Translations under genes and position numbers: made by a program
Shown: piece after piece, positions 1-58,941 of the stretch
Numbering within the stretch: position 1 is the stretch's first letter
Layout: each line of letters opens with the position of its first letter
DNA from: Armatimonadota bacterium
Lineage (GTDB): Bacteria; Armatimonadota; Hebobacteria; GCA-020354555; CP070648
Assembly: GCA_035527535.1 (NCBI GenBank)
Contig: DATLAK010000113.1
Span: 1-58,941, forward strand
DNA length: 58,941 bases
Direction of reading: 5' to 3'
Notes under the pieces: model-generated
Seen by the model: the letters and a program-made list of their open reading frames with translations, nothing else
The model's database searches: none
Told to the model about the DNA's origin: nothing

Positions 1-42
1 GCTCCGTTCAGAATGACACCACCAGACCGTCGTCACTGTGAG

Positions 43-90
43 TGGCTAGGCCCGGAGGGCCGCCACGGCGGTCGCTCCGCGACCTAGCCG
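43..90. repeat. Palindromic GGCTAGG...CCTAGCC element, copy 1
   Basis: This short element has inverted ends (GGCTAGG at the left, CCTAGCC at the right) and an inner block GGGCCGCCACGGCGGTC. A close relative lies at 37874-37930, with the same ends and almost the same inner block. Two copies 38 kb apart, both outside genes, indicate a dispersed genomic repeat. It encodes no protein. The first bases of the window (about 7-17, CAGAATGACA) look like the right end of a different palindrome family that is seen complete at 18312-18424. Confidence 0.7.
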
Positions 91-153
91 CGCCAGCGAA
101 GAGTCTCGCCTGCGCAATAGCGCAAAGTGGGTAACTGTCAGATCGGGGTGCGC

Positions 154-183
154 TTGACAGGGCGTGCCGCGGGCGGGTAGCAT
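154..183 (+). promoter_or_regulatory. Sigma70-type promoter of the thioredoxin unit
   Basis: TTGACA at 154-159 and TAGCAT at 178-183 are separated by 18 bp, and the GTG start of the small membrane protein follows at 210. The -35 is a perfect match and the -10 matches 4 of 6. There is no other good candidate before trxA and trxB, so it probably drives all three genes. Confidence 0.6.
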
Positions 184-209
184 ACCGGGCGGGGGAGGAG
201 TCGAGGGCG

Positions 210-377
210 GTGGTTGCGCGCATGATAGTCGGGTTGGCGGCGGGCGCGGGCGTCGGCATGATTCTGCACCTGTCTTCCATCCGCGTGCTGGGCGGCGGCT
301 GCCCGCTGACGTGCAATCCATACGCGGCCCTGGCCCTTGGCGCGGCGCTGGGGTTGTTGTGGGCCGTCGGCGGGTGA
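210..377 (+). CDS. Small membrane protein, DUF6132-like
   Basis: This 55-residue protein is mostly two hydrophobic stretches around a central CPLTCNPY motif, which resembles the CPITSNPY signature I associate with DUF6132 proteins. The GTG at 210 is preferred because GGAGGAG lies about 9 bases upstream; ATG at 222 is an alternative. It sits 52 bp before trxA under one promoter, so a role linked to thiol redox at the membrane is a reasonable guess: its two cysteines could be reduced by the thioredoxin next door. Family assignment rests on the motif and the context, and no biochemical function is known to me. Confidence 0.65.
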   Translation: MVARMIVGLAAGAGVGMILHLSSIRVLGGGCPLTCNPYAALALGAALGLLWAVGG

Positions 378-429
378 TGGCGCGGCCCTTACCGTCATCA
401 ACAACCCAGAGCCGGATGAGGAGGCGATC

Positions 430-756
430 ATGTCCGAAGTTCCCAGCGTGACCGAGCAGGATTTCGACCAGGAAGTGCTGCAGTCGGAGTTGGCGGTGCT
501 GGTTGATTTCTGGGCGCCGTGGTGCGGACCATGCCGCGCAGTGGCGCCGGTGGTGGAGAAGGTGGGAGCGGATCTGGCGGCCAAGCTGAAGACCGTCAAG
601 TGCAATGTTGACGAGTCGCAGGCGCTCGCCTCCAAGTACGGCATCCGCTCCATCCCCAGCCTGCTGGTGTTCCGGGGGGGCGAGGTCATAGACTCCATCG
701 TGGGCTTCCTACCCGAGGCCGAGCTCAAGAAGCGCGTCGAAAAGGTCATCTCCTGA
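430..756 (+). CDS. trxA: Thioredoxin
   Basis: This is a 108-residue single-domain thioredoxin, the usual length of the family. The active site WCGPC is at residues 31-35, with the conserved D26 and FWAPW context before it and the cis-proline loop SIPS near residue 75. It is a cytoplasmic protein-disulfide reductant that would be recharged by TrxB encoded 14 bp downstream. The ATG at 430 is chosen because GAGGAGG lies just upstream and the encoded N-terminus matches the family; the open frame further upstream overlaps the small membrane protein gene and is not needed. Confidence 0.97.
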
Positions 757-770
757 TTGGCGGCAGGGAG

Positions 771-1700
771 ATGGTCGAACACGAACTGGCAATTGTGGGG
801 GCTGGCCCCGCGGGACTGACGGCGGCGATCTACGCCGGGCGCGCGGGGCTGGCCCCCATCGTCTTGGAGCGCCAGCTGCCCGGCGGGCAGATGGGGCTGA
901 CCTACCTCATTGACAACTACCCCGCGTTCCCCGAGGGCATACCGGGGGTGGAGCTGGCGGAGCTGATGCGCCGGCAGGCCGAGCGCTGGGGGGCGCAGCT
1001 CCGCCTCGCCGAGGTCGAGAGCATCAGCCTCACCGCGCCGGGGGTCGCCCTGCAGCTCGGCGACGAGTTGCTGCGCGCGCGCAGTCTCATCATCGCCACC
1101 GGTGCGCGCTGGCGGCCGCTGGGGGTGCCGGGAGAGCGCGAGTTCATCAGCCGCGGCGTCTCCTACTGCGCGACCTGCGACGGCCCCCTCTACCGCGGGC
1201 AGCCGGTGGCCGTGGTCGGCGGCAGCGACCACGCGGTGGAGGAGGCGCTGTTCCTGGCGCGCTATGCCGAATGCGTGTACCTCATCCACCGCCGCGACCA
1301 ACTGCGCGCGACCAAGGCGCTCCAGCAGGAGGCCCTCACCAACGACAAGATCCATCCCCTGTGGAACTCGGTGGTGACGGAGATCCTGGGCGCCGACGGC
1401 GTCGTGCGCGCCCTCACCGTCAAGCAGGTAGTGACCGGCAAGACCTCCACCCTGGAGGTGCCGGTGGTGTTCGTGTGTGTGGGCACCGACCCCGTGTCGG
1501 AGCTGGCGGCGGGAGCGGTCGAGCTGGACGAGCAGGGGTTCATCACCACCGACGCCGACCTGCAGACCTCGGCGCCGGGGGTCTTCGCGGCGGGCGACGT
1601 GCGCAGCGGCGCGTGGCCGCAGGTGGTGACCGCCGCCGCCGACGGGGCGCTGGCCGTGCGCTCCGTCGAGCGCTACCTGCGATCCCCGGGCGGGAAATAG
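771..1700 (+). CDS. trxB: Thioredoxin-disulfide reductase
   Basis: This 309-residue flavoprotein transfers electrons from NADPH to thioredoxin. It shows the FAD-binding GAGPAG at residues 10-15, the redox pair CATC at 133-136 in the context SYCATCDGP, an NADPH-binding VVGGSDHA segment, and HRRDQLRA, whose arginines typically select NADPH over NADH. The C-terminal FAD motif GVFAAGDVR is also present. It follows trxA at once, with a GGCAGGGAG ribosome site. The pair forms a complete thioredoxin system with the small membrane protein upstream. Confidence 0.96.
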
Positions 1701-1769
1701 GGAACTGTCCCCAGTTTCCCCGGTTTCCCGATTCCTTGCCACAGCGCGGCCCCCCTCATTACATCACGC

Positions 1770-1798
1770 TTGCCGCGGCGCCCGTGAACTGCTATAAT
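1770..1798 (+). promoter_or_regulatory. Strong promoter of rpsF-ssb-rpsR
   Basis: TTGCCG at 1770-1775 and a perfect TATAAT at 1793-1798 are 17 bp apart, and transcription would begin near 1805, roughly 95 bases ahead of rpsF. A strong consensus promoter is expected for a ribosomal protein operon. Confidence 0.75.
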
Positions 1799-1804
1799 AC
1801 CCCG

Positions 1805-1901
1805 GACAGTACGGGAAATGCTTCCGGGCGCGCCGTCGTCGCCGGCCTTTCCTGCCCCTGAGAAGGGGGCTGCCAGACCATAGGAAGGGGGTAAGTCCGC
1901 C
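1805..1901 (+). promoter_or_regulatory. rpsF leader with hairpin
   Basis: The untranslated leader is about 95 bases long, GC-rich and can fold; the clearest stem is GCCCC at 1854-1858 with GGGGC at 1866-1870, just before the GGAAGGGGG ribosome site. In many bacteria the rpsF leader binds the S6:S18 complex for feedback control. I cannot confirm the bulged S6:S18 motif by eye, so this is a location for such an element and not an identification of one. Confidence 0.3.
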
Positions 1902-2240
1902 TTGCGGCCTTACGAACTGATCTACATCCTCGACCCCGCTCTCACTGAAGAGCAGCTCTCCGAGCAGGTCCAGCGTTTCGCGCAGGCAGCCAGGGACCAG
2001 GGCGCCGAAGTTGACGAGCCCAAGCGTTGGCCCAAGCGGCGGCTGGCCTACCGCATCAAGGGCAAGGCCGAAGGCTTCTACGTGGTCATGACGCTGCGGG
2101 CGACGCCGGCGGCGATGGCGGAGCTGACGCGAGTTCTCAAGCTGGCGGAGCAGGTGGTACGCCACATGGTCGTCGCCCTCGAGCAGCCGAAGGCGCCTGC
2201 GCCCGTGCCAGCGCAAGGAGAGGGCGCCAGTGTTCAATAA
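1902..2240 (+). CDS. rpsF: Ribosomal protein bS6
   Basis: This 112-residue protein starts MRPYELIYILDP and carries the typical S6 segment around WPKRRLAYRIKGKAEGFYVVM. S6 binds S18 and 16S rRNA in the platform of the small subunit. The start is TTG at 1902, read with GGAAGGGGG about 11 bases upstream; no ATG or GTG fits. The 3' end overlaps the ssb start by 11 bases, so the two are translationally coupled. The order rpsF-ssb-rpsR is the classic bacterial arrangement. Confidence 0.96.
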   Translation: MRPYELIYILDPALTEEQLSEQVQRFAQAARDQGAEVDEPKRWPKRRLAYRIKGKAEGFYVVMTLRATPAAMAELTRVLKLAEQVVRHMVVALEQPKAPAPVPAQGEGASVQ

Positions 2241-2640
2241 GGCAATCCTGGTGGGGCGGATGTGCAACGATCCCGAGCTGCGCTATACGCCGAGCGGGGT
2301 CGCGGTGGCGAACTTCCGGCTGGCGGTGGATCGGCCGTTCACCAACAAGCAAGGCGAACGCGAGACCGACTTCATAGACATCGTGGCGTGGAAGCAGGAC
2401 GCGGAGTTCGCGGCCAACTACCTGACCAAAGGGCGGCTGGTTCTCATTGACGGCCGCATCCAAGTCCGTACCTGGGAAACCCAGGACGGCCAACGCCGGC
2501 GCAGCGTCGAGGTCGTCGCCGACCGCGTGCGCGGGCTCGACCGCCCGCGCGAGGACCGGGGCGGCGGCGCCGAGGAAGAACCCGCGCCGCCCGCGGAGGA
2601 GAGCGCCGACTCGTCCCCCGACCCCTGGGGCGACCAGTAG
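2230..2640 (+). CDS. ssb: Single-stranded DNA-binding protein
   Basis: This 136-residue SSB has the OB-fold in roughly residues 1-105 (MFNKAILVGRMCNDPELRYT, then VAWKQDAEFAANYLTKG, then the TWETQDGQRR strand), followed by a short acidic linker. It coats single-stranded DNA in replication and repair. The last residues are DSSPDPWGDQ. The usual acidic DDDIPF-type tip that binds partner proteins is absent or strongly diverged, which is noted separately. The GTG start at 2230 lies inside the end of rpsF. Confidence 0.95.
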   Translation: MFNKAILVGRMCNDPELRYTPSGVAVANFRLAVDRPFTNKQGERETDFIDIVAWKQDAEFAANYLTKGRLVLIDGRIQVRTWETQDGQRRRSVEVVADRVRGLDRPREDRGGGAEEEPAPPAEESADSSPDPWGDQ

Positions 2641-2790
2641 CTCGGGGGCGATCGGCGGCCGCTGGCGCTTGCCCGCTCCCCGCCGACCGCAGCCGCGAAG
2701 TCCCCGGCTGGCGTTGCGGGCTTTGCTTGCGAGCCACGCAGGTGGTTTCGATAGAGGAGATGCCGAGTTGGTGCTCCACCGGGAGGTAGC

Positions 2791-3069
2791 ATGAGCGACC
2801 GTTATCGTGACCGTGATCGTGACCGTGATCAGAGATCGGGACGGCCGCGCGGACCGCGGCGCCCGCGGCGGCGCGTCTGCCAGTTCTGCGCTGACAAGCT
2901 GGACCACGTCGGCTACAAGGACGTGGACATTCTGCGCCGATTCGTCTCCGATCGCGGCAAGATCCTGCCGCGGCGCGGTACCGGCACCTGTGCCCACCAT
3001 CAGCGCACGCTGGCGATTGCCATCAAGCGCGCGCGCGAAATCGCCCTGCTGCCGTTCGTCGCCGAGTGA
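2791..3069 (+). CDS. rpsR: Ribosomal protein bS18, zinc-binding form
   Basis: This 92-residue S18 has an arginine-rich N-terminus containing an RD-repeat ([10 protein letters not shown], encoded by a short tandem repeat of CGTGACCGTGAT near 2806), then the conserved core ending in [18 protein letters not shown]. Residues C30 and C33 (CQFC) together with C67 and H70 (CAHH) look like a zinc site, marking the metal-binding paralogue type of S18. It lies 150 bp after ssb. The gene after it is not rplI, which often completes this operon. Confidence 0.95.
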
Positions 3070-3146
3070 CATCGCTTTGCGCTCGCGCTCGTCATGACCG
3101 CCGGCGCATGGTGGCGTCAGCGCGGGGTGGCGTCAACGCAAGGTTG

Positions 3147-3168
3147 AGGCCGGTCTTCGGGCCGGCCT
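3147..3168 (+). terminator. Hairpin after rpsR, possible terminator
   Basis: AGGCCGG at 3147-3153 can pair with CCGGCCT at 3162-3168 around an 8-base loop. It lies between rpsR and the isomerase gene, where an operon end is plausible. There is no run of T after it, so Rho-independent termination is doubtful. Confidence 0.35.
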
Positions 3169-3213
3169 TGCCGGTACGATTACGGCACCCCATCGCTGAA
3201 AAGGAGGACTCGC

Positions 3214-4308
3214 ATGGCCACCGCCCGCGGACCCCATCGCCGGACGATCGCCCTCGATGATCCCACCGGCTTCAAGGCCCTCGATTCTCGCGACATGCTG
3301 GCCATGACCGCGGATTTCCCCGCCCAGTGCCGCACCGGCCTGGAGCTCGGCGACGCGCTCGATCTCGGCGACTCCTACCGCGTGGACTACGATGGCATCG
3401 TCGGCCTCGGCATGGGCGGCTCGGCGATTGGCAGCGATCTGCTGGCCGCCATCTACCGCGCCGAGCTGTCGGTGCCCGCCGCCACCGTTCGCGACTACGT
3501 CCTCCCCGCCTGGGTGAGCGAGCGCACGCTCGTCTTCGGTGTCACCTATTCCGGCGACACCGAGGAGACGCTGGCCGCTTTTCACGAGGCGCGGCGGCGC
3601 GGGGCGCGGGTCATCGGGGTGACCAGCGGCGGCGAGATGGCGCGCCGGTGCCGGGAGCAGGGCGTGCCCTGCGTGATCGTCCCCGCAGGCCAGCCGCCGC
3701 GGGCCTCGACCGGGTATCTGCTGATGTCGCTGGTGCCCGTGGTCGAGCGCCTGGGGCTGATTGGAGATCAGGCCGCGGCGCGCCGCGAATGCCTGGACCT
3801 GCTGCAGGCGCAGGCGCGCGAATACGGCCCCCAGTCGCCCACCGCCGCCAACCGCGCCAAGCAGCTCGCGGAGCTGCTGCAGGGCCGCCTGCCCATCATC
3901 TACGGCGCCACCCCGACCCTGGGCGTGGTCGCCTACCGCTGGCGCACGCAGTGCAACGAGAACGCCAAGACGCTGGCGCTCTCGCACGAGCTGCCGGAGC
4001 TGGATCACAACGAGGTCGTGGGCTGGGAGCTGGGTCGCGACCTGCTGCCGCGGCGCTGCGTCATCGTGCTCACCGATCCCGCCCTGCCCGAGCGCATGCG
4101 CCTGCGCCTCGACATCACGCGCGACCTGCTGGGTGCCGACGTTGACGTGTACCGCGAACCCGCGCGCGGCGAGTCCGCGCTCGCGCGGGTGCTCAGCGCC
4201 ATGTACCTGGGCGACTTCGCGAGCCTCTACCTCGCCTTGCTCAACGGCGTGGATCCGTTCGAGATCAAACCCATCAACGAGCTCAAGCGGCGGCTGGCAG
4301 AGCACTGA
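3214..4308 (+). CDS. Bifunctional phosphoglucose/phosphomannose isomerase
   Basis: This 364-residue SIS-domain protein interconverts fructose 6-phosphate with glucose 6-phosphate and probably mannose 6-phosphate. The N-terminal SIS domain has GLGMGGSAIGSDLL and the phosphate-binding TYSGDTEET loop. The C-terminal half has SHELPELDHNEVVGW, the hallmark of the bifunctional PGI/PMI family first described in archaea. The ribosome site AAAGGAGGACT is strong and decides the ATG at 3214. It gives a route between glucose, fructose and mannose phosphates, relevant to the alpha-mannosidase and sugar genes later in the window. Confidence 0.88.
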   Translation: MATARGPHRRTIALDDPTGFKALDSRDMLAMTADFPAQCRTGLELGDALDLGDSYRVDYDGIVGLGMGGSAIGSDLLAAIYRAELSVPAATVRDYVLPAWVSERTLVFGVTYSGDTEETLAAFHEARRRGARVIGVTSGGEMARRCREQGVPCVIVPAGQPPRASTGYLLMSLVPVVERLGLIGDQAAARRECLDLLQAQAREYGPQSPTAANRAKQLAELLQGRLPIIYGATPTLGVVAYRWRTQCNENAKTLALSHELPELDHNEVVGWELGRDLLPRRCVIVLTDPALPERMRLRLDITRDLLGADVDVYREPARGESALARVLSAMYLGDFASLYLALLNGVDPFEIKPINELKRRLAEH

Positions 4309-4364
4309 CGCCTGGGCGCGCCCGGCGCTCGGTCACGCACGCGGTTGCCTGAGCGGAATTGCGC

Positions 4365-5426
4365 CTACACCTTCGCCACCGCGCCGTTGATCGAGAGCTG
4401 CAGGTCCCTGTTCATGGTCTGCGGGCCTTGATTGGGCACGTCGAAGGAACTGCTCATGCTCATCTGCTGGCTGAGCTGGAAGTCGAAGCGCATCATCATC
4501 CCGCGAGTGGCGTCGAACTGCATGTTGCCGGCAAGCTGTTGATCCATGCTCATGGTGCCGCTCACCGGCGGCGCGCCGCCGGCGGCACCGGTCGCTCGAG
4601 CTGCCGCGCCCAGGTCCACGTCGTGGGCCGAGGTCACCGACTCGACGCGCAGGTTGGCGATCTTGCGACCGCCGCTCCAGGTCTCGATGCTCTTGAGCAT
4701 CATCTTCACACTCGTCGTCGCCAGCGCCTGCGTCCCCGGCAGGGGCTCACTGCGGGACTCCTCCAACAGTTGCCCCACCGTCAGCGGCTCCTCCGGCAGC
4801 AGCATCTGATCCTTCATCATATCCCGCATGGACATCCCGGGAACCATCGCGGCGAGGTCGGAGATTCCCGGTATCGCCAGGTCCAGCACCTCGCCCCGCG
4901 GCCCGAGCTTGATCTCGATGGGGTCCTGGAGCAAAGGTATCCTCATCTTGCCCAGCATCGGGGGCAGCTTGCCGCCCTCGACCTGCTGATCGTTGTGCTT
5001 GAACTCGCACTTGCCGCCTTTGACCGACATCTCCATCCGCTGCCCCATCAGCTCCATCTTCAGCGACAGGTTGTCGGCGCGCATCCGCAGCCGCGCGCCC
5101 CCGGCGGCGTCAACCCCCAGCACCTTGGCTACGCCCTCCCCCTGCACGACCATGTGGATGGGTATCTCCCCCGGCATGCCCGCCCCCGCCGCCGGCATGA
5201 GCAGGTCCGTGCGCATTTGTCCCTCCGCCTCCGCATAGATCCGGTAGCGCATGGTCTCATTGGGCTTGAACTTCAGCCGCAGCAAGACCGATTCCGCCGG
5301 CGGCGCCGGCGCAATCGGCGGCGCCGACTCGACCTGCGGGGCCGGCTCCTGCTGAACCCACGCTGGGGACCGGCCCGCCGCCAGCACCACCACGAGCATC
5401 AAACCTGCCGTCGTCAATCGCCGCAT
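4365..5426 (-). CDS. Secreted protein, DUF6263-like
   Basis: This 353-residue protein begins with a signal peptide (MRRLTTAGLMLVVVLAAG), then a proline-rich linker, then a beta-rich domain starting LLRLKFKPNETMRYRIYAEAE. The rest has repeated amphipathic strands, many methionines and a GAVAKV end. The pattern resembles DUF6263-type exported proteins of unknown role. The start is supported by GGAGGA 8 bases upstream. It is convergent with the isomerase gene before it. No catalytic motif is visible; a structural or lipid-binding periplasmic role is possible but unproven. Confidence 0.65.
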   Translation of the reverse strand: MRRLTTAGLMLVVVLAAGRSPAWVQQEPAPQVESAPPIAPAPPAESVLLRLKFKPNETMRYRIYAEAEGQMRTDLLMPAAGAGMPGEIPIHMVVQGEGVAKVLGVDAAGGARLRMRADNLSLKMELMGQRMEMSVKGGKCEFKHNDQQVEGGKLPPMLGKMRIPLLQDPIEIKLGPRGEVLDLAIPGISDLAAMVPGMSMRDMMKDQMLLPEEPLTVGQLLEESRSEPLPGTQALATTSVKMMLKSIETWSGGRKIANLRVESVTSAHDVDLGAAARATGAAGGAPPVSGTMSMDQQLAGNMQFDATRGMMMRFDFQLSQQMSMSSSFDVPNQGPQTMNRDLQLSINGAVAKV

Positions 5427-5617
5427 CGCTCGTTCCTCCTCTCGCGGGAGCCCGCGCCCCCGCCGTCGAATGGCTACCCCTGACTGGATATTCCACGCCC
5501 CGATTCCCGCACCTGTCGGCTCGCGGCCCGCGGCTGGCGCGAACCTGCCCCGGGCGCGGGCGCAAGCAGCCGCCGCCGGGACGGCGGGTGTGTGCTATGC
5601 TAGGGACGCCGGAGCCA

Positions 5618-5646
5618 TTGACAGCCGCCCGCGGGTGGAGTATAAG
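5618..5646 (+). promoter_or_regulatory. Near-consensus promoter of the 22-residue mini-gene
   Basis: TTGACA at 5618-5623 and TATAAG at 5641-5646 have a 17-bp spacer. This is among the best promoter matches in the window, and the only reading frame before the downstream terminator is the 22-codon gene at 5686. Confidence 0.75.
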
Positions 5647-5685
5647 GATTCCATGTAACCTCAGCCAAGTGAGGAGGTGACTGCC

Positions 5686-5754
5686 ATGGGAGGCTGCAGC
5701 AGCAAGAAGAAGTCAGCCAAGACGAGCACCAAGACAACGACGAAGAAGAAGTAG
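5686..5754 (+). CDS. Lysine-rich 22-residue peptide, unknown
   Basis: An ATG at 5686, preceded by the strong ribosome site GAGGAGGTGA, opens a 22-codon frame ending TAG. The peptide begins MGGCSSKKK and is composed of eight lysines, five threonines, four serines, two glycines, one cysteine, one alanine and the initial methionine. It is highly basic with a single cysteine near the N-terminus. It has its own promoter and an intrinsic terminator, so the unit is monocistronic. I do not recognise a family. A nucleic-acid or anionic-surface binding role is one guess; a regulatory RNA with a coincidental frame is another. Confidence 0.65.
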   Translation: MGGCSSKKKSAKTSTKTTTKKK

Positions 5755-5773
5755 GCCGCCAACAGGCCGCAGC

Positions 5774-5814
5774 GCGAGACCGGAGTCAGTAATGGCTGCC
5801 GGTCTCGCTGTTTT
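5774..5814 (+). terminator. Rho-independent terminator of the mini-gene
   Basis: GCGAGACCGG at 5774-5783 pairs perfectly with CCGGTCTCGC at 5799-5808 (10 bp, 15-base loop), followed by TGTTTT. It stands 20 bases after the mini-gene stop codon and closes that transcription unit. It is the clearest terminator in the window. Confidence 0.85.
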
Positions 5815-5891
5815 CGAGGGGGGAGGTGAGTGCGCCGCGCCGGGATCGTCCGTCGCCACGAAGGCGCTGGTCGCCGTCCGGCGGCCCCCGC

Positions 5892-6278
<387 letters not shown>

Positions 6279-6335
6279 CGCGCCCTCCAGACCGTTGATG
6301 CCGGTTGCCGTGGGGACTGCTTGTGCCGCACCGGG

Positions 6336-6364
6336 AGGGTACCATCTCGCCCGTGGGGTGTCAA
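6336..6364 (-). promoter_or_regulatory. Promoter of the single-domain response regulator
   Basis: On the minus strand a perfect TTGACA (6364-6359) is followed after 17 bp by TACCCT (6341-6336). The start codon of the receiver gene is about 58 bases downstream. The -10 is weak, matching 3 of 6. Confidence 0.5.
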
Positions 6365-6421
6365 GCGCGCGCGCTGCGTGCGGGTGTGACCTCGGAGTAT
6401 TGGCATGCCCCACAAATCACG

Positions 6422-6549
6422 CCTCTCCCTTCCAGGGAGAGGATCAAGAGCTTGCCCTGAGCGAAGCCGAAGGGTGAGGGTAAACAGTCCCGCCGTCCAC
6501 CCTCACCGGGCTCGCCAGAGCTCGCCGACCTCTCTTCCAGGGAGAGGGA
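6422..6549. repeat. Composite palindromic repeat (CCTCTCCCT/AGGGAGAGG)
   Basis: The 384-bp stretch without a gene between 6279 and 6662 holds the promoter above and this element. A hairpin CCTCTCCCT-TCC-AGGGAGAGG lies at 6422-6442 and a related hairpin at about 6529-6548. Between them are the inverted arms GGTGAGGGT (near 6473) and ACCCTCACC (near 6499), so the whole is an imperfect long palindrome. It looks like a mobile-type intergenic repeat with no coding capacity. The rest of the gap (6550-6662) shows nothing I can name. Confidence 0.6.
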
Positions 6550-6662
6550 TGCGCACTGTCTGCGGCCGCACCAAAGAAAGCAAGGTCACACCCCTGCGTG
6601 CTGTGAAGGGCGAGTTTCGATACGGGGCGGACCAGGCGCCGCGCCTCCGGTCGCGCCGACGG

Positions 6663-7982
6663 TCAGGGGATGGTGAGGTGAGGAGAGATGTCGTTGATGA
6701 CCAGCCCGGTGGGCGCCTTGGGGTAGAAGTAGGTGGACTTGCCCGGCATGCGCTGGCCCGTGGTTGCAGCGCGCTGCATCTGTGCGACCGTGGTGGGGCG
6801 CAGGAATAGGGCGCAATCAAAGCGGCCATCGTTCACCCGGCGCACGGCTTCCGCCTCGTCGGTGATGTAGGTCACCCGTTCGCCAATGCGCTCTTCGCCC
6901 ACCACGGCGTCTATGAGCAGTCGGTGGATGAGCACGGTTGCCAGTTGGTTGTATCCCCCGGGGCCCGCGTCCGCCGGCAGGGACGCGCTCTTGACCGACA
7001 GCAGCGCGTATCCCTCGGCGCGCGTGTAGATCCCGAACTGCGCCCCCCCCGGGGGCGGTTCCAGGGAACGCGCGAGCGCACGCGCCGCGCCCTGCGGGTC
7101 GGCGGGGTCGTGGTCGAACCGGCGGCGGATAAAATGCAGTTGCGCCAACGCCTGCAGGCGCTCCCACTCCTCGCGCCCCTGCAGCTTCAGCAGGCGGTGC
7201 GTCGGCAGAATGACCATCCCTGGCTGCTGCGCGGGGCACAGCACGGCCAGGACGTAGTTGAACGCCGCCTGCGCCGGGGCGTCAGGATGGGCCGGAGCAA
7301 GCTCGCGGCTGACGGCGAGCGCCGTTTCGTAGCGATGGTGTCCGTCGGCGATAAACAAGGGCCCGCGTCCCACCAGCTCGCAGTAACGTTCAGCCACCTC
7401 GTCCGCGGGGTGGCGCCACAGGCGATGGCGCTCATCACCGGTCGCGGCGTGAGCCACCGGCTGCCCGCGCGTCATCTTCGCGATGACGTGCGCGACCTCC
7501 CCCGTGGGATCATCGTGCAGAACGAACACCGGGCTCATCTGCGCCCGGCACGCCCGCATCAGCAGCCGCCGATCCTCGCGCGCGCCTCGCAGGGTGCCCT
7601 CGTGCGGGAGCACGGCTCCCTGCTCGAACGGCGTCAGGCGCACCGCGCACAGCACTCCCACGCGCGTGAGGCGCTCGCCCCGCAGGGCGAATTCGTGGGC
7701 GTGAGGATAGAGGCTCGGGCCCTCGTCGTAGCGCAGGACGCCGTCCCGGCGCCACGCCTGCAGGGTTTGCGCGGCCTGCGCGTAACGGTCCGCGCCGCCC
7801 TCGTCCGCGGCGCCCGTGTAGCTCAGCTCAAGGCGCACCGCGTTGTGCGGGTCACGCTCGCGCAGCCGCTCGCGCTGCTCGGGGCCGATGACGTCGTACG
7901 GCGGGGCGAGAACGCCGCTGAGGTCGGTGCGCGCGTATCTGAGGCCGATCAAGGGCCGAACCACGGGGGATGGAGTCACCAC
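6663..7982 (-). CDS. DUF1015 family protein
   Basis: This 439-residue cytoplasmic protein carries the DUF1015 hallmarks: APPYDVIGPEQRE near the N-terminus, VLPHEGTL, SPVFVLHDD, and the invariant ADGHHRYETAL, ending with a FYPKAPTGLVIND segment. It is often found near serine biosynthesis genes in other bacteria, but no biochemical activity is established. The start is taken as GTG at 7982, close to an AAGGTGAT ribosome site and giving the usual family length. A long in-frame extension upstream to 8615 runs through the promoter and a repeat and is not believed. Confidence 0.88.
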   Translation of the reverse strand: MVTPSPVVRPLIGLRYARTDLSGVLAPPYDVIGPEQRERLRERDPHNAVRLELSYTGAADEGGADRYAQAAQTLQAWRRDGVLRYDEGPSLYPHAHEFALRGERLTRVGVLCAVRLTPFEQGAVLPHEGTLRGAREDRRLLMRACRAQMSPVFVLHDDPTGEVAHVIAKMTRGQPVAHAATGDERHRLWRHPADEVAERYCELVGRGPLFIADGHHRYETALAVSRELAPAHPDAPAQAAFNYVLAVLCPAQQPGMVILPTHRLLKLQGREEWERLQALAQLHFIRRRFDHDPADPQGAARALARSLEPPPGGAQFGIYTRAEGYALLSVKSASLPADAGPGGYNQLATVLIHRLLIDAVVGEERIGERVTYITDEAEAVRRVNDGRFDCALFLRPTTVAQMQRAATTGQRMPGKSTYFYPKAPTGLVINDISPHLTIP

Positions 7983-8135
7983 CAGATCACCTTGCTCATG
8001 CTTGAGGGCGAAGCCGCGCTTCCCGCATCCGCGGCCCCTTGCTGTCACGAAAACACGTGCTGCGCACGGTAGCATCCGGAAGCGTCGTAGGCCGCTGCGG
8101 CGCCGAAGCGCCGGGCGTCGCCGACGATAGCGCCC

Positions 8136-8164
8136 ATTATAGCGGCGCTCGCGCGCGCTGGCAA
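8136..8164 (-). promoter_or_regulatory. Promoter of the DUF1015 gene
   Basis: On the minus strand TTGCCA (8164-8159) and a perfect TATAAT (8141-8136) are 17 bp apart. Transcription from here leaves a leader of about 145 bases before the GTG at 7982. Confidence 0.65.
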
Positions 8165-8230
8165 GAGCGCCCGGAGCGCGCCGTGGGATGTGACCGTTCC
8201 TGGTTGGGGTGGCCGGTTGTGTGCCCGAAT

Positions 8231-8280
8231 GTGGCACAGCCGCCCTCGGCTGTGAAGGGGGCGCACGCCGTGCGCCCCTA
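8231..8280. repeat. Double-hairpin intergenic repeat
   Basis: Two adjacent hairpins, CACAGCCG-CCCT-CGGCTGTG (8235-8254) and GGGGCGCACG-CC-GTGCGCCCC (about 8257-8278), fill part of the 436-bp gap between the DUF1015 gene and lipA. They lie between the two divergent promoters. Related hairpins occur at 46277-46295 (CGCAGCC/GGCTGCG) and 53175-53194. They are probably dispersed palindromic repeats. Since there is no T tract, they are not standard terminators. Confidence 0.55.
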
Positions 8281-8336
8281 CAGATTCTCGCGACCCATCC
8301 CCACTTTCCGCGGTCACACCCGCGCCGTGCCGCGCC

Positions 8337-8366
8337 TTGACACGCCGCGGCGGGGGTTCCTATACT
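8337..8366 (+). promoter_or_regulatory. Promoter of lipA
   Basis: A perfect TTGACA (8337-8342) and TATACT (8361-8366) are separated by 18 bp, about 50 bases ahead of the lipA ATG. It also lies upstream of the tamB-like gene that follows lipA with a 9-bp gap. Confidence 0.7.
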
Positions 8367-8418
8367 GGTGTGGTGCCCGCGCTGCGGAGTGACGGCTGGG
8401 GCCGCGGCGAAACAATCC

Positions 8419-9294
8419 ATGTCAACACACCTGCCCTCCTGGTTGATCCCACGGCATCGCAAGCGGCCCGCCCTGGAGCGGATGGTTCCAGTGCTGCGAC
8501 GCTGTGGCGTGTCCACGATCTGTGAAGCCGCCAAGTGTCCCAACGTCGGCGAATGCTTCGCCGCCGGCACCGCCACGTTCTTGATCTTGGGAGAAAGCTG
8601 CACGCGCAGATGCACCTACTGCGCGGTCGAGCACGGGGTAACCCAGCCTCCGGACCCCCATGAGCCCGAACGCATCGCCGCCGCCGCCCGCGAGCTGGAG
8701 CTGGGCTACGTCGTCATCACCTCGGTGACGCGCGATGATCTGACCGACGGTGGGGCGCACCACTTCGCGGCCACCGTGCGCGCCTTGCGCCGCGCGCTGC
8801 CCCGGGCGCCGGTGGAGACGCTGGTCCCGGATTTCCGCGGCGACCGGGAGGCGCTGGCGGTGCTGGCCGAGGCGCGCCCAGAGGTGTTCGGTCACAACGT
8901 GGAGACGGTGCCGCGCCTGTACCCGAAGGTGCGCCCGGGGGCGGACTACGACCGTTCGCTGCAGCTGCTGCGCGAGGCCGCGCAGGCCGGCATGCGCACC
9001 AAGAGCGGCGCCATGTTGGGGCTGGGCGAGCGCCTCGACGAGGTGCGCGACGTGATGCGCGATCTCGCCGCCGCGGGTGTCAGCGTCCTCACCCTCGGCC
9101 AGTACCTGCAGCCGTCGCGCCGCCACCAGGCGGTGGCGCGCTACCTGCGGCCGCAGGAGTTTGCGATGCTGGAGGCCGAAGCCGCGGAGATGGGATTCGA
9201 CCAGGTCCAGGCCGGGCCGTTCGTACGCAGCTCCTATCATAGTTCGCGTCACCCGGCGCGCGGCGCGACCGCGCCGGACCGCGGGCAACGGTAG
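8419..9294 (+). CDS. lipA: Lipoyl synthase
   Basis: This 291-residue radical SAM enzyme inserts two sulfurs into protein-bound octanoyl groups to make lipoate. Both iron-sulfur clusters are fully supported: C35, C40 and C46 (CEAAKCPNVGEC) for the auxiliary cluster, and C61, C65 and C68 (CTRRCTYC) for the SAM cluster. The C-terminal RSSYHS supplies the serine ligand of the auxiliary cluster. The ATG at 8419 is preferred over an in-frame ATG at 8368 that overlaps the -10 element. No lipB or lipM is adjacent. It is followed at once by the TamB-like gene. Confidence 0.96.
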   Translation: MSTHLPSWLIPRHRKRPALERMVPVLRRCGVSTICEAAKCPNVGECFAAGTATFLILGESCTRRCTYCAVEHGVTQPPDPHEPERIAAAARELELGYVVITSVTRDDLTDGGAHHFAATVRALRRALPRAPVETLVPDFRGDREALAVLAEARPEVFGHNVETVPRLYPKVRPGADYDRSLQLLREAAQAGMRTKSGAMLGLGERLDEVRDVMRDLAAAGVSVLTLGQYLQPSRRHQAVARYLRPQEFAMLEAEAAEMGFDQVQAGPFVRSSYHSSRHPARGATAPDRGQR

Positions 9295-9302
9295 CCTCGG
9301 CG

Positions 9303-12300
9303 ATGCATCGCCTCTGGAAGATACTGGTCATTCTCCTTCCCCTGCTGGTGATCGTCGCCGCGGGGGTGGCGGCGCTGTCGGGGAAGAAGCTGGCCGCCCG
9401 CCTGCGCCCGGTCGTCGAGTCGCAGTTGTCACAGACCCTTGGGCGCGAGGTGCGCGTGGGCGGCATCAGCGGCGGCCTGCTGCGCGGGGCGGTGCTGCAC
9501 GACGTGACCATCGCCGACGGCAAGCGCCCGCAAGGCGGCGTCCTGGCGCGGGCGAAGCGCGTAGCCGTGCGCTACCATCTGCGCCCGCTGCTCTCGGGCG
9601 GCAAGGGGAGCGCAGCCGCGATTGACCGCGTCAGTGTCACCGGCGCCCGCGTCGAGTTGGCTCGCGACCGGGGCGGGCGCTGGAACATCGCCTCCCTGTT
9701 CAAGCCGCGGGTGCCGCCGGCTCGACGCTTCACCGGAGTCGTCACCATCGCGGACAGCACCCTCGTCTTCACCGATCAGTCGCCTCCGGCGCCGGTCACG
9801 CGCTCTCTGCAGATGCGCTTGGTCAACCTCTCGGGCCGCCTGACCCCCGACCCCAGGCGGGGATTGGTGTTTCGCCTGAGCGCGCAGGTCGCCGACGGGG
9901 GCATGAAGCGCATCGCCGTCGCGGGCAGCTCGGACGGCAAGCGGACGGTGCTGCACGTCGCGGCCGCCGACGTCAACCTCGCGGATTGGGGGACGCGTCT
10001 GGCGATGGGCGGCGTCCACCTGCTCGGGGGCAGCGCCGACGTCAACGTCACCGGCGCCGTGGCCAAGCGCGATGCGAGATGGGTCTTCGACTATGTGGCG
10101 CGAGCGCGGGTGCGCGACGCCACGCTGCGGCTGGGGCGCGGGCGGGAGCTCCTGCGTTCCGTCACCGGGCCCCTCATCATCGCCGGCGGCCGGCTGCGGC
10201 TGCTGGGTGTCACCGGCACGGTGGGCGGAGCGCAATTCGCCGCCTCGGGCAGCATCGGCGTCCTCTCGGCGCCGCAGCTTGACCTGCGCATCAGCACCGA
10301 TCACCTGGCGCTCGAGACCGCCGCGCGGATGGCGGGCTTTCGCCCTCCTGCCGGGCTCCAGACTGCTCCCATCAGCCTTGACCTCGCGGTCCGCGGCAGT
10401 TTCCTCCACCCCTTTGCCCAGGGGACGGTGCGCTCCCCGCGGGTTCGCTACCGCGGCGTGGCAGTGAACGAGTTGGCGACCAAGGTTTCCTACCGCGACG
10501 GCAAGGTGTGGCTGCGCGGCATGCGCCTGCGCGCGCAAGGGGGCGCGGTGAGCGGCGACGGCTGGCTCAAGCTCGAGCGCGGGGCAACTGAGGTCGCTTT
10601 CGAGGTTTGGGGAAGAGACCTGGACCTCGGGGGTCTGGTATCGGCGGCTCGCGCGGCCGGGCTGGCCGTGGGCGCACCTGCCGCCGGCCGCGCGCCGCTG
10701 GTGGTGACCTCCGAGGCGGTCGCCGGCACCGTCAACGCCCACGTGGCAGGCACCTGGGACGCGCGCGGACTACGTGCCGCGGGGAGCTTCGAGGCCCGCG
10801 ACGGGCGTATCGGCGACCTCCGCTTTTCCGCGGCCGCCGGAGCGGCGCGCCTGGAGCGCGGGGAGCTCCAAGTGGCGTCGGCGCGCATTGATTCGCCCGC
10901 TGGCACGGCCGTGGTTCGAGGCGCCATCGGCGCCGACGGCACCCTCGACCTGCAAGTGGTCGCCACCGAACTGGACCTTGCCGCTCTCACCCGGCTGGTG
11001 GGGGCGCGCTCGGAAGTCGGCGGCGTTGGCTACTTCTCCGGCACCCTCTCCGGCAGCCTCGCCGATCCCACCGCGTCCGGGAGGTTCGAGGCGCTCGACG
11101 CTGAGTACGCCGGCCAGCGATTCGACCTGCTGAGCGGCGCCGCGACCGCCTCCCGCAAGTCGCTGACCGCGGACGGGTTGCTGGCATATCAAGCTGGCAC
11201 GCGCTACGCGGTATCCGGGTCTCTGACCGGGCTGGACCGCCCGCGCGATCAAATGGGCGTTGCCGGCCGGGTTGAGGTCAGCTATGCTCCGCTTGCCGAG
11301 CTGCTGGCGCGGGCGGGAATAGAGGCCGACGTCGAGGGGCGGGTCGAGGCATCGGTCGAGATCGGGGGGACGCTCGGCGAGCCCACCGCACAGGGCTGGG
11401 TGCGGCTTTATCGTCCCATGTGGCGCGGAATCGCGGGCGACTACGCGCAGGCGCGCTTCGACCTGGCAGGCGGCGTCGCGCGCATCAGCGAGGCGCGGGC
11501 GCAAGCCGGCGAGTCACAGCTAACCGCCGCGGGCGAGATTACGACCCACGGCGAACTGCGGCTGACCTACTCCGCCGATGTGCAATTGGCGGACCTGCCG
11601 CCTCGCGCCTCCCTCGGTCTGCCGCTTGATGTCAGTGGGCGCGTGACCGCGAGCGGAGAAATCGGCGGCACCGTGCGCCGACCGCTGCTTACCGCCGACG
11701 CGCGCTGCGAGCGCATTGCGATTGGGGCTGAAGTGCTGACCGAGGCCACAGCGCAGGCGCGCCCCGGCGACCCGCCGCAGCACATGGAGCTGCGCCTGTC
11801 CTTCGCCCAGGGACCGGCGCGCTATCAGGCGGCGGGCTGGGCCGACATCGCCAGCCGCACCGTGCAGCTTGAGGCGAGCATCACCGGCGGCCGATTAGGG
11901 CGCCTGCGATCCGCCCTGCAGGCGATGGCTGAGCGTTTCCCCCCGGATTCGGTCGCGGGGCGCGTGGGCCAGGCCGTGGCGACGGCGCCATCGCCGGTGC
12001 GCGGCAACCTCGACTTGCAGGCGACCGTCTCGGGGCCGTGGCGGGCGCCGCTGGCGGAGGTAGGCTTCCAGGTTAGCGATGCCTCCATCGCGGGCGCGCC
12101 CATACCCGACGTCACCGCGGCCGTCAACCTGCGCCGCCACGCGCTGGAGGTGCGGCGCTTCGAGGCGCGCCGAGGGGCGGCATACGCAATGGCGAGCGGC
12201 ACGGTGGAGCTCGACGGCGAGCTTGCGCTCGAGGTGGACGCATACAACGTGCGCGCCGAGCTGCTCGAACCATGGCTGGGTCTCAAGCGGCAGGTATCCG

Positions 12301-13847
12301 GATCGGCGGACCTTTCCGCCTCCGTCGGCGGCACCATGCAGCGGCCCACGATCGTAGGTTCGATCGAGGTCGCGGATCTCGCCGCGGGAGGGCTGCGGGT
12401 CGAGCACTTGCGGGTGTCGCGCTTCGAGGTGCAAGGTGATTCGCTGGTGGCGGATGACGTGGTGGTAGCGCTCGGGCCTCACGTCGTACACGCGAGCTGC
12501 GCGGTGCCCATAACTTGGCGGCCGTTGGGGATTGATGCCGCCCGCCCGCTCTCGGCGGCCCTCAATCTGGAGGGGCAGGACCTGGCGCTCCTGGCGCGCG
12601 TGGCGCCCGCCGTCGCCGAGTCCGCCGGCGCGCTCGATGGGCGGGTGGTGATGGGCGGAACCCTCCGGCGCCCCGAGCTGTTCGGCGCGATCAAGGTCAG
12701 CCACGGGACCGTCAAGCTGCGCGCGCCACAGGTGGGCGTCAGGACCCTCGAAGGCAGCGTCCGCTTCGAGGGGCGCCGGGTGCTGGTGGAGGGCGTCACC
12801 GGCTTGGTGGGCGACGGCGCCTTCAAGGCGCGTGGGGAGGTCGGCCTGGTGAGCCTGCGTCCATCGCAGCTGATGTCGAATCGCTTCGACCTCACCTTTG
12901 CCGGTGCGGGTCTCGATCTCGATTTCGCTCCGCTGTTCGTGGGCAAGGTGGACGCCGACCTGGCGCTGGCGAGCCCGCCGCAGGCCGACACGCCGCCCGC
13001 AGTGCGCGGCCGGGTGCTGCTGGCGTCCGGGGATCTCGGCCTGCCGCCGCGAGGGGCACTGCGACCACTGGCGCAGAGCTCGCTCTTCGACCCGTTGCTT
13101 GCGATCAACGTGGAGTTCGACCCCAACCTATGGCTGCGCACACCGACGATGTCAATGCAGGTATCCGGCAACGGGCATATCGGAGGCCGGCTCACAGCGC
13201 CGGTCGCCACGGCCACGCTCGAGAGCCGGCGCGGCACGGTGGATCTGCCCGTCGCCCATTTCCGGGTCAGCTACGCGTCCCTGGACGCGACCGTGTCGTC
13301 GCCCAGCGCGCCCGGCCCCGGTCTGCCGCCGGCAGCGGAGGTACGCGTCGTCATGCGGCTCGATGCCGAGGCCAATGTGCGCGGGTACCGGGTGTACCTG
13401 GCCATGTCGGGGCCGCTCACCGATCCCAACGCCGAGCCGCTGGTCGAGTTGCGGTCGGTGCCTGCGCTGGATGAGCAGAGGCTGTGGGCGCTGGTCACCG
13501 GCCTGCCCCTGGGGACCGTAACCTCGGAGCTGGGCAGCTCCACCAGTGCGGTGGTTACCACCGGTCTGGGCGGGGTCGTGCTCTACCCCCTCGAGCGCGC
13601 CCTGGCGAGCGCACTCGGGCTGCAGGAATTCGGCGTCGAGTACAACCGCTACGAGCCGCTGCGGGTTCGCGTCGGCGGCTACGTTCTGGAGCACGTGTAT
13701 GTTACTTACCTGCGCAGCGTGTCCGCGGACATCCGGGAGTGGGACTTCGTCCTTGCCTACGAGGTCTTGCCCTCGGTGGCGCTGGGCGCGCGCATCAATG
13801 AGCGCAACGAGCTGCTCTGGGAGGGGCAGACGACCTGGCGGTTCTAA
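9303..13847 (+). CDS. TamB-like (DUF490) lipid-transport/assembly protein
   Basis: This 1514-residue protein has an N-terminal membrane anchor (residues about 5-27) followed by a very long beta-rich region. It contains AsmA-like repeats and ends in the conserved TamB C-terminal domain (ELRSVPALDEQRLWALVTG, then LPSVALGARINERNELLWEGQTTWRF-type end; cited in parts only). TamB/YhdP-type proteins bridge inner and outer membranes and move phospholipids or assist outer-membrane protein insertion. Length and domain order fit TamB. Its presence implies an outer membrane. No tamA/bamA homologue is in the window. Base composition is like its neighbours. Confidence 0.88.
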   Translation: MHRLWKILVILLPLLVIVAAGVAALSGKKLAARLRPVVESQLSQTLGREVRVGGISGGLLRGAVLHDVTIADGKRPQGGVLARAKRVAVRYHLRPLLSGGKGSAAAIDRVSVTGARVELARDRGGRWNIASLFKPRVPPARRFTGVVTIADSTLVFTDQSPPAPVTRSLQMRLVNLSGRLTPDPRRGLVFRLSAQVADGGMKRIAVAGSSDGKRTVLHVAAADVNLADWGTRLAMGGVHLLGGSADVNVTGAVAKRDARWVFDYVARARVRDATLRLGRGRELLRSVTGPLIIAGGRLRLLGVTGTVGGAQFAASGSIGVLSAPQLDLRISTDHLALETAARMAGFRPPAGLQTAPISLDLAVRGSFLHPFAQGTVRSPRVRYRGVAVNELATKVSYRDGKVWLRGMRLRAQGGAVSGDGWLKLERGATEVAFEVWGRDLDLGGLVSAARAAGLAVGAPAAGRAPLVVTSEAVAGTVNAHVAGTWDARGLRAAGSFEARDGRIGDLRFSAAAGAARLERGELQVASARIDSPAGTAVVRGAIGADGTLDLQVVATELDLAALTRLVGARSEVGGVGYFSGTLSGSLADPTASGRFEALDAEYAGQRFDLLSGAATASRKSLTADGLLAYQAGTRYAVSGSLTGLDRPRDQMGVAGRVEVSYAPLAELLARAGIEADVEGRVEASVEIGGTLGEPTAQGWVRLYRPMWRGIAGDYAQARFDLAGGVARISEARAQAGESQLTAAGEITTHGELRLTYSADVQLADLPPRASLGLPLDVSGRVTASGEIGGTVRRPLLTADARCERIAIGAEVLTEATAQARPGDPPQHMELRLSFAQGPARYQAAGWADIASRTVQLEASITGGRLGRLRSALQAMAERFPPDSVAGRVGQAVATAPSPVRGNLDLQATVSGPWRAPLAEVGFQVSDASIAGAPIPDVTAAVNLRRHALEVRRFEARRGAAYAMASGTVELDGELALEVDAYNVRAELLEPWLGLKRQVSGSADLSASVGGTMQRPTIVGSIEVADLAAGGLRVEHLRVSRFEVQGDSLVADDVVVALGPHVVHASCAVPITWRPLGIDAARPLSAALNLEGQDLALLARVAPAVAESAGALDGRVVMGGTLRRPELFGAIKVSHGTVKLRAPQVGVRTLEGSVRFEGRRVLVEGVTGLVGDGAFKARGEVGLVSLRPSQLMSNRFDLTFAGAGLDLDFAPLFVGKVDADLALASPPQADTPPAVRGRVLLASGDLGLPPRGALRPLAQSSLFDPLLAINVEFDPNLWLRTPTMSMQVSGNGHIGGRLTAPVATATLESRRGTVDLPVAHFRVSYASLDATVSSPSAPGPGLPPAAEVRVVMRLDAEANVRGYRVYLAMSGPLTDPNAEPLVELRSVPALDEQRLWALVTGLPLGTVTSELGSSTSAVVTTGLGGVVLYPLERALASALGLQEFGVEYNRYEPLRVRVGGYVLEHVYVTYLRSVSADIREWDFVLAYEVLPSVALGARINERNELLWEGQTTWRF

Positions 13848-13890
13848 CCCAGATCATGCATCGTCAACGTGAAGCGCTCACCCCATGGGT

Positions 13891-13930
13891 GTGTCATCCC
13901 GGTCGCGTCGCTCCCGCGGAATGACATCCC
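13891..13930. repeat. GTCATCC...GGAATGAC palindrome
   Basis: GTGTCATCCCGG at the left and GGAATGACATCC at the right form an imperfect inverted repeat between the TamB-like gene and the polymerase cassette. It belongs to the family at 18312-18424, 19048-19086 and 53257-53347. The remainder of the 252-bp gap holds the cassette promoter. Confidence 0.5.
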
Positions 13931-14052
13931 CGAAGCCTTCCGCGTGATCCGGTGCCCACTCCTCTCACCTTCGACCGGGCAGGCTTTGGCAGGGAGGGGA
14001 ATGCCTCCTCCGAGATGCCAACTTTTTGATTATACCCTCCGCGTTCACGCGC

Positions 14053-14080
14053 TTGACAAACCACGCTGGTGTGGTATAAT
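14053..14080 (+). promoter_or_regulatory. Promoter of the ImuB-like/DUF6504/DnaE2 cassette
   Basis: A perfect TTGACA (14053-14058) and a perfect TATAAT (14075-14080) are 16 bp apart. The start codon lies only 19 bases after the -10, so the leader is very short. A palindrome consistent with repressor binding begins three bases after the -10. Confidence 0.75.
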
Positions 14081-14082
14081 GC

Positions 14083-14094
14083 AAACAGATGTTT
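14083..14094. promoter_or_regulatory. LexA-like operator
   Basis: AAACAGATGTTT is an inverted repeat (AAACA, 2-base centre, TGTTT) placed at the likely transcription start of the polymerase cassette. It resembles GAAC-N4-GTTC SOS boxes with both outer bases changed. ImuB/DnaE2 cassettes are SOS-induced in other bacteria. No second copy or lexA gene is seen here, so the assignment rests on position and symmetry. Confidence 0.5.
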
Positions 14095-14099
14095 ACATT

Positions 14100-15317
14100 A
14101 TGGGGGGAGACGCTTTGTTGCTCGGTTGTCTGATTCTGCCGCGATTATATATCGAGGCCGAGACGCAGCGACGCCCGCACCTTGGTGGGCATTCGGTGGC
14201 GATCCATGTGCGCGGCCGGGTCTTTGCAGTATCCTCCGCCGCCCAGGAGTCGGGCCTGCGCCCGGGCATGTCGCTCGGCCAGGCATACGCGGTGTCACCA
14301 GGCGCCGAGCGCTTGCCTTATGACGGCGATCTCTATCAATCCGCGCAGGAGCGCGTGCTGCGAATCTGTGCGGATTACGTCCCGGCGATCGAGCCGCGGC
14401 GCCTTGACGAACTCTTCCTCGATTTGACAGGGGCCGGCCCGCCCTCCGAGATAACGGCCATGATTGCCGATTCGGTGCAAAGGCGGGCCGGCTTCACCTG
14501 CCGGGTGGGGGCTGCATCGAGCAAGCTGGTGGCCCGAATAGCCGCCCTGGAGCAGCCGGGCACGGTAGTGGTGATAGGGGAGGAAGCTCGCTTTTTGGCC
14601 TCGTTGCCCCTGTCGCGGATGTGGATGCTCGACGGCGATGACATCGCACACTTGGAAGCGCTGGGCATTACGACTATCGGCCTGCTCCAAAGGGTGCCCC
14701 GGGCTCGCCTGGCGCAATGGTTTGGCCGCGGCGCGCGCCGGGTGAGTGATCTCGCGCGCGGGGTTGACGATTCCCCCGTCAAGCCCGTTTATCCGCCGCG
14801 CGTCATCGAGGCTCGCTTCGCCGTGGCCGATGGCATTGGTAACGCCGAGGGCGTGGACTACTGCCTGCGCCAGCTCTCCGCCGAAATCGCGAGCCGGCTG
14901 CGCGAACGACGAGAAGCATGTTGCCGCCTGTCCCTGCAGGTGGAGCCCGAGGGCGGGCGACGGATTGCCCGCACCCTCCGGCTGCGCTCGCCGGCGAACC
15001 GAGACCGCGAGCTCCTGAGTGGGTGCAAGCTTCTGCTGGTCCGCATGGAGCTCACGGGGCCGGTGACGGAGATAACGATCCAGGCATCGAATTTGCGCCG
15101 CTGCTCGGCCGTGCAGCACGACCTCTTCAGCGACCTGCCGCCGCGCGCGCGGGAGGGACACCCCGAGCGGTCGGGGTGCCACATGAATCGCCGGCGTGCC
15201 GGGGAGGCCTTGGCGGCGGCGCAGGAACGTTTCGGCAGCCAGAGCGTGCGGCTGGGGGCACAGCTCGAGGTGCCGCGGCGAGAGCGCATGCTCGCGGCCG
15301 TTGCGGATGACGGATAA
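14100..15317 (+). CDS. imuB: ImuB-like Y-family polymerase homologue
   Basis: This protein of about 405 residues has the Y-family fold. The N-terminal motif aligns with the HVDMDAFFASVE block of Pol IV, but both aspartates of that block are replaced (CLILPRLYIEAE), while the second acidic pair is kept as D103-E104 in RLDELFLDLTG. Loss of the first acidic motif is typical of ImuB, which acts as a non-catalytic partner of DnaE2 in mutagenic repair. The ATG at 14100 is used; TTG at 14115, better spaced from GGGGGGAGA, is an alternative. The C-terminus contains an in-frame palindromic insertion at 15151-15182. No imuA/recA-like partner is present. Confidence 0.8.
   Translation: MGGDALLLGCLILPRLYIEAETQRRPHLGGHSVAIHVRGRVFAVSSAAQESGLRPGMSLGQAYAVSPGAERLPYDGDLYQSAQERVLRICADYVPAIEPRRLDELFLDLTGAGPPSEITAMIADSVQRRAGFTCRVGAASSKLVARIAALEQPGTVVVIGEEARFLASLPLSRMWMLDGDDIAHLEALGITTIGLLQRVPRARLAQWFGRGARRVSDLARGVDDSPVKPVYPPRVIEARFAVADGIGNAEGVDYCLRQLSAEIASRLRERREACCRLSLQVEPEGGRRIARTLRLRSPANRDRELLSGCKLLLVRMELTGPVTEITIQASNLRRCSAVQHDLFSDLPPRAREGHPERSGCHMNRRRAGEALAAAQERFGSQSVRLGAQLEVPRRERMLAAVADDG
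15151..15182. repeat. Palindromic element B, copy 1, inside the imuB-like gene
   Basis: CACCCCGA (15159-15166) and TCGGGGTG (15171-15178) form a perfect 8-bp stem around GCGG, flanked by GGGAGGGA and CCAC. Read in the host frame it adds about 11 residues (EGHPERSGCHM) to a conserved region between LFSDLPPR and the AAQERFG helix. The reverse complement occurs twice in dnaE2 (18004-18034 and 18487-18513). Confidence 0.8.
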
Positions 15318-15562
15318 TGACCAAGCGCCTCGATCTACCGCTGCCCATGGTCGAGGAAAGCGAGGGCCGGCCGCGGGCCTTTCACTGGCGCGGTCGGCGC
15401 ATCGTCGTGAGCGAGATCCTCGACCACTGGGAGGAGGCCGGCTGCTGGTGGCAGGGCGAGCAAGCGCGCCGGGTCTATCGCGTGCAGGCCGTGGGCGGGG
15501 CGATCTACGAGCTGCACCACCAGCCCCCCGCCGGCTGGCGCCTCTACCGCAGCTATGACTGA
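15317..15562 (+). CDS. DUF6504 protein, mutagenesis-cassette partner
   Basis: This 81-residue soluble protein contains FHWRGRRIVVSEILDHWEEAG, WWQGEQARRVYRV and a final GWRLYRSYD, matching DUF6504. I know this small family from Y-polymerase/DnaE2 gene neighbourhoods in actinobacteria and relatives, and here it sits between those two genes. Its ATG overlaps the imuB-like stop (TAATG) and its own end overlaps the dnaE frame. No enzymatic residues stand out; an adaptor role in the polymerase complex is inferred from position only. Confidence 0.75.
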   Translation: MTKRLDLPLPMVEESEGRPRAFHWRGRRIVVSEILDHWEEAGCWWQGEQARRVYRVQAVGGAIYELHHQPPAGWRLYRSYD

Positions 15563-15565
15563 GGG

Positions 15566-15612
15566 AGTCCGCTCCGCAGATGACGCGGATGACACGGATT
15601 CAACCGCCAAGA
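15566..15612. repeat. Repeat-like leader at the dnaE2 5' end
   Basis: The stretch containing CCGCAGATGACGCGGATGAC and then TTCAACCGCCAAGACG resembles intergenic repeat DNA I associate with related uncultured genomes and is not a conserved DnaE N-terminus. It is translated as a low-complexity acidic peptide if ATG 15555 is used. There is only one copy in the window, so this is recognition by memory only. Confidence 0.35.
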
Positions 15613-18003
15613 CGACGATGTTTGTGCATCTTCATGTCCATTCGCCGTTTTCTTTCCTCGACGGCGCCAGCTCCATCGAGGACCTGGTCGCGGCGGCGGC
15701 GGCGTGCGACATGCCGGCCCTGGCGGTGACCGATCACGACAACCTCTCCGCCGCCGTCGGCTTCCACCAGGTGTGTGCGGCGGCGGGCATCAAGCCCATC
15801 ACCGGCGCCGAGGCAACACTGGAGGGCGGCCATCACTTGACCCTGCTGGCGCAGGACCCCAGCGGCTACGCCAACCTCTGCCGCATCTTGACGCAGGCGC
15901 ACCTGGGATCGCCGCGCCTGCATCCCGCCGCCTCCCTTGACGCGTTGCGCGAGCACAACGCGGGCATCATCGCCTTGTCGGGGTGCATGAGGGGGGAGGT
16001 GCCTGCGCTCATCCGCCGGCGCCGGTTCGCCGCCGCAGAGCAAGCGGCCCGGCGCTGCCGCGACATCTTCGGCGACCGCTTCTTCCTGGAGATGCAGAAC
16101 CTTCTGCTGCCCGGCGCCGCGAGCCTCAACCGCCGCTTGGCGGAACTCGCGCAGCATTTGGGCGTGGGCGTGGTCGCCACCAATAACGTGCACCATCGCA
16201 CCCGCGCGGACTTTCCCGTCCACGACCTCCTGACCTGCGCCCGCACCCTCACCCGGCTCGACGACGTCCACCCCGCGCGTCGCCTCAACGCCCACTGCTA
16301 TCTGCGCTCCGAGCGGGAGATGCGCGAGTTCTTCCGCGACCATCCGCAAGCCGTCGAGACGGCCGGGCGCATCGCCGAGATGTGCGCGCCGGCGCTGCGC
16401 CCCGGCAAGTATCGCTTTCCCGCCTACCCGGGGCTCGACGGCGACACCGCCGACGCCATGCTCCAGCGCCTGGCCGAGCAGGGTGCGCGGCGGCGTTACG
16501 GACGCATCAACGCCGCGGTCGCCCAGCGCCTGCGCCACGAGCTGTCCGTCATCCGCCAGCTCGGTTTCGCCGACTACTTCCTCGCCGTGTGGGACCTCGC
16601 GCAATTCGCCCGCCGCCGCGGCATTCGCTATGCCGGCCGCGGCTCCGCCGCCGACAGCCTGGTCGCCTACTGCCTGGGCCTCACCGGCGTGGACCCCGTC
16701 GCCCGCGAGCTGCTCTTCGAGCGCTTCATGAGCCTCGAGCGCGCGGCCCCGCCCGATATTGATATTGACTTCGCCGCCGAGCGCCGCGACGAGGTGACCG
16801 ACTACGTCATCGTCCGCTACGGCGCCGAGCACGTCGCCGCCGTCGCCACCTACAACACCTTCCGCGCCCGCAGCGCGGTGCGCGACCTGGGCCGGGCCAT
16901 GGGCTTCCCCGCCGAGGACCTCGATCGCCTCGCCCGCCATCTGCCCTACCTGGCGGCCGATGCCATCGCCGAGGCCTTCGACGCGGTGCCCGAGCTGCGC
17001 GACAGCGGCCTGCCTCGCGCGCGCTATCGTAAGCTGCTCGACATCTGCCAGGCGGTGGCCGGCTTCCCGCGCCACCTCTCCACCCACCTCGGCGGCCTGG
17101 TCATCACCGGCGATCCCGTCACCAACCTTTCGCCCCTGCAAATGGCCGCCAAGGGCATCCCCGTCATTCACTTCGATAAGGATGATATCGAGGACCTGGG
17201 CCTGGTCAAGCTCGACCTGCTGTGCCTGCGCATGCTGTCGGCGGTGGATGACGCCGCGCGCGCCATCCGCACGCGCGACGCGAGCTTCGACTACGACGCC
17301 ATCCCCGATGACGACCGGGCGACCTATGATCTCATCGCCGCCACCGAGACGGTGGGCATGTTCCAGCTCGAGAGCCCGGCGCAGCGGGCCTTGCACGCGC
17401 GGCTGCAGCCCGAGCGCTTCGAGGACCTGGTGGCGGCGGTGGCGCTCATCCGCCCGGGGCCGATCCTGGCCGACATGGTCGAGCCTTACCTGGAGCGCCG
17501 CGCCGGGCGCGCGCCGGTGATATATCTGCATCCCGCCCTGGAGCGCATTCTCGCCAAGACCTACGGCGTGGTGCTGTTTCAGGAGCAGGTGATCGAGATC
17601 GCCATCGCCATCGGCGGCTTCACCCCGGGCGAGGCTGATCGCCTGCGCCGCGCCATGACCCATCACCGCTCGTGGGAGGAGATGGAGCGCATCGGCGAGC
17701 AGTTCATCGCGCGCGCCGTCGCGCGCGGCGTGAGCGACGAGGTGGCGCGCGAGATCTTCTCCTATATCCGCGCCTACGCCGGCTACGGCTTTTGTGAGGC
17801 CCATGCCGCCGCCTTCGCCGACACCGCCTATAAGACCGCCTACCTCAAGGCGCACTACCCGGCGGAGTTCTACGCCGCGCTGCTGTCGCACCAGCCGATG
17901 GGCTTCTACCCGCCCAACACCCTGGTGTGGGAGGCCAAGCGCCGCGGCATCCCGGTGCTGGGGCCGGATGTCAACCACAGCGCGGCGGGATTTACCGTCG
18001 AAC

Positions 18004-18034
18004 GTGGCACCCCAACCGCTCGGGGTGTCCCTCC
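18004..18034. repeat. Palindromic element B, copy 2, inside dnaE2
   Basis: GTGGCACCCCAACCGCTCGG begins this copy, which continues GGTGTCCCTCC. It has one mismatch in the stem relative to the other two copies. In frame it encodes GTPTARGVPPAR between VERG and the conserved AIRVGLVQIRGMG segment, so it lengthens a DnaE loop without breaking the frame. Confidence 0.8.
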
Positions 18035-18311
18035 GGCTCGTGGCTCGCGGGCCATCCGCGTGGGGCTGGTGCAGATACGAGGGATGGGAGAGGGGTCGCT
18101 AAGAACCGTGCTTGATGCGCGTCAGGCGGGGCCGTTCCGCTCGCTGGAGGATTTCCGCCGCCGCGTCGCCATTGACCGCGACCTCGCGCGGAATATGATT
18201 CTGTGCGGGGCGTTCGATGCATTATGCCCCCATCGGCGCGAGGCGCTGTGGGACCTCGACGCGGCGCTCAGCAGCGCCGGCTTGACGGGAAACCTGTCCC
18301 CGGTCGAGCAC

Positions 18312-18424
18312 TGTCATTCTGAGCTGAAGACGAAGAATCCCCCACCCCATTGCGCCTCGGACCTGGCCGACAGCATCCCTGGTAGGGGATTCTTCATTCC
18401 GCCGCGCGGCATTCAGAATGACAT
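18312..18424. repeat. Long GTCATTCTGAG palindrome inside dnaE2
   Basis: TGTCATTCTGAG at 18312 is mirrored by CATTCAGAATGACA near 18410-18423, and an inner GAATCCCC is mirrored by GGGGATTC. The element is translated through in the dnaE2 frame. The tract from 18425 to 18486 may be a further degenerate copy, since it contains CAGGGTGACAATG. Confidence 0.75.
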
Positions 18425-18486
18425 GCGTCGGCACGCTGATTCCGAGCCCTTCGAGTGCGCTCAGGGTGACAATGGTCCTCCGGAAT

Positions 18487-18513
18487 GCGGCACCCCGACC
18501 GCTCGGGGTGTCC
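18487..18513. repeat. Palindromic element B, copy 3, inside dnaE2
   Basis: GCGGCACCCCGACCGCTCGG followed by GGTGTCC has the perfect CACCCCGA/TCGGGGTG stem. It lies 53 bp before the TAA that truncates dnaE2 and is part of the repeat-filled stretch that separates the thumb from the OB-fold. Confidence 0.8.
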
Positions 18514-19047
18514 TTCCCTCCTCAGCGCAATCCAGTACCCATGCCCCCGACTTCTCCCCCCGCGAATAATGGCGCTACGAGTTCGATATTCTGGGCCTCG
18601 CCTTGCGCGCGCATCCGGTGGGCTTGATCCGCGAGCGCCTGCGCCGCCAGGGGATCGTCACCACCGCCGCCGCCCGGCGCGGCCGCAGCGGGCGGCGGGT
18701 CAAAGTGACGGGGCTCATCATTCGCCCCCATCGCCCACCCACCAAGAGCGGCCGCACCGTCGTCTTCTTCACCCTCGAAGACGAGACCGGGATGTTGGAT
18801 GTGACCGTCTTCGATGCCGTCTATCAGCGCTGCGGCAAGGCCATCTTCACCCAGCCGATCATCACCGTCAGCGGCCGCCTCGACCGCCGGGGAGATGCAT
18901 CAGCGCCCGCCGCGCTGGTTGCGGACTCAGTGACCTGACACCGCCCCACCCGTCCCCTCCCACGGATCGGGCACGGCCATAGTCAACGACCTCTTCGCGG
19001 CAGCTCTCAGGCCATTCCCTGGCAGCCGCCAGAACAACCCTCGCGCA

Positions 19048-19086
19048 ATGTCACCCCGAGCGAGCCGAAAGGCTCGGGATGACACT
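19048..19086. repeat. TGTCACCCCGAGC/GCTCGGGATGACA palindrome
   Basis: The arms CCCCGAGC and GCTCGGGATGACA form a compact hairpin centred on GAGCCGAAAGGCTC, in the 258-bp gap between dnaE2 and the lipoprotein gene. It is a short member of the TGTCATTC family. Nothing else is recognisable in the gap. Confidence 0.6.
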
Positions 19087-19196
19087 CTGTGAAGGGGCGG
19101 TTTCGCCAGACACTCGAAGGCCTGACTCCCGACAGGGCCGAAGATGCCCATCGTGGAAGACCATGCCAACGCTGATGCCCGCCAGGAGGACGTGAC

Positions 19197-19802
19197 GTGA
19201 CCAGCTCACCCCAGGCTCAGGGCGGTAGCCGCCGGAACCGTCGGCGCGCCCGAGTCGCGCCTCTCTCACTCGCCCTCATCACGATCTCCATCGCAGTCAC
19301 TCTCGTCGCGACCGGCTGCGCGGAGCGCGACGCGGACACCACCACTGCGGACGAGGCCATGCCCGCCTACCCCGCTTCACTCTCGTCGGAGAGCACGCCG
19401 AGCGAAGTGGCGGAGGCCCTCATTCGGGCACTGGATGAGGAGGACCAGCAAACCCTCATGGCCCTGGTCGCCGTCAAGGCAGAGATGGAGGCGATCGAGG
19501 CCATCTACCGCGAACACGGCCGCACGCACGAAACCGATCCCGTGGAAGCGGCCAGTCTCGCCGCCTCCGGCTGGCGGGCAACCTACTCCTTCCTGGCCCC
19601 GGGGGCGACCCATGTGACGGACGAGGACATCAAAGTTGCCGGGCCGGTCAGTGCGGAAACGGCGACCGTCACGGCCTCGGCCGAGAGCGCCGCTGACCGC
19701 ACGCCGCGGTCACTTACGATTCGGCTGATGCGCGAGGACGGTGTGTGGAAGGTCCGGGCCGGCTTGCAGACGGCGGGCGGAGTGCCCTCCACGCGCCAGT
19801 AA
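19197..19802 (+). CDS. Lipoprotein of unknown function
   Basis: This 201-residue protein has a basic N-terminus, a hydrophobic segment and the lipobox LVATGC with C41 as the lipidated residue. The mature part starts with an acidic/threonine linker, then SEVAEALIRALDEEDQQTLMAL, a helical region and a beta-rich end (SLTIRLMREDGVWKVRAG) typical of DUF4878/NTF2-like lipoproteins. It is placed at a membrane surface facing the periplasm. The GTG start at 19197 follows AGGAGGACGTGAC. It has no obvious operon partner. Confidence 0.7.
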   Translation: MTSSPQAQGGSRRNRRRARVAPLSLALITISIAVTLVATGCAERDADTTTADEAMPAYPASLSSESTPSEVAEALIRALDEEDQQTLMALVAVKAEMEAIEAIYREHGRTHETDPVEAASLAASGWRATYSFLAPGATHVTDEDIKVAGPVSAETATVTASAESAADRTPRSLTIRLMREDGVWKVRAGLQTAGGVPSTRQ

Positions 19803-19824
19803 CCCGGTTTGCAGGCTCATTAAC

Positions 19825-19847
19825 GCTCGGCCCCGGTTCGGCCGAGC
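19825..19847. terminator. Hairpin between convergent genes
   Basis: GCTCGGCC (19825-19832) pairs perfectly with GGCCGAGC (19840-19847) around a 7-base loop, exactly between the convergent lipoprotein and ferritin-like genes. There is no T run, so its efficiency as a terminator is uncertain. Confidence 0.45.
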
Positions 19848-19857
19848 CTTCGGCCTG

Positions 19858-20265
19858 CTACTCGAGCTGACTCAGCAAACGCGTGAACGTCGCCTGGTGA
19901 TTCGCTTCGTCGGCGAGCAGCCGCCGCAGAATGTCCTTGTGCTCGGGTCGGCGGGCTTTGGCGGCAGCTCGTCGGTACAGTTCGATCACCCGGCGTTCGC
20001 CTTCGATGTGGGCGCGCAGCATCTCCTGCGGGGTTGACATCGGGCGCAGGAGCTTGAAGTCTCCCTTGGGGATGCCCCCCAGCGCATAGATCAGCCGCGC
20101 GGTGGTCTCGGCATGCTCCAGCTCGTCCCGGCACGCCTCGCGCAGGGCCGCCGCCAGCTCCGGGTCCTGCAACTGCGCGATGTGCTGCGGCATCAGGAAC
20201 AGCGCGCCGTACTCCACCTCGATCGCCTGATTGAGAATGGTAACCAACTCCTCGACGTCGCTCAT
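19858..20265 (-). CDS. Ferritin-like diiron protein
   Basis: This 135-residue four-helix protein has the ligand pattern of a ferritin-like or bacterioferritin-type diiron site: E18, E48-x-x-H51 (DELEH), E90/E95 in EGERRVIELY, and E120-x-x-H123 (DEANH). It would bind two irons and store iron or remove peroxide in the cytoplasm. It is shorter than bacterioferritin, lacks a haem methionine that I can identify, and has no rubredoxin domain. A GGAGGA ribosome site precedes the ATG. A TTGACA lies just upstream on this strand, but no -10 fits. Confidence 0.82.
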   Translation of the reverse strand: MSDVEELVTILNQAIEVEYGALFLMPQHIAQLQDPELAAALREACRDELEHAETTARLIYALGGIPKGDFKLLRPMSTPQEMLRAHIEGERRVIELYRRAAAKARRPEHKDILRRLLADEANHQATFTRLLSQLE

Positions 20266-20511
20266 CGGTTCCTCCTGGCTGCGTCAGCATCGTGTCAACT
20301 GCAATTCCTTCCCCGCGGCAGGGCAGGGCCTTGCCAGTGCATCCGCACAATCGCGACCGCGGATGCGATCCCAAGGCGACACGCCTGGGCGGGACCAGGG
20401 TAGGCATCGTGCGCCCCGGCCCACCCAAGAGAGGAAAACGCGCGGTGACAGGCGAACCTTCTGTCGGGCAGGGGCGGCTGCTTGCCCGCTGCCGACACAG
20501 GGAGGTTTCGC

Positions 20512-21261
20512 ATGAGCAAACCGAGGATTGGACTCCAGCTTATCATCTACGGCGGGCGCACGGCTCAGGACCTGGGCGGCGTGCTGCGCGAGATCAAGCA
20601 GGCCGGCTACCAGGCGATCGAGAGCGGCGCCCGGTTGCAGATTGGCGATCCGCGCGTGCAGGACCTGCTGTCCGAGACCGGCCTGGCGGTGGCCGGCATC
20701 CACGGCGACTTCAGAGATGTCGTTTCCGCCGAACGCGTTGACACCATTCTCGCGTCTCTCACGCAGGTGGGGGGACGCTATTTCATCTGCTCCGATGTGG
20801 CGCAGGGAGACGGCATCGAGTGCTACGAGAAGGCGGCGCCGGTGTTCAACACGGTCGGGCGGCGCTGCCAGGAGGCGGGCGTGGTGTTCTGCTACCACAA
20901 CCACGCCTCGGAGTTTAAGGAATTCGGCGGCGTCAGGGGCATCCACCGCCTCGCCGAGCTGACCGATCCGGCGGTGGTCAAGCTGTGCATTGACGTCTAC
21001 TGGGTGCACATCGGCGGCGAGCGCCCGGTGGACTTCATCGCGCGCTACGCCGACCGCGCGCCGTACTTCCACCTCAAGGACGGCGCGCCGGGGGTGTTCA
21101 AGGAGCTCGGGCAGGGGGAGGTTGACCTCAAGGCGGCGACCGCCGCCGCCCTGGCGGTCAATCCCGAGTGGATCGTCTGCGAGCAGGATCGCACCGACAA
21201 GGAGGTGCGGCAGTCCATCACCGAGAGCCGTGCGTACATGCGCGACGAACTGGGGCTGTGA
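20512..21261 (+). CDS. Sugar phosphate isomerase/epimerase (TIM barrel)
   Basis: This 249-residue member of the xylose isomerase-like TIM-barrel superfamily has AGIHGDF, FCYHNHASEF, VKLCIDVYWVHIGG, FHLKDG and a final EWIVCEQD segment. These supply the Glu/Asp/His metal-binding set expected of sugar isomerases of the YcjR/IolE type. The substrate cannot be told. The ATG at 20512 follows AGGGAGG. It stands alone. A second, distinct isomerase of this kind lies at 37024-37767. Confidence 0.82.
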   Translation: MSKPRIGLQLIIYGGRTAQDLGGVLREIKQAGYQAIESGARLQIGDPRVQDLLSETGLAVAGIHGDFRDVVSAERVDTILASLTQVGGRYFICSDVAQGDGIECYEKAAPVFNTVGRRCQEAGVVFCYHNHASEFKEFGGVRGIHRLAELTDPAVVKLCIDVYWVHIGGERPVDFIARYADRAPYFHLKDGAPGVFKELGQGEVDLKAATAAALAVNPEWIVCEQDRTDKEVRQSITESRAYMRDELGL

Positions 21262-21286
21262 CGCGCGGCCTTGATGCGCGGCGCGC

Positions 21287-21314
21287 GTAAGGGCACGCCA
21301 TGCCATGCCCTTAC
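21287..21314. repeat. GTAAGGGCA/TGCCCTTAC hairpin
   Basis: A 9-bp perfect inverted repeat between the isomerase and the VanZ-like gene. It overlaps an in-frame ATG at 21305, which argues for the later ATG at 21350 as the true start. It could end the isomerase transcript, but no T run follows. Confidence 0.5.
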
Positions 21315-21349
21315 CTGCGTTCGCGATTGCCATCACCGGGGGCCGTGCG

Positions 21350-21709
21350 ATGAGAAGCACATCTCGCTGGCTCCCCGCCCTGGGGTGGATGGCCGTCATC
21401 TTCTGGCTGTCGAGCGGCGTGGATGTCCCCGGCGGCATCGAGGTGCCGGACAAGGCCGCGCATTTCGCGGCATACGCGGTGCTCGGAGCGCTGTTGTGGT
21501 GGGCGGCGGCGCCGCTGGGCGTGGGGCGCGCGGGAGCGCTGGCGATGATGGTGGGCGCGATCTATGGCGCCGGTGATGAGTTCCATCAGCACTTCGTGCC
21601 CGGCAGGACGCCCGACCCGTTGGACTGGATGGCCGATGTAGGCGGCGTGGTCGTGGCGGTCGCGATCGCTGCGGCGATGATGGGCGCCCGCCGCGCGAGG
21701 AGGACTTGA
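21350..21709 (+). CDS. VanZ-like membrane protein
   Basis: This 119-residue protein has four hydrophobic segments and the VanZ-family signatures IFWLSSG, DKAAHFAAYAVLGALL and DEFHQHFVPGRTPDPLDWMADVGG. In VanZ the family is linked to teicoplanin tolerance, but most homologues have unknown roles at the inner membrane. It is a typical-length member. It precedes the membrane cluster by 38 bp and could be its first gene, though the spacing is less tight than within the cluster. Confidence 0.8.
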   Translation: MRSTSRWLPALGWMAVIFWLSSGVDVPGGIEVPDKAAHFAAYAVLGALLWWAAAPLGVGRAGALAMMVGAIYGAGDEFHQHFVPGRTPDPLDWMADVGGVVVAVAIAAAMMGARRARRT

Positions 21710-21747
21710 CCACCCCGGCGGCGTAATCCCCGGCGGTGGGTCAGCGC

Positions 21748-22194
21748 ATGGCCGAGTCCACTATCTCCGGCATCCAGCCGACCGCGGCTGTGAAATGGCG
21801 GGTACACCTGGCGCGGCGCCACCCGTTGCGTGCCGCCCTCGCGCTGTGCATGGTTGCCGCCAGCGCGGCCGCTGCCTATGTCCTCTGGGGGCACCCCCTG
21901 GCCGCCGTGATCGCCGGCTTCCTGGTGCTGTCGGCGGTCGCCGAATTCCTACTGCCCATCAGCTATCGCATCGGCGCCGACGGCGTGTGGTGTCGCAACT
22001 TTCTGTCCGTGCGCCACCTGCCCTGGGCCGACATCCGACGCTGCTATCGCGACGACCGGGGCATCAAGCTGAGCCCGCTCGGTCACCGGTCGCGGCTGGA
22101 GGCCTACCGGGGCATCTACCTGTGGCTGGAGGGCAACGACGCGGCGGTCACCGACGCCATCCGCGCCCACCGGGGTGGGGGCACGGTCTTGTGA
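21748..22194 (+). CDS. Membrane protein with PH-like domain
   Basis: This 148-residue protein has two transmembrane helices (RAALALCMVAASAAAAYVLW and VIAGFLVLSAVAEFLLP) followed by a small beta domain (YRIGADGVWCRNFLSVRHLPWADIRRC) that looks like a bacterial PH domain of the YdbS/YcxB type. ATG 21748 is preferred; GTG 21736 is in frame. It overlaps the next gene by GTGA, marking the start of the coupled run that extends to 25802. Function unknown. Confidence 0.6.
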   Translation: MAESTISGIQPTAAVKWRVHLARRHPLRAALALCMVAASAAAAYVLWGHPLAAVIAGFLVLSAVAEFLLPISYRIGADGVWCRNFLSVRHLPWADIRRCYRDDRGIKLSPLGHRSRLEAYRGIYLWLEGNDAAVTDAIRAHRGGGTVL

Positions 22195-22496
22195 GCGCCG
22201 ACTTGGCGGATGCCGATCGCGAGTTGCGCGACCGGGTCATCGAGCGCGTGGGGAGGATCATCGTCGAGCGGCGGCTGGAAACGCCGGCGCTGCTGTTTTT
22301 GGAGTCCAACCGCCCGCTGACGTTCCTGGCGGGACAGGGGGCGCTGGCGACAATGCCGTTGATCGGAGGGTTCATCCCGCCGGCGGAGATCGAGGCGCTG
22401 GCGCGAGTGCTGGAGTCCGAGGACAGCCTGGACCTGCTCGTCGCGCGCATCGAGGAACTGGCAGAAGAGCGGGACGCGCCAGCGGCGGACAAGTGA
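22191..22496 (+). CDS. Small acidic soluble protein, unknown
   Basis: This 101-residue protein is largely helical (SADLADADRELRDRVIERVG, then RRLETPALLFLESNRPLTFLAG) with a glycine-rich centre (LIGGFIPPAEIE) and an acidic C-terminus. It has no membrane segment or catalytic motif that I recognise. The GTG start at 22191 overlaps the preceding stop, and the DUF6754 gene begins 4 bp after it. Tight packing suggests it is a cytoplasmic subunit or regulator of the membrane proteins around it. Confidence 0.65.
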   Translation: MSADLADADRELRDRVIERVGRIIVERRLETPALLFLESNRPLTFLAGQGALATMPLIGGFIPPAEIEALARVLESEDSLDLLVARIEELAEERDAPAADK

Positions 22497-22500
22497 TCAC

Positions 22501-23289
22501 ATGAGCCTCGAACACGCCAACCTGTTGCATATCGCCATCGTTGGCGTCATCAGCGTCACCATCCTCATTACCATCCTCTCCGCGCGCGGCGGCCGGGACC
22601 TCTACATCCGCCGCATACCCGGTTTGTCGGCGATTGATGAAGCCGTCGGCCGCGCCACCGAGATGGGCCGCCCGATGCTGTTTTCGACCGGCCTCAGCTC
22701 CATTGACATCAACACCCTGCAGGCGCTCGTCATCGCCCAGCACGTCGCTCGGCTGGCCGCCCGCTACGGCAACCGGCTGATCGTGCCGGTGGTGGACCCG
22801 GTCGTGTTCGCCATCGCCGAGCAGCTCGTGCGCGAGGCATATGCCGTGGAGGGCAAGCCCGACGCCTTCCGCTCCGAGGACGTGCGCTTCCTTTCCGACC
22901 AGCAGTTCGCCTACGCGGCCGGCGTCATGGGCCTCATCAACCGCGAGAAGGTCGCCTCCACGTTCTTCTTCGGCTACTTCTACGCCGAGTCGCTGCTGCT
23001 GTCCGAGACCGGCCAGGAGGTGGGCGCGATCCAGATCGCCGGCACCCCGGCCACCACGCAGGTGCCCTTCTTTCTGGCATCGTGCGACTACACCATCATC
23101 GGCGACGAATACTATGCCGCCAGCGCGTATCTCACCCGCGAGCCGACGCTGCTGGGCAGTCTCGTCGGCCAGGATATCGGCAAAGGGCTGCTGCTGCTGC
23201 TGGTCGTGGCGGGCACCCTGACCGCGGTTCCCGGCACGCCGCTGCACTTCGTCAACCAGTGGCTCGCGCGCTGGCTGTTCGGGGGGTGA
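22501..23289 (+). CDS. DUF6754 membrane-anchored protein
   Basis: This 262-residue protein has an N-terminal helix (LLHIAIVGVISVTILITIL), a central alpha/beta domain and a C-terminal helix near residues 225-245 (LLLLLVVAGTLTAVPG). The central part contains MLFSTGLSSIDINTLQAL, RLIVPVVDPVVFAIAEQ and QVGAIQIAGTPATTQVPFFLASCDYTIIGDEYYA, which I match to DUF6754. No active site has been described. It is the only member of the cluster with a recognised family and is therefore its best marker. Confidence 0.7.
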   Translation: MSLEHANLLHIAIVGVISVTILITILSARGGRDLYIRRIPGLSAIDEAVGRATEMGRPMLFSTGLSSIDINTLQALVIAQHVARLAARYGNRLIVPVVDPVVFAIAEQLVREAYAVEGKPDAFRSEDVRFLSDQQFAYAAGVMGLINREKVASTFFFGYFYAESLLLSETGQEVGAIQIAGTPATTQVPFFLASCDYTIIGDEYYAASAYLTREPTLLGSLVGQDIGKGLLLLLVVAGTLTAVPGTPLHFVNQWLARWLFGG

Positions 23290-23304
23290 GGACGGACTAA
23301 CCCA

Positions 23305-24249
23305 ATGCGAACCCGCAAGTGGACAATAGTCGTCACCATATACGTGATGGGCGGGCTCATCGGGGCGGTCGCCTGGTGGGCGTTGGTGCAGGCGCTGAGC
23401 CCCATCTTCAGGCCCGTCGAGGGCGGCGCATTCTACGGCGCGGTGAGCGCGTCGGTGCTGCTGTGGGCGGCCGTCATGTACCTGCTGCACCGGCTGCCGG
23501 CGTCGGTGAAGAAGCGCGTGGTGGTGTTCATGACCTTCGTCGCGGGCCTCTTCTACACGCTCGAGTTCTACCTGCCCGAGAAGAGCGCCATCTTCTTCTG
23601 GCGCCCCAGTCACACCAATCCCTTCACCCCGATGCTGGATCCCGTCGGCGCGGCCACCTCGGTGATCTTCGGCTTCACCTTCTTCCTCGGCGCCTTCAGC
23701 CTCTCGCTGGTTCACGGCAAGCATATCGCTGCGCGGCGTCCGGGCTACTACAACAGCATCGCGTTCTTCGTCGCCTTCGCCGCGATGGCGGCATTCGGCC
23801 TGTGGCAGGCATACGCGCCTAAGGCGATCCTGGTGCACGACCACTGGGGGCTGCGGAACCTCTCGGTGCGGCAAGTGTACGACTACCTGTTCATCAGCAC
23901 CTACGTGCCGTTGGGGGCGGCCCTATTCTCGGTGCTGGCGTTCTACATGGCGACCGCGGCGTTTCGCGCATTTCGCGTGCGCTCGGCGGAGGCGGGTTTC
24001 ATGATGGTCGCCGCATTCATCTGCATGTTGGGGCAGGTTCCGCTCGGAATGTGGGTCACCCACCACCTGCCGATGACCGGCCCGCTGTCGCACCTGCGCA
24101 CGGAGGCGATAGCCAACTGGATCCTCGGCGTCTTCAGCATGGCGGGCCTGCGCGCGGTCGGCTTCGGCATCCTCGTGGGCGGCCTCGCCATGTCGCTGCG
24201 CCTGTGGCTCAACCTCGAGCGCGGCGCCTTCTTCGAGCAGGAGCTATAG
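23305..24249 (+). CDS. Polytopic membrane protein, unknown
   Basis: This 314-residue protein has about eight hydrophobic helices spread over its whole length and little soluble mass. Charged loops include PEKSAIFFWRPSHTNPFTP and KAILVHDHWGLRNLSVRQVY, and MWVTHHLPMTGPLSHLRTE contains conserved-looking histidines. It follows the DUF6754 gene by 15 bp. A channel or scaffold role is possible; no transporter family is recognised. Confidence 0.6.
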   Translation: MRTRKWTIVVTIYVMGGLIGAVAWWALVQALSPIFRPVEGGAFYGAVSASVLLWAAVMYLLHRLPASVKKRVVVFMTFVAGLFYTLEFYLPEKSAIFFWRPSHTNPFTPMLDPVGAATSVIFGFTFFLGAFSLSLVHGKHIAARRPGYYNSIAFFVAFAAMAAFGLWQAYAPKAILVHDHWGLRNLSVRQVYDYLFISTYVPLGAALFSVLAFYMATAAFRAFRVRSAEAGFMMVAAFICMLGQVPLGMWVTHHLPMTGPLSHLRTEAIANWILGVFSMAGLRAVGFGILVGGLAMSLRLWLNLERGAFFEQEL

Positions 24250-25095
24250 TTGGGGCGTGATTCACAATTCTGGTCCCGCCGCGTGATCTGGCTGGCGCTG
24301 GCGATCGCGACCGCCGCCTTTCTGCTGGTCAAGGTCAAGGCGGTCATGTACGTCAGCAAGCCGGCGCGCGACATCTACGATGCGATCGAGGCGGTGCCGG
24401 CGAGCAAGCTCATTGTAATCTCGTGCAGCTGGGCGCCGGGCACCATCGGCGAGAACGGCCCCCAAACCGAGGCCCTCATTCGCCACTGCTTCAAGGCCGG
24501 CAAGCGCTTTGCCATCTTCGGCTTCGTTGATCCCGCCGGCCCCGGCCTCGGCCAGGCCATCGCCGAGCGCTGCCAGGCACAATACGGCCGCCGCTATGGC
24601 CGCGACTGGGTCAACTGGGGCTTCAACATCGGCGGCATTCCCATGATCCGCGGCTGGGCGAAGAATATCCCCGGCACCATCAAGCGGGACATCTTTCGCA
24701 AGCCGATCACCTCGCGCCCCGTCATGGCCGGCATCAAGACCGTGCGCGACATCGGGCTGGTGATCGAGATCACCCCCAGCCTGAGCCTGCAAACGTGGGT
24801 GGACTTCATCTATGGCATCTACCGCACACCCATCGCCTACGCCTGCACCGGCGTCATGGGGCCGGAGGCGTTTCCCTTCTATGACGCCCACCAGATCGTC
24901 GGCGTGCTCAAAGGTCTGGCAGGAGCGGCCGAGTACGAGCAACTGATGGGCTATGAAGGCGACGCCCTCAAGCGCATGCCCGCGCAGTCATCGGCCCATG
25001 CGGTGGTCATCGCCCTCATCGTGCTCGGCAATATCCTCTACCTCCGCGCGCGGCGGCGGGGCGAGGCTCCGGAGCGGAGGCTCGGCGGCTCATGA
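24250..25095 (+). CDS. Bitopic protein with alpha/beta domain, unknown
   Basis: This 281-residue protein starts at TTG 24250, directly after the previous stop. It has one helix at each end (VIWLALAIATAAFLLVKV; HAVVIALIVLGNILYLRA). Between them is an alpha/beta domain with LIVISCSWAPGTIGENGPQ, RFAIFGFVDPAGPGLGQAIA, NWGFNIGGIPMIRGWAKNIP and LVIEITPSLSLQTWVDFIYG. The layout (helix, Rossmann-like domain, helix) parallels the DUF6754 protein two genes upstream, so the two may be distant relatives or partners. No known family. Confidence 0.6.
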   Translation: MGRDSQFWSRRVIWLALAIATAAFLLVKVKAVMYVSKPARDIYDAIEAVPASKLIVISCSWAPGTIGENGPQTEALIRHCFKAGKRFAIFGFVDPAGPGLGQAIAERCQAQYGRRYGRDWVNWGFNIGGIPMIRGWAKNIPGTIKRDIFRKPITSRPVMAGIKTVRDIGLVIEITPSLSLQTWVDFIYGIYRTPIAYACTGVMGPEAFPFYDAHQIVGVLKGLAGAAEYEQLMGYEGDALKRMPAQSSAHAVVIALIVLGNILYLRARRRGEAPERRLGGS

Positions 25096-25802
25096 GGTCT
25101 CCTTTGCTGCGCCTGCTCATGTGGCTGGGCGTGTTCGGGGCGGGCGCCTACTTCGGCATCCGCCACCACGTCTTCGCCGGCACCCTCGCCGTGTGGCTTT
25201 CCGCCATCGCCACTCTCGCCATCTACTCCATTCTCTACCGCGAGAACGTGGTGTTTCGTTTCTTCGAGCATGTTTTGGTCGGCCTGGCGACCGGCTACGG
25301 CTTCTATATCGTTATCACCCAGGTGCTCGAGCCCAAGTGGTGGAATCCTCTGGCCCTCGAACACAAGTGGTACTGGGTCTTCGCCCTGCTGGTGGCGGCG
25401 ATGTTCTACACCGTGTACTCCAAGCGCTGGTCGTGGATGAACCGGCTCGCGGTGGGGACCTTCATCGGACTGGCCGCCGGCTACGGCATGGTCGGCTTCG
25501 TCACCGAGCTCGCGCCCCAGCTCAAGGCCTCGTTCAAGCCGTTGTGGAGCCACAGCGCCCCCTATGTGCAAGCCAACAGCCTGCTCTTCTTCATCACCAT
25601 CATCACCGTCATGAGCTACTTCTTCTTCTCCTTCGAACAGCGTCACCCCGTGGTCAAGGGCAGCACGCGCCTGGGCCGCTGGCTGCTCATGGTCGCCTTC
25701 GGCGCCATCTTCGGCAACACCGTCATGGGCCGCATGTCCCTGCTCATTGACCGCCTCGAGTTCCTGCTCCACCACTGGCTGCGCATCTTCGGCGGCGCCT
25801 GA
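25092..25802 (+). CDS. Polytopic membrane protein, unknown
   Basis: This 236-residue protein has about six transmembrane helices, including LLMWLGVFGAGAYFGI, TLAVWLSAIATLAIYSILY and FGAIFGNTVMGRMSLLIDRL. The ATG overlaps the end of the preceding gene by 4 bp (ATGA), so translation is coupled. It is the last gene of the cluster. Aromatic-rich loops such as EPKWWNPLALEHKWYWVF are distinctive. No family recognised. Confidence 0.6.
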   Translation: MRSPLLRLLMWLGVFGAGAYFGIRHHVFAGTLAVWLSAIATLAIYSILYRENVVFRFFEHVLVGLATGYGFYIVITQVLEPKWWNPLALEHKWYWVFALLVAAMFYTVYSKRWSWMNRLAVGTFIGLAAGYGMVGFVTELAPQLKASFKPLWSHSAPYVQANSLLFFITIITVMSYFFFSFEQRHPVVKGSTRLGRWLLMVAFGAIFGNTVMGRMSLLIDRLEFLLHHWLRIFGGA

Positions 25803-26081
25803 GCAGCACCGCCCGCCGCCCCGCCGGGGCGCACAAGCAGCCTAAAGGCTTGACTCGCGACGCCCCCCTGGGGCAAGCTGTCTCCGCCGCGACCCTTCCG
25901 CCCCGCGTCGGATCAGCGTCACACCGCACCGCGGGCCCGCCCGCGCCGACGCCGACGCTCGGGGGATGGTTGGGCAGGACTTGACCGGCGCTGCGGACAA
26001 GAAGGGCCGCCAACCTCGCCGCGGGTTGTGCCCGCCGTTCGCGCACGGATGGAGGGCTCCGCGGGCGACGGGAGATCAAGC
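25803..26081. other. Gap after the membrane cluster
   Basis: This 279-bp stretch holds a CGCCCC-GCC-GGGGCG hairpin near 25816-25831 and a small CAGCCTAAAGGCTTG palindrome near 25838, both of the type seen in other gaps. I see no convincing promoter for the fusion gene that follows: a TTGACC near 25980 has no matching -10. Confidence 0.4.
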
Positions 26082-28406
26082 ATGCAGGGCGATTGGACCT
26101 ACGGCGACACCGATGACAGAATCGCCGAGGACTTGCGACTCCGCCTGCCGGAGCGGATGCTCGATGCCCACGCGCACCTCTACCGGCGCGCCAGCCTGAA
26201 GGTATCGCCGCCCGACCTGTGGACGACGGGGCCCGAGGTCGCCACTGCGCAGGTATGGCGGGAGCACGTCGGCCGGCAGGTGGGGGAGGGTCGCCTGGTG
26301 GGGGCGCTGTTCGCGGGCATACCGACGGTGGCGCAGCTGGCGAGCCTGGCACGCGAGAACTCCTTCGTCCTGGAGCAGTGCGAGACGCTTCCCCACAGCC
26401 GCGGGCTGGTCATCATCTCCCCCGACTGGTCGCCCGCCACCGTGGCCGCATGTCTCGATCACCCCCAGTTCGCGGGTTTCAAGCCCTACCACACGCTCAG
26501 TAAGGAGACGCCGACTTTCGACGCGGCACTGGGCGCCTACCTGCCGCAGTGGGCCTGGGAGCTGGCGGACGAGCGCGGCCTCGTCATCCTGGTGCACCTG
26601 GTAAGGAGCCGCGCCCTGGCCGACCCCGACAACGCGCGCGAGCTGCGCGAGCACTGCCTTAAGTACCCGCGGGCCAAGGTGCTGCTGGCCCATGCCGCGC
26701 GCGGCTTTCATGCGCCCAACACGGTGCAGGGGCTGCCCGCCTTGCGGGGGCTGGAGAACGTGTGGTTCGACAGCTCCGGAATCTGCGAGGCGACCGCGCT
26801 CGCGGCCATCCTCACCGAGTTCGGCCCGCGCCGGCTGCTGTGGGGCAGCGATTTCCCGGTGTCCGAAATTCGCGGCCGCTGCGTGACCTTGGGCGACGGC
26901 TTCGCGTGGCTGCAGCACGACACGCTGGTGTGGGACAAGCTGATCCCCTCGTGCGAGCCCATCCTGGCGGGGCTGGAATCCCTGCGCGCACTGGCAGAGG
27001 CGGCAGACGATTTGGGCCTCAATGCAGCGGACCTTCAGGACATCTTCGCCGACAACGCCTTGCGCCTGCTCGGGTTGAAGCAGCAGTCTCGCGCCGTCAC
27101 CCAGGACCTTTATCGCCACGCCAAGCAGCGCCTCCCCGGCGGCACCCAGCTCGTGAGCAAGCGCCCGGAGATGATGGCGCCCGAGCAGTGGCCCGCCTAT
27201 TTCCGCGAGGCGCGCGGCTGCGAGACATGGGACCTCGACGGCCGCCGCTACTACGACATGTCCACCAACAGCGTCGGGGCGTGCCTGCTGGGCTTCCGCG
27301 ACCCCGAGGTCACGCGCGCGGTGCGGCGGCGCATCAACCTGGGCAGCATGTCCTCCCTCAACCCGCCGGAGGAGGTGGAGCTCGCCGACCTGCTGTGCGA
27401 GATTCACCCCTGGGCCGAGCAGGTGCGTTTCGCCCGCTGCGGCGGCGAAAGCTGCGCCATGGCGGCGCGCATCGCCCGCGCCACCACCGGCCGCTCGCTC
27501 ATCGCCGTCTGCGGCTATAGCGGATGGCACGACTGGTATCTCGCCGCCAACCTGGGCGAGACCGATGCCCTGCGAGGACATCTGCTGCCGGGACTGTCTC
27601 CCACGGGCGTCCCCGCCGAGCTGCGCGGCACCACCTTGACCTTCAGATACAATCAGCGCGAGGACCTGCAGGCGATCCTCGATGCGCACGGCGACCGGCT
27701 GGCGGCGGTGATCATGGAGCCCTGTCGCCACGCCGACCCGGAGCCGGGATTCCTGGAGTTCGTGCGGGAGAGCGCACACCGCGCGGGGGCGCTGCTGGTT
27801 TTCGACGAGATCAGCATCGGCTGGCGCCTGCACTTCGGCGGCGCTCACCTGCGCTTGGGGGTCAACCCGGATGCGGCCATCTTCGCCAAGGCCTTGGGCA
27901 ATGGCCACCCCATCGGCGCGGTTATCGGCACCCGCGAAGCGATGGCGGGCGCTCACGAGTCGTTCATCAGCAGCACCTACTGGACCGAGGGCGTCGGCCC
28001 GGCGGCAGCGCTGGCGACCGTGCACAAGCTGCGGCAGGTAGACGCGCCGGCGCATGTGGCGCGCGTCGGCGGCCAGGTGCAGGCGCTCTGGCGGGCCCAT
28101 GCCGACAAGCACCGCCTGCCGGTAACGGTGGACGGCGGCTACCCGTGCCTGGCCCGGTTCGCCTTCGACCACGAGCTGGCCCCGGAGCTGCGCACCCTCT
28201 ACACGCAGCTCATGCTGGAGCGGGGCTTTCTGGCGGGAACGAGCATCTACCCGACGCTGGCGCATACGGATGAAATCGTCGGGCTTTACGGCGAGGCCAT
28301 AGATGAGGTGTTCGCCGAGATCGCGGCCGCCCTGACGACGGGGGAGGTCAAGGCCCGGCTCAAGGGCCCGGTGGCGCACAGCGTCTTTTCGCGTTTGGTG
28401 GACTAG
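26082..28406 (+). CDS. Amidohydrolase - class III aminotransferase fusion
   Basis: This 774-residue protein joins two enzymes. Residues about 1-350 are an amidohydrolase-2 domain: DAHAHL with H30 and H32, VLLAHAARG, LLWGSDFP with the catalytic aspartate. Residues about 355-774 are a PLP aminotransferase of the glutamate-1-semialdehyde aminomutase type: LPGGTQLVSKRPE, the D575 motif VFDEISIGWR and the PLP lysine K603 in IFAKALGNGHPIGAVIG. ATG 26082 follows GGGAGATC. The two activities would act in sequence: ring or ester opening, then amino transfer, on a sugar-derived acid perhaps. The pairing is unfamiliar to me, and neighbours suggest sugar catabolism. Confidence 0.85.
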   Translation: MQGDWTYGDTDDRIAEDLRLRLPERMLDAHAHLYRRASLKVSPPDLWTTGPEVATAQVWREHVGRQVGEGRLVGALFAGIPTVAQLASLARENSFVLEQCETLPHSRGLVIISPDWSPATVAACLDHPQFAGFKPYHTLSKETPTFDAALGAYLPQWAWELADERGLVILVHLVRSRALADPDNARELREHCLKYPRAKVLLAHAARGFHAPNTVQGLPALRGLENVWFDSSGICEATALAAILTEFGPRRLLWGSDFPVSEIRGRCVTLGDGFAWLQHDTLVWDKLIPSCEPILAGLESLRALAEAADDLGLNAADLQDIFADNALRLLGLKQQSRAVTQDLYRHAKQRLPGGTQLVSKRPEMMAPEQWPAYFREARGCETWDLDGRRYYDMSTNSVGACLLGFRDPEVTRAVRRRINLGSMSSLNPPEEVELADLLCEIHPWAEQVRFARCGGESCAMAARIARATTGRSLIAVCGYSGWHDWYLAANLGETDALRGHLLPGLSPTGVPAELRGTTLTFRYNQREDLQAILDAHGDRLAAVIMEPCRHADPEPGFLEFVRESAHRAGALLVFDEISIGWRLHFGGAHLRLGVNPDAAIFAKALGNGHPIGAVIGTREAMAGAHESFISSTYWTEGVGPAAALATVHKLRQVDAPAHVARVGGQVQALWRAHADKHRLPVTVDGGYPCLARFAFDHELAPELRTLYTQLMLERGFLAGTSIYPTLAHTDEIVGLYGEAIDEVFAEIAAALTTGEVKARLKGPVAHSVFSRLVD

Positions 28407-28487
28407 GAGTGGCCAATACGCATGATCGCCGATAGCGACCTAGTGGAGCAGCACGGCAGGTATTGAGCGGCGAAGGAGACGGCAGTC

Positions 28488-29459
28488 ATGTCGGCGACCG
28501 CGAAACCCTGGTTGGAGCGCGAGCACATCCGCCTGGCCATGCTGGGCATGGTGGACGGCAACGGACATCCCTACTCTTGGAGCGCCATCTTCAACGGCTA
28601 CGATCCGGGGGAGATGGCGAAGTGCCCCTACCCGGCCATCGCCGCCTACTTGGGCAAGCAACCCAAGGACACGCTTCAGATCCCCGGCGCCCGGGTGACT
28701 CACGTTTGGACCGATGACCCGGCGCAGGCCCCGCTGGTGGCGAAGGCGTCGCTCATCCCCAACATCGCCGCGCGCCCGCAGGACGTGATCGGGCAGGTGG
28801 ACGCGGTCATCATCGCCACCGACAAGGGCCACGAGCACGTGGCGCGGTGCCGGCCATTCGTGGAGGCCGGTCTGCCGATCTTCGTGGACAAACCGCTGGT
28901 GGACAACGAGCAGGACCTGGCGACCTTCAGCGAGTGGGTGGCACAGGGCGCGCCCATCATGTCGTCGAGCTGCATGCGCTACTGCAAGGAGTATATGCCG
29001 TACCGAGTCTCCACCCATGAGTTGGGAGCGCTCAGATTCGCGTGTATCACCATGGCCAAGACCTGGGAGCGCTACGGCATCCACGCCCTGGAGGGGATCT
29101 ACCCCATTTTCGGGCCGGGGTTCATCTCGGCGCGCAATGCCGGGACCCGCGACCGCAATATCGTACATCTCAAACACCACCGTGGCGCGGACGCGGTGGT
29201 GGCGAGCATCGGCGACATGCTCGGCGCCTTCGGGGCGCTGCAGTTGTGCGGCACCGCCGGCCACGCGCAGGTCACCGCCGGTGACACGTTCCATTCCTTC
29301 AAGGCGCAGCTAGCGGCCTTTATCGAGTACCTGCGTACAGGTGAGCTCCCGTTTCCGTTCGCGGAGACCCAGGAGCTGATGAAGCTCGTCATCGCCGGCA
29401 TCCGCAGCCGCGAGGAAGGCGGGCGCGAGGTGGGGCTGGCCGAAATTATGCCGGCGTAG
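28488..29459 (+). CDS. Gfo/Idh/MocA-like oxidoreductase
   Basis: This 323-residue protein resembles NAD(P)-dependent sugar dehydrogenases. It has VDAVIIATDKGHEHVARCRPF, then IFVDKPLVDNEQDL (a DKP version of the EKP catalytic motif) and a C-terminal GTAGHAQVTAGDTFHSFK domain. The N-terminal nucleotide loop (RLAMLGMVDGNGHPYSWSAI) departs from the usual GxGxxG and includes an expanded insert before THVWTDD, as in a subset of family members. It lies 81 bp after the fusion gene with a GGAGA ribosome site. Likely oxidises or epimerises the pathway sugar. Confidence 0.78.
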   Translation: MSATAKPWLEREHIRLAMLGMVDGNGHPYSWSAIFNGYDPGEMAKCPYPAIAAYLGKQPKDTLQIPGARVTHVWTDDPAQAPLVAKASLIPNIAARPQDVIGQVDAVIIATDKGHEHVARCRPFVEAGLPIFVDKPLVDNEQDLATFSEWVAQGAPIMSSSCMRYCKEYMPYRVSTHELGALRFACITMAKTWERYGIHALEGIYPIFGPGFISARNAGTRDRNIVHLKHHRGADAVVASIGDMLGAFGALQLCGTAGHAQVTAGDTFHSFKAQLAAFIEYLRTGELPFPFAETQELMKLVIAGIRSREEGGREVGLAEIMPA

Positions 29460-29482
29460 CCGGCGCCGGCAAGGAGGCTCGA

Positions 29483-30277
29483 ATGTCCGAGGCGATTCCG
29501 CTCCGTATGCGCCCCAGCCGCGTCCTGCGCAAGCTGCGCGCGGGCGAGGTGGTGAGCTGCTTCAAGGTCAACTTCGCCGACGCGCGGCCGGTGGAGATCG
29601 TGGGCCTGGCCGGCTTCGACTGCGTGTGGGCGGATCTGGAGCACATCGCCAACGACTGGTCGCTGATAGAGAAGCAGGTCTGGGCGGCCAAGGCCTACGA
29701 TCTCGACGTGGTCGTGCGGGTGGCGCGCGGCAGCTACAGCGACTACGTGCGGCCGTTGGAACTGGACGCGGCGGGGATCATGGTGCCGCACGTCATGAGC
29801 CTGGCGGACGCCCGGCAAGTGGTGCGGATGACTCGCTTCCACCCGCTCGGGCGCCGGCCGGTTGACGGCGGCAACGCCGATGGCGCGTACTGCAACCTCG
29901 ACCTCGCCGACTACATGCGCCAAGCCAACGAGCAGCGCTTCGTGGCGGTTCAGATCGAGGACCCCGAGCCCCTGGCTGATCTGGAGGCCATCGCCGCAGT
30001 GGAGGGGATTGACATCATCTTCTTCGGCCCCGGCGACTTCAGCCAGGGCATCGGCGCGCCCGGGCAGTGGGACCACCCCCTGATCGCGGAAACTCGCCGG
30101 CGGATCGCGCGAGTGTGCCAAGGTGAGGGTAAGATCGCCGGCACACCCGGCACGCCGGCCACCCTGCGCGAGCTGGTTGACATGGGTTACCGGTTCGTCA
30201 CCATGGGCGCGGACGTGCTCGGCCTGAGCGCGTACTGCAAGGGGCTGGCAGCGGAGTTCGGCAAGCTGAGCAGGTGA
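29483..30277 (+). CDS. HpcH/HpaI-type aldolase
   Basis: This 264-residue class II aldolase has GFDCVWADLEH, the metal-site VAVQIEDPEPLADLEAI and FFGPGDFSQGIG, all hallmarks of the HpcH/HpaI (2-keto-3-deoxy-sugar acid aldolase / citrate lyase beta) family. It would split a 2-keto-3-deoxy acid into pyruvate and an aldehyde. The start follows GCAAGGAGG. Its last 27 bases fall in the 80-bp repeat that recurs at 33657, and its TGA overlaps a GTG that originally started the SDR gene, now found 3.4 kb away. Confidence 0.85.
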   Translation: MSEAIPLRMRPSRVLRKLRAGEVVSCFKVNFADARPVEIVGLAGFDCVWADLEHIANDWSLIEKQVWAAKAYDLDVVVRVARGSYSDYVRPLELDAAGIMVPHVMSLADARQVVRMTRFHPLGRRPVDGGNADGAYCNLDLADYMRQANEQRFVAVQIEDPEPLADLEAIAAVEGIDIIFFGPGDFSQGIGAPGQWDHPLIAETRRRIARVCQGEGKIAGTPGTPATLRELVDMGYRFVTMGADVLGLSAYCKGLAAEFGKLSR

Positions 30278-30330
30278 CGACGATGGGCGTGCGCGATCGG
30301 TTTTCTCTCGCGGGCAAGGTGGCGCTGGTC
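30251..30330 (+). repeat. 80-bp direct repeat, copy 1 (aldolase/SDR junction)
   Basis: This 80-bp block covers the last 27 bases of the aldolase gene and the first bases of an SDR gene. It is repeated at 33657-33736 with 2 differences (C/G in the ribosome site, G/T in codon 4 of the SDR). The pair brackets the DUF6067-like gene. The interior of the insert begins directly at 30331. Confidence 0.95.
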
Positions 30331-30468
30331 GCGTCACTGCGAGCTGTTTGCGGCGGCCCGCACCCACAGCAGCCGGCCGGAGAGGTCGGTGGAGATCTCA
30401 ACCGGACAAGCGATGTCAACGTCTTCGCCGGTCAAGACATCCGTCGTCTGCAATGCCGCCGGCGGTAG
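30274..30468 (+). pseudogene. Truncated 5' copy of the SDR gene
   Basis: The frame starts like the intact SDR gene at 33689 (FSLAGKVALV) but loses homology right after GKVALV, where the inserted DNA begins, and reads into antisense of the glycosidase gene until a stop at 30468. The ribosome site is altered (GAGCAGG against GAGGAGG). It is a leftover of the duplication and is not expected to be functional. Confidence 0.8.
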
Positions 30469-33351
30469 GCCCATCGCGGGCCGATCGAGTTGCAGCGAGA
30501 CATCCAATTTCTGCTCCAGCCACACAGCCAAGGGCGGATGCCAGGTGGCGATTGCCAGCAGGGCGCCGTTCGATGGATGGCAGAAGGCGGTCACCAGTGT
30601 CTCGGGGCGATCCACGACCACGGCGGCCGGCCGTTGCCACCATCCGCACATTCGCGCGTCTTTGATCCCGAAGCGGTCGAAAAATCGCCACAGCGCCTGC
30701 TGGCGGTCAGTGCCCGCCCCCCAGCCCATGCGCGGCCAAATGCCGAACAGCATTCCGCGGGCGAAGTACTGCTCCTTCGACAGCATCTCCGAGGGCACGC
30801 CAAAGGGCACCCCCGAGATCTCCACCAACCACGCCCAGGGGTCGAAAGCATCGTAGGGGAAACCTTCGCCGTGCCAGATGCTATCGGTGAAAGGTAGGCA
30901 CAACATGTAGGTCGTGATGGGCGAATCAAGCAACGTGTCGCCGTGATGCGCGTCGATCGTCGCCGCGGGCTGCGTCTCCTGGAAGATGGTCCACAGTCGC
31001 TTGGCCATCTCGCGGTGCGCCAGCGTCGAACCGTCGGCGCCGTCCCAATACGCGCCATCGGTGCCGAAGTGCCGCGTCATGTAGCGCATGGCCTCGAGAT
31101 AGAAGTTTCCAGTGCGCTTATCATTAGCCATCCCCACCGTGTGCTCGTTGCCCAGGTCGCGGTGCAAGCGCGGCCAGCCCGGGGGCAATCCGTCGGGCAG
31201 GTGATTCTCATGCCAGGCATCCTGGAAGCGCAACCGCGGGTTCGGGTCATCCGCATCGGGAAACCGAAAACCTTCATATACCAACGCCCAAAACTCGGGC
31301 GCCAGCGTGGACAATTCACGCCCCGAGTTGTAGACCTTGACCAAGATGCCGCGCTTGTGCGCCTCCGCCGTCAGCCGTGACAGGTTGTCCGGTCCCTCCC
31401 ACTGCCAGGGGTAGTTGAACGCCGGTCCCCACCAATCATGCAAGTTAAGGCGCTTGACTCCCAACGACTTTACTTCATCAAGCCGCAGGCAGTTGTCGCG
31501 CAGATAGCTCTGCGGGGTGTCCTCATCAGAAGGCTCGAATCCCCCGCCCCGGTGCAGGTAGCGGAAATCCCAATGACGCGGGTCCGGTGGTTTCACCGGA
31601 GTCGGGCGCAATGCGAACGTCATTTGCCACGTCGCTGCCGGCCCCAGGTCGTGCGCGCCCAGGTTCAGGCGCAGCACGACCTCGTCGTCGTTCTCAGTGA
31701 CGGTGGCGGCATCCACCCGTGATACGTCCTGCCACGGAACCGTGTCCCACGTCATCCAGCCCAGCCCCGCGTCCACGGATCCCAGCCACAAGTCAGGGGT
31801 GAAGCATTCCGCGTGGCGCGCGATCTTACGCCAAGCGCGATCACCATCCCGCCGCCCCCGGTAACCCATGCCGGACGCCAGCTCGGCGTGCCGTCTGCGC
31901 CATGACACACTGAGCGCCAGATCGCTCACCGCGCAAAGATCCTTGGCATCAAGCCGCAGCGTGATCACCGCGCAACCATCGAACTCCATCCAGCCGTCAA
32001 CGGCGAGCTTCAGCGCACCAGCGTTGGCAGCGCCGCGCCAGGCGACTCGCGCGTCGGTCGCCTGCGTGATCTCGAACGCGCCGTCATGCAGCGCCAACTG
32101 CGCGCCGCCACAATTGCCGGTGAGCGTGATCGGCGCGGCCAGGATGTCCTCGCCCCCGCAGGTGAGCCTCTCCGGCAGGCCGCAGGCATTGAGTGCCAAA
32201 GTATGCCCCCAGGTGGATATGGCTCGCCCCTCCTGCGAGATCCGCAGCGGAGCGAAGGGCGGATAGACCCCTCCCGACAGCCCGATGCTGCTGTCGAGCC
32301 AACGCAAACGGCTGAGCCGCCAAAGCTCGTGATCCCCCTGGTCCGCAACCACGGCCTCGGATATCCGCAAGCGGATGGGCACGCTGGTCGCGGGCAAACC
32401 CGCAGGTTGCACCGTGACCGCCCCGGTGTACGCGCCGCCGGCGGCATCTTCAGGGATATCCACGCCGAACCACAGCGCCCGCACCTGTCCTTTCGGCAGT
32501 GCGAACGGGCCCGCGGGATTCCGCACGTAGGCCGCCTTGCTCCTCGACTCCAAGGTCAGGCACTGGATGCGCGCGCCCGGGATCACGCCGTGTTCGGAGC
32601 GCAGATCAGTGCAGGTGACCGTGAGGTCCGGCGCGCCCTGCCGACACGCCCAGATGCCAAGCTCGAAGACGCGATACTCGTTGCGGTCCGCGGCGAGCTC
32701 GATTTCAGTTCGGGGACCTTGTCGCGCCCAGTGCGCTGGGATCTCCAGGTTGAGTTTGATGGGGTGGTCCCGGTCCTCGGGGAACACCAGGTAAGAAGCG
32801 CATGGAAAGCGCGCCAGCAGATCGTCAACCTCCGACTTGAGCGCAATCGTCTCCATCGGATAGAAGCTGTCGAGCGCGCAGCGCGCCTCGATACGCTTCG
32901 CTGCCGCCGCAACTGGCGCGACGCTCGTCTCGGCGGCTAGCAGCCACGACCGCGACGGCTCGAAGAAAGCGGGCTCCGCCGCGCCGTAGTACAGATGATA
33001 TACTCCGGGGCCGGCCACGGGCCGGAACTCGATGACTACGCGCTCCTGATCGTAGTGCAGCAGGCGCGCGTCGGCGATCTCTTCCTTGGTCGCGGCGCTG
33101 AGAAGCTTGAGGCCTTTCATGCGAATGGAGCGGCTGGACCTGCGCCAGACCGCTTCGCCGCGCGCCACGTCGCCCGCCCGGCTCACTGCGAAGACTATCC
33201 GGCACGGCCAGATGTTCCAGTTGAACAACTTGCGGCGGCCGGGTTTGTCGCCGCCCCAGGCGATCTCCGCCCACCGCTTCTCGCCCGAGCGCTGCTGATC
33301 CACGGGCCAGGCGTCCATTTCGGCTTGTGAAACGACTACGTGCTCAAGCAT
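30334..33351 (-). CDS. Glycoside hydrolase-like protein (DUF6067-type)
   Basis: This 1005-residue protein shows N-terminal beta-sandwich regions, then WLGSVDAGLGWMTWDTVPWQ and a catalytic-barrel part with RLNLHDWWGPAFNYPW, DGAYWDGADG and ATIDAHHGDT, ending in a beta domain. This architecture matches the DUF6067/GH123-related proteins common in polysaccharide-degrading lineages. Acidic residues of DGAYWDGAD could be catalytic. No signal peptide is visible. It runs opposite to the operon around it, its stop is 4 bp from the repeat edge, and it lies wholly within the inserted segment. Confidence 0.65.
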   Translation of the reverse strand: MLEHVVVSQAEMDAWPVDQQRSGEKRWAEIAWGGDKPGRRKLFNWNIWPCRIVFAVSRAGDVARGEAVWRRSSRSIRMKGLKLLSAATKEEIADARLLHYDQERVVIEFRPVAGPGVYHLYYGAAEPAFFEPSRSWLLAAETSVAPVAAAAKRIEARCALDSFYPMETIALKSEVDDLLARFPCASYLVFPEDRDHPIKLNLEIPAHWARQGPRTEIELAADRNEYRVFELGIWACRQGAPDLTVTCTDLRSEHGVIPGARIQCLTLESRSKAAYVRNPAGPFALPKGQVRALWFGVDIPEDAAGGAYTGAVTVQPAGLPATSVPIRLRISEAVVADQGDHELWRLSRLRWLDSSIGLSGGVYPPFAPLRISQEGRAISTWGHTLALNACGLPERLTCGGEDILAAPITLTGNCGGAQLALHDGAFEITQATDARVAWRGAANAGALKLAVDGWMEFDGCAVITLRLDAKDLCAVSDLALSVSWRRRHAELASGMGYRGRRDGDRAWRKIARHAECFTPDLWLGSVDAGLGWMTWDTVPWQDVSRVDAATVTENDDEVVLRLNLGAHDLGPAATWQMTFALRPTPVKPPDPRHWDFRYLHRGGGFEPSDEDTPQSYLRDNCLRLDEVKSLGVKRLNLHDWWGPAFNYPWQWEGPDNLSRLTAEAHKRGILVKVYNSGRELSTLAPEFWALVYEGFRFPDADDPNPRLRFQDAWHENHLPDGLPPGWPRLHRDLGNEHTVGMANDKRTGNFYLEAMRYMTRHFGTDGAYWDGADGSTLAHREMAKRLWTIFQETQPAATIDAHHGDTLLDSPITTYMLCLPFTDSIWHGEGFPYDAFDPWAWLVEISGVPFGVPSEMLSKEQYFARGMLFGIWPRMGWGAGTDRQQALWRFFDRFGIKDARMCGWWQRPAAVVVDRPETLVTAFCHPSNGALLAIATWHPPLAVWLEQKLDVSLQLDRPAMGLPPAALQTTDVLTGEDVDIACPVEISTDLSGRLLWVRAAANSSQ

Positions 33352-33656
33352 TGGTTGATTGCCTCTGGTGCTTCACGCGCGGCGTCCGCAGGTGGATTTC
33401 CTTCCGCGGCAGAGCGACTCCTGCCATTGGCGGCGCAGCGCAGAGGTAAGGCTGGCGGCCTTGGCGAACGGTCAATCTTCATTGGGCGCGCCGGCCAAGC
33501 TGCACATCTGCGGCACCGGGAGCGCCGTGCATTGCGAGCCCGGCTCAGCCCAAAGTGTCGGAGCGTACAGCCAAGCGACAGGTGTTCACCGCACTGGGTG
33601 GTTTGCACGTTTGCCCGGAAGGCGGGACTGAAATGCTCATCCCCCGAGGGGCGCTA
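33352..33656. other. Right part of the insert, no gene
   Basis: These 305 bp between the glycosidase start and repeat copy 2 contain no convincing gene. The last bases before the repeat, read in the aldolase frame, give LIPRGALAEFGKLRR, similar to the real aldolase end KGLAAEFGKLSR. This suggests that the segment arrived with the tail of a related aldolase gene. No transposase or inverted end is visible. Confidence 0.5.
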
Positions 33657-33736
33657 GCGGAGTTCGGCAAGCTGAGGAGGTGACGACGATGGGCGTGCTC
33701 GATCGGTTTTCTCTCGCGGGCAAGGTGGCGCTGGTC
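33657..33736 (+). repeat. 80-bp direct repeat, copy 2
   Basis: The second copy of the aldolase/SDR junction, 3406 bp after the first. It contains the functional SDR start with the intact GAGGAGG ribosome site. Confidence 0.95.
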
Positions 33737-34474
33737 ACGGGCGGCGCCGGGCTCTACGGCCGCCAGATCGTGGCCGCGATAGCGGAGGCGGGCGCGCGCA
33801 CCTTCATCGCCTCGCGCAACCTGGAGGCCCTGGAGAAGGTCGCGGCCGAGCACCGCAAGGCGGGCGCCGACGTCACCGCTCTGCAATACGACCAGGGCGA
33901 CGAGGGCTCCATCCTTGCCTTGCGGGACGAGCTCATGCGCCGCGCCGGCCGCATTGACGTGCTGGTCAACAACGCCGTCACCCGCCCCATGAAAGCGGGT
34001 TACCTTGACGACGCCTCCACCTTCGCCGAGAGCATGCGCGTCAATGCCACCGGCCTCTTCGTCATCACCCGCGCGTTCGGCGACATCATGGCCGAGCAGC
34101 GCGCCGGCTCCATCATCAACATCAGCTCGATCTACGGTGTGGTCGGCCCCGACCCCACCAACTACCGCGGCACCGACATGAGTGGCTGGGGCGCGGACTA
34201 CTGCTTCCACAAGGCGGGAATGATCAACTTCACGCGCCTGGTTGGCAGCTACTACGGCCCTCGCGGGGTAAGGTGCAACTGCGTCTGCCCCGGCGGCCTG
34301 CGCAGCCCCACGCAGCCGGAAACCTTCGTCCGCCAGTACGGCGACCACACCTTCCTGGGGCGGCTGGCCGACGACACCGACCTCATGGGCGTCATCGTCT
34401 TTCTCGCCTCCGATGCCTCACTCTATGTCACCGGCGCCAACATCATGGTGGATGGTGGCTACACGGCGAAATAG
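33689..34474 (+). CDS. SDR-family oxidoreductase
   Basis: This 261-residue short-chain dehydrogenase has the NAD(P)-binding TGGAGLYG near residue 17, LVNNAV, the serine in INISSIYG, and the catalytic YCFHK (YxxxK). The stretch between serine and tyrosine is longer than usual (VVGPDPTNYRGTDMSGWGAD), as in gluconate 5-dehydrogenase-like relatives. ATG 33689 has ideal spacing from GAGGAGG; GTG 33680 is also in frame. It directly abuts the aldo/keto reductase gene. It probably oxidises or reduces a keto-sugar acid feeding the aldolase. Confidence 0.88.
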   Translation: MGVLDRFSLAGKVALVTGGAGLYGRQIVAAIAEAGARTFIASRNLEALEKVAAEHRKAGADVTALQYDQGDEGSILALRDELMRRAGRIDVLVNNAVTRPMKAGYLDDASTFAESMRVNATGLFVITRAFGDIMAEQRAGSIINISSIYGVVGPDPTNYRGTDMSGWGADYCFHKAGMINFTRLVGSYYGPRGVRCNCVCPGGLRSPTQPETFVRQYGDHTFLGRLADDTDLMGVIVFLASDASLYVTGANIMVDGGYTAK

Positions 34475-35398
34475 ATGCTCACCGCGCGACTTGACGACCT
34501 GGCCCTCTCCCGGCTCATGCTGGGCACGGTTCAACTCGGCATGCCCTACGGCATCGCCAACCGCGCCGGGCAGCCATCCTACGAGGTCGCTCGCGACATC
34601 ATCGCCTGCGCTTATGAGGGCGGCGTAACCTGCTTCGACACCGCGGCAGCCTACGGCGCGAGCGAGCAGGTTCTGGGTCAGGCGCTAGCGGAGCTCGGCC
34701 TCGCCGACCGGATGACGGTGGCCACCAAGATCCGCCCGGTCGAGGATCGGACCTTCTCCGACGCAGCGGCGCGGGAGAAGATCGAGGGGTCGGTAGCCGG
34801 CTCCCTGCGGGCGCTGCGGCTGGAGGCGCTGCCGCTGTGCCTGTTCCACCGCGAGCATGATTTCCGCTGCATCGAGCACCTGCTCCGGCTGAAGGAGAAG
34901 GGGCTGGTGCGGCACGTTGGCGCGTCGGTCATGACGCCAAAGGCAACCGCCGCCATCATCGGCTCGGGCCTGGCGGAGGCGGTGCAGCTGCCGGCCAGCC
35001 TGCTCGATCACCGTTTTGCGCGCGCGGGGATCCTGACCGAGGCGCGGCGCCGTGGGGTGGCGGTCTTCGCGCGCAGCATCTACTTGCAGGGGTCGCTGCT
35101 GATGTCGGAGCGGGAGATTCCGTCCTGCCTGGAGGCCGCAATCCCCGTGCGCCGCGAGCTGGAGGCCTTGGCGCGCGAGGCCGGCATGAGCCTGGCGGAG
35201 CTGGCTGCGCGTTACGTTCTCAGCCTCGACGGGGTCACCTGCGTCGTGATCGGTATGGAGTCCGTCGAGCAACTGCGCGAGAACCTGACGCTGATCGAGC
35301 GCGGCCCGCTCGCCCCCGCTCTTTGCGCCGCTATCGGCAGGGCGGTGCCCGAGCTGCCGGACGACCTGCTGATGCCCAACCGATGGCAGAACGTCTGA
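34475..35398 (+). CDS. Aldo/keto reductase
   Basis: This 307-residue (alpha/beta)8 enzyme has LMLGTVQLGMPYG at the N-terminus, GVTCFDTAAAYGASE containing the catalytic Asp and Tyr, MTVATKI with the lysine, and a C-terminal VVIGMESVEQLRENL NADPH site. The catalytic histidine position reads LFHREHDF. It resembles the sugar-nucleotide/inositol-type AKRs found in catabolic operons. The ATG follows the SDR stop without a gap. It would handle an aldehyde or keto sugar from the same pathway. Confidence 0.85.
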   Translation: MLTARLDDLALSRLMLGTVQLGMPYGIANRAGQPSYEVARDIIACAYEGGVTCFDTAAAYGASEQVLGQALAELGLADRMTVATKIRPVEDRTFSDAAAREKIEGSVAGSLRALRLEALPLCLFHREHDFRCIEHLLRLKEKGLVRHVGASVMTPKATAAIIGSGLAEAVQLPASLLDHRFARAGILTEARRRGVAVFARSIYLQGSLLMSEREIPSCLEAAIPVRRELEALAREAGMSLAELAARYVLSLDGVTCVVIGMESVEQLRENLTLIERGPLAPALCAAIGRAVPELPDDLLMPNRWQNV

Positions 35399-35530
35399 GC
35401 GGGCGCGCCGACGCCCACCGCCGGGAACCGGCGCGCGGAGCCCGGATCATTCATATGCGCTCGGATCCGATGCAGAGTGCAAATGCCCCGGCTAGCGGTC
35501 CGGCGGTGCCCGGGGGGAAAGGCGGCCATC

Positions 35531-36715
35531 ATGCGCGGCGCGCAGGGCAGCCTGGTGATTCGCAATGGGGCGGTCTTGCCGCCCGCCGGGGAACCGGCGC
35601 GGACTGACGTGCTGATCGAGGGCGGGGGTATCCGCGAGATCGCCCCCGGCCTACAAGCCAAAACCGTAATTGATGCTGCCGGCGCCTATGTGCTGCCGGG
35701 GATAATTGACCTGCACATGCACGGGATGTGCCGCGAATCCCTCGAGCAGGGCGCCCTGCTCGACTTCGCCCGCCTCGAGGCCGAGCGGGGGGCCACCACC
35801 TTCTTTCCCGGCTTCTTCGGTGCGCCCCAGGCGACGGCGGAGCTCATGGCTCGCCACCGCCGCGAGACGAACGAGCTGCGGGACGTGCCCCAGGTGGGCG
35901 GGTTCCGCCTCGAGTCGCCCTACCTCGCCAATACCGGCGCCGGAGTGAGCGACGACCTGGCGCCCATAACCAGTGGCACTACCGAGACCTTGCTCGAGGC
36001 CGGCGGCGACCATATCAGGATCTGGGACATCTCGCCCGAGCTGCCGGGAGCCCCTGACGCCATCCGCCGGCTGGCGGGCCGCGGCATCCTCTGCAGCATC
36101 GCCCACACCGGGTGCACCGTCCGGCAGGCCCGGGCCGCCGTGGACGCCGGCGCCGGATTGGTGACCCATTTCTATGACGTGTTTCCGCTGCCCGACCTCA
36201 CCGACCCCGATCCGGGGGTGTACCCGTCCGGCCTCACCGACTACCTGCTGATCGAGGACCGCGTCGGGTGCGAGATTATCGGCGACGGCACCCACGTCCA
36301 TCCCCATCTGGTTGAGATCACGCTGCGCTGCAAGACGCCCGCCAGGGTTGCATTCGTCACCGACAGCAACTACGGCGCGGGCCTGCCGCCGGGGCGCTAC
36401 ACGACCCCCAGGTGGGGCGATATCGTCGTTGACGGCCCCAATCACGGCGTACGCCTGGCGGATCGCGGCATGGGACTGGCGGGCAGCGCCCTGACGCCGA
36501 TTGATAGCCTCCGCAATGCCGTGCGCCTGTTCGGCAAGGACCTCGCCACTGCCAGCCGCCTGTGCTCGACCACGCCCGCCCGCCTGATGGGCCTCAACAA
36601 GGGCGAGATCGCGGTGGGCAGGGACGCCGACCTCATCATTCTGTCCCCGGAGCTGGAGCTGCTGCACACCATCGTTGCCGGCCGGGTCGCGTACAGCCGG
36701 AGCGGGGACGAATGA
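35531..36715 (+). CDS. nagA: NagA-like N-acetylglucosamine-6-phosphate deacetylase
   Basis: This 394-residue amidohydrolase shows VLPGIIDLHMHG (HxH), FRLESPYLA in place of the EGP metal ligand, CSIAHTGCT, THFYDVFPLP (NagA THLFNAM), IGDGTHVHP and the catalytic aspartate in FVTDSNYG. It ends with GEIAVGRDADLIILSPE. It likely removes an acyl group from an amino sugar phosphate. The changes in several motifs suggest a modified substrate. ATG 35531 fits the family. Coupled by ATGA to the next short frame. Confidence 0.8.
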   Translation: MRGAQGSLVIRNGAVLPPAGEPARTDVLIEGGGIREIAPGLQAKTVIDAAGAYVLPGIIDLHMHGMCRESLEQGALLDFARLEAERGATTFFPGFFGAPQATAELMARHRRETNELRDVPQVGGFRLESPYLANTGAGVSDDLAPITSGTTETLLEAGGDHIRIWDISPELPGAPDAIRRLAGRGILCSIAHTGCTVRQARAAVDAGAGLVTHFYDVFPLPDLTDPDPGVYPSGLTDYLLIEDRVGCEIIGDGTHVHPHLVEITLRCKTPARVAFVTDSNYGAGLPPGRYTTPRWGDIVVDGPNHGVRLADRGMGLAGSALTPIDSLRNAVRLFGKDLATASRLCSTTPARLMGLNKGEIAVGRDADLIILSPELELLHTIVAGRVAYSRSGDE

Positions 36716-36966
36716 GCGCGCATACGCCGGTGATCGCTCCCGACCGGTCGCAGCCCGCGGTGGACATCGCGCTGCCGGGAGCAGCAGGAATCTGGCGCCT
36801 GCGGGCGCCCGAGAATGCGGTGGATGACCGCGGCTTCGTCAGGCGCTTTGATCCCGCGCCCGCGCCGAAATGGCGCGTCGGCCCACGGGGGCTGGACTGC
36901 CAGATAGCTGTTTGTCCCCCCGGAAGAAACATCACGCGCCGCGTGCCGCCAGTATTACTCCATTAG
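36712..36966 (+). CDS. 84-residue protein, possible truncated gene
   Basis: The ATG overlaps the nagA stop, as expected for an operon gene, and the first 60 residues (VDIALPGAAGIWRLRAPENA, FVRRFDPAPAPKWRVGP) look like the start of a larger soluble enzyme or carbohydrate-binding protein. The frame then ends in an atypical arginine-rich tail and a TAG. No family recognised. It may be a decayed remnant cut off by a rearrangement, since the next gene is on the other strand 58 bp away. Confidence 0.45.
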   Translation: MSAHTPVIAPDRSQPAVDIALPGAAGIWRLRAPENAVDDRGFVRRFDPAPAPKWRVGPRGLDCQIAVCPPGRNITRRVPPVLLH

Positions 36967-37023
36967 CTTAGGCGGGACCGAGTTTCGCCCCTGATACTAC
37001 AACGTGTCAATCTTGGCGCAGCA

Positions 37024-37767
37024 CTAGCGCCCCGCCGCGCGCAGGTACTCCCTGCTGATGGCGAGGTCGGCCAGCGGGTCTTGCAGGTGCGTGTCCTGCT
37101 CGACAAAGACCCAGCCGTCGTAGCCCGCGCGCCCCAGCGCGCGCATGACCGCCGAGTTGTCGAGGCCGATATTGCCCGCGCCCAGCTCGCAGAAGCGGCC
37201 GCGCTCCGGCCACCGGTCGAGCCCGATGTCGGGGTTGACCACCAGCCAGTCCTTCACATGCACCGCCACCAGGCGCTGCGCGTGCTCCTCGATGATGGCG
37301 ATGGGGTCGCCCTCCGCCGCCGCGAGGTGAGCGGTATCAAGGATGAGCCCGCATCCCGGACAGCGCGCGAGGAACTGCTCCAACTGGGGCTGGGTCTCGA
37401 CCGCGGTCCCGAGGTGGTTGTGGAGGCCGGCGCGAATGCCCCATCGCGCACATGCTGCGGCCTGAACGTTCACCTGGCGGCAGAAGGTATCGAAGTCCTT
37501 GCCGGTGACATTCGTCCACACGTAGGACTTGCCCAGCGCCGCGGTCCACTGAATGGAGGTCTCGGCAGTGGGGCCGAGGCAAGTGGCGAAATCCATCCCT
37601 ATTCGGCGCGCGCGCGCAGCCTTGTGCATCGCCTCCTCCGCGCCGATCGCGCGCAGCCGCTCGACGCCGTCGTAGCCGATGGCCTTCAGTCCGGCCCAAC
37701 GCTGCTCCGAATCGAAGTCCCCACCCTCCCACACGTTCATCCCGTAGTCAGCGACGCCAATCCTCAT
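37024..37767 (-). CDS. Sugar phosphate isomerase/epimerase (TIM barrel)
   Basis: This 247-residue xylose isomerase-like protein has GLHNHLGT, LILDTAHLAAA, VAVHVKDW, CELGAGNIG and WVFVEQDTH, giving the metal-ligand set E/D/H/E of the family. The ATG at 37767 follows GGAGGGAAACGCG. It may form a small operon with the upstream GH38 gene on the same strand, separated by a repeat element. It is not closely similar to the isomerase at 20512. Confidence 0.82.
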   Translation of the reverse strand: MRIGVADYGMNVWEGGDFDSEQRWAGLKAIGYDGVERLRAIGAEEAMHKAARARRIGMDFATCLGPTAETSIQWTAALGKSYVWTNVTGKDFDTFCRQVNVQAAACARWGIRAGLHNHLGTAVETQPQLEQFLARCPGCGLILDTAHLAAAEGDPIAIIEEHAQRLVAVHVKDWLVVNPDIGLDRWPERGRFCELGAGNIGLDNSAVMRALGRAGYDGWVFVEQDTHLQDPLADLAISREYLRAAGR

Positions 37768-37873
37768 CGCGTTTCCCTCCAGCGGTAGCTGCGAATTCGC
37801 TCCGTCGTTCATCCCTACTGCTTGCCTTGAGCTCGTCGAATGGGTCGCAGGACGCCCCGCTCGCCGGAGGCGC

Positions 37874-37930
37874 GCGAAGCGGCTAGGCCCTGCGGGCCGC
37901 CACGACGGTCTTCAGACCTAGCCGCTTCGC
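37874..37930. repeat. 57-bp palindromic element, copy 2
   Basis: GCGAAGCGGCTAGG at the left end is the exact inverted complement of CCTAGCCGCTTCGC at the right end (14 bp). The centre matches copy 1 at 43-90. The right edge touches the stop codon of the alpha-mannosidase gene. A partial end, GGCGGCTAGGCC, also occurs near 50927. Confidence 0.85.
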
Positions 37931-40900
37931 TAGCGGATACAGCGCAGATACTGCACGTGCCCATAGCTGGCGACGCGGGCATAGGCCCACAGGTCGGGCG
38001 CATCGCCGTCGGCGCCGGGCACGACCTCGAACGTCAACGCGGTCTCGCCGCCCGGCGCCAACGCGAAGCCTTGTGCGGCCGGCCGCACCTCGGCCAGCGC
38101 GAACTCGCCGACCGCCGCGCCCCACGTCTCCAGCGGAGTGATGACATCCACCCGCCCCTGCACCGCGTCGGGGTTGGGGTTGCGCAAGGTGACCTCGATG
38201 CGATCCTCCACGCGGCGCGCGGACGCCTCCACCGGGTGCAGGTCGCCGACTGGTAGGACCTCCTGGTAGAGCTGTCCCTCGAACTCGACCTCGGCGCGGA
38301 TATAGGCGGGCTGCGCGTCGCCCGGGATGATGACCGCCACCTCGTAGTCCTGCTCGCCGCCGGGCGCCAGTCGGAACGGCACCTGGGCGGGCGTGATCGT
38401 CCACCCCGCAGGCACCGACAGGCGCACCATGCCCGCGGCCTCGCGGTCCGCCAGGGCGCTGGCGACGGCGAGGCCGAAGCGCGTGGTGGCACCCATCGGC
38501 GGCGCGCCGCGCATGGTTACCGACACCGGCTGGTTGCCCATCGGCGCCGGCCCCAGGTTATGCTCCCAGTAGCGCGTGTGGCAGGGCTGGAGCGGCTCGC
38601 GCTGCGGCCCGAGGCGCGCCCCGGTCAGCAGCGCCTGCCGCTGCACCGCCAGCTCCAAGGTCTCGATCTTGCACGGCGCGAGGTCGAGCGCCACCCCGTC
38701 GCCGCCGACGTGGATCGGCGCCGTGCGCTCCTCCAAGGCGTTGACCCGCCAGGCGTCGGTGATGGTGAAGGGCGTGGACAACTGCGCGCGCGCCGCCTCG
38801 CCGTGGCCCTCGTAGATGCGGGCGATCAGCGACTCCGCCGCGGCGGGATCACGCCGCGCGCCCATGGCCAGCGGATTCCCCCGCGGCTTGAGGGCGCTGA
38901 GGAACACATTGCCCGGTTCTACGGAGAGGAAGCTGTGGCGCGCGGGCAACTGCCCCTCGGCAGGCGCGCACGCTACCACCGTCAGCGGCTGGTTGAACTC
39001 ACACGCGCGGCGGGTGGTTTCGCCCCGCCGCCAATCGCCGCCGTGGGCGTACAGCGCATAGCGGAAGCGATGATCCTTGTGCTCCGGCACGAAGAAGGGC
39101 GCGAGCTTGCCCTCGCCCCAGGGCAGACCCGGCCACGCCGTGGTGTGCATGAGGGTGAGGACCGCCGTGCCGTCGGCCTCGACGCTGGCGCCGATGTTGC
39201 CGCAGTTGATGAGGGCCACGCCGTAGTCGTCGGCGCGCGGCTGCTCGTCCGCCACCGCATTGCTGTGCGACGGCAGCGAAATCACGCCGTCGGTGATATC
39301 CTTCTCCAACTCGGCGACGGCGGCGGCGCCGGCCTGCGCGTCGCGCGCGATCACCAGCAGCGCCGGCAGGAGCCGGTCCCACCCCGGCACTGCGGGCGCG
39401 CCCTCGGGGTCCCGCTCCCCCGCCGGGTCCACGGTCACGACGAACGCATAGCCCGAGCGCTGGATCGCCTTGTCCGCTTGGGCGGCGACCGCCGGCGGCG
39501 CGGCCTCCAGCAGCCGGTGCGCGTGGGCGTTGTCGCGGCCCACGGACAGGGAGAACCGGAACGTGCTGTATGGCCGGTCAGCTTCAAGGCCGGCGTCATC
39601 GGTGAAGGCGCCGGCGGTGACGCCACAGCGCGCGAGGATGCGCATGAGCCGCTCGCCCAGCAGCCGCGACTCGGTGCTGCCGCCGGTGATGATGGCGGCG
39701 TAGCCAACGGAGAAGCTCACCTCGGGGCGCCCCCTCGCCGGGCGGGCGGTGATGCGCAGGCAGTTGCCGAGCTCGACCCAGTTCTGCGCGGGCAGCAGGG
39801 CGCAGCCGGACATCGCCTGCTGGCGGTAGGTGCGGTAGTCGAGATAGCCGGCGCTGCGGCGCCGCGCGACGGCCCCGAAGCGCTCCTCGAACACGGGCGC
39901 GCACCCCTCCAGGGCCAGCGGAAAGGTGGCGGCGAAGAGTTGGTGCTGACCGCGATAGGCGCGCAGATCGGTGGTGAAGTCAATGCGGTCCACGCCGCGA
40001 TAAACCGCGATCTCCTGATCGCGGCCGGCGCAGTCAGCGGCGCCGCCGCGGACGATGATCCGCTCCATGACCGGTCCCCGCTCGACCCAGACAGCGGCCG
40101 GCTCGTCCTTCGAGAACGCCTGCTCGCCGGTGGTGAACACGTGCCACGGCGGCTCCTCGCGGTCGGCCTGTTCGCCCAGCACCGCGATCTCGTTGCCGGG
40201 GTGCCCGCGGGAGAGGTCGAGCAGTTGTCGCTTGGCCCGGTTGTCGAGGATGGAAATGAGGCCGCCGCCCGCCGGCGCCACTGCGGTGACGCTATAGTGC
40301 TCGTTGGCGATCACGCCGCGGTCGGCCTCGCGTCGCTCGCCGCCGCGGGGCGCGCGGGCGGCCGGCGCGACGTGATAAACGACGTACCCCACGGGCGGCA
40401 CATCGGTCGCGATGAACGCGATCTCCGCCTCCGCCACGCGGTCGCCTTCGCGTCGTTCCGAGAGCAGCTGGCACGGGACCTGCCTGCGTCCGGCCTCGTG
40501 CAGGCCGAATCCGTGCACCGGCGGGTCGAACCTCAGGCGCGCGCGGCAGACGTCGGTGCGTGCCCACGGCAGAGGGTTGAAGAGTACCAGGGCAAACAGC
40601 GCCTCGTCCCGGGCCGGCGCGGTATCCGCCAGCCCCGCCAACGCCCCCAGCGCGTCAACGTGCACCTGGTGGGCGAGGTCGAGGGTCTCCCGGTATGTGG
40701 CCATCAGGTCGAGGAAAGGAATGTCAGAGGAGACGCCGGTGATGGCATCGTGGTGGTGTCCGAACATGAGCCCGCGCCAGGCCTTGTCCAGCGGGCGATG
40801 GGGATAGTCCGCGCCCAGCGCCCACGCGATCGCGCACCAGCACTCGGCGGCGTAGAGGGCGTTCTCGGCCAAGCGGTTGGCGATCTTCAGTTCGATGCGC

Positions 40901-41730
40901 GAGACGTTGACGCCCGCGTGGTACATGGCAAGGTCGCGCGAGCTGGCGGGGAGTATCGCCTCCCCGCGCGCCAGGCGTTCCGCCACCATCTCCAGGTATT
41001 CGCCGGGCAGCCCCACCCGCAGCTCGGGGGTGTGCGCGCGCAGCTCCTCCGGGCGCCCCGCCAGCCACTCCAGCGGCGGTCTCATGTCCCCCCCGACCAG
41101 CCGCATATCAACCCCGAGGCCGGGGATCTCCGGCTGCACCGCCCCCTCGTCACCCTGCGGCCCGAGGCGGTCGAGCAGGTCCTGCCACGACTGCGGGTAG
41201 AACCAGTACGGCTCGCGTTTCTGGATAACCTCGGAGCCGTCAAGCGCGATCGCGCGGCACAGGGGCTCGGCGCCGATGATGTCCTTGGAGAAGATGCAGG
41301 CGCCGAAGCCCACCTGGCGCAGGATCTGCGGCAGTTGCGGGCAATGGCCGAAGACGTCGAGCGGCAGGTAAGCCTGCGGGGCGATGCCCAGGACGCCGCG
41401 CTGGAACGTGCGCCCGTACACGAGGTTGCGCAGCAAGGCTTCGCCGTGGATAGAGGTCTCGTTGGGCTGGTTGTAACCGCCGTTGACCTCCAGGCGCCCA
41501 TCGGCGATCAGTCGGCGCAGGAACGCGCGCTGCTGTGGAAAGGCGTTCCAGTAAGGCTGCAGGTAGTCCAGCTCCGACAGCAGGAGCTGGAAGGAGGGAT
41601 CACTGCGCGCGAGCTCCAGATAGGCGGCGATCAGATCGAAGGCGCGGGCGGTGTAGGTGCGCTGATCCTCCTTCCACACCGGGTCGTAGTGGAAGTGGGG
41701 GACGAGGTAGATGAGTCCTGTGTGCGGCAT
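37930..41730 (-). CDS. GH38 alpha-mannosidase
   Basis: This 1266-residue glycosidase has the N-terminal GH38 catalytic domain: VPHFHYDPVW (zinc histidine and aspartate), LPLDVFGHCPQLPQIL with the nucleophile aspartate near residue 125, and LMFGHHHDAITGVSSDIPF. The large C-terminal half is made of beta domains, with an extra NEW3-like beta region (PAGWTITPAQVPFRLAPGGE, RNPNPDAVQGRVDVI). It removes terminal alpha-mannose from glycans. There is no signal peptide, so it acts in the cytoplasm or is exported by another route. It is longer than most GH38 enzymes. AAAGGAAC precedes the ATG. Confidence 0.88.
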   Translation of the reverse strand: MPHTGLIYLVPHFHYDPVWKEDQRTYTARAFDLIAAYLELARSDPSFQLLLSELDYLQPYWNAFPQQRAFLRRLIADGRLEVNGGYNQPNETSIHGEALLRNLVYGRTFQRGVLGIAPQAYLPLDVFGHCPQLPQILRQVGFGACIFSKDIIGAEPLCRAIALDGSEVIQKREPYWFYPQSWQDLLDRLGPQGDEGAVQPEIPGLGVDMRLVGGDMRPPLEWLAGRPEELRAHTPELRVGLPGEYLEMVAERLARGEAILPASSRDLAMYHAGVNVSRIELKIANRLAENALYAAECWCAIAWALGADYPHRPLDKAWRGLMFGHHHDAITGVSSDIPFLDLMATYRETLDLAHQVHVDALGALAGLADTAPARDEALFALVLFNPLPWARTDVCRARLRFDPPVHGFGLHEAGRRQVPCQLLSERREGDRVAEAEIAFIATDVPPVGYVVYHVAPAARAPRGGERREADRGVIANEHYSVTAVAPAGGGLISILDNRAKRQLLDLSRGHPGNEIAVLGEQADREEPPWHVFTTGEQAFSKDEPAAVWVERGPVMERIIVRGGAADCAGRDQEIAVYRGVDRIDFTTDLRAYRGQHQLFAATFPLALEGCAPVFEERFGAVARRRSAGYLDYRTYRQQAMSGCALLPAQNWVELGNCLRITARPARGRPEVSFSVGYAAIITGGSTESRLLGERLMRILARCGVTAGAFTDDAGLEADRPYSTFRFSLSVGRDNAHAHRLLEAAPPAVAAQADKAIQRSGYAFVVTVDPAGERDPEGAPAVPGWDRLLPALLVIARDAQAGAAAVAELEKDITDGVISLPSHSNAVADEQPRADDYGVALINCGNIGASVEADGTAVLTLMHTTAWPGLPWGEGKLAPFFVPEHKDHRFRYALYAHGGDWRRGETTRRACEFNQPLTVVACAPAEGQLPARHSFLSVEPGNVFLSALKPRGNPLAMGARRDPAAAESLIARIYEGHGEAARAQLSTPFTITDAWRVNALEERTAPIHVGGDGVALDLAPCKIETLELAVQRQALLTGARLGPQREPLQPCHTRYWEHNLGPAPMGNQPVSVTMRGAPPMGATTRFGLAVASALADREAAGMVRLSVPAGWTITPAQVPFRLAPGGEQDYEVAVIIPGDAQPAYIRAEVEFEGQLYQEVLPVGDLHPVEASARRVEDRIEVTLRNPNPDAVQGRVDVITPLETWGAAVGEFALAEVRPAAQGFALAPGGETALTFEVVPGADGDAPDLWAYARVASYGHVQYLRCIR

Positions 41731-41843
41731 GCTCGGTTGTTCCTTTGCCGTACTCCGGGCGGCGACTCGCAGCGGCCGGCCCGCCGCCCGGCGAGTGATG
41801 ATGGCCCTCCGCGCGGCATCGGGCGACCGCGCGAGCTGCTTGC

Positions 41844-41872
41844 TTGACCGGCCTCACGCGATGATGTATCCT
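41844..41872 (+). promoter_or_regulatory. Promoter of the LmbE-type deacetylase
   Basis: TTGACC (41844-41849) and TATCCT (41867-41872) are separated by 17 bp, 48 bases before the ATG at 41921, in the gap between divergent genes. Confidence 0.6.
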
Positions 41873-41920
41873 GCTGCCGACGGTCGCGAGGTCTCGGGGA
41901 GCGAGCGATCAGGACGCAGC

Positions 41921-43753
41921 ATGGTTAGGTGGATACGGCGCCGCCGGTGGTTGCTCCTGCCGGTCGTCATCGGACTTGCAGCCCTGGCGTGGGGGCAGGT
42001 GAGCGGCTACTTGGCCTGGAGGCGGACCCTGCACGGCTCCGGGTTCGTCGCCGAGATGAGTCTCCCGCGCCCGGGCGACCGCGTGCTGATCGTGGCGCCG
42101 CACCCCGACGACGAGGCACTGGGCTGCGGTGGGTTGATCCAAGCGGCCCTGCAAGCAGGCGCCGAAGTGCACGTGGTGCTGATGACCAACGGCGATGCCT
42201 CGGAGCTGGCCGTCATCTTCGGCGAGAAGGAGTTGCCGTTCGGGCCGCGCGCCTTCATCGAGCTGGGGCAGGCGCGGCGGAAAGAAAGCCTGCGCGCGCT
42301 GTCCGGCCTCGGGTTGCCCGCCAAGCAGGTCCATTTCCTCGGCTTCCCGAACAACGGCTTGGCGGCCCTCTGGCAGCCCGAGCACTGGCGCTACACCGAC
42401 CTCTATCGCTCGTCGCGCACCGACGCCTCCTTCTGCCCGTATGACAACGCCTTCACCCCCGGCGCCCCCTATTGCGGGCAGCAAGTGCTGGCGGAGTTGA
42501 TGGCGGTGCTGCACCAGGTGCGGCCCACCGTCGTCTTCGTCACCGCGCCGCAAGACGCCCACCCCGATCACTGGGCGACGTGCTGCTTTGTGCGCTACGC
42601 GCTGACGACGGCGGCGATGCGCGGGGCCAAGTGGGCGGCGATGACCCCGGTTTACGGTTATCTCGTGCACTGGCCTCGCTTCCCGCAGCCGGCGCGGGCG
42701 GCGACCAAGCTCGCGCTGCTTCCGCCCCCCGCTCTGTCCGGCCTCGGCTCGCAATGGCAGCGCCTGTCCCTCGCGCCCGAGATCGCGCGCCGCAAGCTCA
42801 AAGCCATCCGCAGCTATCGGTCCCAGGGCCCCGGGCTCGCCCGCCTGCTGCTGAGGTTCGCCCGAGCCAACGAAGCGTTCGAGCTGCTCCGCCCGGTGAA
42901 CCTCGAGCCCGGCGGAGCATACGTCTGGAACCACCCGAACACCCGCCATCGCGGGCTCGGCGGAGCCCAGGTGACACGGCTGCGCCTGGAGGCCTCGCAC
43001 CACCAGACCCTGGCGGTGCGGCTGGGTACCGCCCCCGGCCGCATCAATGACCACGCCGTCATCGGTCTCGATATCAGGAGTTGGGACCAACAGGGCGCTC
43101 CGCTCATCACCACCATTTACCTGCGCGCCGACGGCCGCGGACACGTCAAGCACGTGGGTGCGGTCGCGGCCTCCGGCGGACCCGTTACGGTGGGGGCGCA
43201 CGGGCCCCGCCTCCTCGAGATCCCTGCCGTCCCGCTGGCGCCTGGCGCTCTCGACCGCGAGGAGTTCCTGATTACGTGTTGGGGGAGCACGCGCGATCGC
43301 GTCGCCGAGGCAGCGGTGGCGGGCGTGGTGCGGCTGCGGCCGACCGCCGCCCCCCGCACCGTGAGCAATGAGGACGGCGAACGACGGGGACGACGCACGT
43401 CCACTTGCCGCCTGTCTGCGTCCCGGTCGCGCTCGGCGTCTGGTCATCGCTCCCGGCGGGCATCGCAACCCGGCAGGCCAGTGCCGGCAGCCGAATCAGG
43501 CAGCGCGAATGGGTGCGAAGTGGCACGCTTCTTGCTCCCACGAGGGATTGCCGCGTGCTACAGTGTGGAGGTGCGCCAACGTGCTGCGTTGGGTTACGAA
43601 TCGGGTTGTGGGCGCGCTGCTTCTGGCGCTGTTCATCGTCATTGTCGGAGGTTGCGGGTCGAGCGGTCAGGTTCCGCTCGCGCGCACCGATACCCCCACG
43701 GCGACCGTCTCGGGTATCGTCCTCGACCGCACCACCGGCCTGGCGGCCACTGA
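41921..43753 (+). CDS. PIG-L/LmbE-family deacetylase, end uncertain
   Basis: An N-terminal membrane anchor (WLLLPVVIGLAALAWG) is followed by the PIG-L zinc-deacetylase domain: LIVAPHPDDEALGCGG and later TAPQDAHPDHWATCC, which supply the metal ligands. The enzymes deacetylate GlcNAc-containing substrates. From about 43100 to 43340 a second beta-like domain follows. Beyond about 43370 the translation becomes arginine/serine-rich and implausible, and it overlaps the next gene by 173 bases. A frameshift near 43340-43370, where another frame stops at 43371, would give a more normal end. Confidence 0.75.
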   Translation: MVRWIRRRRWLLLPVVIGLAALAWGQVSGYLAWRRTLHGSGFVAEMSLPRPGDRVLIVAPHPDDEALGCGGLIQAALQAGAEVHVVLMTNGDASELAVIFGEKELPFGPRAFIELGQARRKESLRALSGLGLPAKQVHFLGFPNNGLAALWQPEHWRYTDLYRSSRTDASFCPYDNAFTPGAPYCGQQVLAELMAVLHQVRPTVVFVTAPQDAHPDHWATCCFVRYALTTAAMRGAKWAAMTPVYGYLVHWPRFPQPARAATKLALLPPPALSGLGSQWQRLSLAPEIARRKLKAIRSYRSQGPGLARLLLRFARANEAFELLRPVNLEPGGAYVWNHPNTRHRGLGGAQVTRLRLEASHHQTLAVRLGTAPGRINDHAVIGLDIRSWDQQGAPLITTIYLRADGRGHVKHVGAVAASGGPVTVGAHGPRLLEIPAVPLAPGALDREEFLITCWGSTRDRVAEAAVAGVVRLRPTAAPRTVSNEDGERRGRRTSTCRLSASRSRSASGHRSRRASQPGRPVPAAESGSANGCEVARFLLPRGIAACYSVEVRQRAALGYESGCGRAASGAVHRHCRRLRVERSGSARAHRYPHGDRLGYRPRPHHRPGGH

Positions 43754-43958
43754 TGCGATTGTCCGCATCGGCTCCATCATCGTGCGCGTTGACGACGCGG
43801 GCGAGTTTATCGCGGTCGTTCCCCCGGGGGCCTTGGAGCGCTCAGTCGGCGCCGACGGCTACCAGACCTTCTCCGACACGGTGACCGTCGTCCAGGGGGA
43901 CAATGACCTCGGCGCGGTGTACCTGGTGGAGCTGCCGCCCCCACCACCGGCATTCTAG
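43581..43958 (+). CDS. Lipoprotein with carboxypeptidase-regulatory-like domain
   Basis: This 125-residue protein starts at GTG 43581 with GGAGGT 8 bases upstream. A hydrophobic segment (ALLLALFIVIVGGC) ends in a lipobox cysteine. The mature part (ATVSGIVLDRTTGLAATDAI, then FIAVVPPGALERSVGADGYQ) is a carboxypeptidase regulatory-like beta domain, often used for surface display or binding. It ends with a poly-proline tail. Probably lies on the membrane surface. Its start overlaps the implausible end of the preceding frame. Confidence 0.75.
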   Translation: MLRWVTNRVVGALLLALFIVIVGGCGSSGQVPLARTDTPTATVSGIVLDRTTGLAATDAIVRIGSIIVRVDDAGEFIAVVPPGALERSVGADGYQTFSDTVTVVQGDNDLGAVYLVELPPPPPAF

Positions 43959-44061
43959 CGAAGCCGGCGCATCCTGGGCCACGAACGGCTCCCCGACCGC
44001 CGCCACCACCAGCTCGTCTCCCCGCGCGCAGTTCGCGCTCCACCATCAGCGACATGGCTGG

Positions 44062-44124
44062 AGGGGACAGTTCCTTTCCGCCCCGGGCGTGGGCGCTGCC
44101 CTGGGCGACGGGGAACTATCCCCT
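44062..44124. repeat. Inverted repeat AGGGGACAGTTCC/GGGAACTATCCCCT
   Basis: Two arms about 35 bases apart form an imperfect palindrome upstream of the histidine kinase gene. Related half-sites are GGGAACTGTCCCC at 1700 (after trxB) and GGAAACCTGTCCCC near 18290 (inside dnaE2). It looks like another dispersed short repeat family. Confidence 0.5.
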
Positions 44125-44142
44125 CGCGCGCGGCGCCGCGTC

Positions 44143-44171
44143 TGGTCAAGCGGGGAGGGATTTGATAGAAT
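44143..44171 (+). promoter_or_regulatory. Possible promoter of the PdtaS/PdtaR pair
   Basis: TGGTCA and TAGAAT are spaced by 17 bp, 20 bases before the kinase ATG. The -10 matches 5 of 6 and the -35 4 of 6. Confidence 0.35.
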
Positions 44172-44191
44172 CCCCGGTGAGGCGTCGCCCC

Positions 44192-45661
44192 ATGCCGACC
44201 TGCGACTCCACCCAGACCGCGGAAACCAGCGCGACCTACCTGTCGGCCGCCGACCGGCGCCTGCTCGATCGCGCCGCCGGCGACCTTCAGGTGGCAGCAG
44301 ACCTTGCCCACGCGGACCTGCTGATCTTGTGCCCCACTGAGCGCCCGGGGCGCGTGGTCGTGGCGGCGCACGGGCAGCCCTCGACCGCCCACTCCCTCTA
44401 TCCGCGCAACCGCCGGGGGGACGTCATCGCCGCCGAACGGGGGTCGCCTGTATGGCGCAGTCTCCACCGCGGCCGCCCGTCGCGCGAGCTCGACGGTCTG
44501 CTAATCGCCGGCGTCCCGGTCGAGGAGCGAGTGACGCCGATGCGCAATCGCGCCGGCAAGATCGTCGCCGTGCTCGATATGCACCGCAGCGCCTACTACC
44601 GCCGTCCGGCGCGGCGCCCCAACGACGCGCTACGCGAGGCCGCCGCGGTGCTGGCGACCATGATCTTTGCCGACGCGATTGATGCCGCCAGCATGGAGAA
44701 GCTCATTCACGCCGGCGACGGAATCGTCGTCTATGACGCCGCGGGCAGCATCATCTACGCCGACGCGCGGGCGCGCGCCATTTACCGGAAGCTCGGCCTG
44801 CCGCGGGTGGCGGGGCTGCGCCTGGACGAACGCGAGCTGGCGGGGGCGGTGGTGCTCAAGACCCATCGCTTTCGCATCCACAGCGAGCACGAGATCCAGA
44901 TCCGCGACGCGGTCATCATCAAGCGGGTGATACCCTTGAGCCACCACGGGCGCGCGGGCGGGCAGTTGGCGGTCGTGTGCGATGTCACCGACCTGCGGCG
45001 GCGCGAGCGCCAGCGCCTGGTCAAGGCGGCGGTGGTGCAGGAGATCCATCACCGGGTCAAGAACAACTTGCAGACCATCGCCAGCCTGCTGCGGCTGCAA
45101 CTGCGCCGCGCCGCGAGCGAGGTCACCCGCCGCGCGCTGCGCGAGAGCGTCAGCCGCATCCTGAGTATCGCCACCGTCCACGATTTCCTCAGCCGCGAAG
45201 GCACCGAGGCGGTGGACCTCAAGGAGCTGGGGGCGAGCCTCCTGCAGGCGGCGCGTGAGGGCCGCCATGCCGCGGAGGTGCGGGTTGACGTCAGCGGGCC
45301 GCACGTGTCCATCCGCGCCGACCGCGCCACTCCCCTGGCACTGGCGCTCAACGAGCTTGCATTGAATGCCGTGGAGCATGCCTTTCGCGGTCGGGACCGG
45401 GGACACGTGAGCCTGGCGCTGCGAAGGGAGGGGGAGGTGTTGGTGCTGGAGCTGCGCGACGACGGCGTGGGTCTGCCGGCGCTTTTCTCGCTCGATGCGA
45501 GCCCCAACCTGGGGCTGCAGATCGTGCACATGCTGGTGACGCAGGACCTCAAAGGGCGTTTCGAGATGGGCAGCGACAACGGCACGTGGGCCCGTATGAC
45601 CGTCCCCTGGACGCAGGTGGAGGAGAGGAATGAACAGGCTGCGAGCGCTGATCGCCGATGA
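44192..45661 (+). CDS. pdtaS: PdtaS-like histidine kinase
   Basis: This 489-residue soluble kinase has an N-terminal GAF-like domain (about 20-165, LDRAAGDLQVAADLAHADLL), a PAS-like domain (about 170-270, GIVVYDAAGSIIYADARARA) and a HisKA_2 dimerisation domain. The phosphoacceptor histidine is at about H287 in EIHHRVKNNLQTIASLLRLQ. An HATPase domain follows (ALNELALNAVEHAF, ELRDDGVGLP). This is the layout of PdtaS kinases, which sense cytoplasmic signals. It overlaps the response-regulator gene by 32 bases, so the pair is coupled. ATG 44192 is chosen for domain fit. Confidence 0.85.
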   Translation: MPTCDSTQTAETSATYLSAADRRLLDRAAGDLQVAADLAHADLLILCPTERPGRVVVAAHGQPSTAHSLYPRNRRGDVIAAERGSPVWRSLHRGRPSRELDGLLIAGVPVEERVTPMRNRAGKIVAVLDMHRSAYYRRPARRPNDALREAAAVLATMIFADAIDAASMEKLIHAGDGIVVYDAAGSIIYADARARAIYRKLGLPRVAGLRLDERELAGAVVLKTHRFRIHSEHEIQIRDAVIIKRVIPLSHHGRAGGQLAVVCDVTDLRRRERQRLVKAAVVQEIHHRVKNNLQTIASLLRLQLRRAASEVTRRALRESVSRILSIATVHDFLSREGTEAVDLKELGASLLQAAREGRHAAEVRVDVSGPHVSIRADRATPLALALNELALNAVEHAFRGRDRGHVSLALRREGEVLVLELRDDGVGLPALFSLDASPNLGLQIVHMLVTQDLKGRFEMGSDNGTWARMTVPWTQVEERNEQAASADRR

Positions 45662-46244
45662 CGAGTCGGTCATCCGCATGGACTTGCGGGAGATGCTGAT
45701 CGCGGCCGGCCACGAGGTAGTGGCGGAGGCCTCCAGCGGCGAGGAGGCCGTGACCCAGGCGCGGGCGCAGCGGCCTGACATCGCCATTGTGGACATCAAG
45801 ATGCCGGACTCGCCCGCCGGTCGGGAGGCGGGCATGGATGGGATTGAGGCCGCGGGGGTGATCATCGCGGAGCAGATTTGCCCGGTGGTGTTGCTCACCG
45901 CCTACGGGCAGGCCGAGCTGGTCGCGCGCGCGCGCGAGGCCGGCGTCTTCGGGTATGTCACCAAGCCGTTCGAGGAGCGCGACCTCCTGCCCGCGCTGGA
46001 GATCGCGCGCAGCCGCTACGAAGAGCTGGCGGTGCTGCGGCGCCAGGTCGGCGATCTCCAGGAGACCCTGGAGACGCGCAAGCTCGTCGAGCGCGCCAAG
46101 GGCATCCTGATGGACGCGCACGGGCTGTCGGAGAAGGATGCATTTCGCCGCCTCCAGCAGGAGAGCATGAACCGCCGCAAGTCGATGCGCGAGATCGCGG
46201 AAGCTATCATCCTCGCCGCGGATGTGGCGGAGGGGACGAAGTAG
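45630..46244 (+). CDS. pdtaR: PdtaR-like response regulator with ANTAR domain
   Basis: This 204-residue protein has a receiver domain with D55 as phosphoacceptor in IVDIKMPD and the switch lysine in YVTKPF. A helical linker (RSRYEELAVLRRQVGDLQET) leads to an ANTAR domain (KLVERAKGILMDAHGLSEKD, then KSMREIAEAI). ANTAR domains bind paired hexaloop hairpins in mRNA and prevent termination. An 8-residue insert (SPAGREAG) follows the DIKMPD motif before MDGIEAA, which is absent from standard receivers. Strong GGAGGAGAGGA ribosome site. Partner of the kinase upstream. Confidence 0.9.
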   Translation: MNRLRALIADDESVIRMDLREMLIAAGHEVVAEASSGEEAVTQARAQRPDIAIVDIKMPDSPAGREAGMDGIEAAGVIIAEQICPVVLLTAYGQAELVARAREAGVFGYVTKPFEERDLLPALEIARSRYEELAVLRRQVGDLQETLETRKLVERAKGILMDAHGLSEKDAFRRLQQESMNRRKSMREIAEAIILAADVAEGTK

Positions 46245-46276
46245 GGCACCCGGCGCGCGTTCCGGAAGACGGTGAC

Positions 46277-46295
46277 GCAGCCGTCTTGGCTGCGA
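46277..46295. repeat. CGCAGCC/GGCTGCG hairpin
   Basis: A 7-bp inverted repeat with the loop GTCTT between pdtaR and the methyltransferase gene. It is similar to the hairpin CACAGCCG/CGGCTGTG at 8235-8254 and may be either a repeat remnant or an attenuator. No T run follows it. Confidence 0.4.
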
Positions 46296-46348
46296 GGTAT
46301 CGGGGCGACCTGCAGGGGCGCAGAGAGCCTGCGAGGGAGGTCGGGTCC

Positions 46349-47116
46349 ATGGGACGTGAAGCGGCCAAGCTGGACTGGCGCTGCTGGTTCGAACGCTGGC
46401 AGAGAATGCAGGACTGTTATGTCCCGCAGCGTCGTCGTCGTTTCGACCTCATCTTCCAGTTTCCACAGCTTGGCCCCGAGGACGAGGTGCATATCCTCGA
46501 CCTTGGCTGCGGGCCCGGGTCGCTGGCCTTCCACGCCTTTCGGCATCACCCAAACGCTCGCGTGGTGGCGGTAGATCTCGACCCGGTGTTGCTCGAAATC
46601 GGGCAGCACGTGGCGGAGCAGACGGAGGTGCAAGTCCAGTTTCTGAACAGGGACGTGCGGCAAACTGACTGGTGGCGATCATGCGAAGGCCGCTTCGAGC
46701 TGGTGGTTTCGGCGACCACGCTCCATTGGCTCGGCCGACACAGCCTCGCCGAATTGTACCAATGCGTTTTCCGAGCACTGAAGCCGGGTGGCTGGTTCAT
46801 GAACTCCGACCACATTGCCAGCGATGCCCCCGGCCTCCAGGAACGCTACCGCCAGATGCTCTCCACCGCGCGAGAGGCCGCGTTCTCCGCCGCATCCGCG
46901 GACGACTGGGATGGGTTCTGGAATGAGCTGGCGCGCGACTTGGGTGATTCTGAGATGCTGGCAGTGAGAAAGGCGACCGAATACTGGGAAGGCAGCGAAG
47001 ACGGTCAGCCTCGTCAATTCCATGTTTCTGCATTGCGTCAGTGCGGATTCGAACCGGTTGATGTCATCTGGCAGGAGATGGGAGAGGCGATTGTCGGCGC
47101 GAGGAGGCCGGCCTAG
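46349..47116 (+). CDS. Class I SAM-dependent methyltransferase
   Basis: This 255-residue protein has motif I HILDLGCGPGSLAFHAF, the SAM ribose-binding VVAVDLDPVLLEIG and a later LYQCVFRALKPGGWFM segment, as in the Methyltransf_12/25 families. The substrate is unknown. ATG 46349 follows GGGAGG. It is not coupled to pdtaR. A different methyltransferase follows 86 bp later. Confidence 0.8.
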   Translation: MGREAAKLDWRCWFERWQRMQDCYVPQRRRRFDLIFQFPQLGPEDEVHILDLGCGPGSLAFHAFRHHPNARVVAVDLDPVLLEIGQHVAEQTEVQVQFLNRDVRQTDWWRSCEGRFELVVSATTLHWLGRHSLAELYQCVFRALKPGGWFMNSDHIASDAPGLQERYRQMLSTAREAAFSAASADDWDGFWNELARDLGDSEMLAVRKATEYWEGSEDGQPRQFHVSALRQCGFEPVDVIWQEMGEAIVGARRPA

Positions 47117-47201
47117 CCAGAGGGCAGAGGCAACCAAGGGTACTCGCAGCTGTCCGGCGCTGGCCGGCGCGCGGCCGGTACGGAAAGCCGGGGATATCAA
47201 T

Positions 47202-48047
47202 ATGGACCGCGAAACTGCCTATCTGGCCCGTGACTTCGCCCGCTTCTACGACTGGACCTACGAGGGTCGTGTAGAGGACATCCCGTTCTACATCAATGCG
47301 GCCCGCGCACCGATACTCGAGTTGGCCTGCGGTACCGGCCGCATTACCATACCGCTGGCACGGGCGGGATTCCAGGTTGTCGGCCTCGATATCTCTGCCG
47401 AAATGCTTGAGATCGCAAAGGAGAAGCTGAGCCGGGAGCCGTCGGAGGTCCGGGCGCGTATTCGACTGCTGGAGGCGGACATGAGCGCTTTCATTCTGGA
47501 GGAACCTACCGCCCTCGTGCTGATCCCACAGGCTTCCTTCTTCCATCTGCACACCAGACCAAAGCAGGCGGGCTGCCTCTCGTGCATTCACCAGCATCTC
47601 CTGCCTGGCGGGTCGCTGATCGTTGACCTGATCCCGGCCCGCATGATGTTGAACCAGACCGTAGGGGTAACCGACAGCGTGAGACGCGGCGTATCATCGT
47701 ACACCGGCAGGATGACCCAGGAGCTCAATCGAAAGCTCTCGATTGACAAGCCATGCCAGCGCGTGACCGTGGAACACACCTACATTGAGGAACAGCCGGA
47801 TGGCCACGAGGACCACTACGTCTTCGTGGACAGCTATACCTGGGTGACCGAAGGGCAGATGCGCAAGATGCTCCGGGCGGTCGGCTTCGGGAGCATTGAG
47901 GTGTTCGGAGATTACGACCGTCAGCCGCTCACCCACAGTTCTCCGCGCATGATATTCATGGCGAGGAAACAGGACCACGACACCGCCGAGGCCGCCCTCC
48001 TCGCCGCCGACGTGGCGCCCCCAAGGACTCGTCATGCCGGCGAGTGA
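47202..48047 (+). CDS. Class I SAM-dependent methyltransferase
   Basis: This 281-residue protein shows ILELACGTGRITIPLARAG, VVGLDISAEMLEIAKEK, a post-motif LLEADMSAF and HLLPGGSLIVDLIPAR. It resembles small-molecule methyltransferases with a beta-rich C-terminal extension (QRVTVEHTYIEEQPDGHEDH). The ATG 47202 lacks a good ribosome site. It shares the SAM-binding fold but not the sequence of the preceding methyltransferase. Confidence 0.78.
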   Translation: MDRETAYLARDFARFYDWTYEGRVEDIPFYINAARAPILELACGTGRITIPLARAGFQVVGLDISAEMLEIAKEKLSREPSEVRARIRLLEADMSAFILEEPTALVLIPQASFFHLHTRPKQAGCLSCIHQHLLPGGSLIVDLIPARMMLNQTVGVTDSVRRGVSSYTGRMTQELNRKLSIDKPCQRVTVEHTYIEEQPDGHEDHYVFVDSYTWVTEGQMRKMLRAVGFGSIEVFGDYDRQPLTHSSPRMIFMARKQDHDTAEAALLAADVAPPRTRHAGE

Positions 48048-48226
48048 ATTTGGCAGTAGCTCCCGGAAGGCACCCGGGGAGACCGCGGGAAGCCGGGCAC
48101 AGTTGCCCATTTCGCTGACAGGTAGGGCTGCGACGCCGCGGGGCAAATGAGGGCGGTGCGGAATCTGAAGTCGGGCCGGTCGGTGACTGACGTTGCGCCG
48201 GTCTGCGCTCCGCTGCGGGAAAACAG

Positions 48227-49102
48227 ATGCGAAAGCTCAGCGATGTCTTCACCGCCAAGGAGCGCACGTTCTCGCTCGAGTTCTTTCCGCCGCAGACCCC
48301 GAAGGCGCTGGAGACGCTGCATCGAGACGCGGCGACGCTGGCGGAGCTGGGGCCGGACTACGTCTCCGTCACCTACGGCGCCGGCGGCTCCACCAGCAAC
48401 CGCACCCGCGACCTCGTCAACCAGCTCCGCCATCGCCTCGACCTCACGGTCATGCATCACCTGACGCTCGTCAACCAGACCCGGGAGGAGCTGGCCGGCA
48501 TCATCCGCGGCCTGCAGGCCGACGGCATTCGCAATATCCTGGCCCTGCGCGGCGATCCCCCGGCCGCCATGGGCGGGCGGTTCCGCCAGGTCGCGGGCGG
48601 CCTCGAGTTTTGCTACGAGTTGATTGACCTCATCCGCGACATCGGCGGCGACTTCTTCAGCATCGGCGTTGCCGGCTTCCCCGAGGGGCACCCCGACTGC
48701 CCGACCAAGGAGCTCGACACCGAGCACCTCAAGCTCAAGCTCGATCACGGCGCCGAGTTCGTGGTCACCCAGTTCTTCTTCGACAACGAGGTCTATTCCG
48801 AGTACCTGGAGCGTAGCGCGCGCGCCGGGATCAACGTCAGAATCATCCCCGGGGTGCTGCCCATCACCGACTACGACAAGCTGCTGACCTTTGCGTCGCG
48901 CTGCGGGGCCTACATCTGCGAGGCCATCCACGACACCTTCGCCTCCTTGCGCGCGGATCCGCAGGCAACCACGCGGCGCGGCGCGCAGTACGCCCGCGAA
49001 CAGTGCGAGGACCTGCTGCGCCGCGGCGCGCCGGGGATTCACTTCTACTGTCTCAACCGCGTCGAGCCGGTGCGAACGCTCTGGCGCCAACTGCGCGGCT
49101 GA
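48227..49102 (+). CDS. metF: Methylenetetrahydrofolate reductase
   Basis: This 291-residue flavoenzyme reduces 5,10-methylene-THF to 5-methyl-THF for methionine synthesis. Typical features are FSLEFFPPQTPKALETL with the catalytic glutamate, DYVSVTYGAGGS, ILALRGDPP, IGVAGFPEGHP and TQFFFDNEVY, and the C-terminal GIHFYCLNR. The length is standard. No methionine synthase gene is near. The 179-bp gap before it is GC-rich; I could not establish a riboswitch there. Confidence 0.95.
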   Translation: MRKLSDVFTAKERTFSLEFFPPQTPKALETLHRDAATLAELGPDYVSVTYGAGGSTSNRTRDLVNQLRHRLDLTVMHHLTLVNQTREELAGIIRGLQADGIRNILALRGDPPAAMGGRFRQVAGGLEFCYELIDLIRDIGGDFFSIGVAGFPEGHPDCPTKELDTEHLKLKLDHGAEFVVTQFFFDNEVYSEYLERSARAGINVRIIPGVLPITDYDKLLTFASRCGAYICEAIHDTFASLRADPQATTRRGAQYAREQCEDLLRRGAPGIHFYCLNRVEPVRTLWRQLRG

Positions 49103-49182
49103 CCCCCAAACGGTTGCTGGTCTCGCGCCGTCGGGCGAGGTCCGCCAGGCACGCGGGCAGGCGAGGGCTTGAAGGCGGGGGC

Positions 49183-49210
49183 TTGACACAGCGCGGCCCG
49201 GCGCTATCAT
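49183..49210 (+). promoter_or_regulatory. Promoter of the sulfatase gene
   Basis: A perfect TTGACA (49183-49188) and TATCAT (49205-49210) have a 16-bp spacer. The 306-bp gap after metF holds this promoter and then a leader of about 190 bases with CCACCCCCCCGCGGGGCGGG near 49267, which can form a short hairpin. Confidence 0.65.
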
Positions 49211-49408
49211 GTTGCAGGCGCGATTGCGCCTCCGGCGCGCCCGACGACGGGCAATGAAGTCCAACACCCCACCCCCCCGCGGGGCGGGGCTATGCGAGCT
49301 GAACCTGGCGCTGCCCGTCGTCTCCACCATTCGCCGCCAGAAGGCGCAAGCCGTCGGCAGGCTCATCGCCCGCTGCGGCGACCGCCGCCACCGGCAAGGG
49401 GCAACTCG

Positions 49409-50815
49409 ATGAGCGTCAGCAGGCCGAACATCCTCTATATCATGTCCGATGATCATGCCTCGCACGCGATGAGCTGCTACGACAGTCGCATCAACGAGAC
49501 GCCGAACATCGACCGCATCGCGCACGATGGCATGCGCTTCGACAACTGCTTTTGCACGAACTCCATCTGCACGCCAAGTCGGGCCGCCATCCTCACCGGT
49601 ACCTACAATCACGTCAACCGCGTCACCACCCTGACCACCAGGATGGATAATCGCTTGCTGACCTTCCCCAAGCTGCTGCAGCGGGCCGGCTATCAGACGG
49701 CGGTCATCGGCAAGTGGCACCTGGGGGAGGGGAAGGCCCACCAGCCCACCGGCTTCGACTACTGGAACGTCCTGCCCGGACAGGGCCTCTACCACGACCC
49801 GGTGATGATCGACATGGGCCGCGAGAAGACGTTTCCCGGCTACGCCACGGACCTGATCACGGATTTCTCCTTGCGCTGGCTGAGGGAGCGCGACCCGGCA
49901 AGGCCGTTCATGCTTCTCTGCCATCACAAGGCGCCGCATCGCGCTTGGGAGCCGGATGCCGAGCACGCTACGATGTACGAGAACGCGGCCATCCCCGAGC
50001 CGGAGACCCTTGATGACGATTACCGCAACCGGGCCCGGGCGGCGGCGGAGGCACAGATGCGGATAGAGCGCGACCTGGTGGACGAGGATCTGAAGCAGCC
50101 CGTTCCCCACGGCCTGACGCCGCACCAGGAGAAGCGCTGGAAGTATCAACGCTATATCAAAGATTACCTGCGCTGCGTGGCGGCGATCGACGACAACGTG
50201 GGGCGCATGCTCGACTTCCTTGACGCCGATGGGCTGAGCGAGAGCACGGTCGTGGTTTACACCTCCGACCAAGGCTTCTTCCTGGGCGATCATGGCTGGT
50301 ACGACAAGCGCTTCATGTACGAGGAATCGCTGCGGATGCCGTTGCTGGTGCGCTATCCGCCCGAGATCGCCCCCGGCTCCGCTCGCGGCGACATCGTGCT
50401 CAACGTGGACTTCGCGCCCACGTTTCTCGATCTCGCAGGCGTAGATGCGCCGGACGATATGCAGGGTCGCAGCTTCCGTCCTCTGCTGAGGGGCGAGCAT
50501 GTGGCGGACTGGCGGCACGCGATGTACTACCGCTACTGGATGCACCTCGGCCATCACCGTGTCGCCGCCCACTACGGGCTGCGCACCCTGCGCCACAAGC
50601 TCATCTATTACTACGGCGACGCGTGCGGACAACCCGGGGCGGTGGACGATCCCAGAGAGCCGGAGTGGGAGCTGTTCGACCTTGACAAGGACCCGCACGA
50701 GCTAGACAACATGTATCACGATGCCGGCTGCACCGAGGTAGTGAAGGAGCTGCGCCGGGAGCTGCGGCATCTGCAACAGGAGGTTGGCGACGAGCCGCAC
50801 CAGGCAGAGCTGTAA
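49409..50815 (+). CDS. Sulfatase
   Basis: This 468-residue alkaline-phosphatase-fold sulfatase has metal ligands at SDD (residues 13-15), the formylglycine cysteine C54 in SICTPSRAAILTG (CxPSR type), GKWHLGEG, and the C-terminal YTSDQGFFLGDHG metal site. It removes sulfate esters from carbohydrates. No signal peptide is seen, so a cytoplasmic location or non-standard export applies. A formylglycine-generating enzyme is needed to activate C54; the radical SAM protein downstream is not of the anSME type by its motifs. Confidence 0.9.
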   Translation: MSVSRPNILYIMSDDHASHAMSCYDSRINETPNIDRIAHDGMRFDNCFCTNSICTPSRAAILTGTYNHVNRVTTLTTRMDNRLLTFPKLLQRAGYQTAVIGKWHLGEGKAHQPTGFDYWNVLPGQGLYHDPVMIDMGREKTFPGYATDLITDFSLRWLRERDPARPFMLLCHHKAPHRAWEPDAEHATMYENAAIPEPETLDDDYRNRARAAAEAQMRIERDLVDEDLKQPVPHGLTPHQEKRWKYQRYIKDYLRCVAAIDDNVGRMLDFLDADGLSESTVVVYTSDQGFFLGDHGWYDKRFMYEESLRMPLLVRYPPEIAPGSARGDIVLNVDFAPTFLDLAGVDAPDDMQGRSFRPLLRGEHVADWRHAMYYRYWMHLGHHRVAAHYGLRTLRHKLIYYYGDACGQPGAVDDPREPEWELFDLDKDPHELDNMYHDAGCTEVVKELRRELRHLQQEVGDEPHQAEL

Positions 50816-50971
50816 CGCGGTCCGCCAGCGCCATCCACGCCAAGGGAACCGTGCAAACCTCGCCTGTGAATCCGGCACCGCGGCCGCGGCGCCCAACACG
50901 GCCGAGGCGGCCATGCTACATGGAGGCGGCTAGGCCAACGCTCCGAGTTCACCGCACCGCCACAATTGATA
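50816..50971. other. Gap after sulfatase
   Basis: The gap from 50816 to 51177 contains a partial GGCTAGGCC end of the 57-bp repeat near 50927-50938 and the promoter that follows. I see no coding sequence. Confidence 0.4.
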
Positions 50972-51000
50972 TTGACAAGCGGGTCTCGCTGGCATACAAT
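50972..51000 (+). promoter_or_regulatory. Promoter of the radical SAM cluster
   Basis: A perfect TTGACA (50972-50977) and TACAAT (50995-51000) have a 17-bp spacer. Transcription would start about 170 bases before the first radical SAM gene. All four coupled genes downstream could be read from it. Confidence 0.65.
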
Positions 51001-51177
51001 CCACACGGCTGACGGCCGAAAAAACCATAGCGATGCGGCAGTAGGCCAGGCGTCCCCGCCCGGCCCAGCAGGAACCCGCGACTTCAGCCCTTGACGCGCC
51101 TGCTTCATGCCATCCTGAGCACCGGGTGGCAAGGAGCAGGCGCGTTTGGTTTGTGGCCGTCAGTGGCGGAAGGAGCG

Positions 51178-52269
51178 ATGACCGTGTGGGACAGACTGCA
51201 GTTGGAACCTATCGTTTCCGGGTGCCCAAATCGCTGCCGTCACTGCTCGGAGGAGGGTGGCCCGCCTTTCGGCGCGCTCATGAGCCTTGATGATGTCAAG
51301 TGGCTTGTGGGCGAGTTCGGGCGCGCCTTCGAGAAAACGACAGGCCACGCCCCGAGTGTCCGCTGCGGGCTCGACACCTTCGAGCCCACCGCTCATCCGG
51401 ACTTCGTGCGCCTGAAGGCATACGAATTGTCTTTCATCCCCGAGGCCCGGCGGCACGAGTTCGACATGCTCAGTTCCAACGGATATGGCCTGGCTCGCCT
51501 TGAAGACTGGCGACCCGTCTATGAGGCGCTGATTGCTGCAGGCTTCTCGGGAATTGGCTTTGCGATCCACGGGCTGGAGGCCGAGCACGACTGGTTCGTG
51601 CGGCGATCGGGAGCCTACCGGGACCTGGTAATCGCGACCCAGCGGGCGCTTGCCTGCGGCATGAGAGTCTGGTTCGAGATACACCTCAACAAGAGAAACC
51701 TGGACTCGTTCAACTCGATTGCTGAGATGCTGGAACAACTCGGTGGAGGCAAGATCAGGATTATCACCGGCGTCCCCGGTTTCTTCCCTAATGACCGCCT
51801 ACGGGAATTCGAGGCGTTGCTTCGGCCCACCAAGGCTGACCTCGACTTGTTCGCCGAGGCCCTAGAGCGGATGAAGTGCGGGGTGGAAACAGAGGCGGTC
51901 TGGACGCAGCGCCTTATGGAGAAGGGCAGGAAGATATGCCCGCACACCTACGAGCATGGCGGCAACGTACCCTCGGAACGCACGCTCGGCCGGCTTGTCG
52001 TCATGCCTGACTTAGACGTGAAGGAGTTGTTCTTCTCACGCCCTGCGATTCCGCACGGCAATGTCAGGCGGGACGGCATCGAAAGCGTCTGGCGCAGCAT
52101 TCTCGAAGCGCAGGGGCCCCCTCTCCCTGAGCCGCAAGAACTCGCGCGGCTTTACGGCGACTTCGGGTCCCAGGCCCTCCATCCTTGCGGCGACAGCGTC
52201 TACATGAAACTTTGCGATCGCTACTGGCACGGTCGACCGCAGACCGCAAGCGGGAGGACATCAAGATGA
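51178..52269 (+). CDS. Radical SAM protein 1
   Basis: This 363-residue protein has the SAM-cluster motif GCPNRCRHC near residue 15. Typical radical SAM barrel strands follow, such as SVRCGLDTFEPT and GIGFAIHGLEAEHDWF. Near the C-terminus further cysteines (KICPHTYEHGG and LHPCGDSVYMKLCDRYW) could bind an auxiliary cluster. The ATG 51178 follows AAGGAGC. The last bases overlap the GNAT gene start (ATGA). The substrate is unknown; the unit resembles peptide or small-molecule modification clusters but no precursor is seen. Confidence 0.85.
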   Translation: MTVWDRLQLEPIVSGCPNRCRHCSEEGGPPFGALMSLDDVKWLVGEFGRAFEKTTGHAPSVRCGLDTFEPTAHPDFVRLKAYELSFIPEARRHEFDMLSSNGYGLARLEDWRPVYEALIAAGFSGIGFAIHGLEAEHDWFVRRSGAYRDLVIATQRALACGMRVWFEIHLNKRNLDSFNSIAEMLEQLGGGKIRIITGVPGFFPNDRLREFEALLRPTKADLDLFAEALERMKCGVETEAVWTQRLMEKGRKICPHTYEHGGNVPSERTLGRLVVMPDLDVKELFFSRPAIPHGNVRRDGIESVWRSILEAQGPPLPEPQELARLYGDFGSQALHPCGDSVYMKLCDRYWHGRPQTASGRTSR

Positions 52270-52817
52270 CCCCAGGCCTTGTGATCAAAGAAGGGTCCCG
52301 CGTACGGATTCGTCAATTGTGCGAAGACGATATTCCGCGCATGGCCGCGCACGGCTTCGGCGGCGAGGAGGGAACAAGACGGTGCTACGCCCAGGAGTTG
52401 GAGAAGCCCGACGGGCCGCGAGAGGGCATCACTAAGCAATTCGCGGTCGAGACGAAGGACGGCGTATGGATCGGCTTTGCCGGCTTCGGGGCAACGCGCG
52501 GCGCGGATGCAGGAGGCTACTTCTTCATTGACGAGCCCTGCCGCGGCCAGGGGTATGGCACGGAGCTGATGCGCTGTGTCCTGCAGGTCATGTTCGAGGA
52601 CTGCGGAGCGGCTCGCTGTCTCATTGATTACCATGACTGGAATCAGGTGGCGGCACGTCTGTACGCGAAGTTCGGCTTCGAGGAGAAGATGCGCATCCGC
52701 ATCCCCGATGATAAGTTGACAGACGAGGATCGAGCGATGGCGCCCGGCCAACCGGTCCATGCCGTGGTGATCGAGTTGACAAGGGAGCGGTGGGAAGCAT
52801 TGCAGGCATCACGATGA
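52266..52817 (+). CDS. GNAT-family N-acetyltransferase
   Basis: This 183-residue protein has SRVRIRQLCEDDIPRM at the N-terminus, a GFAGFGATRG strand, GGYFFIDEPCRGQGYGTELM with the acetyl-CoA-binding R-G-Q-G-Y-G loop, and NQVAARLYAKFGFEEKM. It acetylates an amine or other small group. It overlaps the radical SAM gene before it and the methyltransferase gene after it by ATGA, so its product is made in step with both. Confidence 0.85.
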   Translation: MTPGLVIKEGSRVRIRQLCEDDIPRMAAHGFGGEEGTRRCYAQELEKPDGPREGITKQFAVETKDGVWIGFAGFGATRGADAGGYFFIDEPCRGQGYGTELMRCVLQVMFEDCGAARCLIDYHDWNQVAARLYAKFGFEEKMRIRIPDDKLTDEDRAMAPGQPVHAVVIELTRERWEALQASR

Positions 52818-53890
52818 ACGCGATACTCAATGAGATGATGCAAAGCTGGCACCTGGGCCCATGTACTGACGCCAGCGCGCAGATTCCTGCCTTACTGGAA
52901 TCCCTCCAGGCGGCGGGCCTGCTGCGCGCCAGCGCTTGCGCCGTGCTGCTGGGCGAGCAGTATCACCTCGGCGGGGCGGAGGACACGCGGCACATGGCGC
53001 AGGCGGTGGGAATCGCCGCTGGCGACAGGGTGGTTGACCTCGCCTGTTATGTCGGCGGGCCGGCGCGGCAGCTTGCGCGGGAGTTCGGCTGCCAAGTAGT
53101 TGGCGTGGACATATCGCCGATGCATATCGCCATCGCGCGGGAATTGACGGAATTGTGTGGCATGTGCGGTGTAGGGGCGGGATTCATCCCGCCCACCGGA
53201 GGGCGCGACAGAGAGGCTGTCTCAAGATTGGCAGCGTCGGAGACTCTCCGGCAAGAGTGTCATTCCGAGGGAGTCGCAGCGACCGAGGAATCCCCTACCG
53301 GGGCTGCACAGGAGGTAGGAGATTCCTCGCTGGCGCTCGGAATGACAACGTCGAGGGGCGCGCCTGAACTCCATGACAAAGTGAGCTTCCTCTGCGCCTC
53401 GGCGGATGCGGTACCGATGTCGGACGGCTCGTTTACCGTCGCCTGGTCGCAGGGCAGCTTCCCCTCCGACCTGAGCTGGCTGACGGAGATCAAGCGGCTG
53501 CTGGCGCCGAACGGGCGACTGACGTTTACGGCGACGATTCGCCGCCATATGGAGCATGGGCGCTTCGCCCGTGACCTCCAGGCCGGGGGCGGCCAGGCTC
53601 CATCGCTACCATGCCCCACAGAAGGGCCGGCATTGCTGTCGTTGGGCGAGATGGCCGACCGTGTCACTGGATTCGGCTTCCGCGTCATCAGCGCCGAGGA
53701 CATCTCGCAGTGGGAAATCGAGCACGGTTGGCTGCCCGCGCGGCGCAAGCTGGAAGAGCGCGAGGAGCACTATCACCAATTGATGGGCGAAGAGTGGGTG
53801 CGCTGGGCCTACGAAAGCCTGGACGCCGACATCGCCTTGTGGCGCTCCGGCGCGGCGGGCAGCGGGCGCATCATAGCGGTGAAGGAATAG
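52814..53890 (+). CDS. SAM methyltransferase with in-frame repeat insertion
   Basis: This 358-residue protein has VVDLACYVGGPARQLA (motif I), CQVVGVDISPMHIAIA and then VSFLCASADAVPMSDGSFTV, which normally follow each other closely, as in sarcosine/dimethylglycine-type methyltransferases. Here roughly 65 residues encoded by palindromic repeat DNA (53165-53370) are inserted between the helix AIARELTEL and the strand KVSFLCASA, with no stop and no frame change. The gene is coupled to the radical SAM gene downstream. If translated, the insert forms a loop on the surface; whether the enzyme is active is unknown. Confidence 0.8.
   Translation: MNAILNEMMQSWHLGPCTDASAQIPALLESLQAAGLLRASACAVLLGEQYHLGGAEDTRHMAQAVGIAAGDRVVDLACYVGGPARQLAREFGCQVVGVDISPMHIAIARELTELCGMCGVGAGFIPPTGGRDREAVSRLAASETLRQECHSEGVAATEESPTGAAQEVGDSSLALGMTTSRGAPELHDKVSFLCASADAVPMSDGSFTVAWSQGSFPSDLSWLTEIKRLLAPNGRLTFTATIRRHMEHGRFARDLQAGGGQAPSLPCPTEGPALLSLGEMADRVTGFGFRVISAEDISQWEIEHGWLPARRKLEEREEHYHQLMGEEWVRWAYESLDADIALWRSGAAGSGRIIAVKE
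53175..53194. repeat. GGGCGGGAT/ATCCCGCCC hairpin in a methyltransferase gene
   Basis: A perfect 9-bp stem with a 2-base loop, in the context GTAGGGGCGGGATTCATCCC. It is the first of two palindromes that interrupt the methyltransferase coding sequence. A related motif pair lies at 8257-8278. Confidence 0.7.
53257..53347. repeat. GTCATTCCGAG palindrome in a methyltransferase gene
   Basis: GTGTCATTCCGAG (left) is mirrored by CTCGGAATGACA (right), with an inner GAGGAATCCCCTACC mirrored by GGTAGGAGATTCCTC. It is a close relative of the element at 18312-18424 in dnaE2. It is translated through in frame. Confidence 0.8.
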
Positions 53891-53893
53891 ACG

Positions 53894-55027
53894 ATGCCTG
53901 CCATTGTGCCTGATGAAGACATTGGCCTTGCCTTCGACATGCACGGCTGCCCGAACCGCTGCCGGCACTGCTATATCGGCATACCCGCGGCGGCGACGGG
54001 GCGCATGACCGAGGACGATGTGCGCTGGACGGTGGCGCAGTTTCGCGCCTTTCGCCGCCCCGGCGAGGACGCGCCGCTGTGGCCGCGTATTCGCGTTTCC
54101 ACCTCGGTGCGCGAGCCGGACTACGGAGACAACTACCGGCGCCTGTACGAACTGGAGAACGAATTGAGCGACCTGCCGTCGCTGCGGCCAAGGTGGGAAC
54201 TGCTCAGCGTCTGGCGGCTGGCGCGCGACCCCGAATACGCTGCGTGGGCGCACAGCATCGGCGTGCGCGTTTGCCAGATGACCTTCTTCGGCCTGGAGAA
54301 GGTCACCGACTGGGCTTACCGGCGGCGGGGCGCGTTCCGCGACCTGCTGCTTGCCACCGAGCGGCTGTTGGCGGCGGGTATTCGCCCGCGCTGGCAGTGG
54401 TTCTTCACCAAGCGCATCCTGCCCGACCTGCCGGGGCTGATCGCTTTGACACGGGAGCTGCGCCTACGCGAGCGCTGCGAGGCGCTGGGCGGCCCGTTCA
54501 CCCTGTTCATGCACTGCCCCTCGCCGGACGGCGAAGCCTGGCATCTGGAGCATCTGCGCCCGACCGCCGTAGACGCGCACCGGGTCTCAGCGTGCCTGCG
54601 GGAGCACGGGGAAGAGCAGATTCTGCGCCCCCTGGGTGAACCGGAAGGGCGAATCGCGCATCTACTATATGGGGAGCACAAACCGACTTCCACCGCAATC
54701 GGCGACCGCGTCCTCGAGGGCAATCACCTCTGGCTGGACATCCTGCCCGGCTTCGACGTCTATTCCAACCTCGGCGAGCTGACCCCCGCCTGGCGCCTGG
54801 GGAACCTCAAGACCGACGGGGTGGCGGCCGTCATTGACACGCTGGAGAACAACAGCACGCCAGCGCTGCGGGCGTACTTCCGCGTGCCGGTGTCCGAGCT
54901 CGCGCGACGCTATGGCCGCCCGCGCGGGCGGCGGCTCTACGTGCCGGACGACTTGAAATCGCGCTGGGCGATCATGTGGGCGCAGGACAACTCGCACGTC
55001 GCTTGCGCTGCGCTCAAGGGGAATTGA
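53894..55027 (+). CDS. Radical SAM protein 2
   Basis: This 377-residue protein has the motif GCPNRCRHCYIG near residue 18, identical in its core to radical SAM protein 1, and then RIRVSTSVREPDYGDNYRRL and VCQMTFFGLEKVTDWAYRR barrel segments. The C-terminal half differs from protein 1 and lacks a clear CxxC cluster. The two probably act on the same kind of substrate after gene duplication. It begins 3 bp after the methyltransferase and ends 1 bp before the ABC transporter start, so all six genes 51178-57781 may form one operon. Confidence 0.85.
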   Translation: MPAIVPDEDIGLAFDMHGCPNRCRHCYIGIPAAATGRMTEDDVRWTVAQFRAFRRPGEDAPLWPRIRVSTSVREPDYGDNYRRLYELENELSDLPSLRPRWELLSVWRLARDPEYAAWAHSIGVRVCQMTFFGLEKVTDWAYRRRGAFRDLLLATERLLAAGIRPRWQWFFTKRILPDLPGLIALTRELRLRERCEALGGPFTLFMHCPSPDGEAWHLEHLRPTAVDAHRVSACLREHGEEQILRPLGEPEGRIAHLLYGEHKPTSTAIGDRVLEGNHLWLDILPGFDVYSNLGELTPAWRLGNLKTDGVAAVIDTLENNSTPALRAYFRVPVSELARRYGRPRGRRLYVPDDLKSRWAIMWAQDNSHVACAALKGN

Positions 55028-55028
55028 C

Positions 55029-57239
55029 GTGGCTGCTGCTGATAGACTGCCGGAGGTGATAAGGAAGGCCGTCGCGCGGGCGGCGCCCGACGCCGAGATC
55101 CGCGTCGCGGCGGCCAGCGACCTTGGCGCGGACGGGCGCTACGGCGAGCGCTGGCTGGTGCTTGCCGGCGACCGCGTGCTGGTGCTCGCGCCCGACGGAG
55201 CCGAAGCGACGACGCGGGTTGACCTGCCGCTGAAGGACATCAGCGAGGTGGTGGTGGACAACCTCGTCGGCGGGGGGATGCTGCAGGCAGTGGTCGGCGG
55301 CTACAAGCTGGACTTGCTGTCGTACACCAATGCCCTGTCGGAGCGCTTTGGGCGGGTGCGCGGCCAGCTCGACGCCGCCGCCAAGGACAAGCCCATCCCC
55401 GATCAGCCCGAGCGCCAGAGGCGCTGCCCTATGTGTGGCCTGGTGCTGGGGGTGGAGACGAAGGTGTGCCCGCGCTGCGTGCGCAAAGGGGCGGTGCTGC
55501 GGCGGCTGCTGCAATACGCTCGGCCCTATCGCGCGAGCCTGGTGCTGGTGGGCGCGCTGATGCTGGCCGCCGCCGGCTTCGGCCTGGCGCCGCCGTACCT
55601 GACCAAGATCCTGGTGGACCGCGTGCTCATCCCGCGCGCGGAGGCCCACCTGCTCGTCTGGCTGGTCGCCGGGCTGGCGGGCAGCAGCGTCCTGAGCACG
55701 ATCATGGGCATCTGGCGCGGCCGGGTGGCGGCATGGGTGGGCGGACGCGTCAGCTTCGACATCCGCGCCCGGCTCTACGAGCGCCTGCAGTGGTTGTCGC
55801 TGCGCTTCTTTGATCAGCATCCGACCGGCGCCCTCATCTCGCGGTTGACCCAGGACTCCGGCGGCGTTCAGGACTTTCTCGCCTTCGGCCTGCCATGGAT
55901 CGCCAGCAACGCCATCGGCGTCATCGGTGTGGCGGCCGCGGTTTTCGTCATCAACTGGCGGCTCGCCCTGCTGGCGCTCATCCCGGCGCCGTTGGTGAGC
56001 CTGCTCTCGCGCGCCCTGTGGCGCCGCATGCACCGGGCGTTCCACAGCTTCTGGTATCGCTGGGGCCGCTTCCACACGCTGATCAACGACGCGTTCTCGC
56101 GCATCAAGATCGTTCGTGCCTTCGCCCAGCAGCCGGCGGAGATCGAGCGCTTTCGGCTGCGCAACGCCGACTTGCTCGGCGCGTCCGTCTATGCCGAGCA
56201 GACGTGGGCGACGCTCATGCCCTTGGTGGGGATGCTGATTGCCAGCGGGTCGTGGCTGGTGTGGTACTTCGGCGGGCTGATGATTGTCGGCAGTCGCGGC
56301 CCCACGGTGGGCGACCTGATGGCTTTCCTGGCCTATCTCGCCATGCTCTACGGCCCCTTGAACGGCCTCACTCAAAGCGCACAGTGGATGTCGCGCGCGC
56401 TCACCGCCGCCGAGCGCATCTTCGAGGTGCTCGATGCCGAGGCCGACAGCGAAAAAGCCCGCGGCCATGTCGTGCCCGAGACCATTCGCGGCGAGGTTGA
56501 GTTCCGCAACGTTGTCTTCGGCTACGAAAAGCACCAGCCGGTGCTCAAGGGCCTCTCGTTCAAGGTCGCGCCGGGGCAGATGCTGGGTCTGGTGGGCAAG
56601 AGCGGCGCGGGCAAGAGCACCATCATCAATCTGCTGTGCCGCTTCTACGACGCGGACGAGGGGGAGGTCTTGATTGACGGCGTCAGCTTGCGCGACCTCG
56701 ACCTATCATTCTACCGCGCGCGCCTGGGCGTGGTGCTGCAGGAGCCGTTCCTGTTCAACGGCACCATCGCCGAGAACATCGCCTACGGCCGACCCGACGC
56801 CACGCGCGAGGAAATCATGGCCGCGGCCAAGGTCGCCAACGCCCACGACTTCATCGTCAACAAGCCCGACGGCTATGACGAGCAGGTCGGCGAGCGCGGC
56901 GGCAAGCTGTCGGCGGGTGAGAAGCAGCGCCTCTGCATCGCGCGCGCGATTCTGCACGACCCCGCGGTCCTCATCCTCGACGAGGCCACCGCCAACGTGG
57001 ACCTCGAAACCGAGGACCAGATCCAACAGGCGGTCGCGCGCCTGATCGAGGGGCGCACGACGTTTGCCATCGCGCATCGCCTGTCCACCCTGCGCAATGC
57101 CCACAACCTGCTGGTGCTGGAGGAGGGCAAGCTCGCCGAGTTCGGCACCCACGACGAGTTGGAGGAGAAGAAGGGCGTTTACTATCGCCTGCTGGACATC
57201 CATCGCAAGACTTCGATGATCAAGGCCGTGAGCAGATAG
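55029..57239 (+). CDS. ABC exporter with N-terminal domain and zinc ribbon
   Basis: This 736-residue half-transporter has an extra N-terminal domain (residues 1-115, PH-like beta pattern ERWLVLAGDRVLVLAPDG), then a zinc ribbon (C133-x2-C136, C147-x2-C150). A six-helix transmembrane domain comes next, and then an ATPase domain: Walker A VGKSGAGKST, signature LSAGEKQR (replacing LSGGQ), and Walker B ILDEATANVD. This architecture, followed by a DUF1854 gene, is that of transporters annotated as cyanophycin metabolism-associated. GTG start at 55029. The substrate is unknown. Confidence 0.85.
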   Translation: MAAADRLPEVIRKAVARAAPDAEIRVAAASDLGADGRYGERWLVLAGDRVLVLAPDGAEATTRVDLPLKDISEVVVDNLVGGGMLQAVVGGYKLDLLSYTNALSERFGRVRGQLDAAAKDKPIPDQPERQRRCPMCGLVLGVETKVCPRCVRKGAVLRRLLQYARPYRASLVLVGALMLAAAGFGLAPPYLTKILVDRVLIPRAEAHLLVWLVAGLAGSSVLSTIMGIWRGRVAAWVGGRVSFDIRARLYERLQWLSLRFFDQHPTGALISRLTQDSGGVQDFLAFGLPWIASNAIGVIGVAAAVFVINWRLALLALIPAPLVSLLSRALWRRMHRAFHSFWYRWGRFHTLINDAFSRIKIVRAFAQQPAEIERFRLRNADLLGASVYAEQTWATLMPLVGMLIASGSWLVWYFGGLMIVGSRGPTVGDLMAFLAYLAMLYGPLNGLTQSAQWMSRALTAAERIFEVLDAEADSEKARGHVVPETIRGEVEFRNVVFGYEKHQPVLKGLSFKVAPGQMLGLVGKSGAGKSTIINLLCRFYDADEGEVLIDGVSLRDLDLSFYRARLGVVLQEPFLFNGTIAENIAYGRPDATREEIMAAAKVANAHDFIVNKPDGYDEQVGERGGKLSAGEKQRLCIARAILHDPAVLILDEATANVDLETEDQIQQAVARLIEGRTTFAIAHRLSTLRNAHNLLVLEEGKLAEFGTHDELEEKKGVYYRLLDIHRKTSMIKAVSR

Positions 57240-57241
57240 CT

Positions 57242-57781
57242 ATGGATAACCAACAGCCGGTGCCATCTGTGCAGCCTGGCGAGCCGCCGACGCTGCGCTA
57301 CCTCGACCCGGAACAGGTGCGCGTCTTTCGCAGCGAGGACGGGCGACTGCGGGCCACCATCGCCGACGAGCTCAGCATCCTCGCGCCGCGCTTCCTGCGC
57401 GTTCAGCCGCTGACAGACCCCGACCGCTACATCTCCATCCGCGAGGCCGACCCCAACGGCAAGGAGGCGGGGCTGCTGCGGCGCTGGCGCTCACTCGCCC
57501 CCGAGTCACGCGAGCTGGTGGGAATCGAACTCGACCGGCGCTACCTCTACCCAACGGTGCGGCGCATCCTGTCGGTGCGCAACTTCTGGGGGCTTGTCCA
57601 GTGCGTATTCGAGACCGACCGCGGGGTGCGCGAGGTGACCCTGCGCGATGTGCACGACAACGTCATCTACCTGGGCGAGGCGCGCGTCCTGCTCACCGAC
57701 GCCGAGGGCAACCGCTACGACATACCCGACGTCGCCGCCCTCGACCCGGACAGCCGCGCCCAGCTGGCGCGGATAATCTAG
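57242..57781 (+). CDS. DUF1854 family protein
   Basis: This 179-residue cytoplasmic protein has YLDPEQVRVFRSEDGRLRA, DRYISIREADPNGKEAG, RRYLYPTVRRILSVRNFWG and RDVHDNVIYLGEARVLLTD, matching DUF1854, a family annotated in other genomes as cyanophycin metabolism-associated. It follows the ABC transporter by 2 bp, the conserved partner arrangement. It probably assists or regulates the transporter. No cyanophycin synthetase or cyanophycinase is in the window. Confidence 0.82.
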   Translation: MDNQQPVPSVQPGEPPTLRYLDPEQVRVFRSEDGRLRATIADELSILAPRFLRVQPLTDPDRYISIREADPNGKEAGLLRRWRSLAPESRELVGIELDRRYLYPTVRRILSVRNFWGLVQCVFETDRGVREVTLRDVHDNVIYLGEARVLLTDAEGNRYDIPDVAALDPDSRAQLARII

Positions 57782-58092
57782 TCAGCGTTGATTCGACAGG
57801 TGGGAAAACAACCGCCGATGGAAAAGAAGACCGCGATGACCAGCGCGGTCGGTGGTACGATAGTTCGCATCACGCCAAGAACGTCGCCCGACCTGCGGTC
57901 GGGATCGCCGCCGACGCCAGCCAATGCGGTGTACTAGCAGCCTACTACAAGAAACCGAAAGCGCCACCAAGCCAATGTATCAAGCGTGTTTGCCTCGCGA
58001 GCAGCTCGGCGGTTACGCACCTTTCGGTCGCCAGCGGAGAACAAGAGCCTGCGGAAATCCGTACTCCATAGTGTTATTGACGGTGCGGGCAG
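57782..58092. other. Gap before the sigma factor gene
   Basis: This 311-bp gap holds two short hairpins (ACCGCG-ATGACCAG-CGCGGT near 57834, CCCGACC-TG-CGGTCGGG near 57888) and is less GC-rich toward its end. I see no convincing promoter or gene. The hairpins could mark the end of the ABC/DUF1854 operon. Confidence 0.35.
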
Positions 58093-58842
58093 ATGAGTGA
58101 AGACCGGCAACTGCTCAAGCGCACACTCAACGGCGACGGCGCGGCCTTCGATGAGGTCGTCCGCCGCTACCAGGACGGGCTGTTCCGCCATCTCCTGCGG
58201 CTGACCGGACGGACCGAGGAAGCGGAGGACCTCTGCCAGGAGGCCTTCATCCGCTTCTACCGCGCCCTGCGCCGGTTCGATCCCGCGCGGCCGGTTGCGC
58301 CGTTTCTGTTCGTGATCGCCACCAACCTGTGGCGGGATCGCCTGCGCCAGGCGCGCCCTCTGGAGCAGCCGCTCGATGAGCGCCAGCCGGCTGCCCAAGC
58401 CTCCGTCGCCGAGCAGGCGATGCTGCGGGTGGAGCACGAGCAGATAGTTGCCGCCGTTCAGCGCCTGTGTGGCGAACAGCGCGAGGCGGTGTCGCTCTTC
58501 TACGACCAGGGGCTGAGCTACCGTGAGATCGCACGCGTGACCCGGGTGCCGGTGGGCACGGTAGGGACGCGACTACGACTGGCGCTTGCCGCTTTACGGC
58601 GCGAGCTTCCGCGCGAAGCCGCGGGATTGGTCATCGTCGCCGGCGAAACGGCCCCGCCTGCTGCCGGCCTCGTCAGCGCGCTGCAGGGGCAGGCGATGGC
58701 GCCGCCAAGCCTGGTGCCCGCGATCGCCCATGGCATCGCTCATGCCGCGCCGGCGACGGTGGGCTTGCTGCACGGCGTGTGGGCACTAATCAAGGAGGGC
58801 ATGCTAGTCTATAGTTCAGCCATTTTTGTAGGCAGAAAGTGA
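58093..58842 (+). CDS. ECF-type RNA polymerase sigma factor with C-terminal extension
   Basis: This 249-residue protein has region 2 (FDEVVRRYQDGLFRHLLRLTG, EEAEDLCQEAFIRFYRALRR, PFLFVIATNLWRDRLRQ) and region 4 (CGEQREAVSLFYDQGLSYRE, then TVGTRLRLALAALRREL). Unlike typical ECF factors, which end near residue 180-190, it continues for about 70 residues with an Ala/Pro-rich linker and a hydrophobic segment (IAHGIAHAAPATVGLLHGVW). The tail may tie it to a membrane or act as built-in inhibition. ATG 58093 is used. No anti-sigma gene is complete in the window. Confidence 0.85.
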   Translation: MSEDRQLLKRTLNGDGAAFDEVVRRYQDGLFRHLLRLTGRTEEAEDLCQEAFIRFYRALRRFDPARPVAPFLFVIATNLWRDRLRQARPLEQPLDERQPAAQASVAEQAMLRVEHEQIVAAVQRLCGEQREAVSLFYDQGLSYREIARVTRVPVGTVGTRLRLALAALRRELPREAAGLVIVAGETAPPAAGLVSALQGQAMAPPSLVPAIAHGIAHAAPATVGLLHGVWALIKEGMLVYSSAIFVGRK

Positions 58843-58941
58843 AGGGGCAGAACGTGAGAGGTCTATGCCCTCGCGCGGCCAAGGGTTGTTTATTCGAACA
58901 TCCCAGCCGACGAGGTCATAGCCCATGTCACAGCCCCTCGT

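Follow-up and report, generated by a model that had tools for sequence, protein, structure and literature searches.

A conserved amidohydrolase-PLP enzyme fusion with a probable role in (amino-)sugar breakdown recurs in at least five bacterial phyla

The window analysed here, a stretch of 58,941 nucleotides from an Armatimonadota bacterium (contig DATLAK010000113.1), contains a gene whose product joins an amidohydrolase domain to a class-III PLP enzyme domain, followed by a cluster of oxidoreductase, aldolase and hydrolase genes (Table 1). The longest frame at this site begins with GTG 26028 (792 aa); ATG 26082 has GGGAG just 5′ of it and coincides with the starts of the relatives. A frameshift or assembly artefact is excluded, because full-length relatives with 50-69 % identity occur in many genomes, and the ORF 26082-28406 is a real, conserved two-domain protein that is as yet uncharacterised. 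A 767-aa antisense ORF (26076-28379, minus strand) is taken as a by-product of high GC content; in such DNA, simple ORF picking preferred some antisense ORFs, and the loci were re-read by tblastn. Upstream of the fusion, positions 22501-23289 encode a DUF6754 protein, which is followed by co-oriented ORFs (23305-25802), all of them unrelated to the pathway discussed below as far as seen.

Table 1. The fusion gene, its domains and the neighbouring genes of the window
Feature	Position	Strand	Evidence or remark
Amidohydrolase-PLP fusion, 774 aa	26082..28406	+	Pfam domains, catalytic residues, AlphaFold2 model
Amidohydro_2 domain, residues 28-332	26163..27077	+	Invariant H30, H32, K134, H172, H204, D257
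Class-III Aminotran_3 domain, residues 371-667	27192..28082	+	D575 and K603 at the aligned positions of the PLP-binding Asp and Lys in GSA aminomutase
Divergent Gfo/Idh oxidoreductase (GfoW)	28488..29459	+	Orthologues (55-79 % identity) beside the pair in 11/44 genomes
HpcH/HpaI-type 2-keto-3-deoxy acid aldolase	29483..30277	+	12 loci (window counted) have a homologue near the pair
GH123-type glycoside hydrolase	30334..33351	-	Between the two halves of the cluster, on the opposite strand; pathway membership only conjectural
SDR dehydrogenase	33680..34474	+	Recurs in 14 loci of the family
Aldo/keto reductase (AKR)	34475..35398	+	Recurs in 8 loci of the family
NagA-like amidohydrolase	35477..36715	+	164 bits against NagA (TIGR00221), below the cut-off of 225.65

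The first-pass annotation had described a fusion of an amidohydrolase with a PLP enzyme in which both halves keep their catalytic residues, and the residues on which it relied, H30, H32, D575 and K603, are exactly where it placed them; H172, H204 and D257 are present as well. Both domains exceed their Pfam cut-offs, Amidohydro_2 (PF04909) with E 1.6e-16 and 61.3 bits against 26.4, and Aminotran_3 (PF00202) with E 5.1e-32 and 111.5 bits against 30.5, while neither half passes any NCBIfam cut-off. The alignments of the relatives contain many invariant residues in both halves, and the six amidohydrolase residues of Table 1 are the same in all 19 amidohydrolase domains compared. An AlphaFold2 model of the whole chain has a pLDDT of 91.4 and a pTM of 0.85, and the N-terminal half modelled by itself has a pLDDT of 89.7. 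By sequence and model, this half belongs to PF04909, with a predicted TIM barrel and a putative metal site formed by HxH, His, His and Asp, and it represents a divergent subfamily that has no NCBIfam match. In structure comparison its model pairs, at low identity, with hydrolases, lactonases and decarboxylases of PF04909, a PDC hydrolase and a COG3618 enzyme being among the nearest; profile comparison with characterised lactonases gives weak local matches alone (4dlf, E 4.5e-5; 2ffi, E 0.0013).

The structures matched by the C-terminal half are GSA aminomutase, PctV and FumI, and amino-sugar aminotransferases are among the nearest. It shares with HemL and other class-III aminotransferases (PF00202) the fold (TMt 0.83-0.90 to GSAM and FumI) and the positions of the catalytic Lys and Asp, but it differs from HemL in being fused to an amidohydrolase and in lying in a catabolic neighbourhood. 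Its earlier description as glutamate-semialdehyde-aminomutase-like thus stands as a statement of homology but not as an assignment to HemL; a HemL role was rejected, the half scoring 166.6 bits where TIGR00713 requires 527.3, and the genome's true hemL, a separate gene, reaching 605.8 bits. The best NCBIfam model, PRK06209/NF004856 ('glutamate-1-semialdehyde 2,1-aminomutase'), which is without an amidohydrolase domain, gives 225.2 bits against a cut-off of 486. Since the true hemL lies elsewhere in the genome, automatic naming of the PLP half as glutamate-1-semialdehyde aminomutase would mislead.

A search for the same fusion, which the first-pass annotation had proposed, recovered fused copies in about 43 genomes from at least five phyla, phylum labels being taken from the named contigs that served as search centres. 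Within the phylum of the window, about 13 of 291 genomes have fused copies, some of them split by contig ends or a frameshift. Full-length fusions occur in 17/392 genomes of Planctomycetota, whose carriers include single-contig genomes, in 3/68 of Hydrogenedentota and in 8/388 of the phylum of a Kiritimatiellae MAG (L011), and there are further full-length relatives in named Planctomycetota MAGs and one Spirochaetales bin. Some genomes retain one half alone. In trees that cover the first set of relatives, made before the larger set from Planctomycetota, Hydrogenedentota and the Kiritimatiellae phylum, the fused PLP halves form a single clade (99/95) within which the PLP-only proteins L011, L012, L014, L069 and L070 are nested, and the amidohydrolase-only proteins L075, L077 and L078 are likewise nested among the fused amidohydrolases. 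The simplest reading of these sequences would be a single ancient fusion, followed by one or more losses of either half in places and by horizontal transfer. A break in the fusion gene of the nearest relative (G001; L062 and L063) was dismissed as an assembly effect, since the sequences at two scaffold-gap ends overlap within the gene by 129 identical bp. Another contig (L068:3-222) starts with unrelated sequence joined to the last residues of the amidohydrolase, and is probably chimeric at this end.

That the two halves are functionally linked, as had been claimed, is borne out by a Rosetta-stone comparison: where the pair is not fused, four loci of the Kiritimatiellae phylum (L202, L206, L208 and L209) have a separate Amidohydro_2 gene that immediately precedes the PLP gene, co-oriented with it and in the order seen in the fusion. 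The two of these amidohydrolases that were compared have 24-26 % identity to the window domain, and all four keep the six invariant residues. Another locus (L201) has a further Amidohydro_2 gene 3′ of its PLP gene. Separate, unlinked domains amid unrelated neighbours, the arrangement named in advance as speaking against such a link, were found only for some amidohydrolase-only copies of Hydrogenedentota. Six genomes of that phylum carry amidohydrolase-only and PLP-only copies on different contigs, and no module neighbours were found for the amidohydrolase-only genes; PLP-only copies in several of the same genomes keep theirs.

The Gfo/Idh, aldolase, SDR and AKR genes, to which the first-pass annotation had also drawn attention, do recur with the pair in other phyla, the NagA-like gene less often. 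Over all loci, the top four recurrent neighbour families are those of the window's own genes, namely SDR (14), HpcH (12), Gfo/Idh (10) and AKR (8), and the HpcH homologues have at least 40 % identity in nine loci besides the window. GfoW, with a mean of 0.9 copies per genome, would be expected to adjoin the pair in about 0.13 of the 44 genomes, against the 11 observed (p ~1e-18). Of the 12 genomes with GfoW in the window's phylum, 7 also have the fusion clade, against 0.66 expected (p 2e-7); both p-values are optimistic, as kinship among genomes is ignored and the genomes were partly picked for clusters already observed. Copy number per genome was adopted as the null model instead of comparison with 15 paralogue loci, a small control against which a Fisher test of single neighbours gave no significant result. 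In L201, GfoW, HpcH, SDR, AKR, BNR, PLP and amidohydrolase genes form a one-strand run, and GfoW genes distant from the pair are often still grouped with HpcH, SDR and AKR. In four loci (L009, L212, L213 and L214), a DHDPS-family gene, non-homologous to HpcH, and two small genes (c10 and c5) take the place of HpcH; L212 is an amidohydrolase-only copy that adjoins AKR, SDR and DHDPS. The c5 and c10 proteins, of ~145-160 aa (L009:10886-11814, L212:10479-11503, L213:10111-11016 and L214:4917-5830), had no Pfam match and no credible match in the PDB. A NagA-like relative with 62 % identity lies in the GfoW-HpcH-SDR-AKR cluster of L223, from another phylum, and weaker ones lie near the module in L228, L204 and L208. 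Many fusion loci, notably those of Planctomycetota, have no module genes within ~8 kb, and others have few. Frequent companions of the pair include sodium symporters (SSF) or MFS transporters and BNR-repeat, sialidase-like proteins. Sialic-acid catabolism, at which the BNR, NanM-like and DHDPS neighbours hint, was considered and set aside: BNR families occur widely, true sialidases were matched only weakly, and a NanA/NanK/NanE set did not turn up. MTTB-type or URO-D-type methyltransferase-like genes also occur with the module (L191:5284-6792, L196:4219-5646 and L222:6503-7891, and also L063, L068, L197 and L224), a hint that some lineages use a methylated substrate. In L227 (3802-8494), HpcH, SDR, histidinol-dehydrogenase-like and SDR genes stand beside GfoW, and the divergent fusion of the same genome is ~33 kb away.

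Taken together, the fused and adjacent-separate arrangements and the recurrent neighbours make it highly probable (about 0.9) that the pair works together in the pathway of this operon. The fusion very probably carries out two linked steps, probably consecutive ones, in the breakdown of an (amino-)sugar by a route as yet uncharacterised; we infer the reactions, their order and the substrate as follows. The route would be conserved, oxidative and non-phosphorylating, with an (N-acyl) amino sugar or a sugar acid related to it as substrate. The SDR, AKR and/or Gfo/Idh dehydrogenases would oxidise the sugar to a lactone, the amidohydrolase domain would release a free 2-amino aldonic acid by opening the lactone (or by removing an acyl group), the PLP domain, as an ammonia-lyase, would eliminate the beta-hydroxyl and ammonia to leave a 2-keto-3-deoxy acid, and the HpcH/HpaI (or DHDPS-type) aldolase would cleave this acid into pyruvate and an aldehyde. 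A 2-keto-3-deoxy acid as common intermediate would account for the exchange of HpcH for the non-homologous DHDPS. The scan of the neighbours revealed no dehydratase of the enolase or IlvD type, and the PLP enzyme is nearly always there. If the sugar is a 2-amino one, elimination of the beta-hydroxyl and ammonia by this enzyme would supply the same 2-keto-3-deoxy acid. This specific sequence of lactone opening or deacylation, PLP ammonia-lyase and aldolase is a tentative proposal, which we hold to be true with odds of somewhat over one in three. It is weakened by the fusion loci with few or no module neighbours, by the neighbour-less amidohydrolase-only genes of Hydrogenedentota and by the genomes with one half; moreover, no single substrate is indicated, and the BNR, URO-D/MTTB and histidinol-dehydrogenase-like neighbours would fit other substrates too. 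The pair, which recurs with its operon in at least five phyla, lies at the centre of a catabolic gene set that makes the proposal directly testable; two probably consecutive steps are indicated by the fusion itself and candidate upstream and downstream enzymes by the operon, so that in vitro reconstitution is possible.

Among known systems, oxidative routes of the L-fucose type combine the same kinds of enzyme: dehydrogenases, a hydrolase of PF04909 and an aldolase for 2-keto-3-deoxy acids. There a lactonase of this superfamily acts between dehydrogenase and dehydratase. The window amidohydrolase resembles the COG3618 lactonases (L-fucono-1,5-lactonase and PDC hydrolase; PF04909) in its fold, its HxH...H...D motif and its proposed place in the pathway, after the sugar dehydrogenase and before the 2-keto-3-deoxy acid aldolase; it differs in having no more than 21 % identity to the matched structures, an invariant K134 on strand 4, a fused PLP domain and an operon without a dehydratase. 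L-fucono-1,5-lactonase is assigned to COG3618 (Hobbs 2013, as cited in PMC13406643). No deacylase precedent was found among the structurally matched PF04909 enzymes, the matches being lactonases and decarboxylases, which counts against deacylation. A functional precedent exists in oxidative chitin catabolism, where a metal amidohydrolase, OngB, acts ahead of a PLP deaminase, OngC, on N-acetylglucosaminic acid (PMC9537276). The order of chemistry is alike, in that Ong has a deacylating metal hydrolase followed by a PLP enzyme that deaminates an amino-sugar acid and so yields KDG, and the SSS-family importer of that cluster, OngIT, parallels the sodium symporters near several copies of the fusion family. 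However, OngB is a relative of D-aminoacylase and OngC is of the D-amino-acid-deaminase type, which places them apart from the PF04909 and PF00202 halves of the window protein, and the Ong system has separate genes and a KDG kinase instead of HpcH. For the PLP step there is PbfA, a class-III 'transaminase' that acts as an ammonia-lyase (PMC8154272); like the window protein it is a class-III 'aminotransferase' in a catabolic operon, but its substrate is a phosphonate and it is not fused. Because the PLP half reaches only 86.9 bits against the PbfA model (NF049939, cut-off 525), which leaves it outside that family, the case for lyase chemistry is one of pathway logic. Should the PLP half prove to be a lyase, the few known class-III lyases would gain a member, and a new route for nitrogen-containing glycans would be defined. 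Each of the two domain families is already known, whereas the fusion and its operon appear to be undescribed, no published description of the fusion having been found in the literature searched. The boldest reading, and a somewhat improbable one, is an undescribed non-phosphorylating amino-sugar pathway that is widespread in uncultured and PVC-type bacteria. In it a single fused protein would open (or deacylate) the amino-sugar lactone and then, by class-III PLP chemistry, deaminate and dehydrate the product, taking the place of the metal-dependent sugar-acid dehydratase of the usual route.

A true transaminase in the same operon is about as probable as an ammonia-lyase. It would follow a lactonase or amide hydrolase and either transfer the amine of an amino sugar (acid) to a keto acid or aminate a keto-sugar acid, and HpcH would act on the product or in a side branch; we would grant this scheme roughly a third of the weight. 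Most class-III fold-type-I enzymes are transaminases, the closest structural matches are GSA aminomutase, PctV and amino-sugar aminotransferases, and the operon evidence is identical to that for the ammonia-lyase. What transamination leaves unexplained is the missing sugar-acid dehydratase of the cluster and the interchange of two kinds of pyruvate aldolase, for both of which the ammonia-lyase scheme would account.

Less probable are readings in which the substrate, the direction or the very link between the halves is otherwise. The order of hydrolase and PLP enzyme might be kept on another class of substrate (a sulfonated or methylated sugar, or a cyclitol) with different chemistry, an unlikely option that draws on the MTTB/URO-D-type genes in L063, L068, L191, L196, L197 and L222 and on the histidinol-dehydrogenase-like gene in L227; these are minority companions, however, and GfoW, HpcH, SDR and AKR are the most constant set. 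An incidental fusion of halves with unrelated jobs is very improbable: amidohydrolase-only and PLP-only descendants do exist, and lie on different contigs in the six Hydrogenedentota genomes, but the operon is common to fused, adjacent-separate and one amidohydrolase-only copy, and both halves are rich in invariant residues. Also improbable, though less so, is a biosynthetic enzyme that makes an amino sugar acid for surface glycans, as its stand-alone sister PLP proteins beside cytidylyltransferase genes may do. No cytidylyltransferase was found next to a fused copy, and both the fused and the close PLP-only copies accompany aldolases, importers and glycan-degrading or sialidase-like proteins. 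The sister proteins themselves (L079:7169-7966 and L080:3518-4321), with 46-48 % identity to the window PLP half, adjoin CTP_transf_3 cytidylyltransferase genes, an arrangement suggesting a CMP-activated amino-ulosonic acid route.
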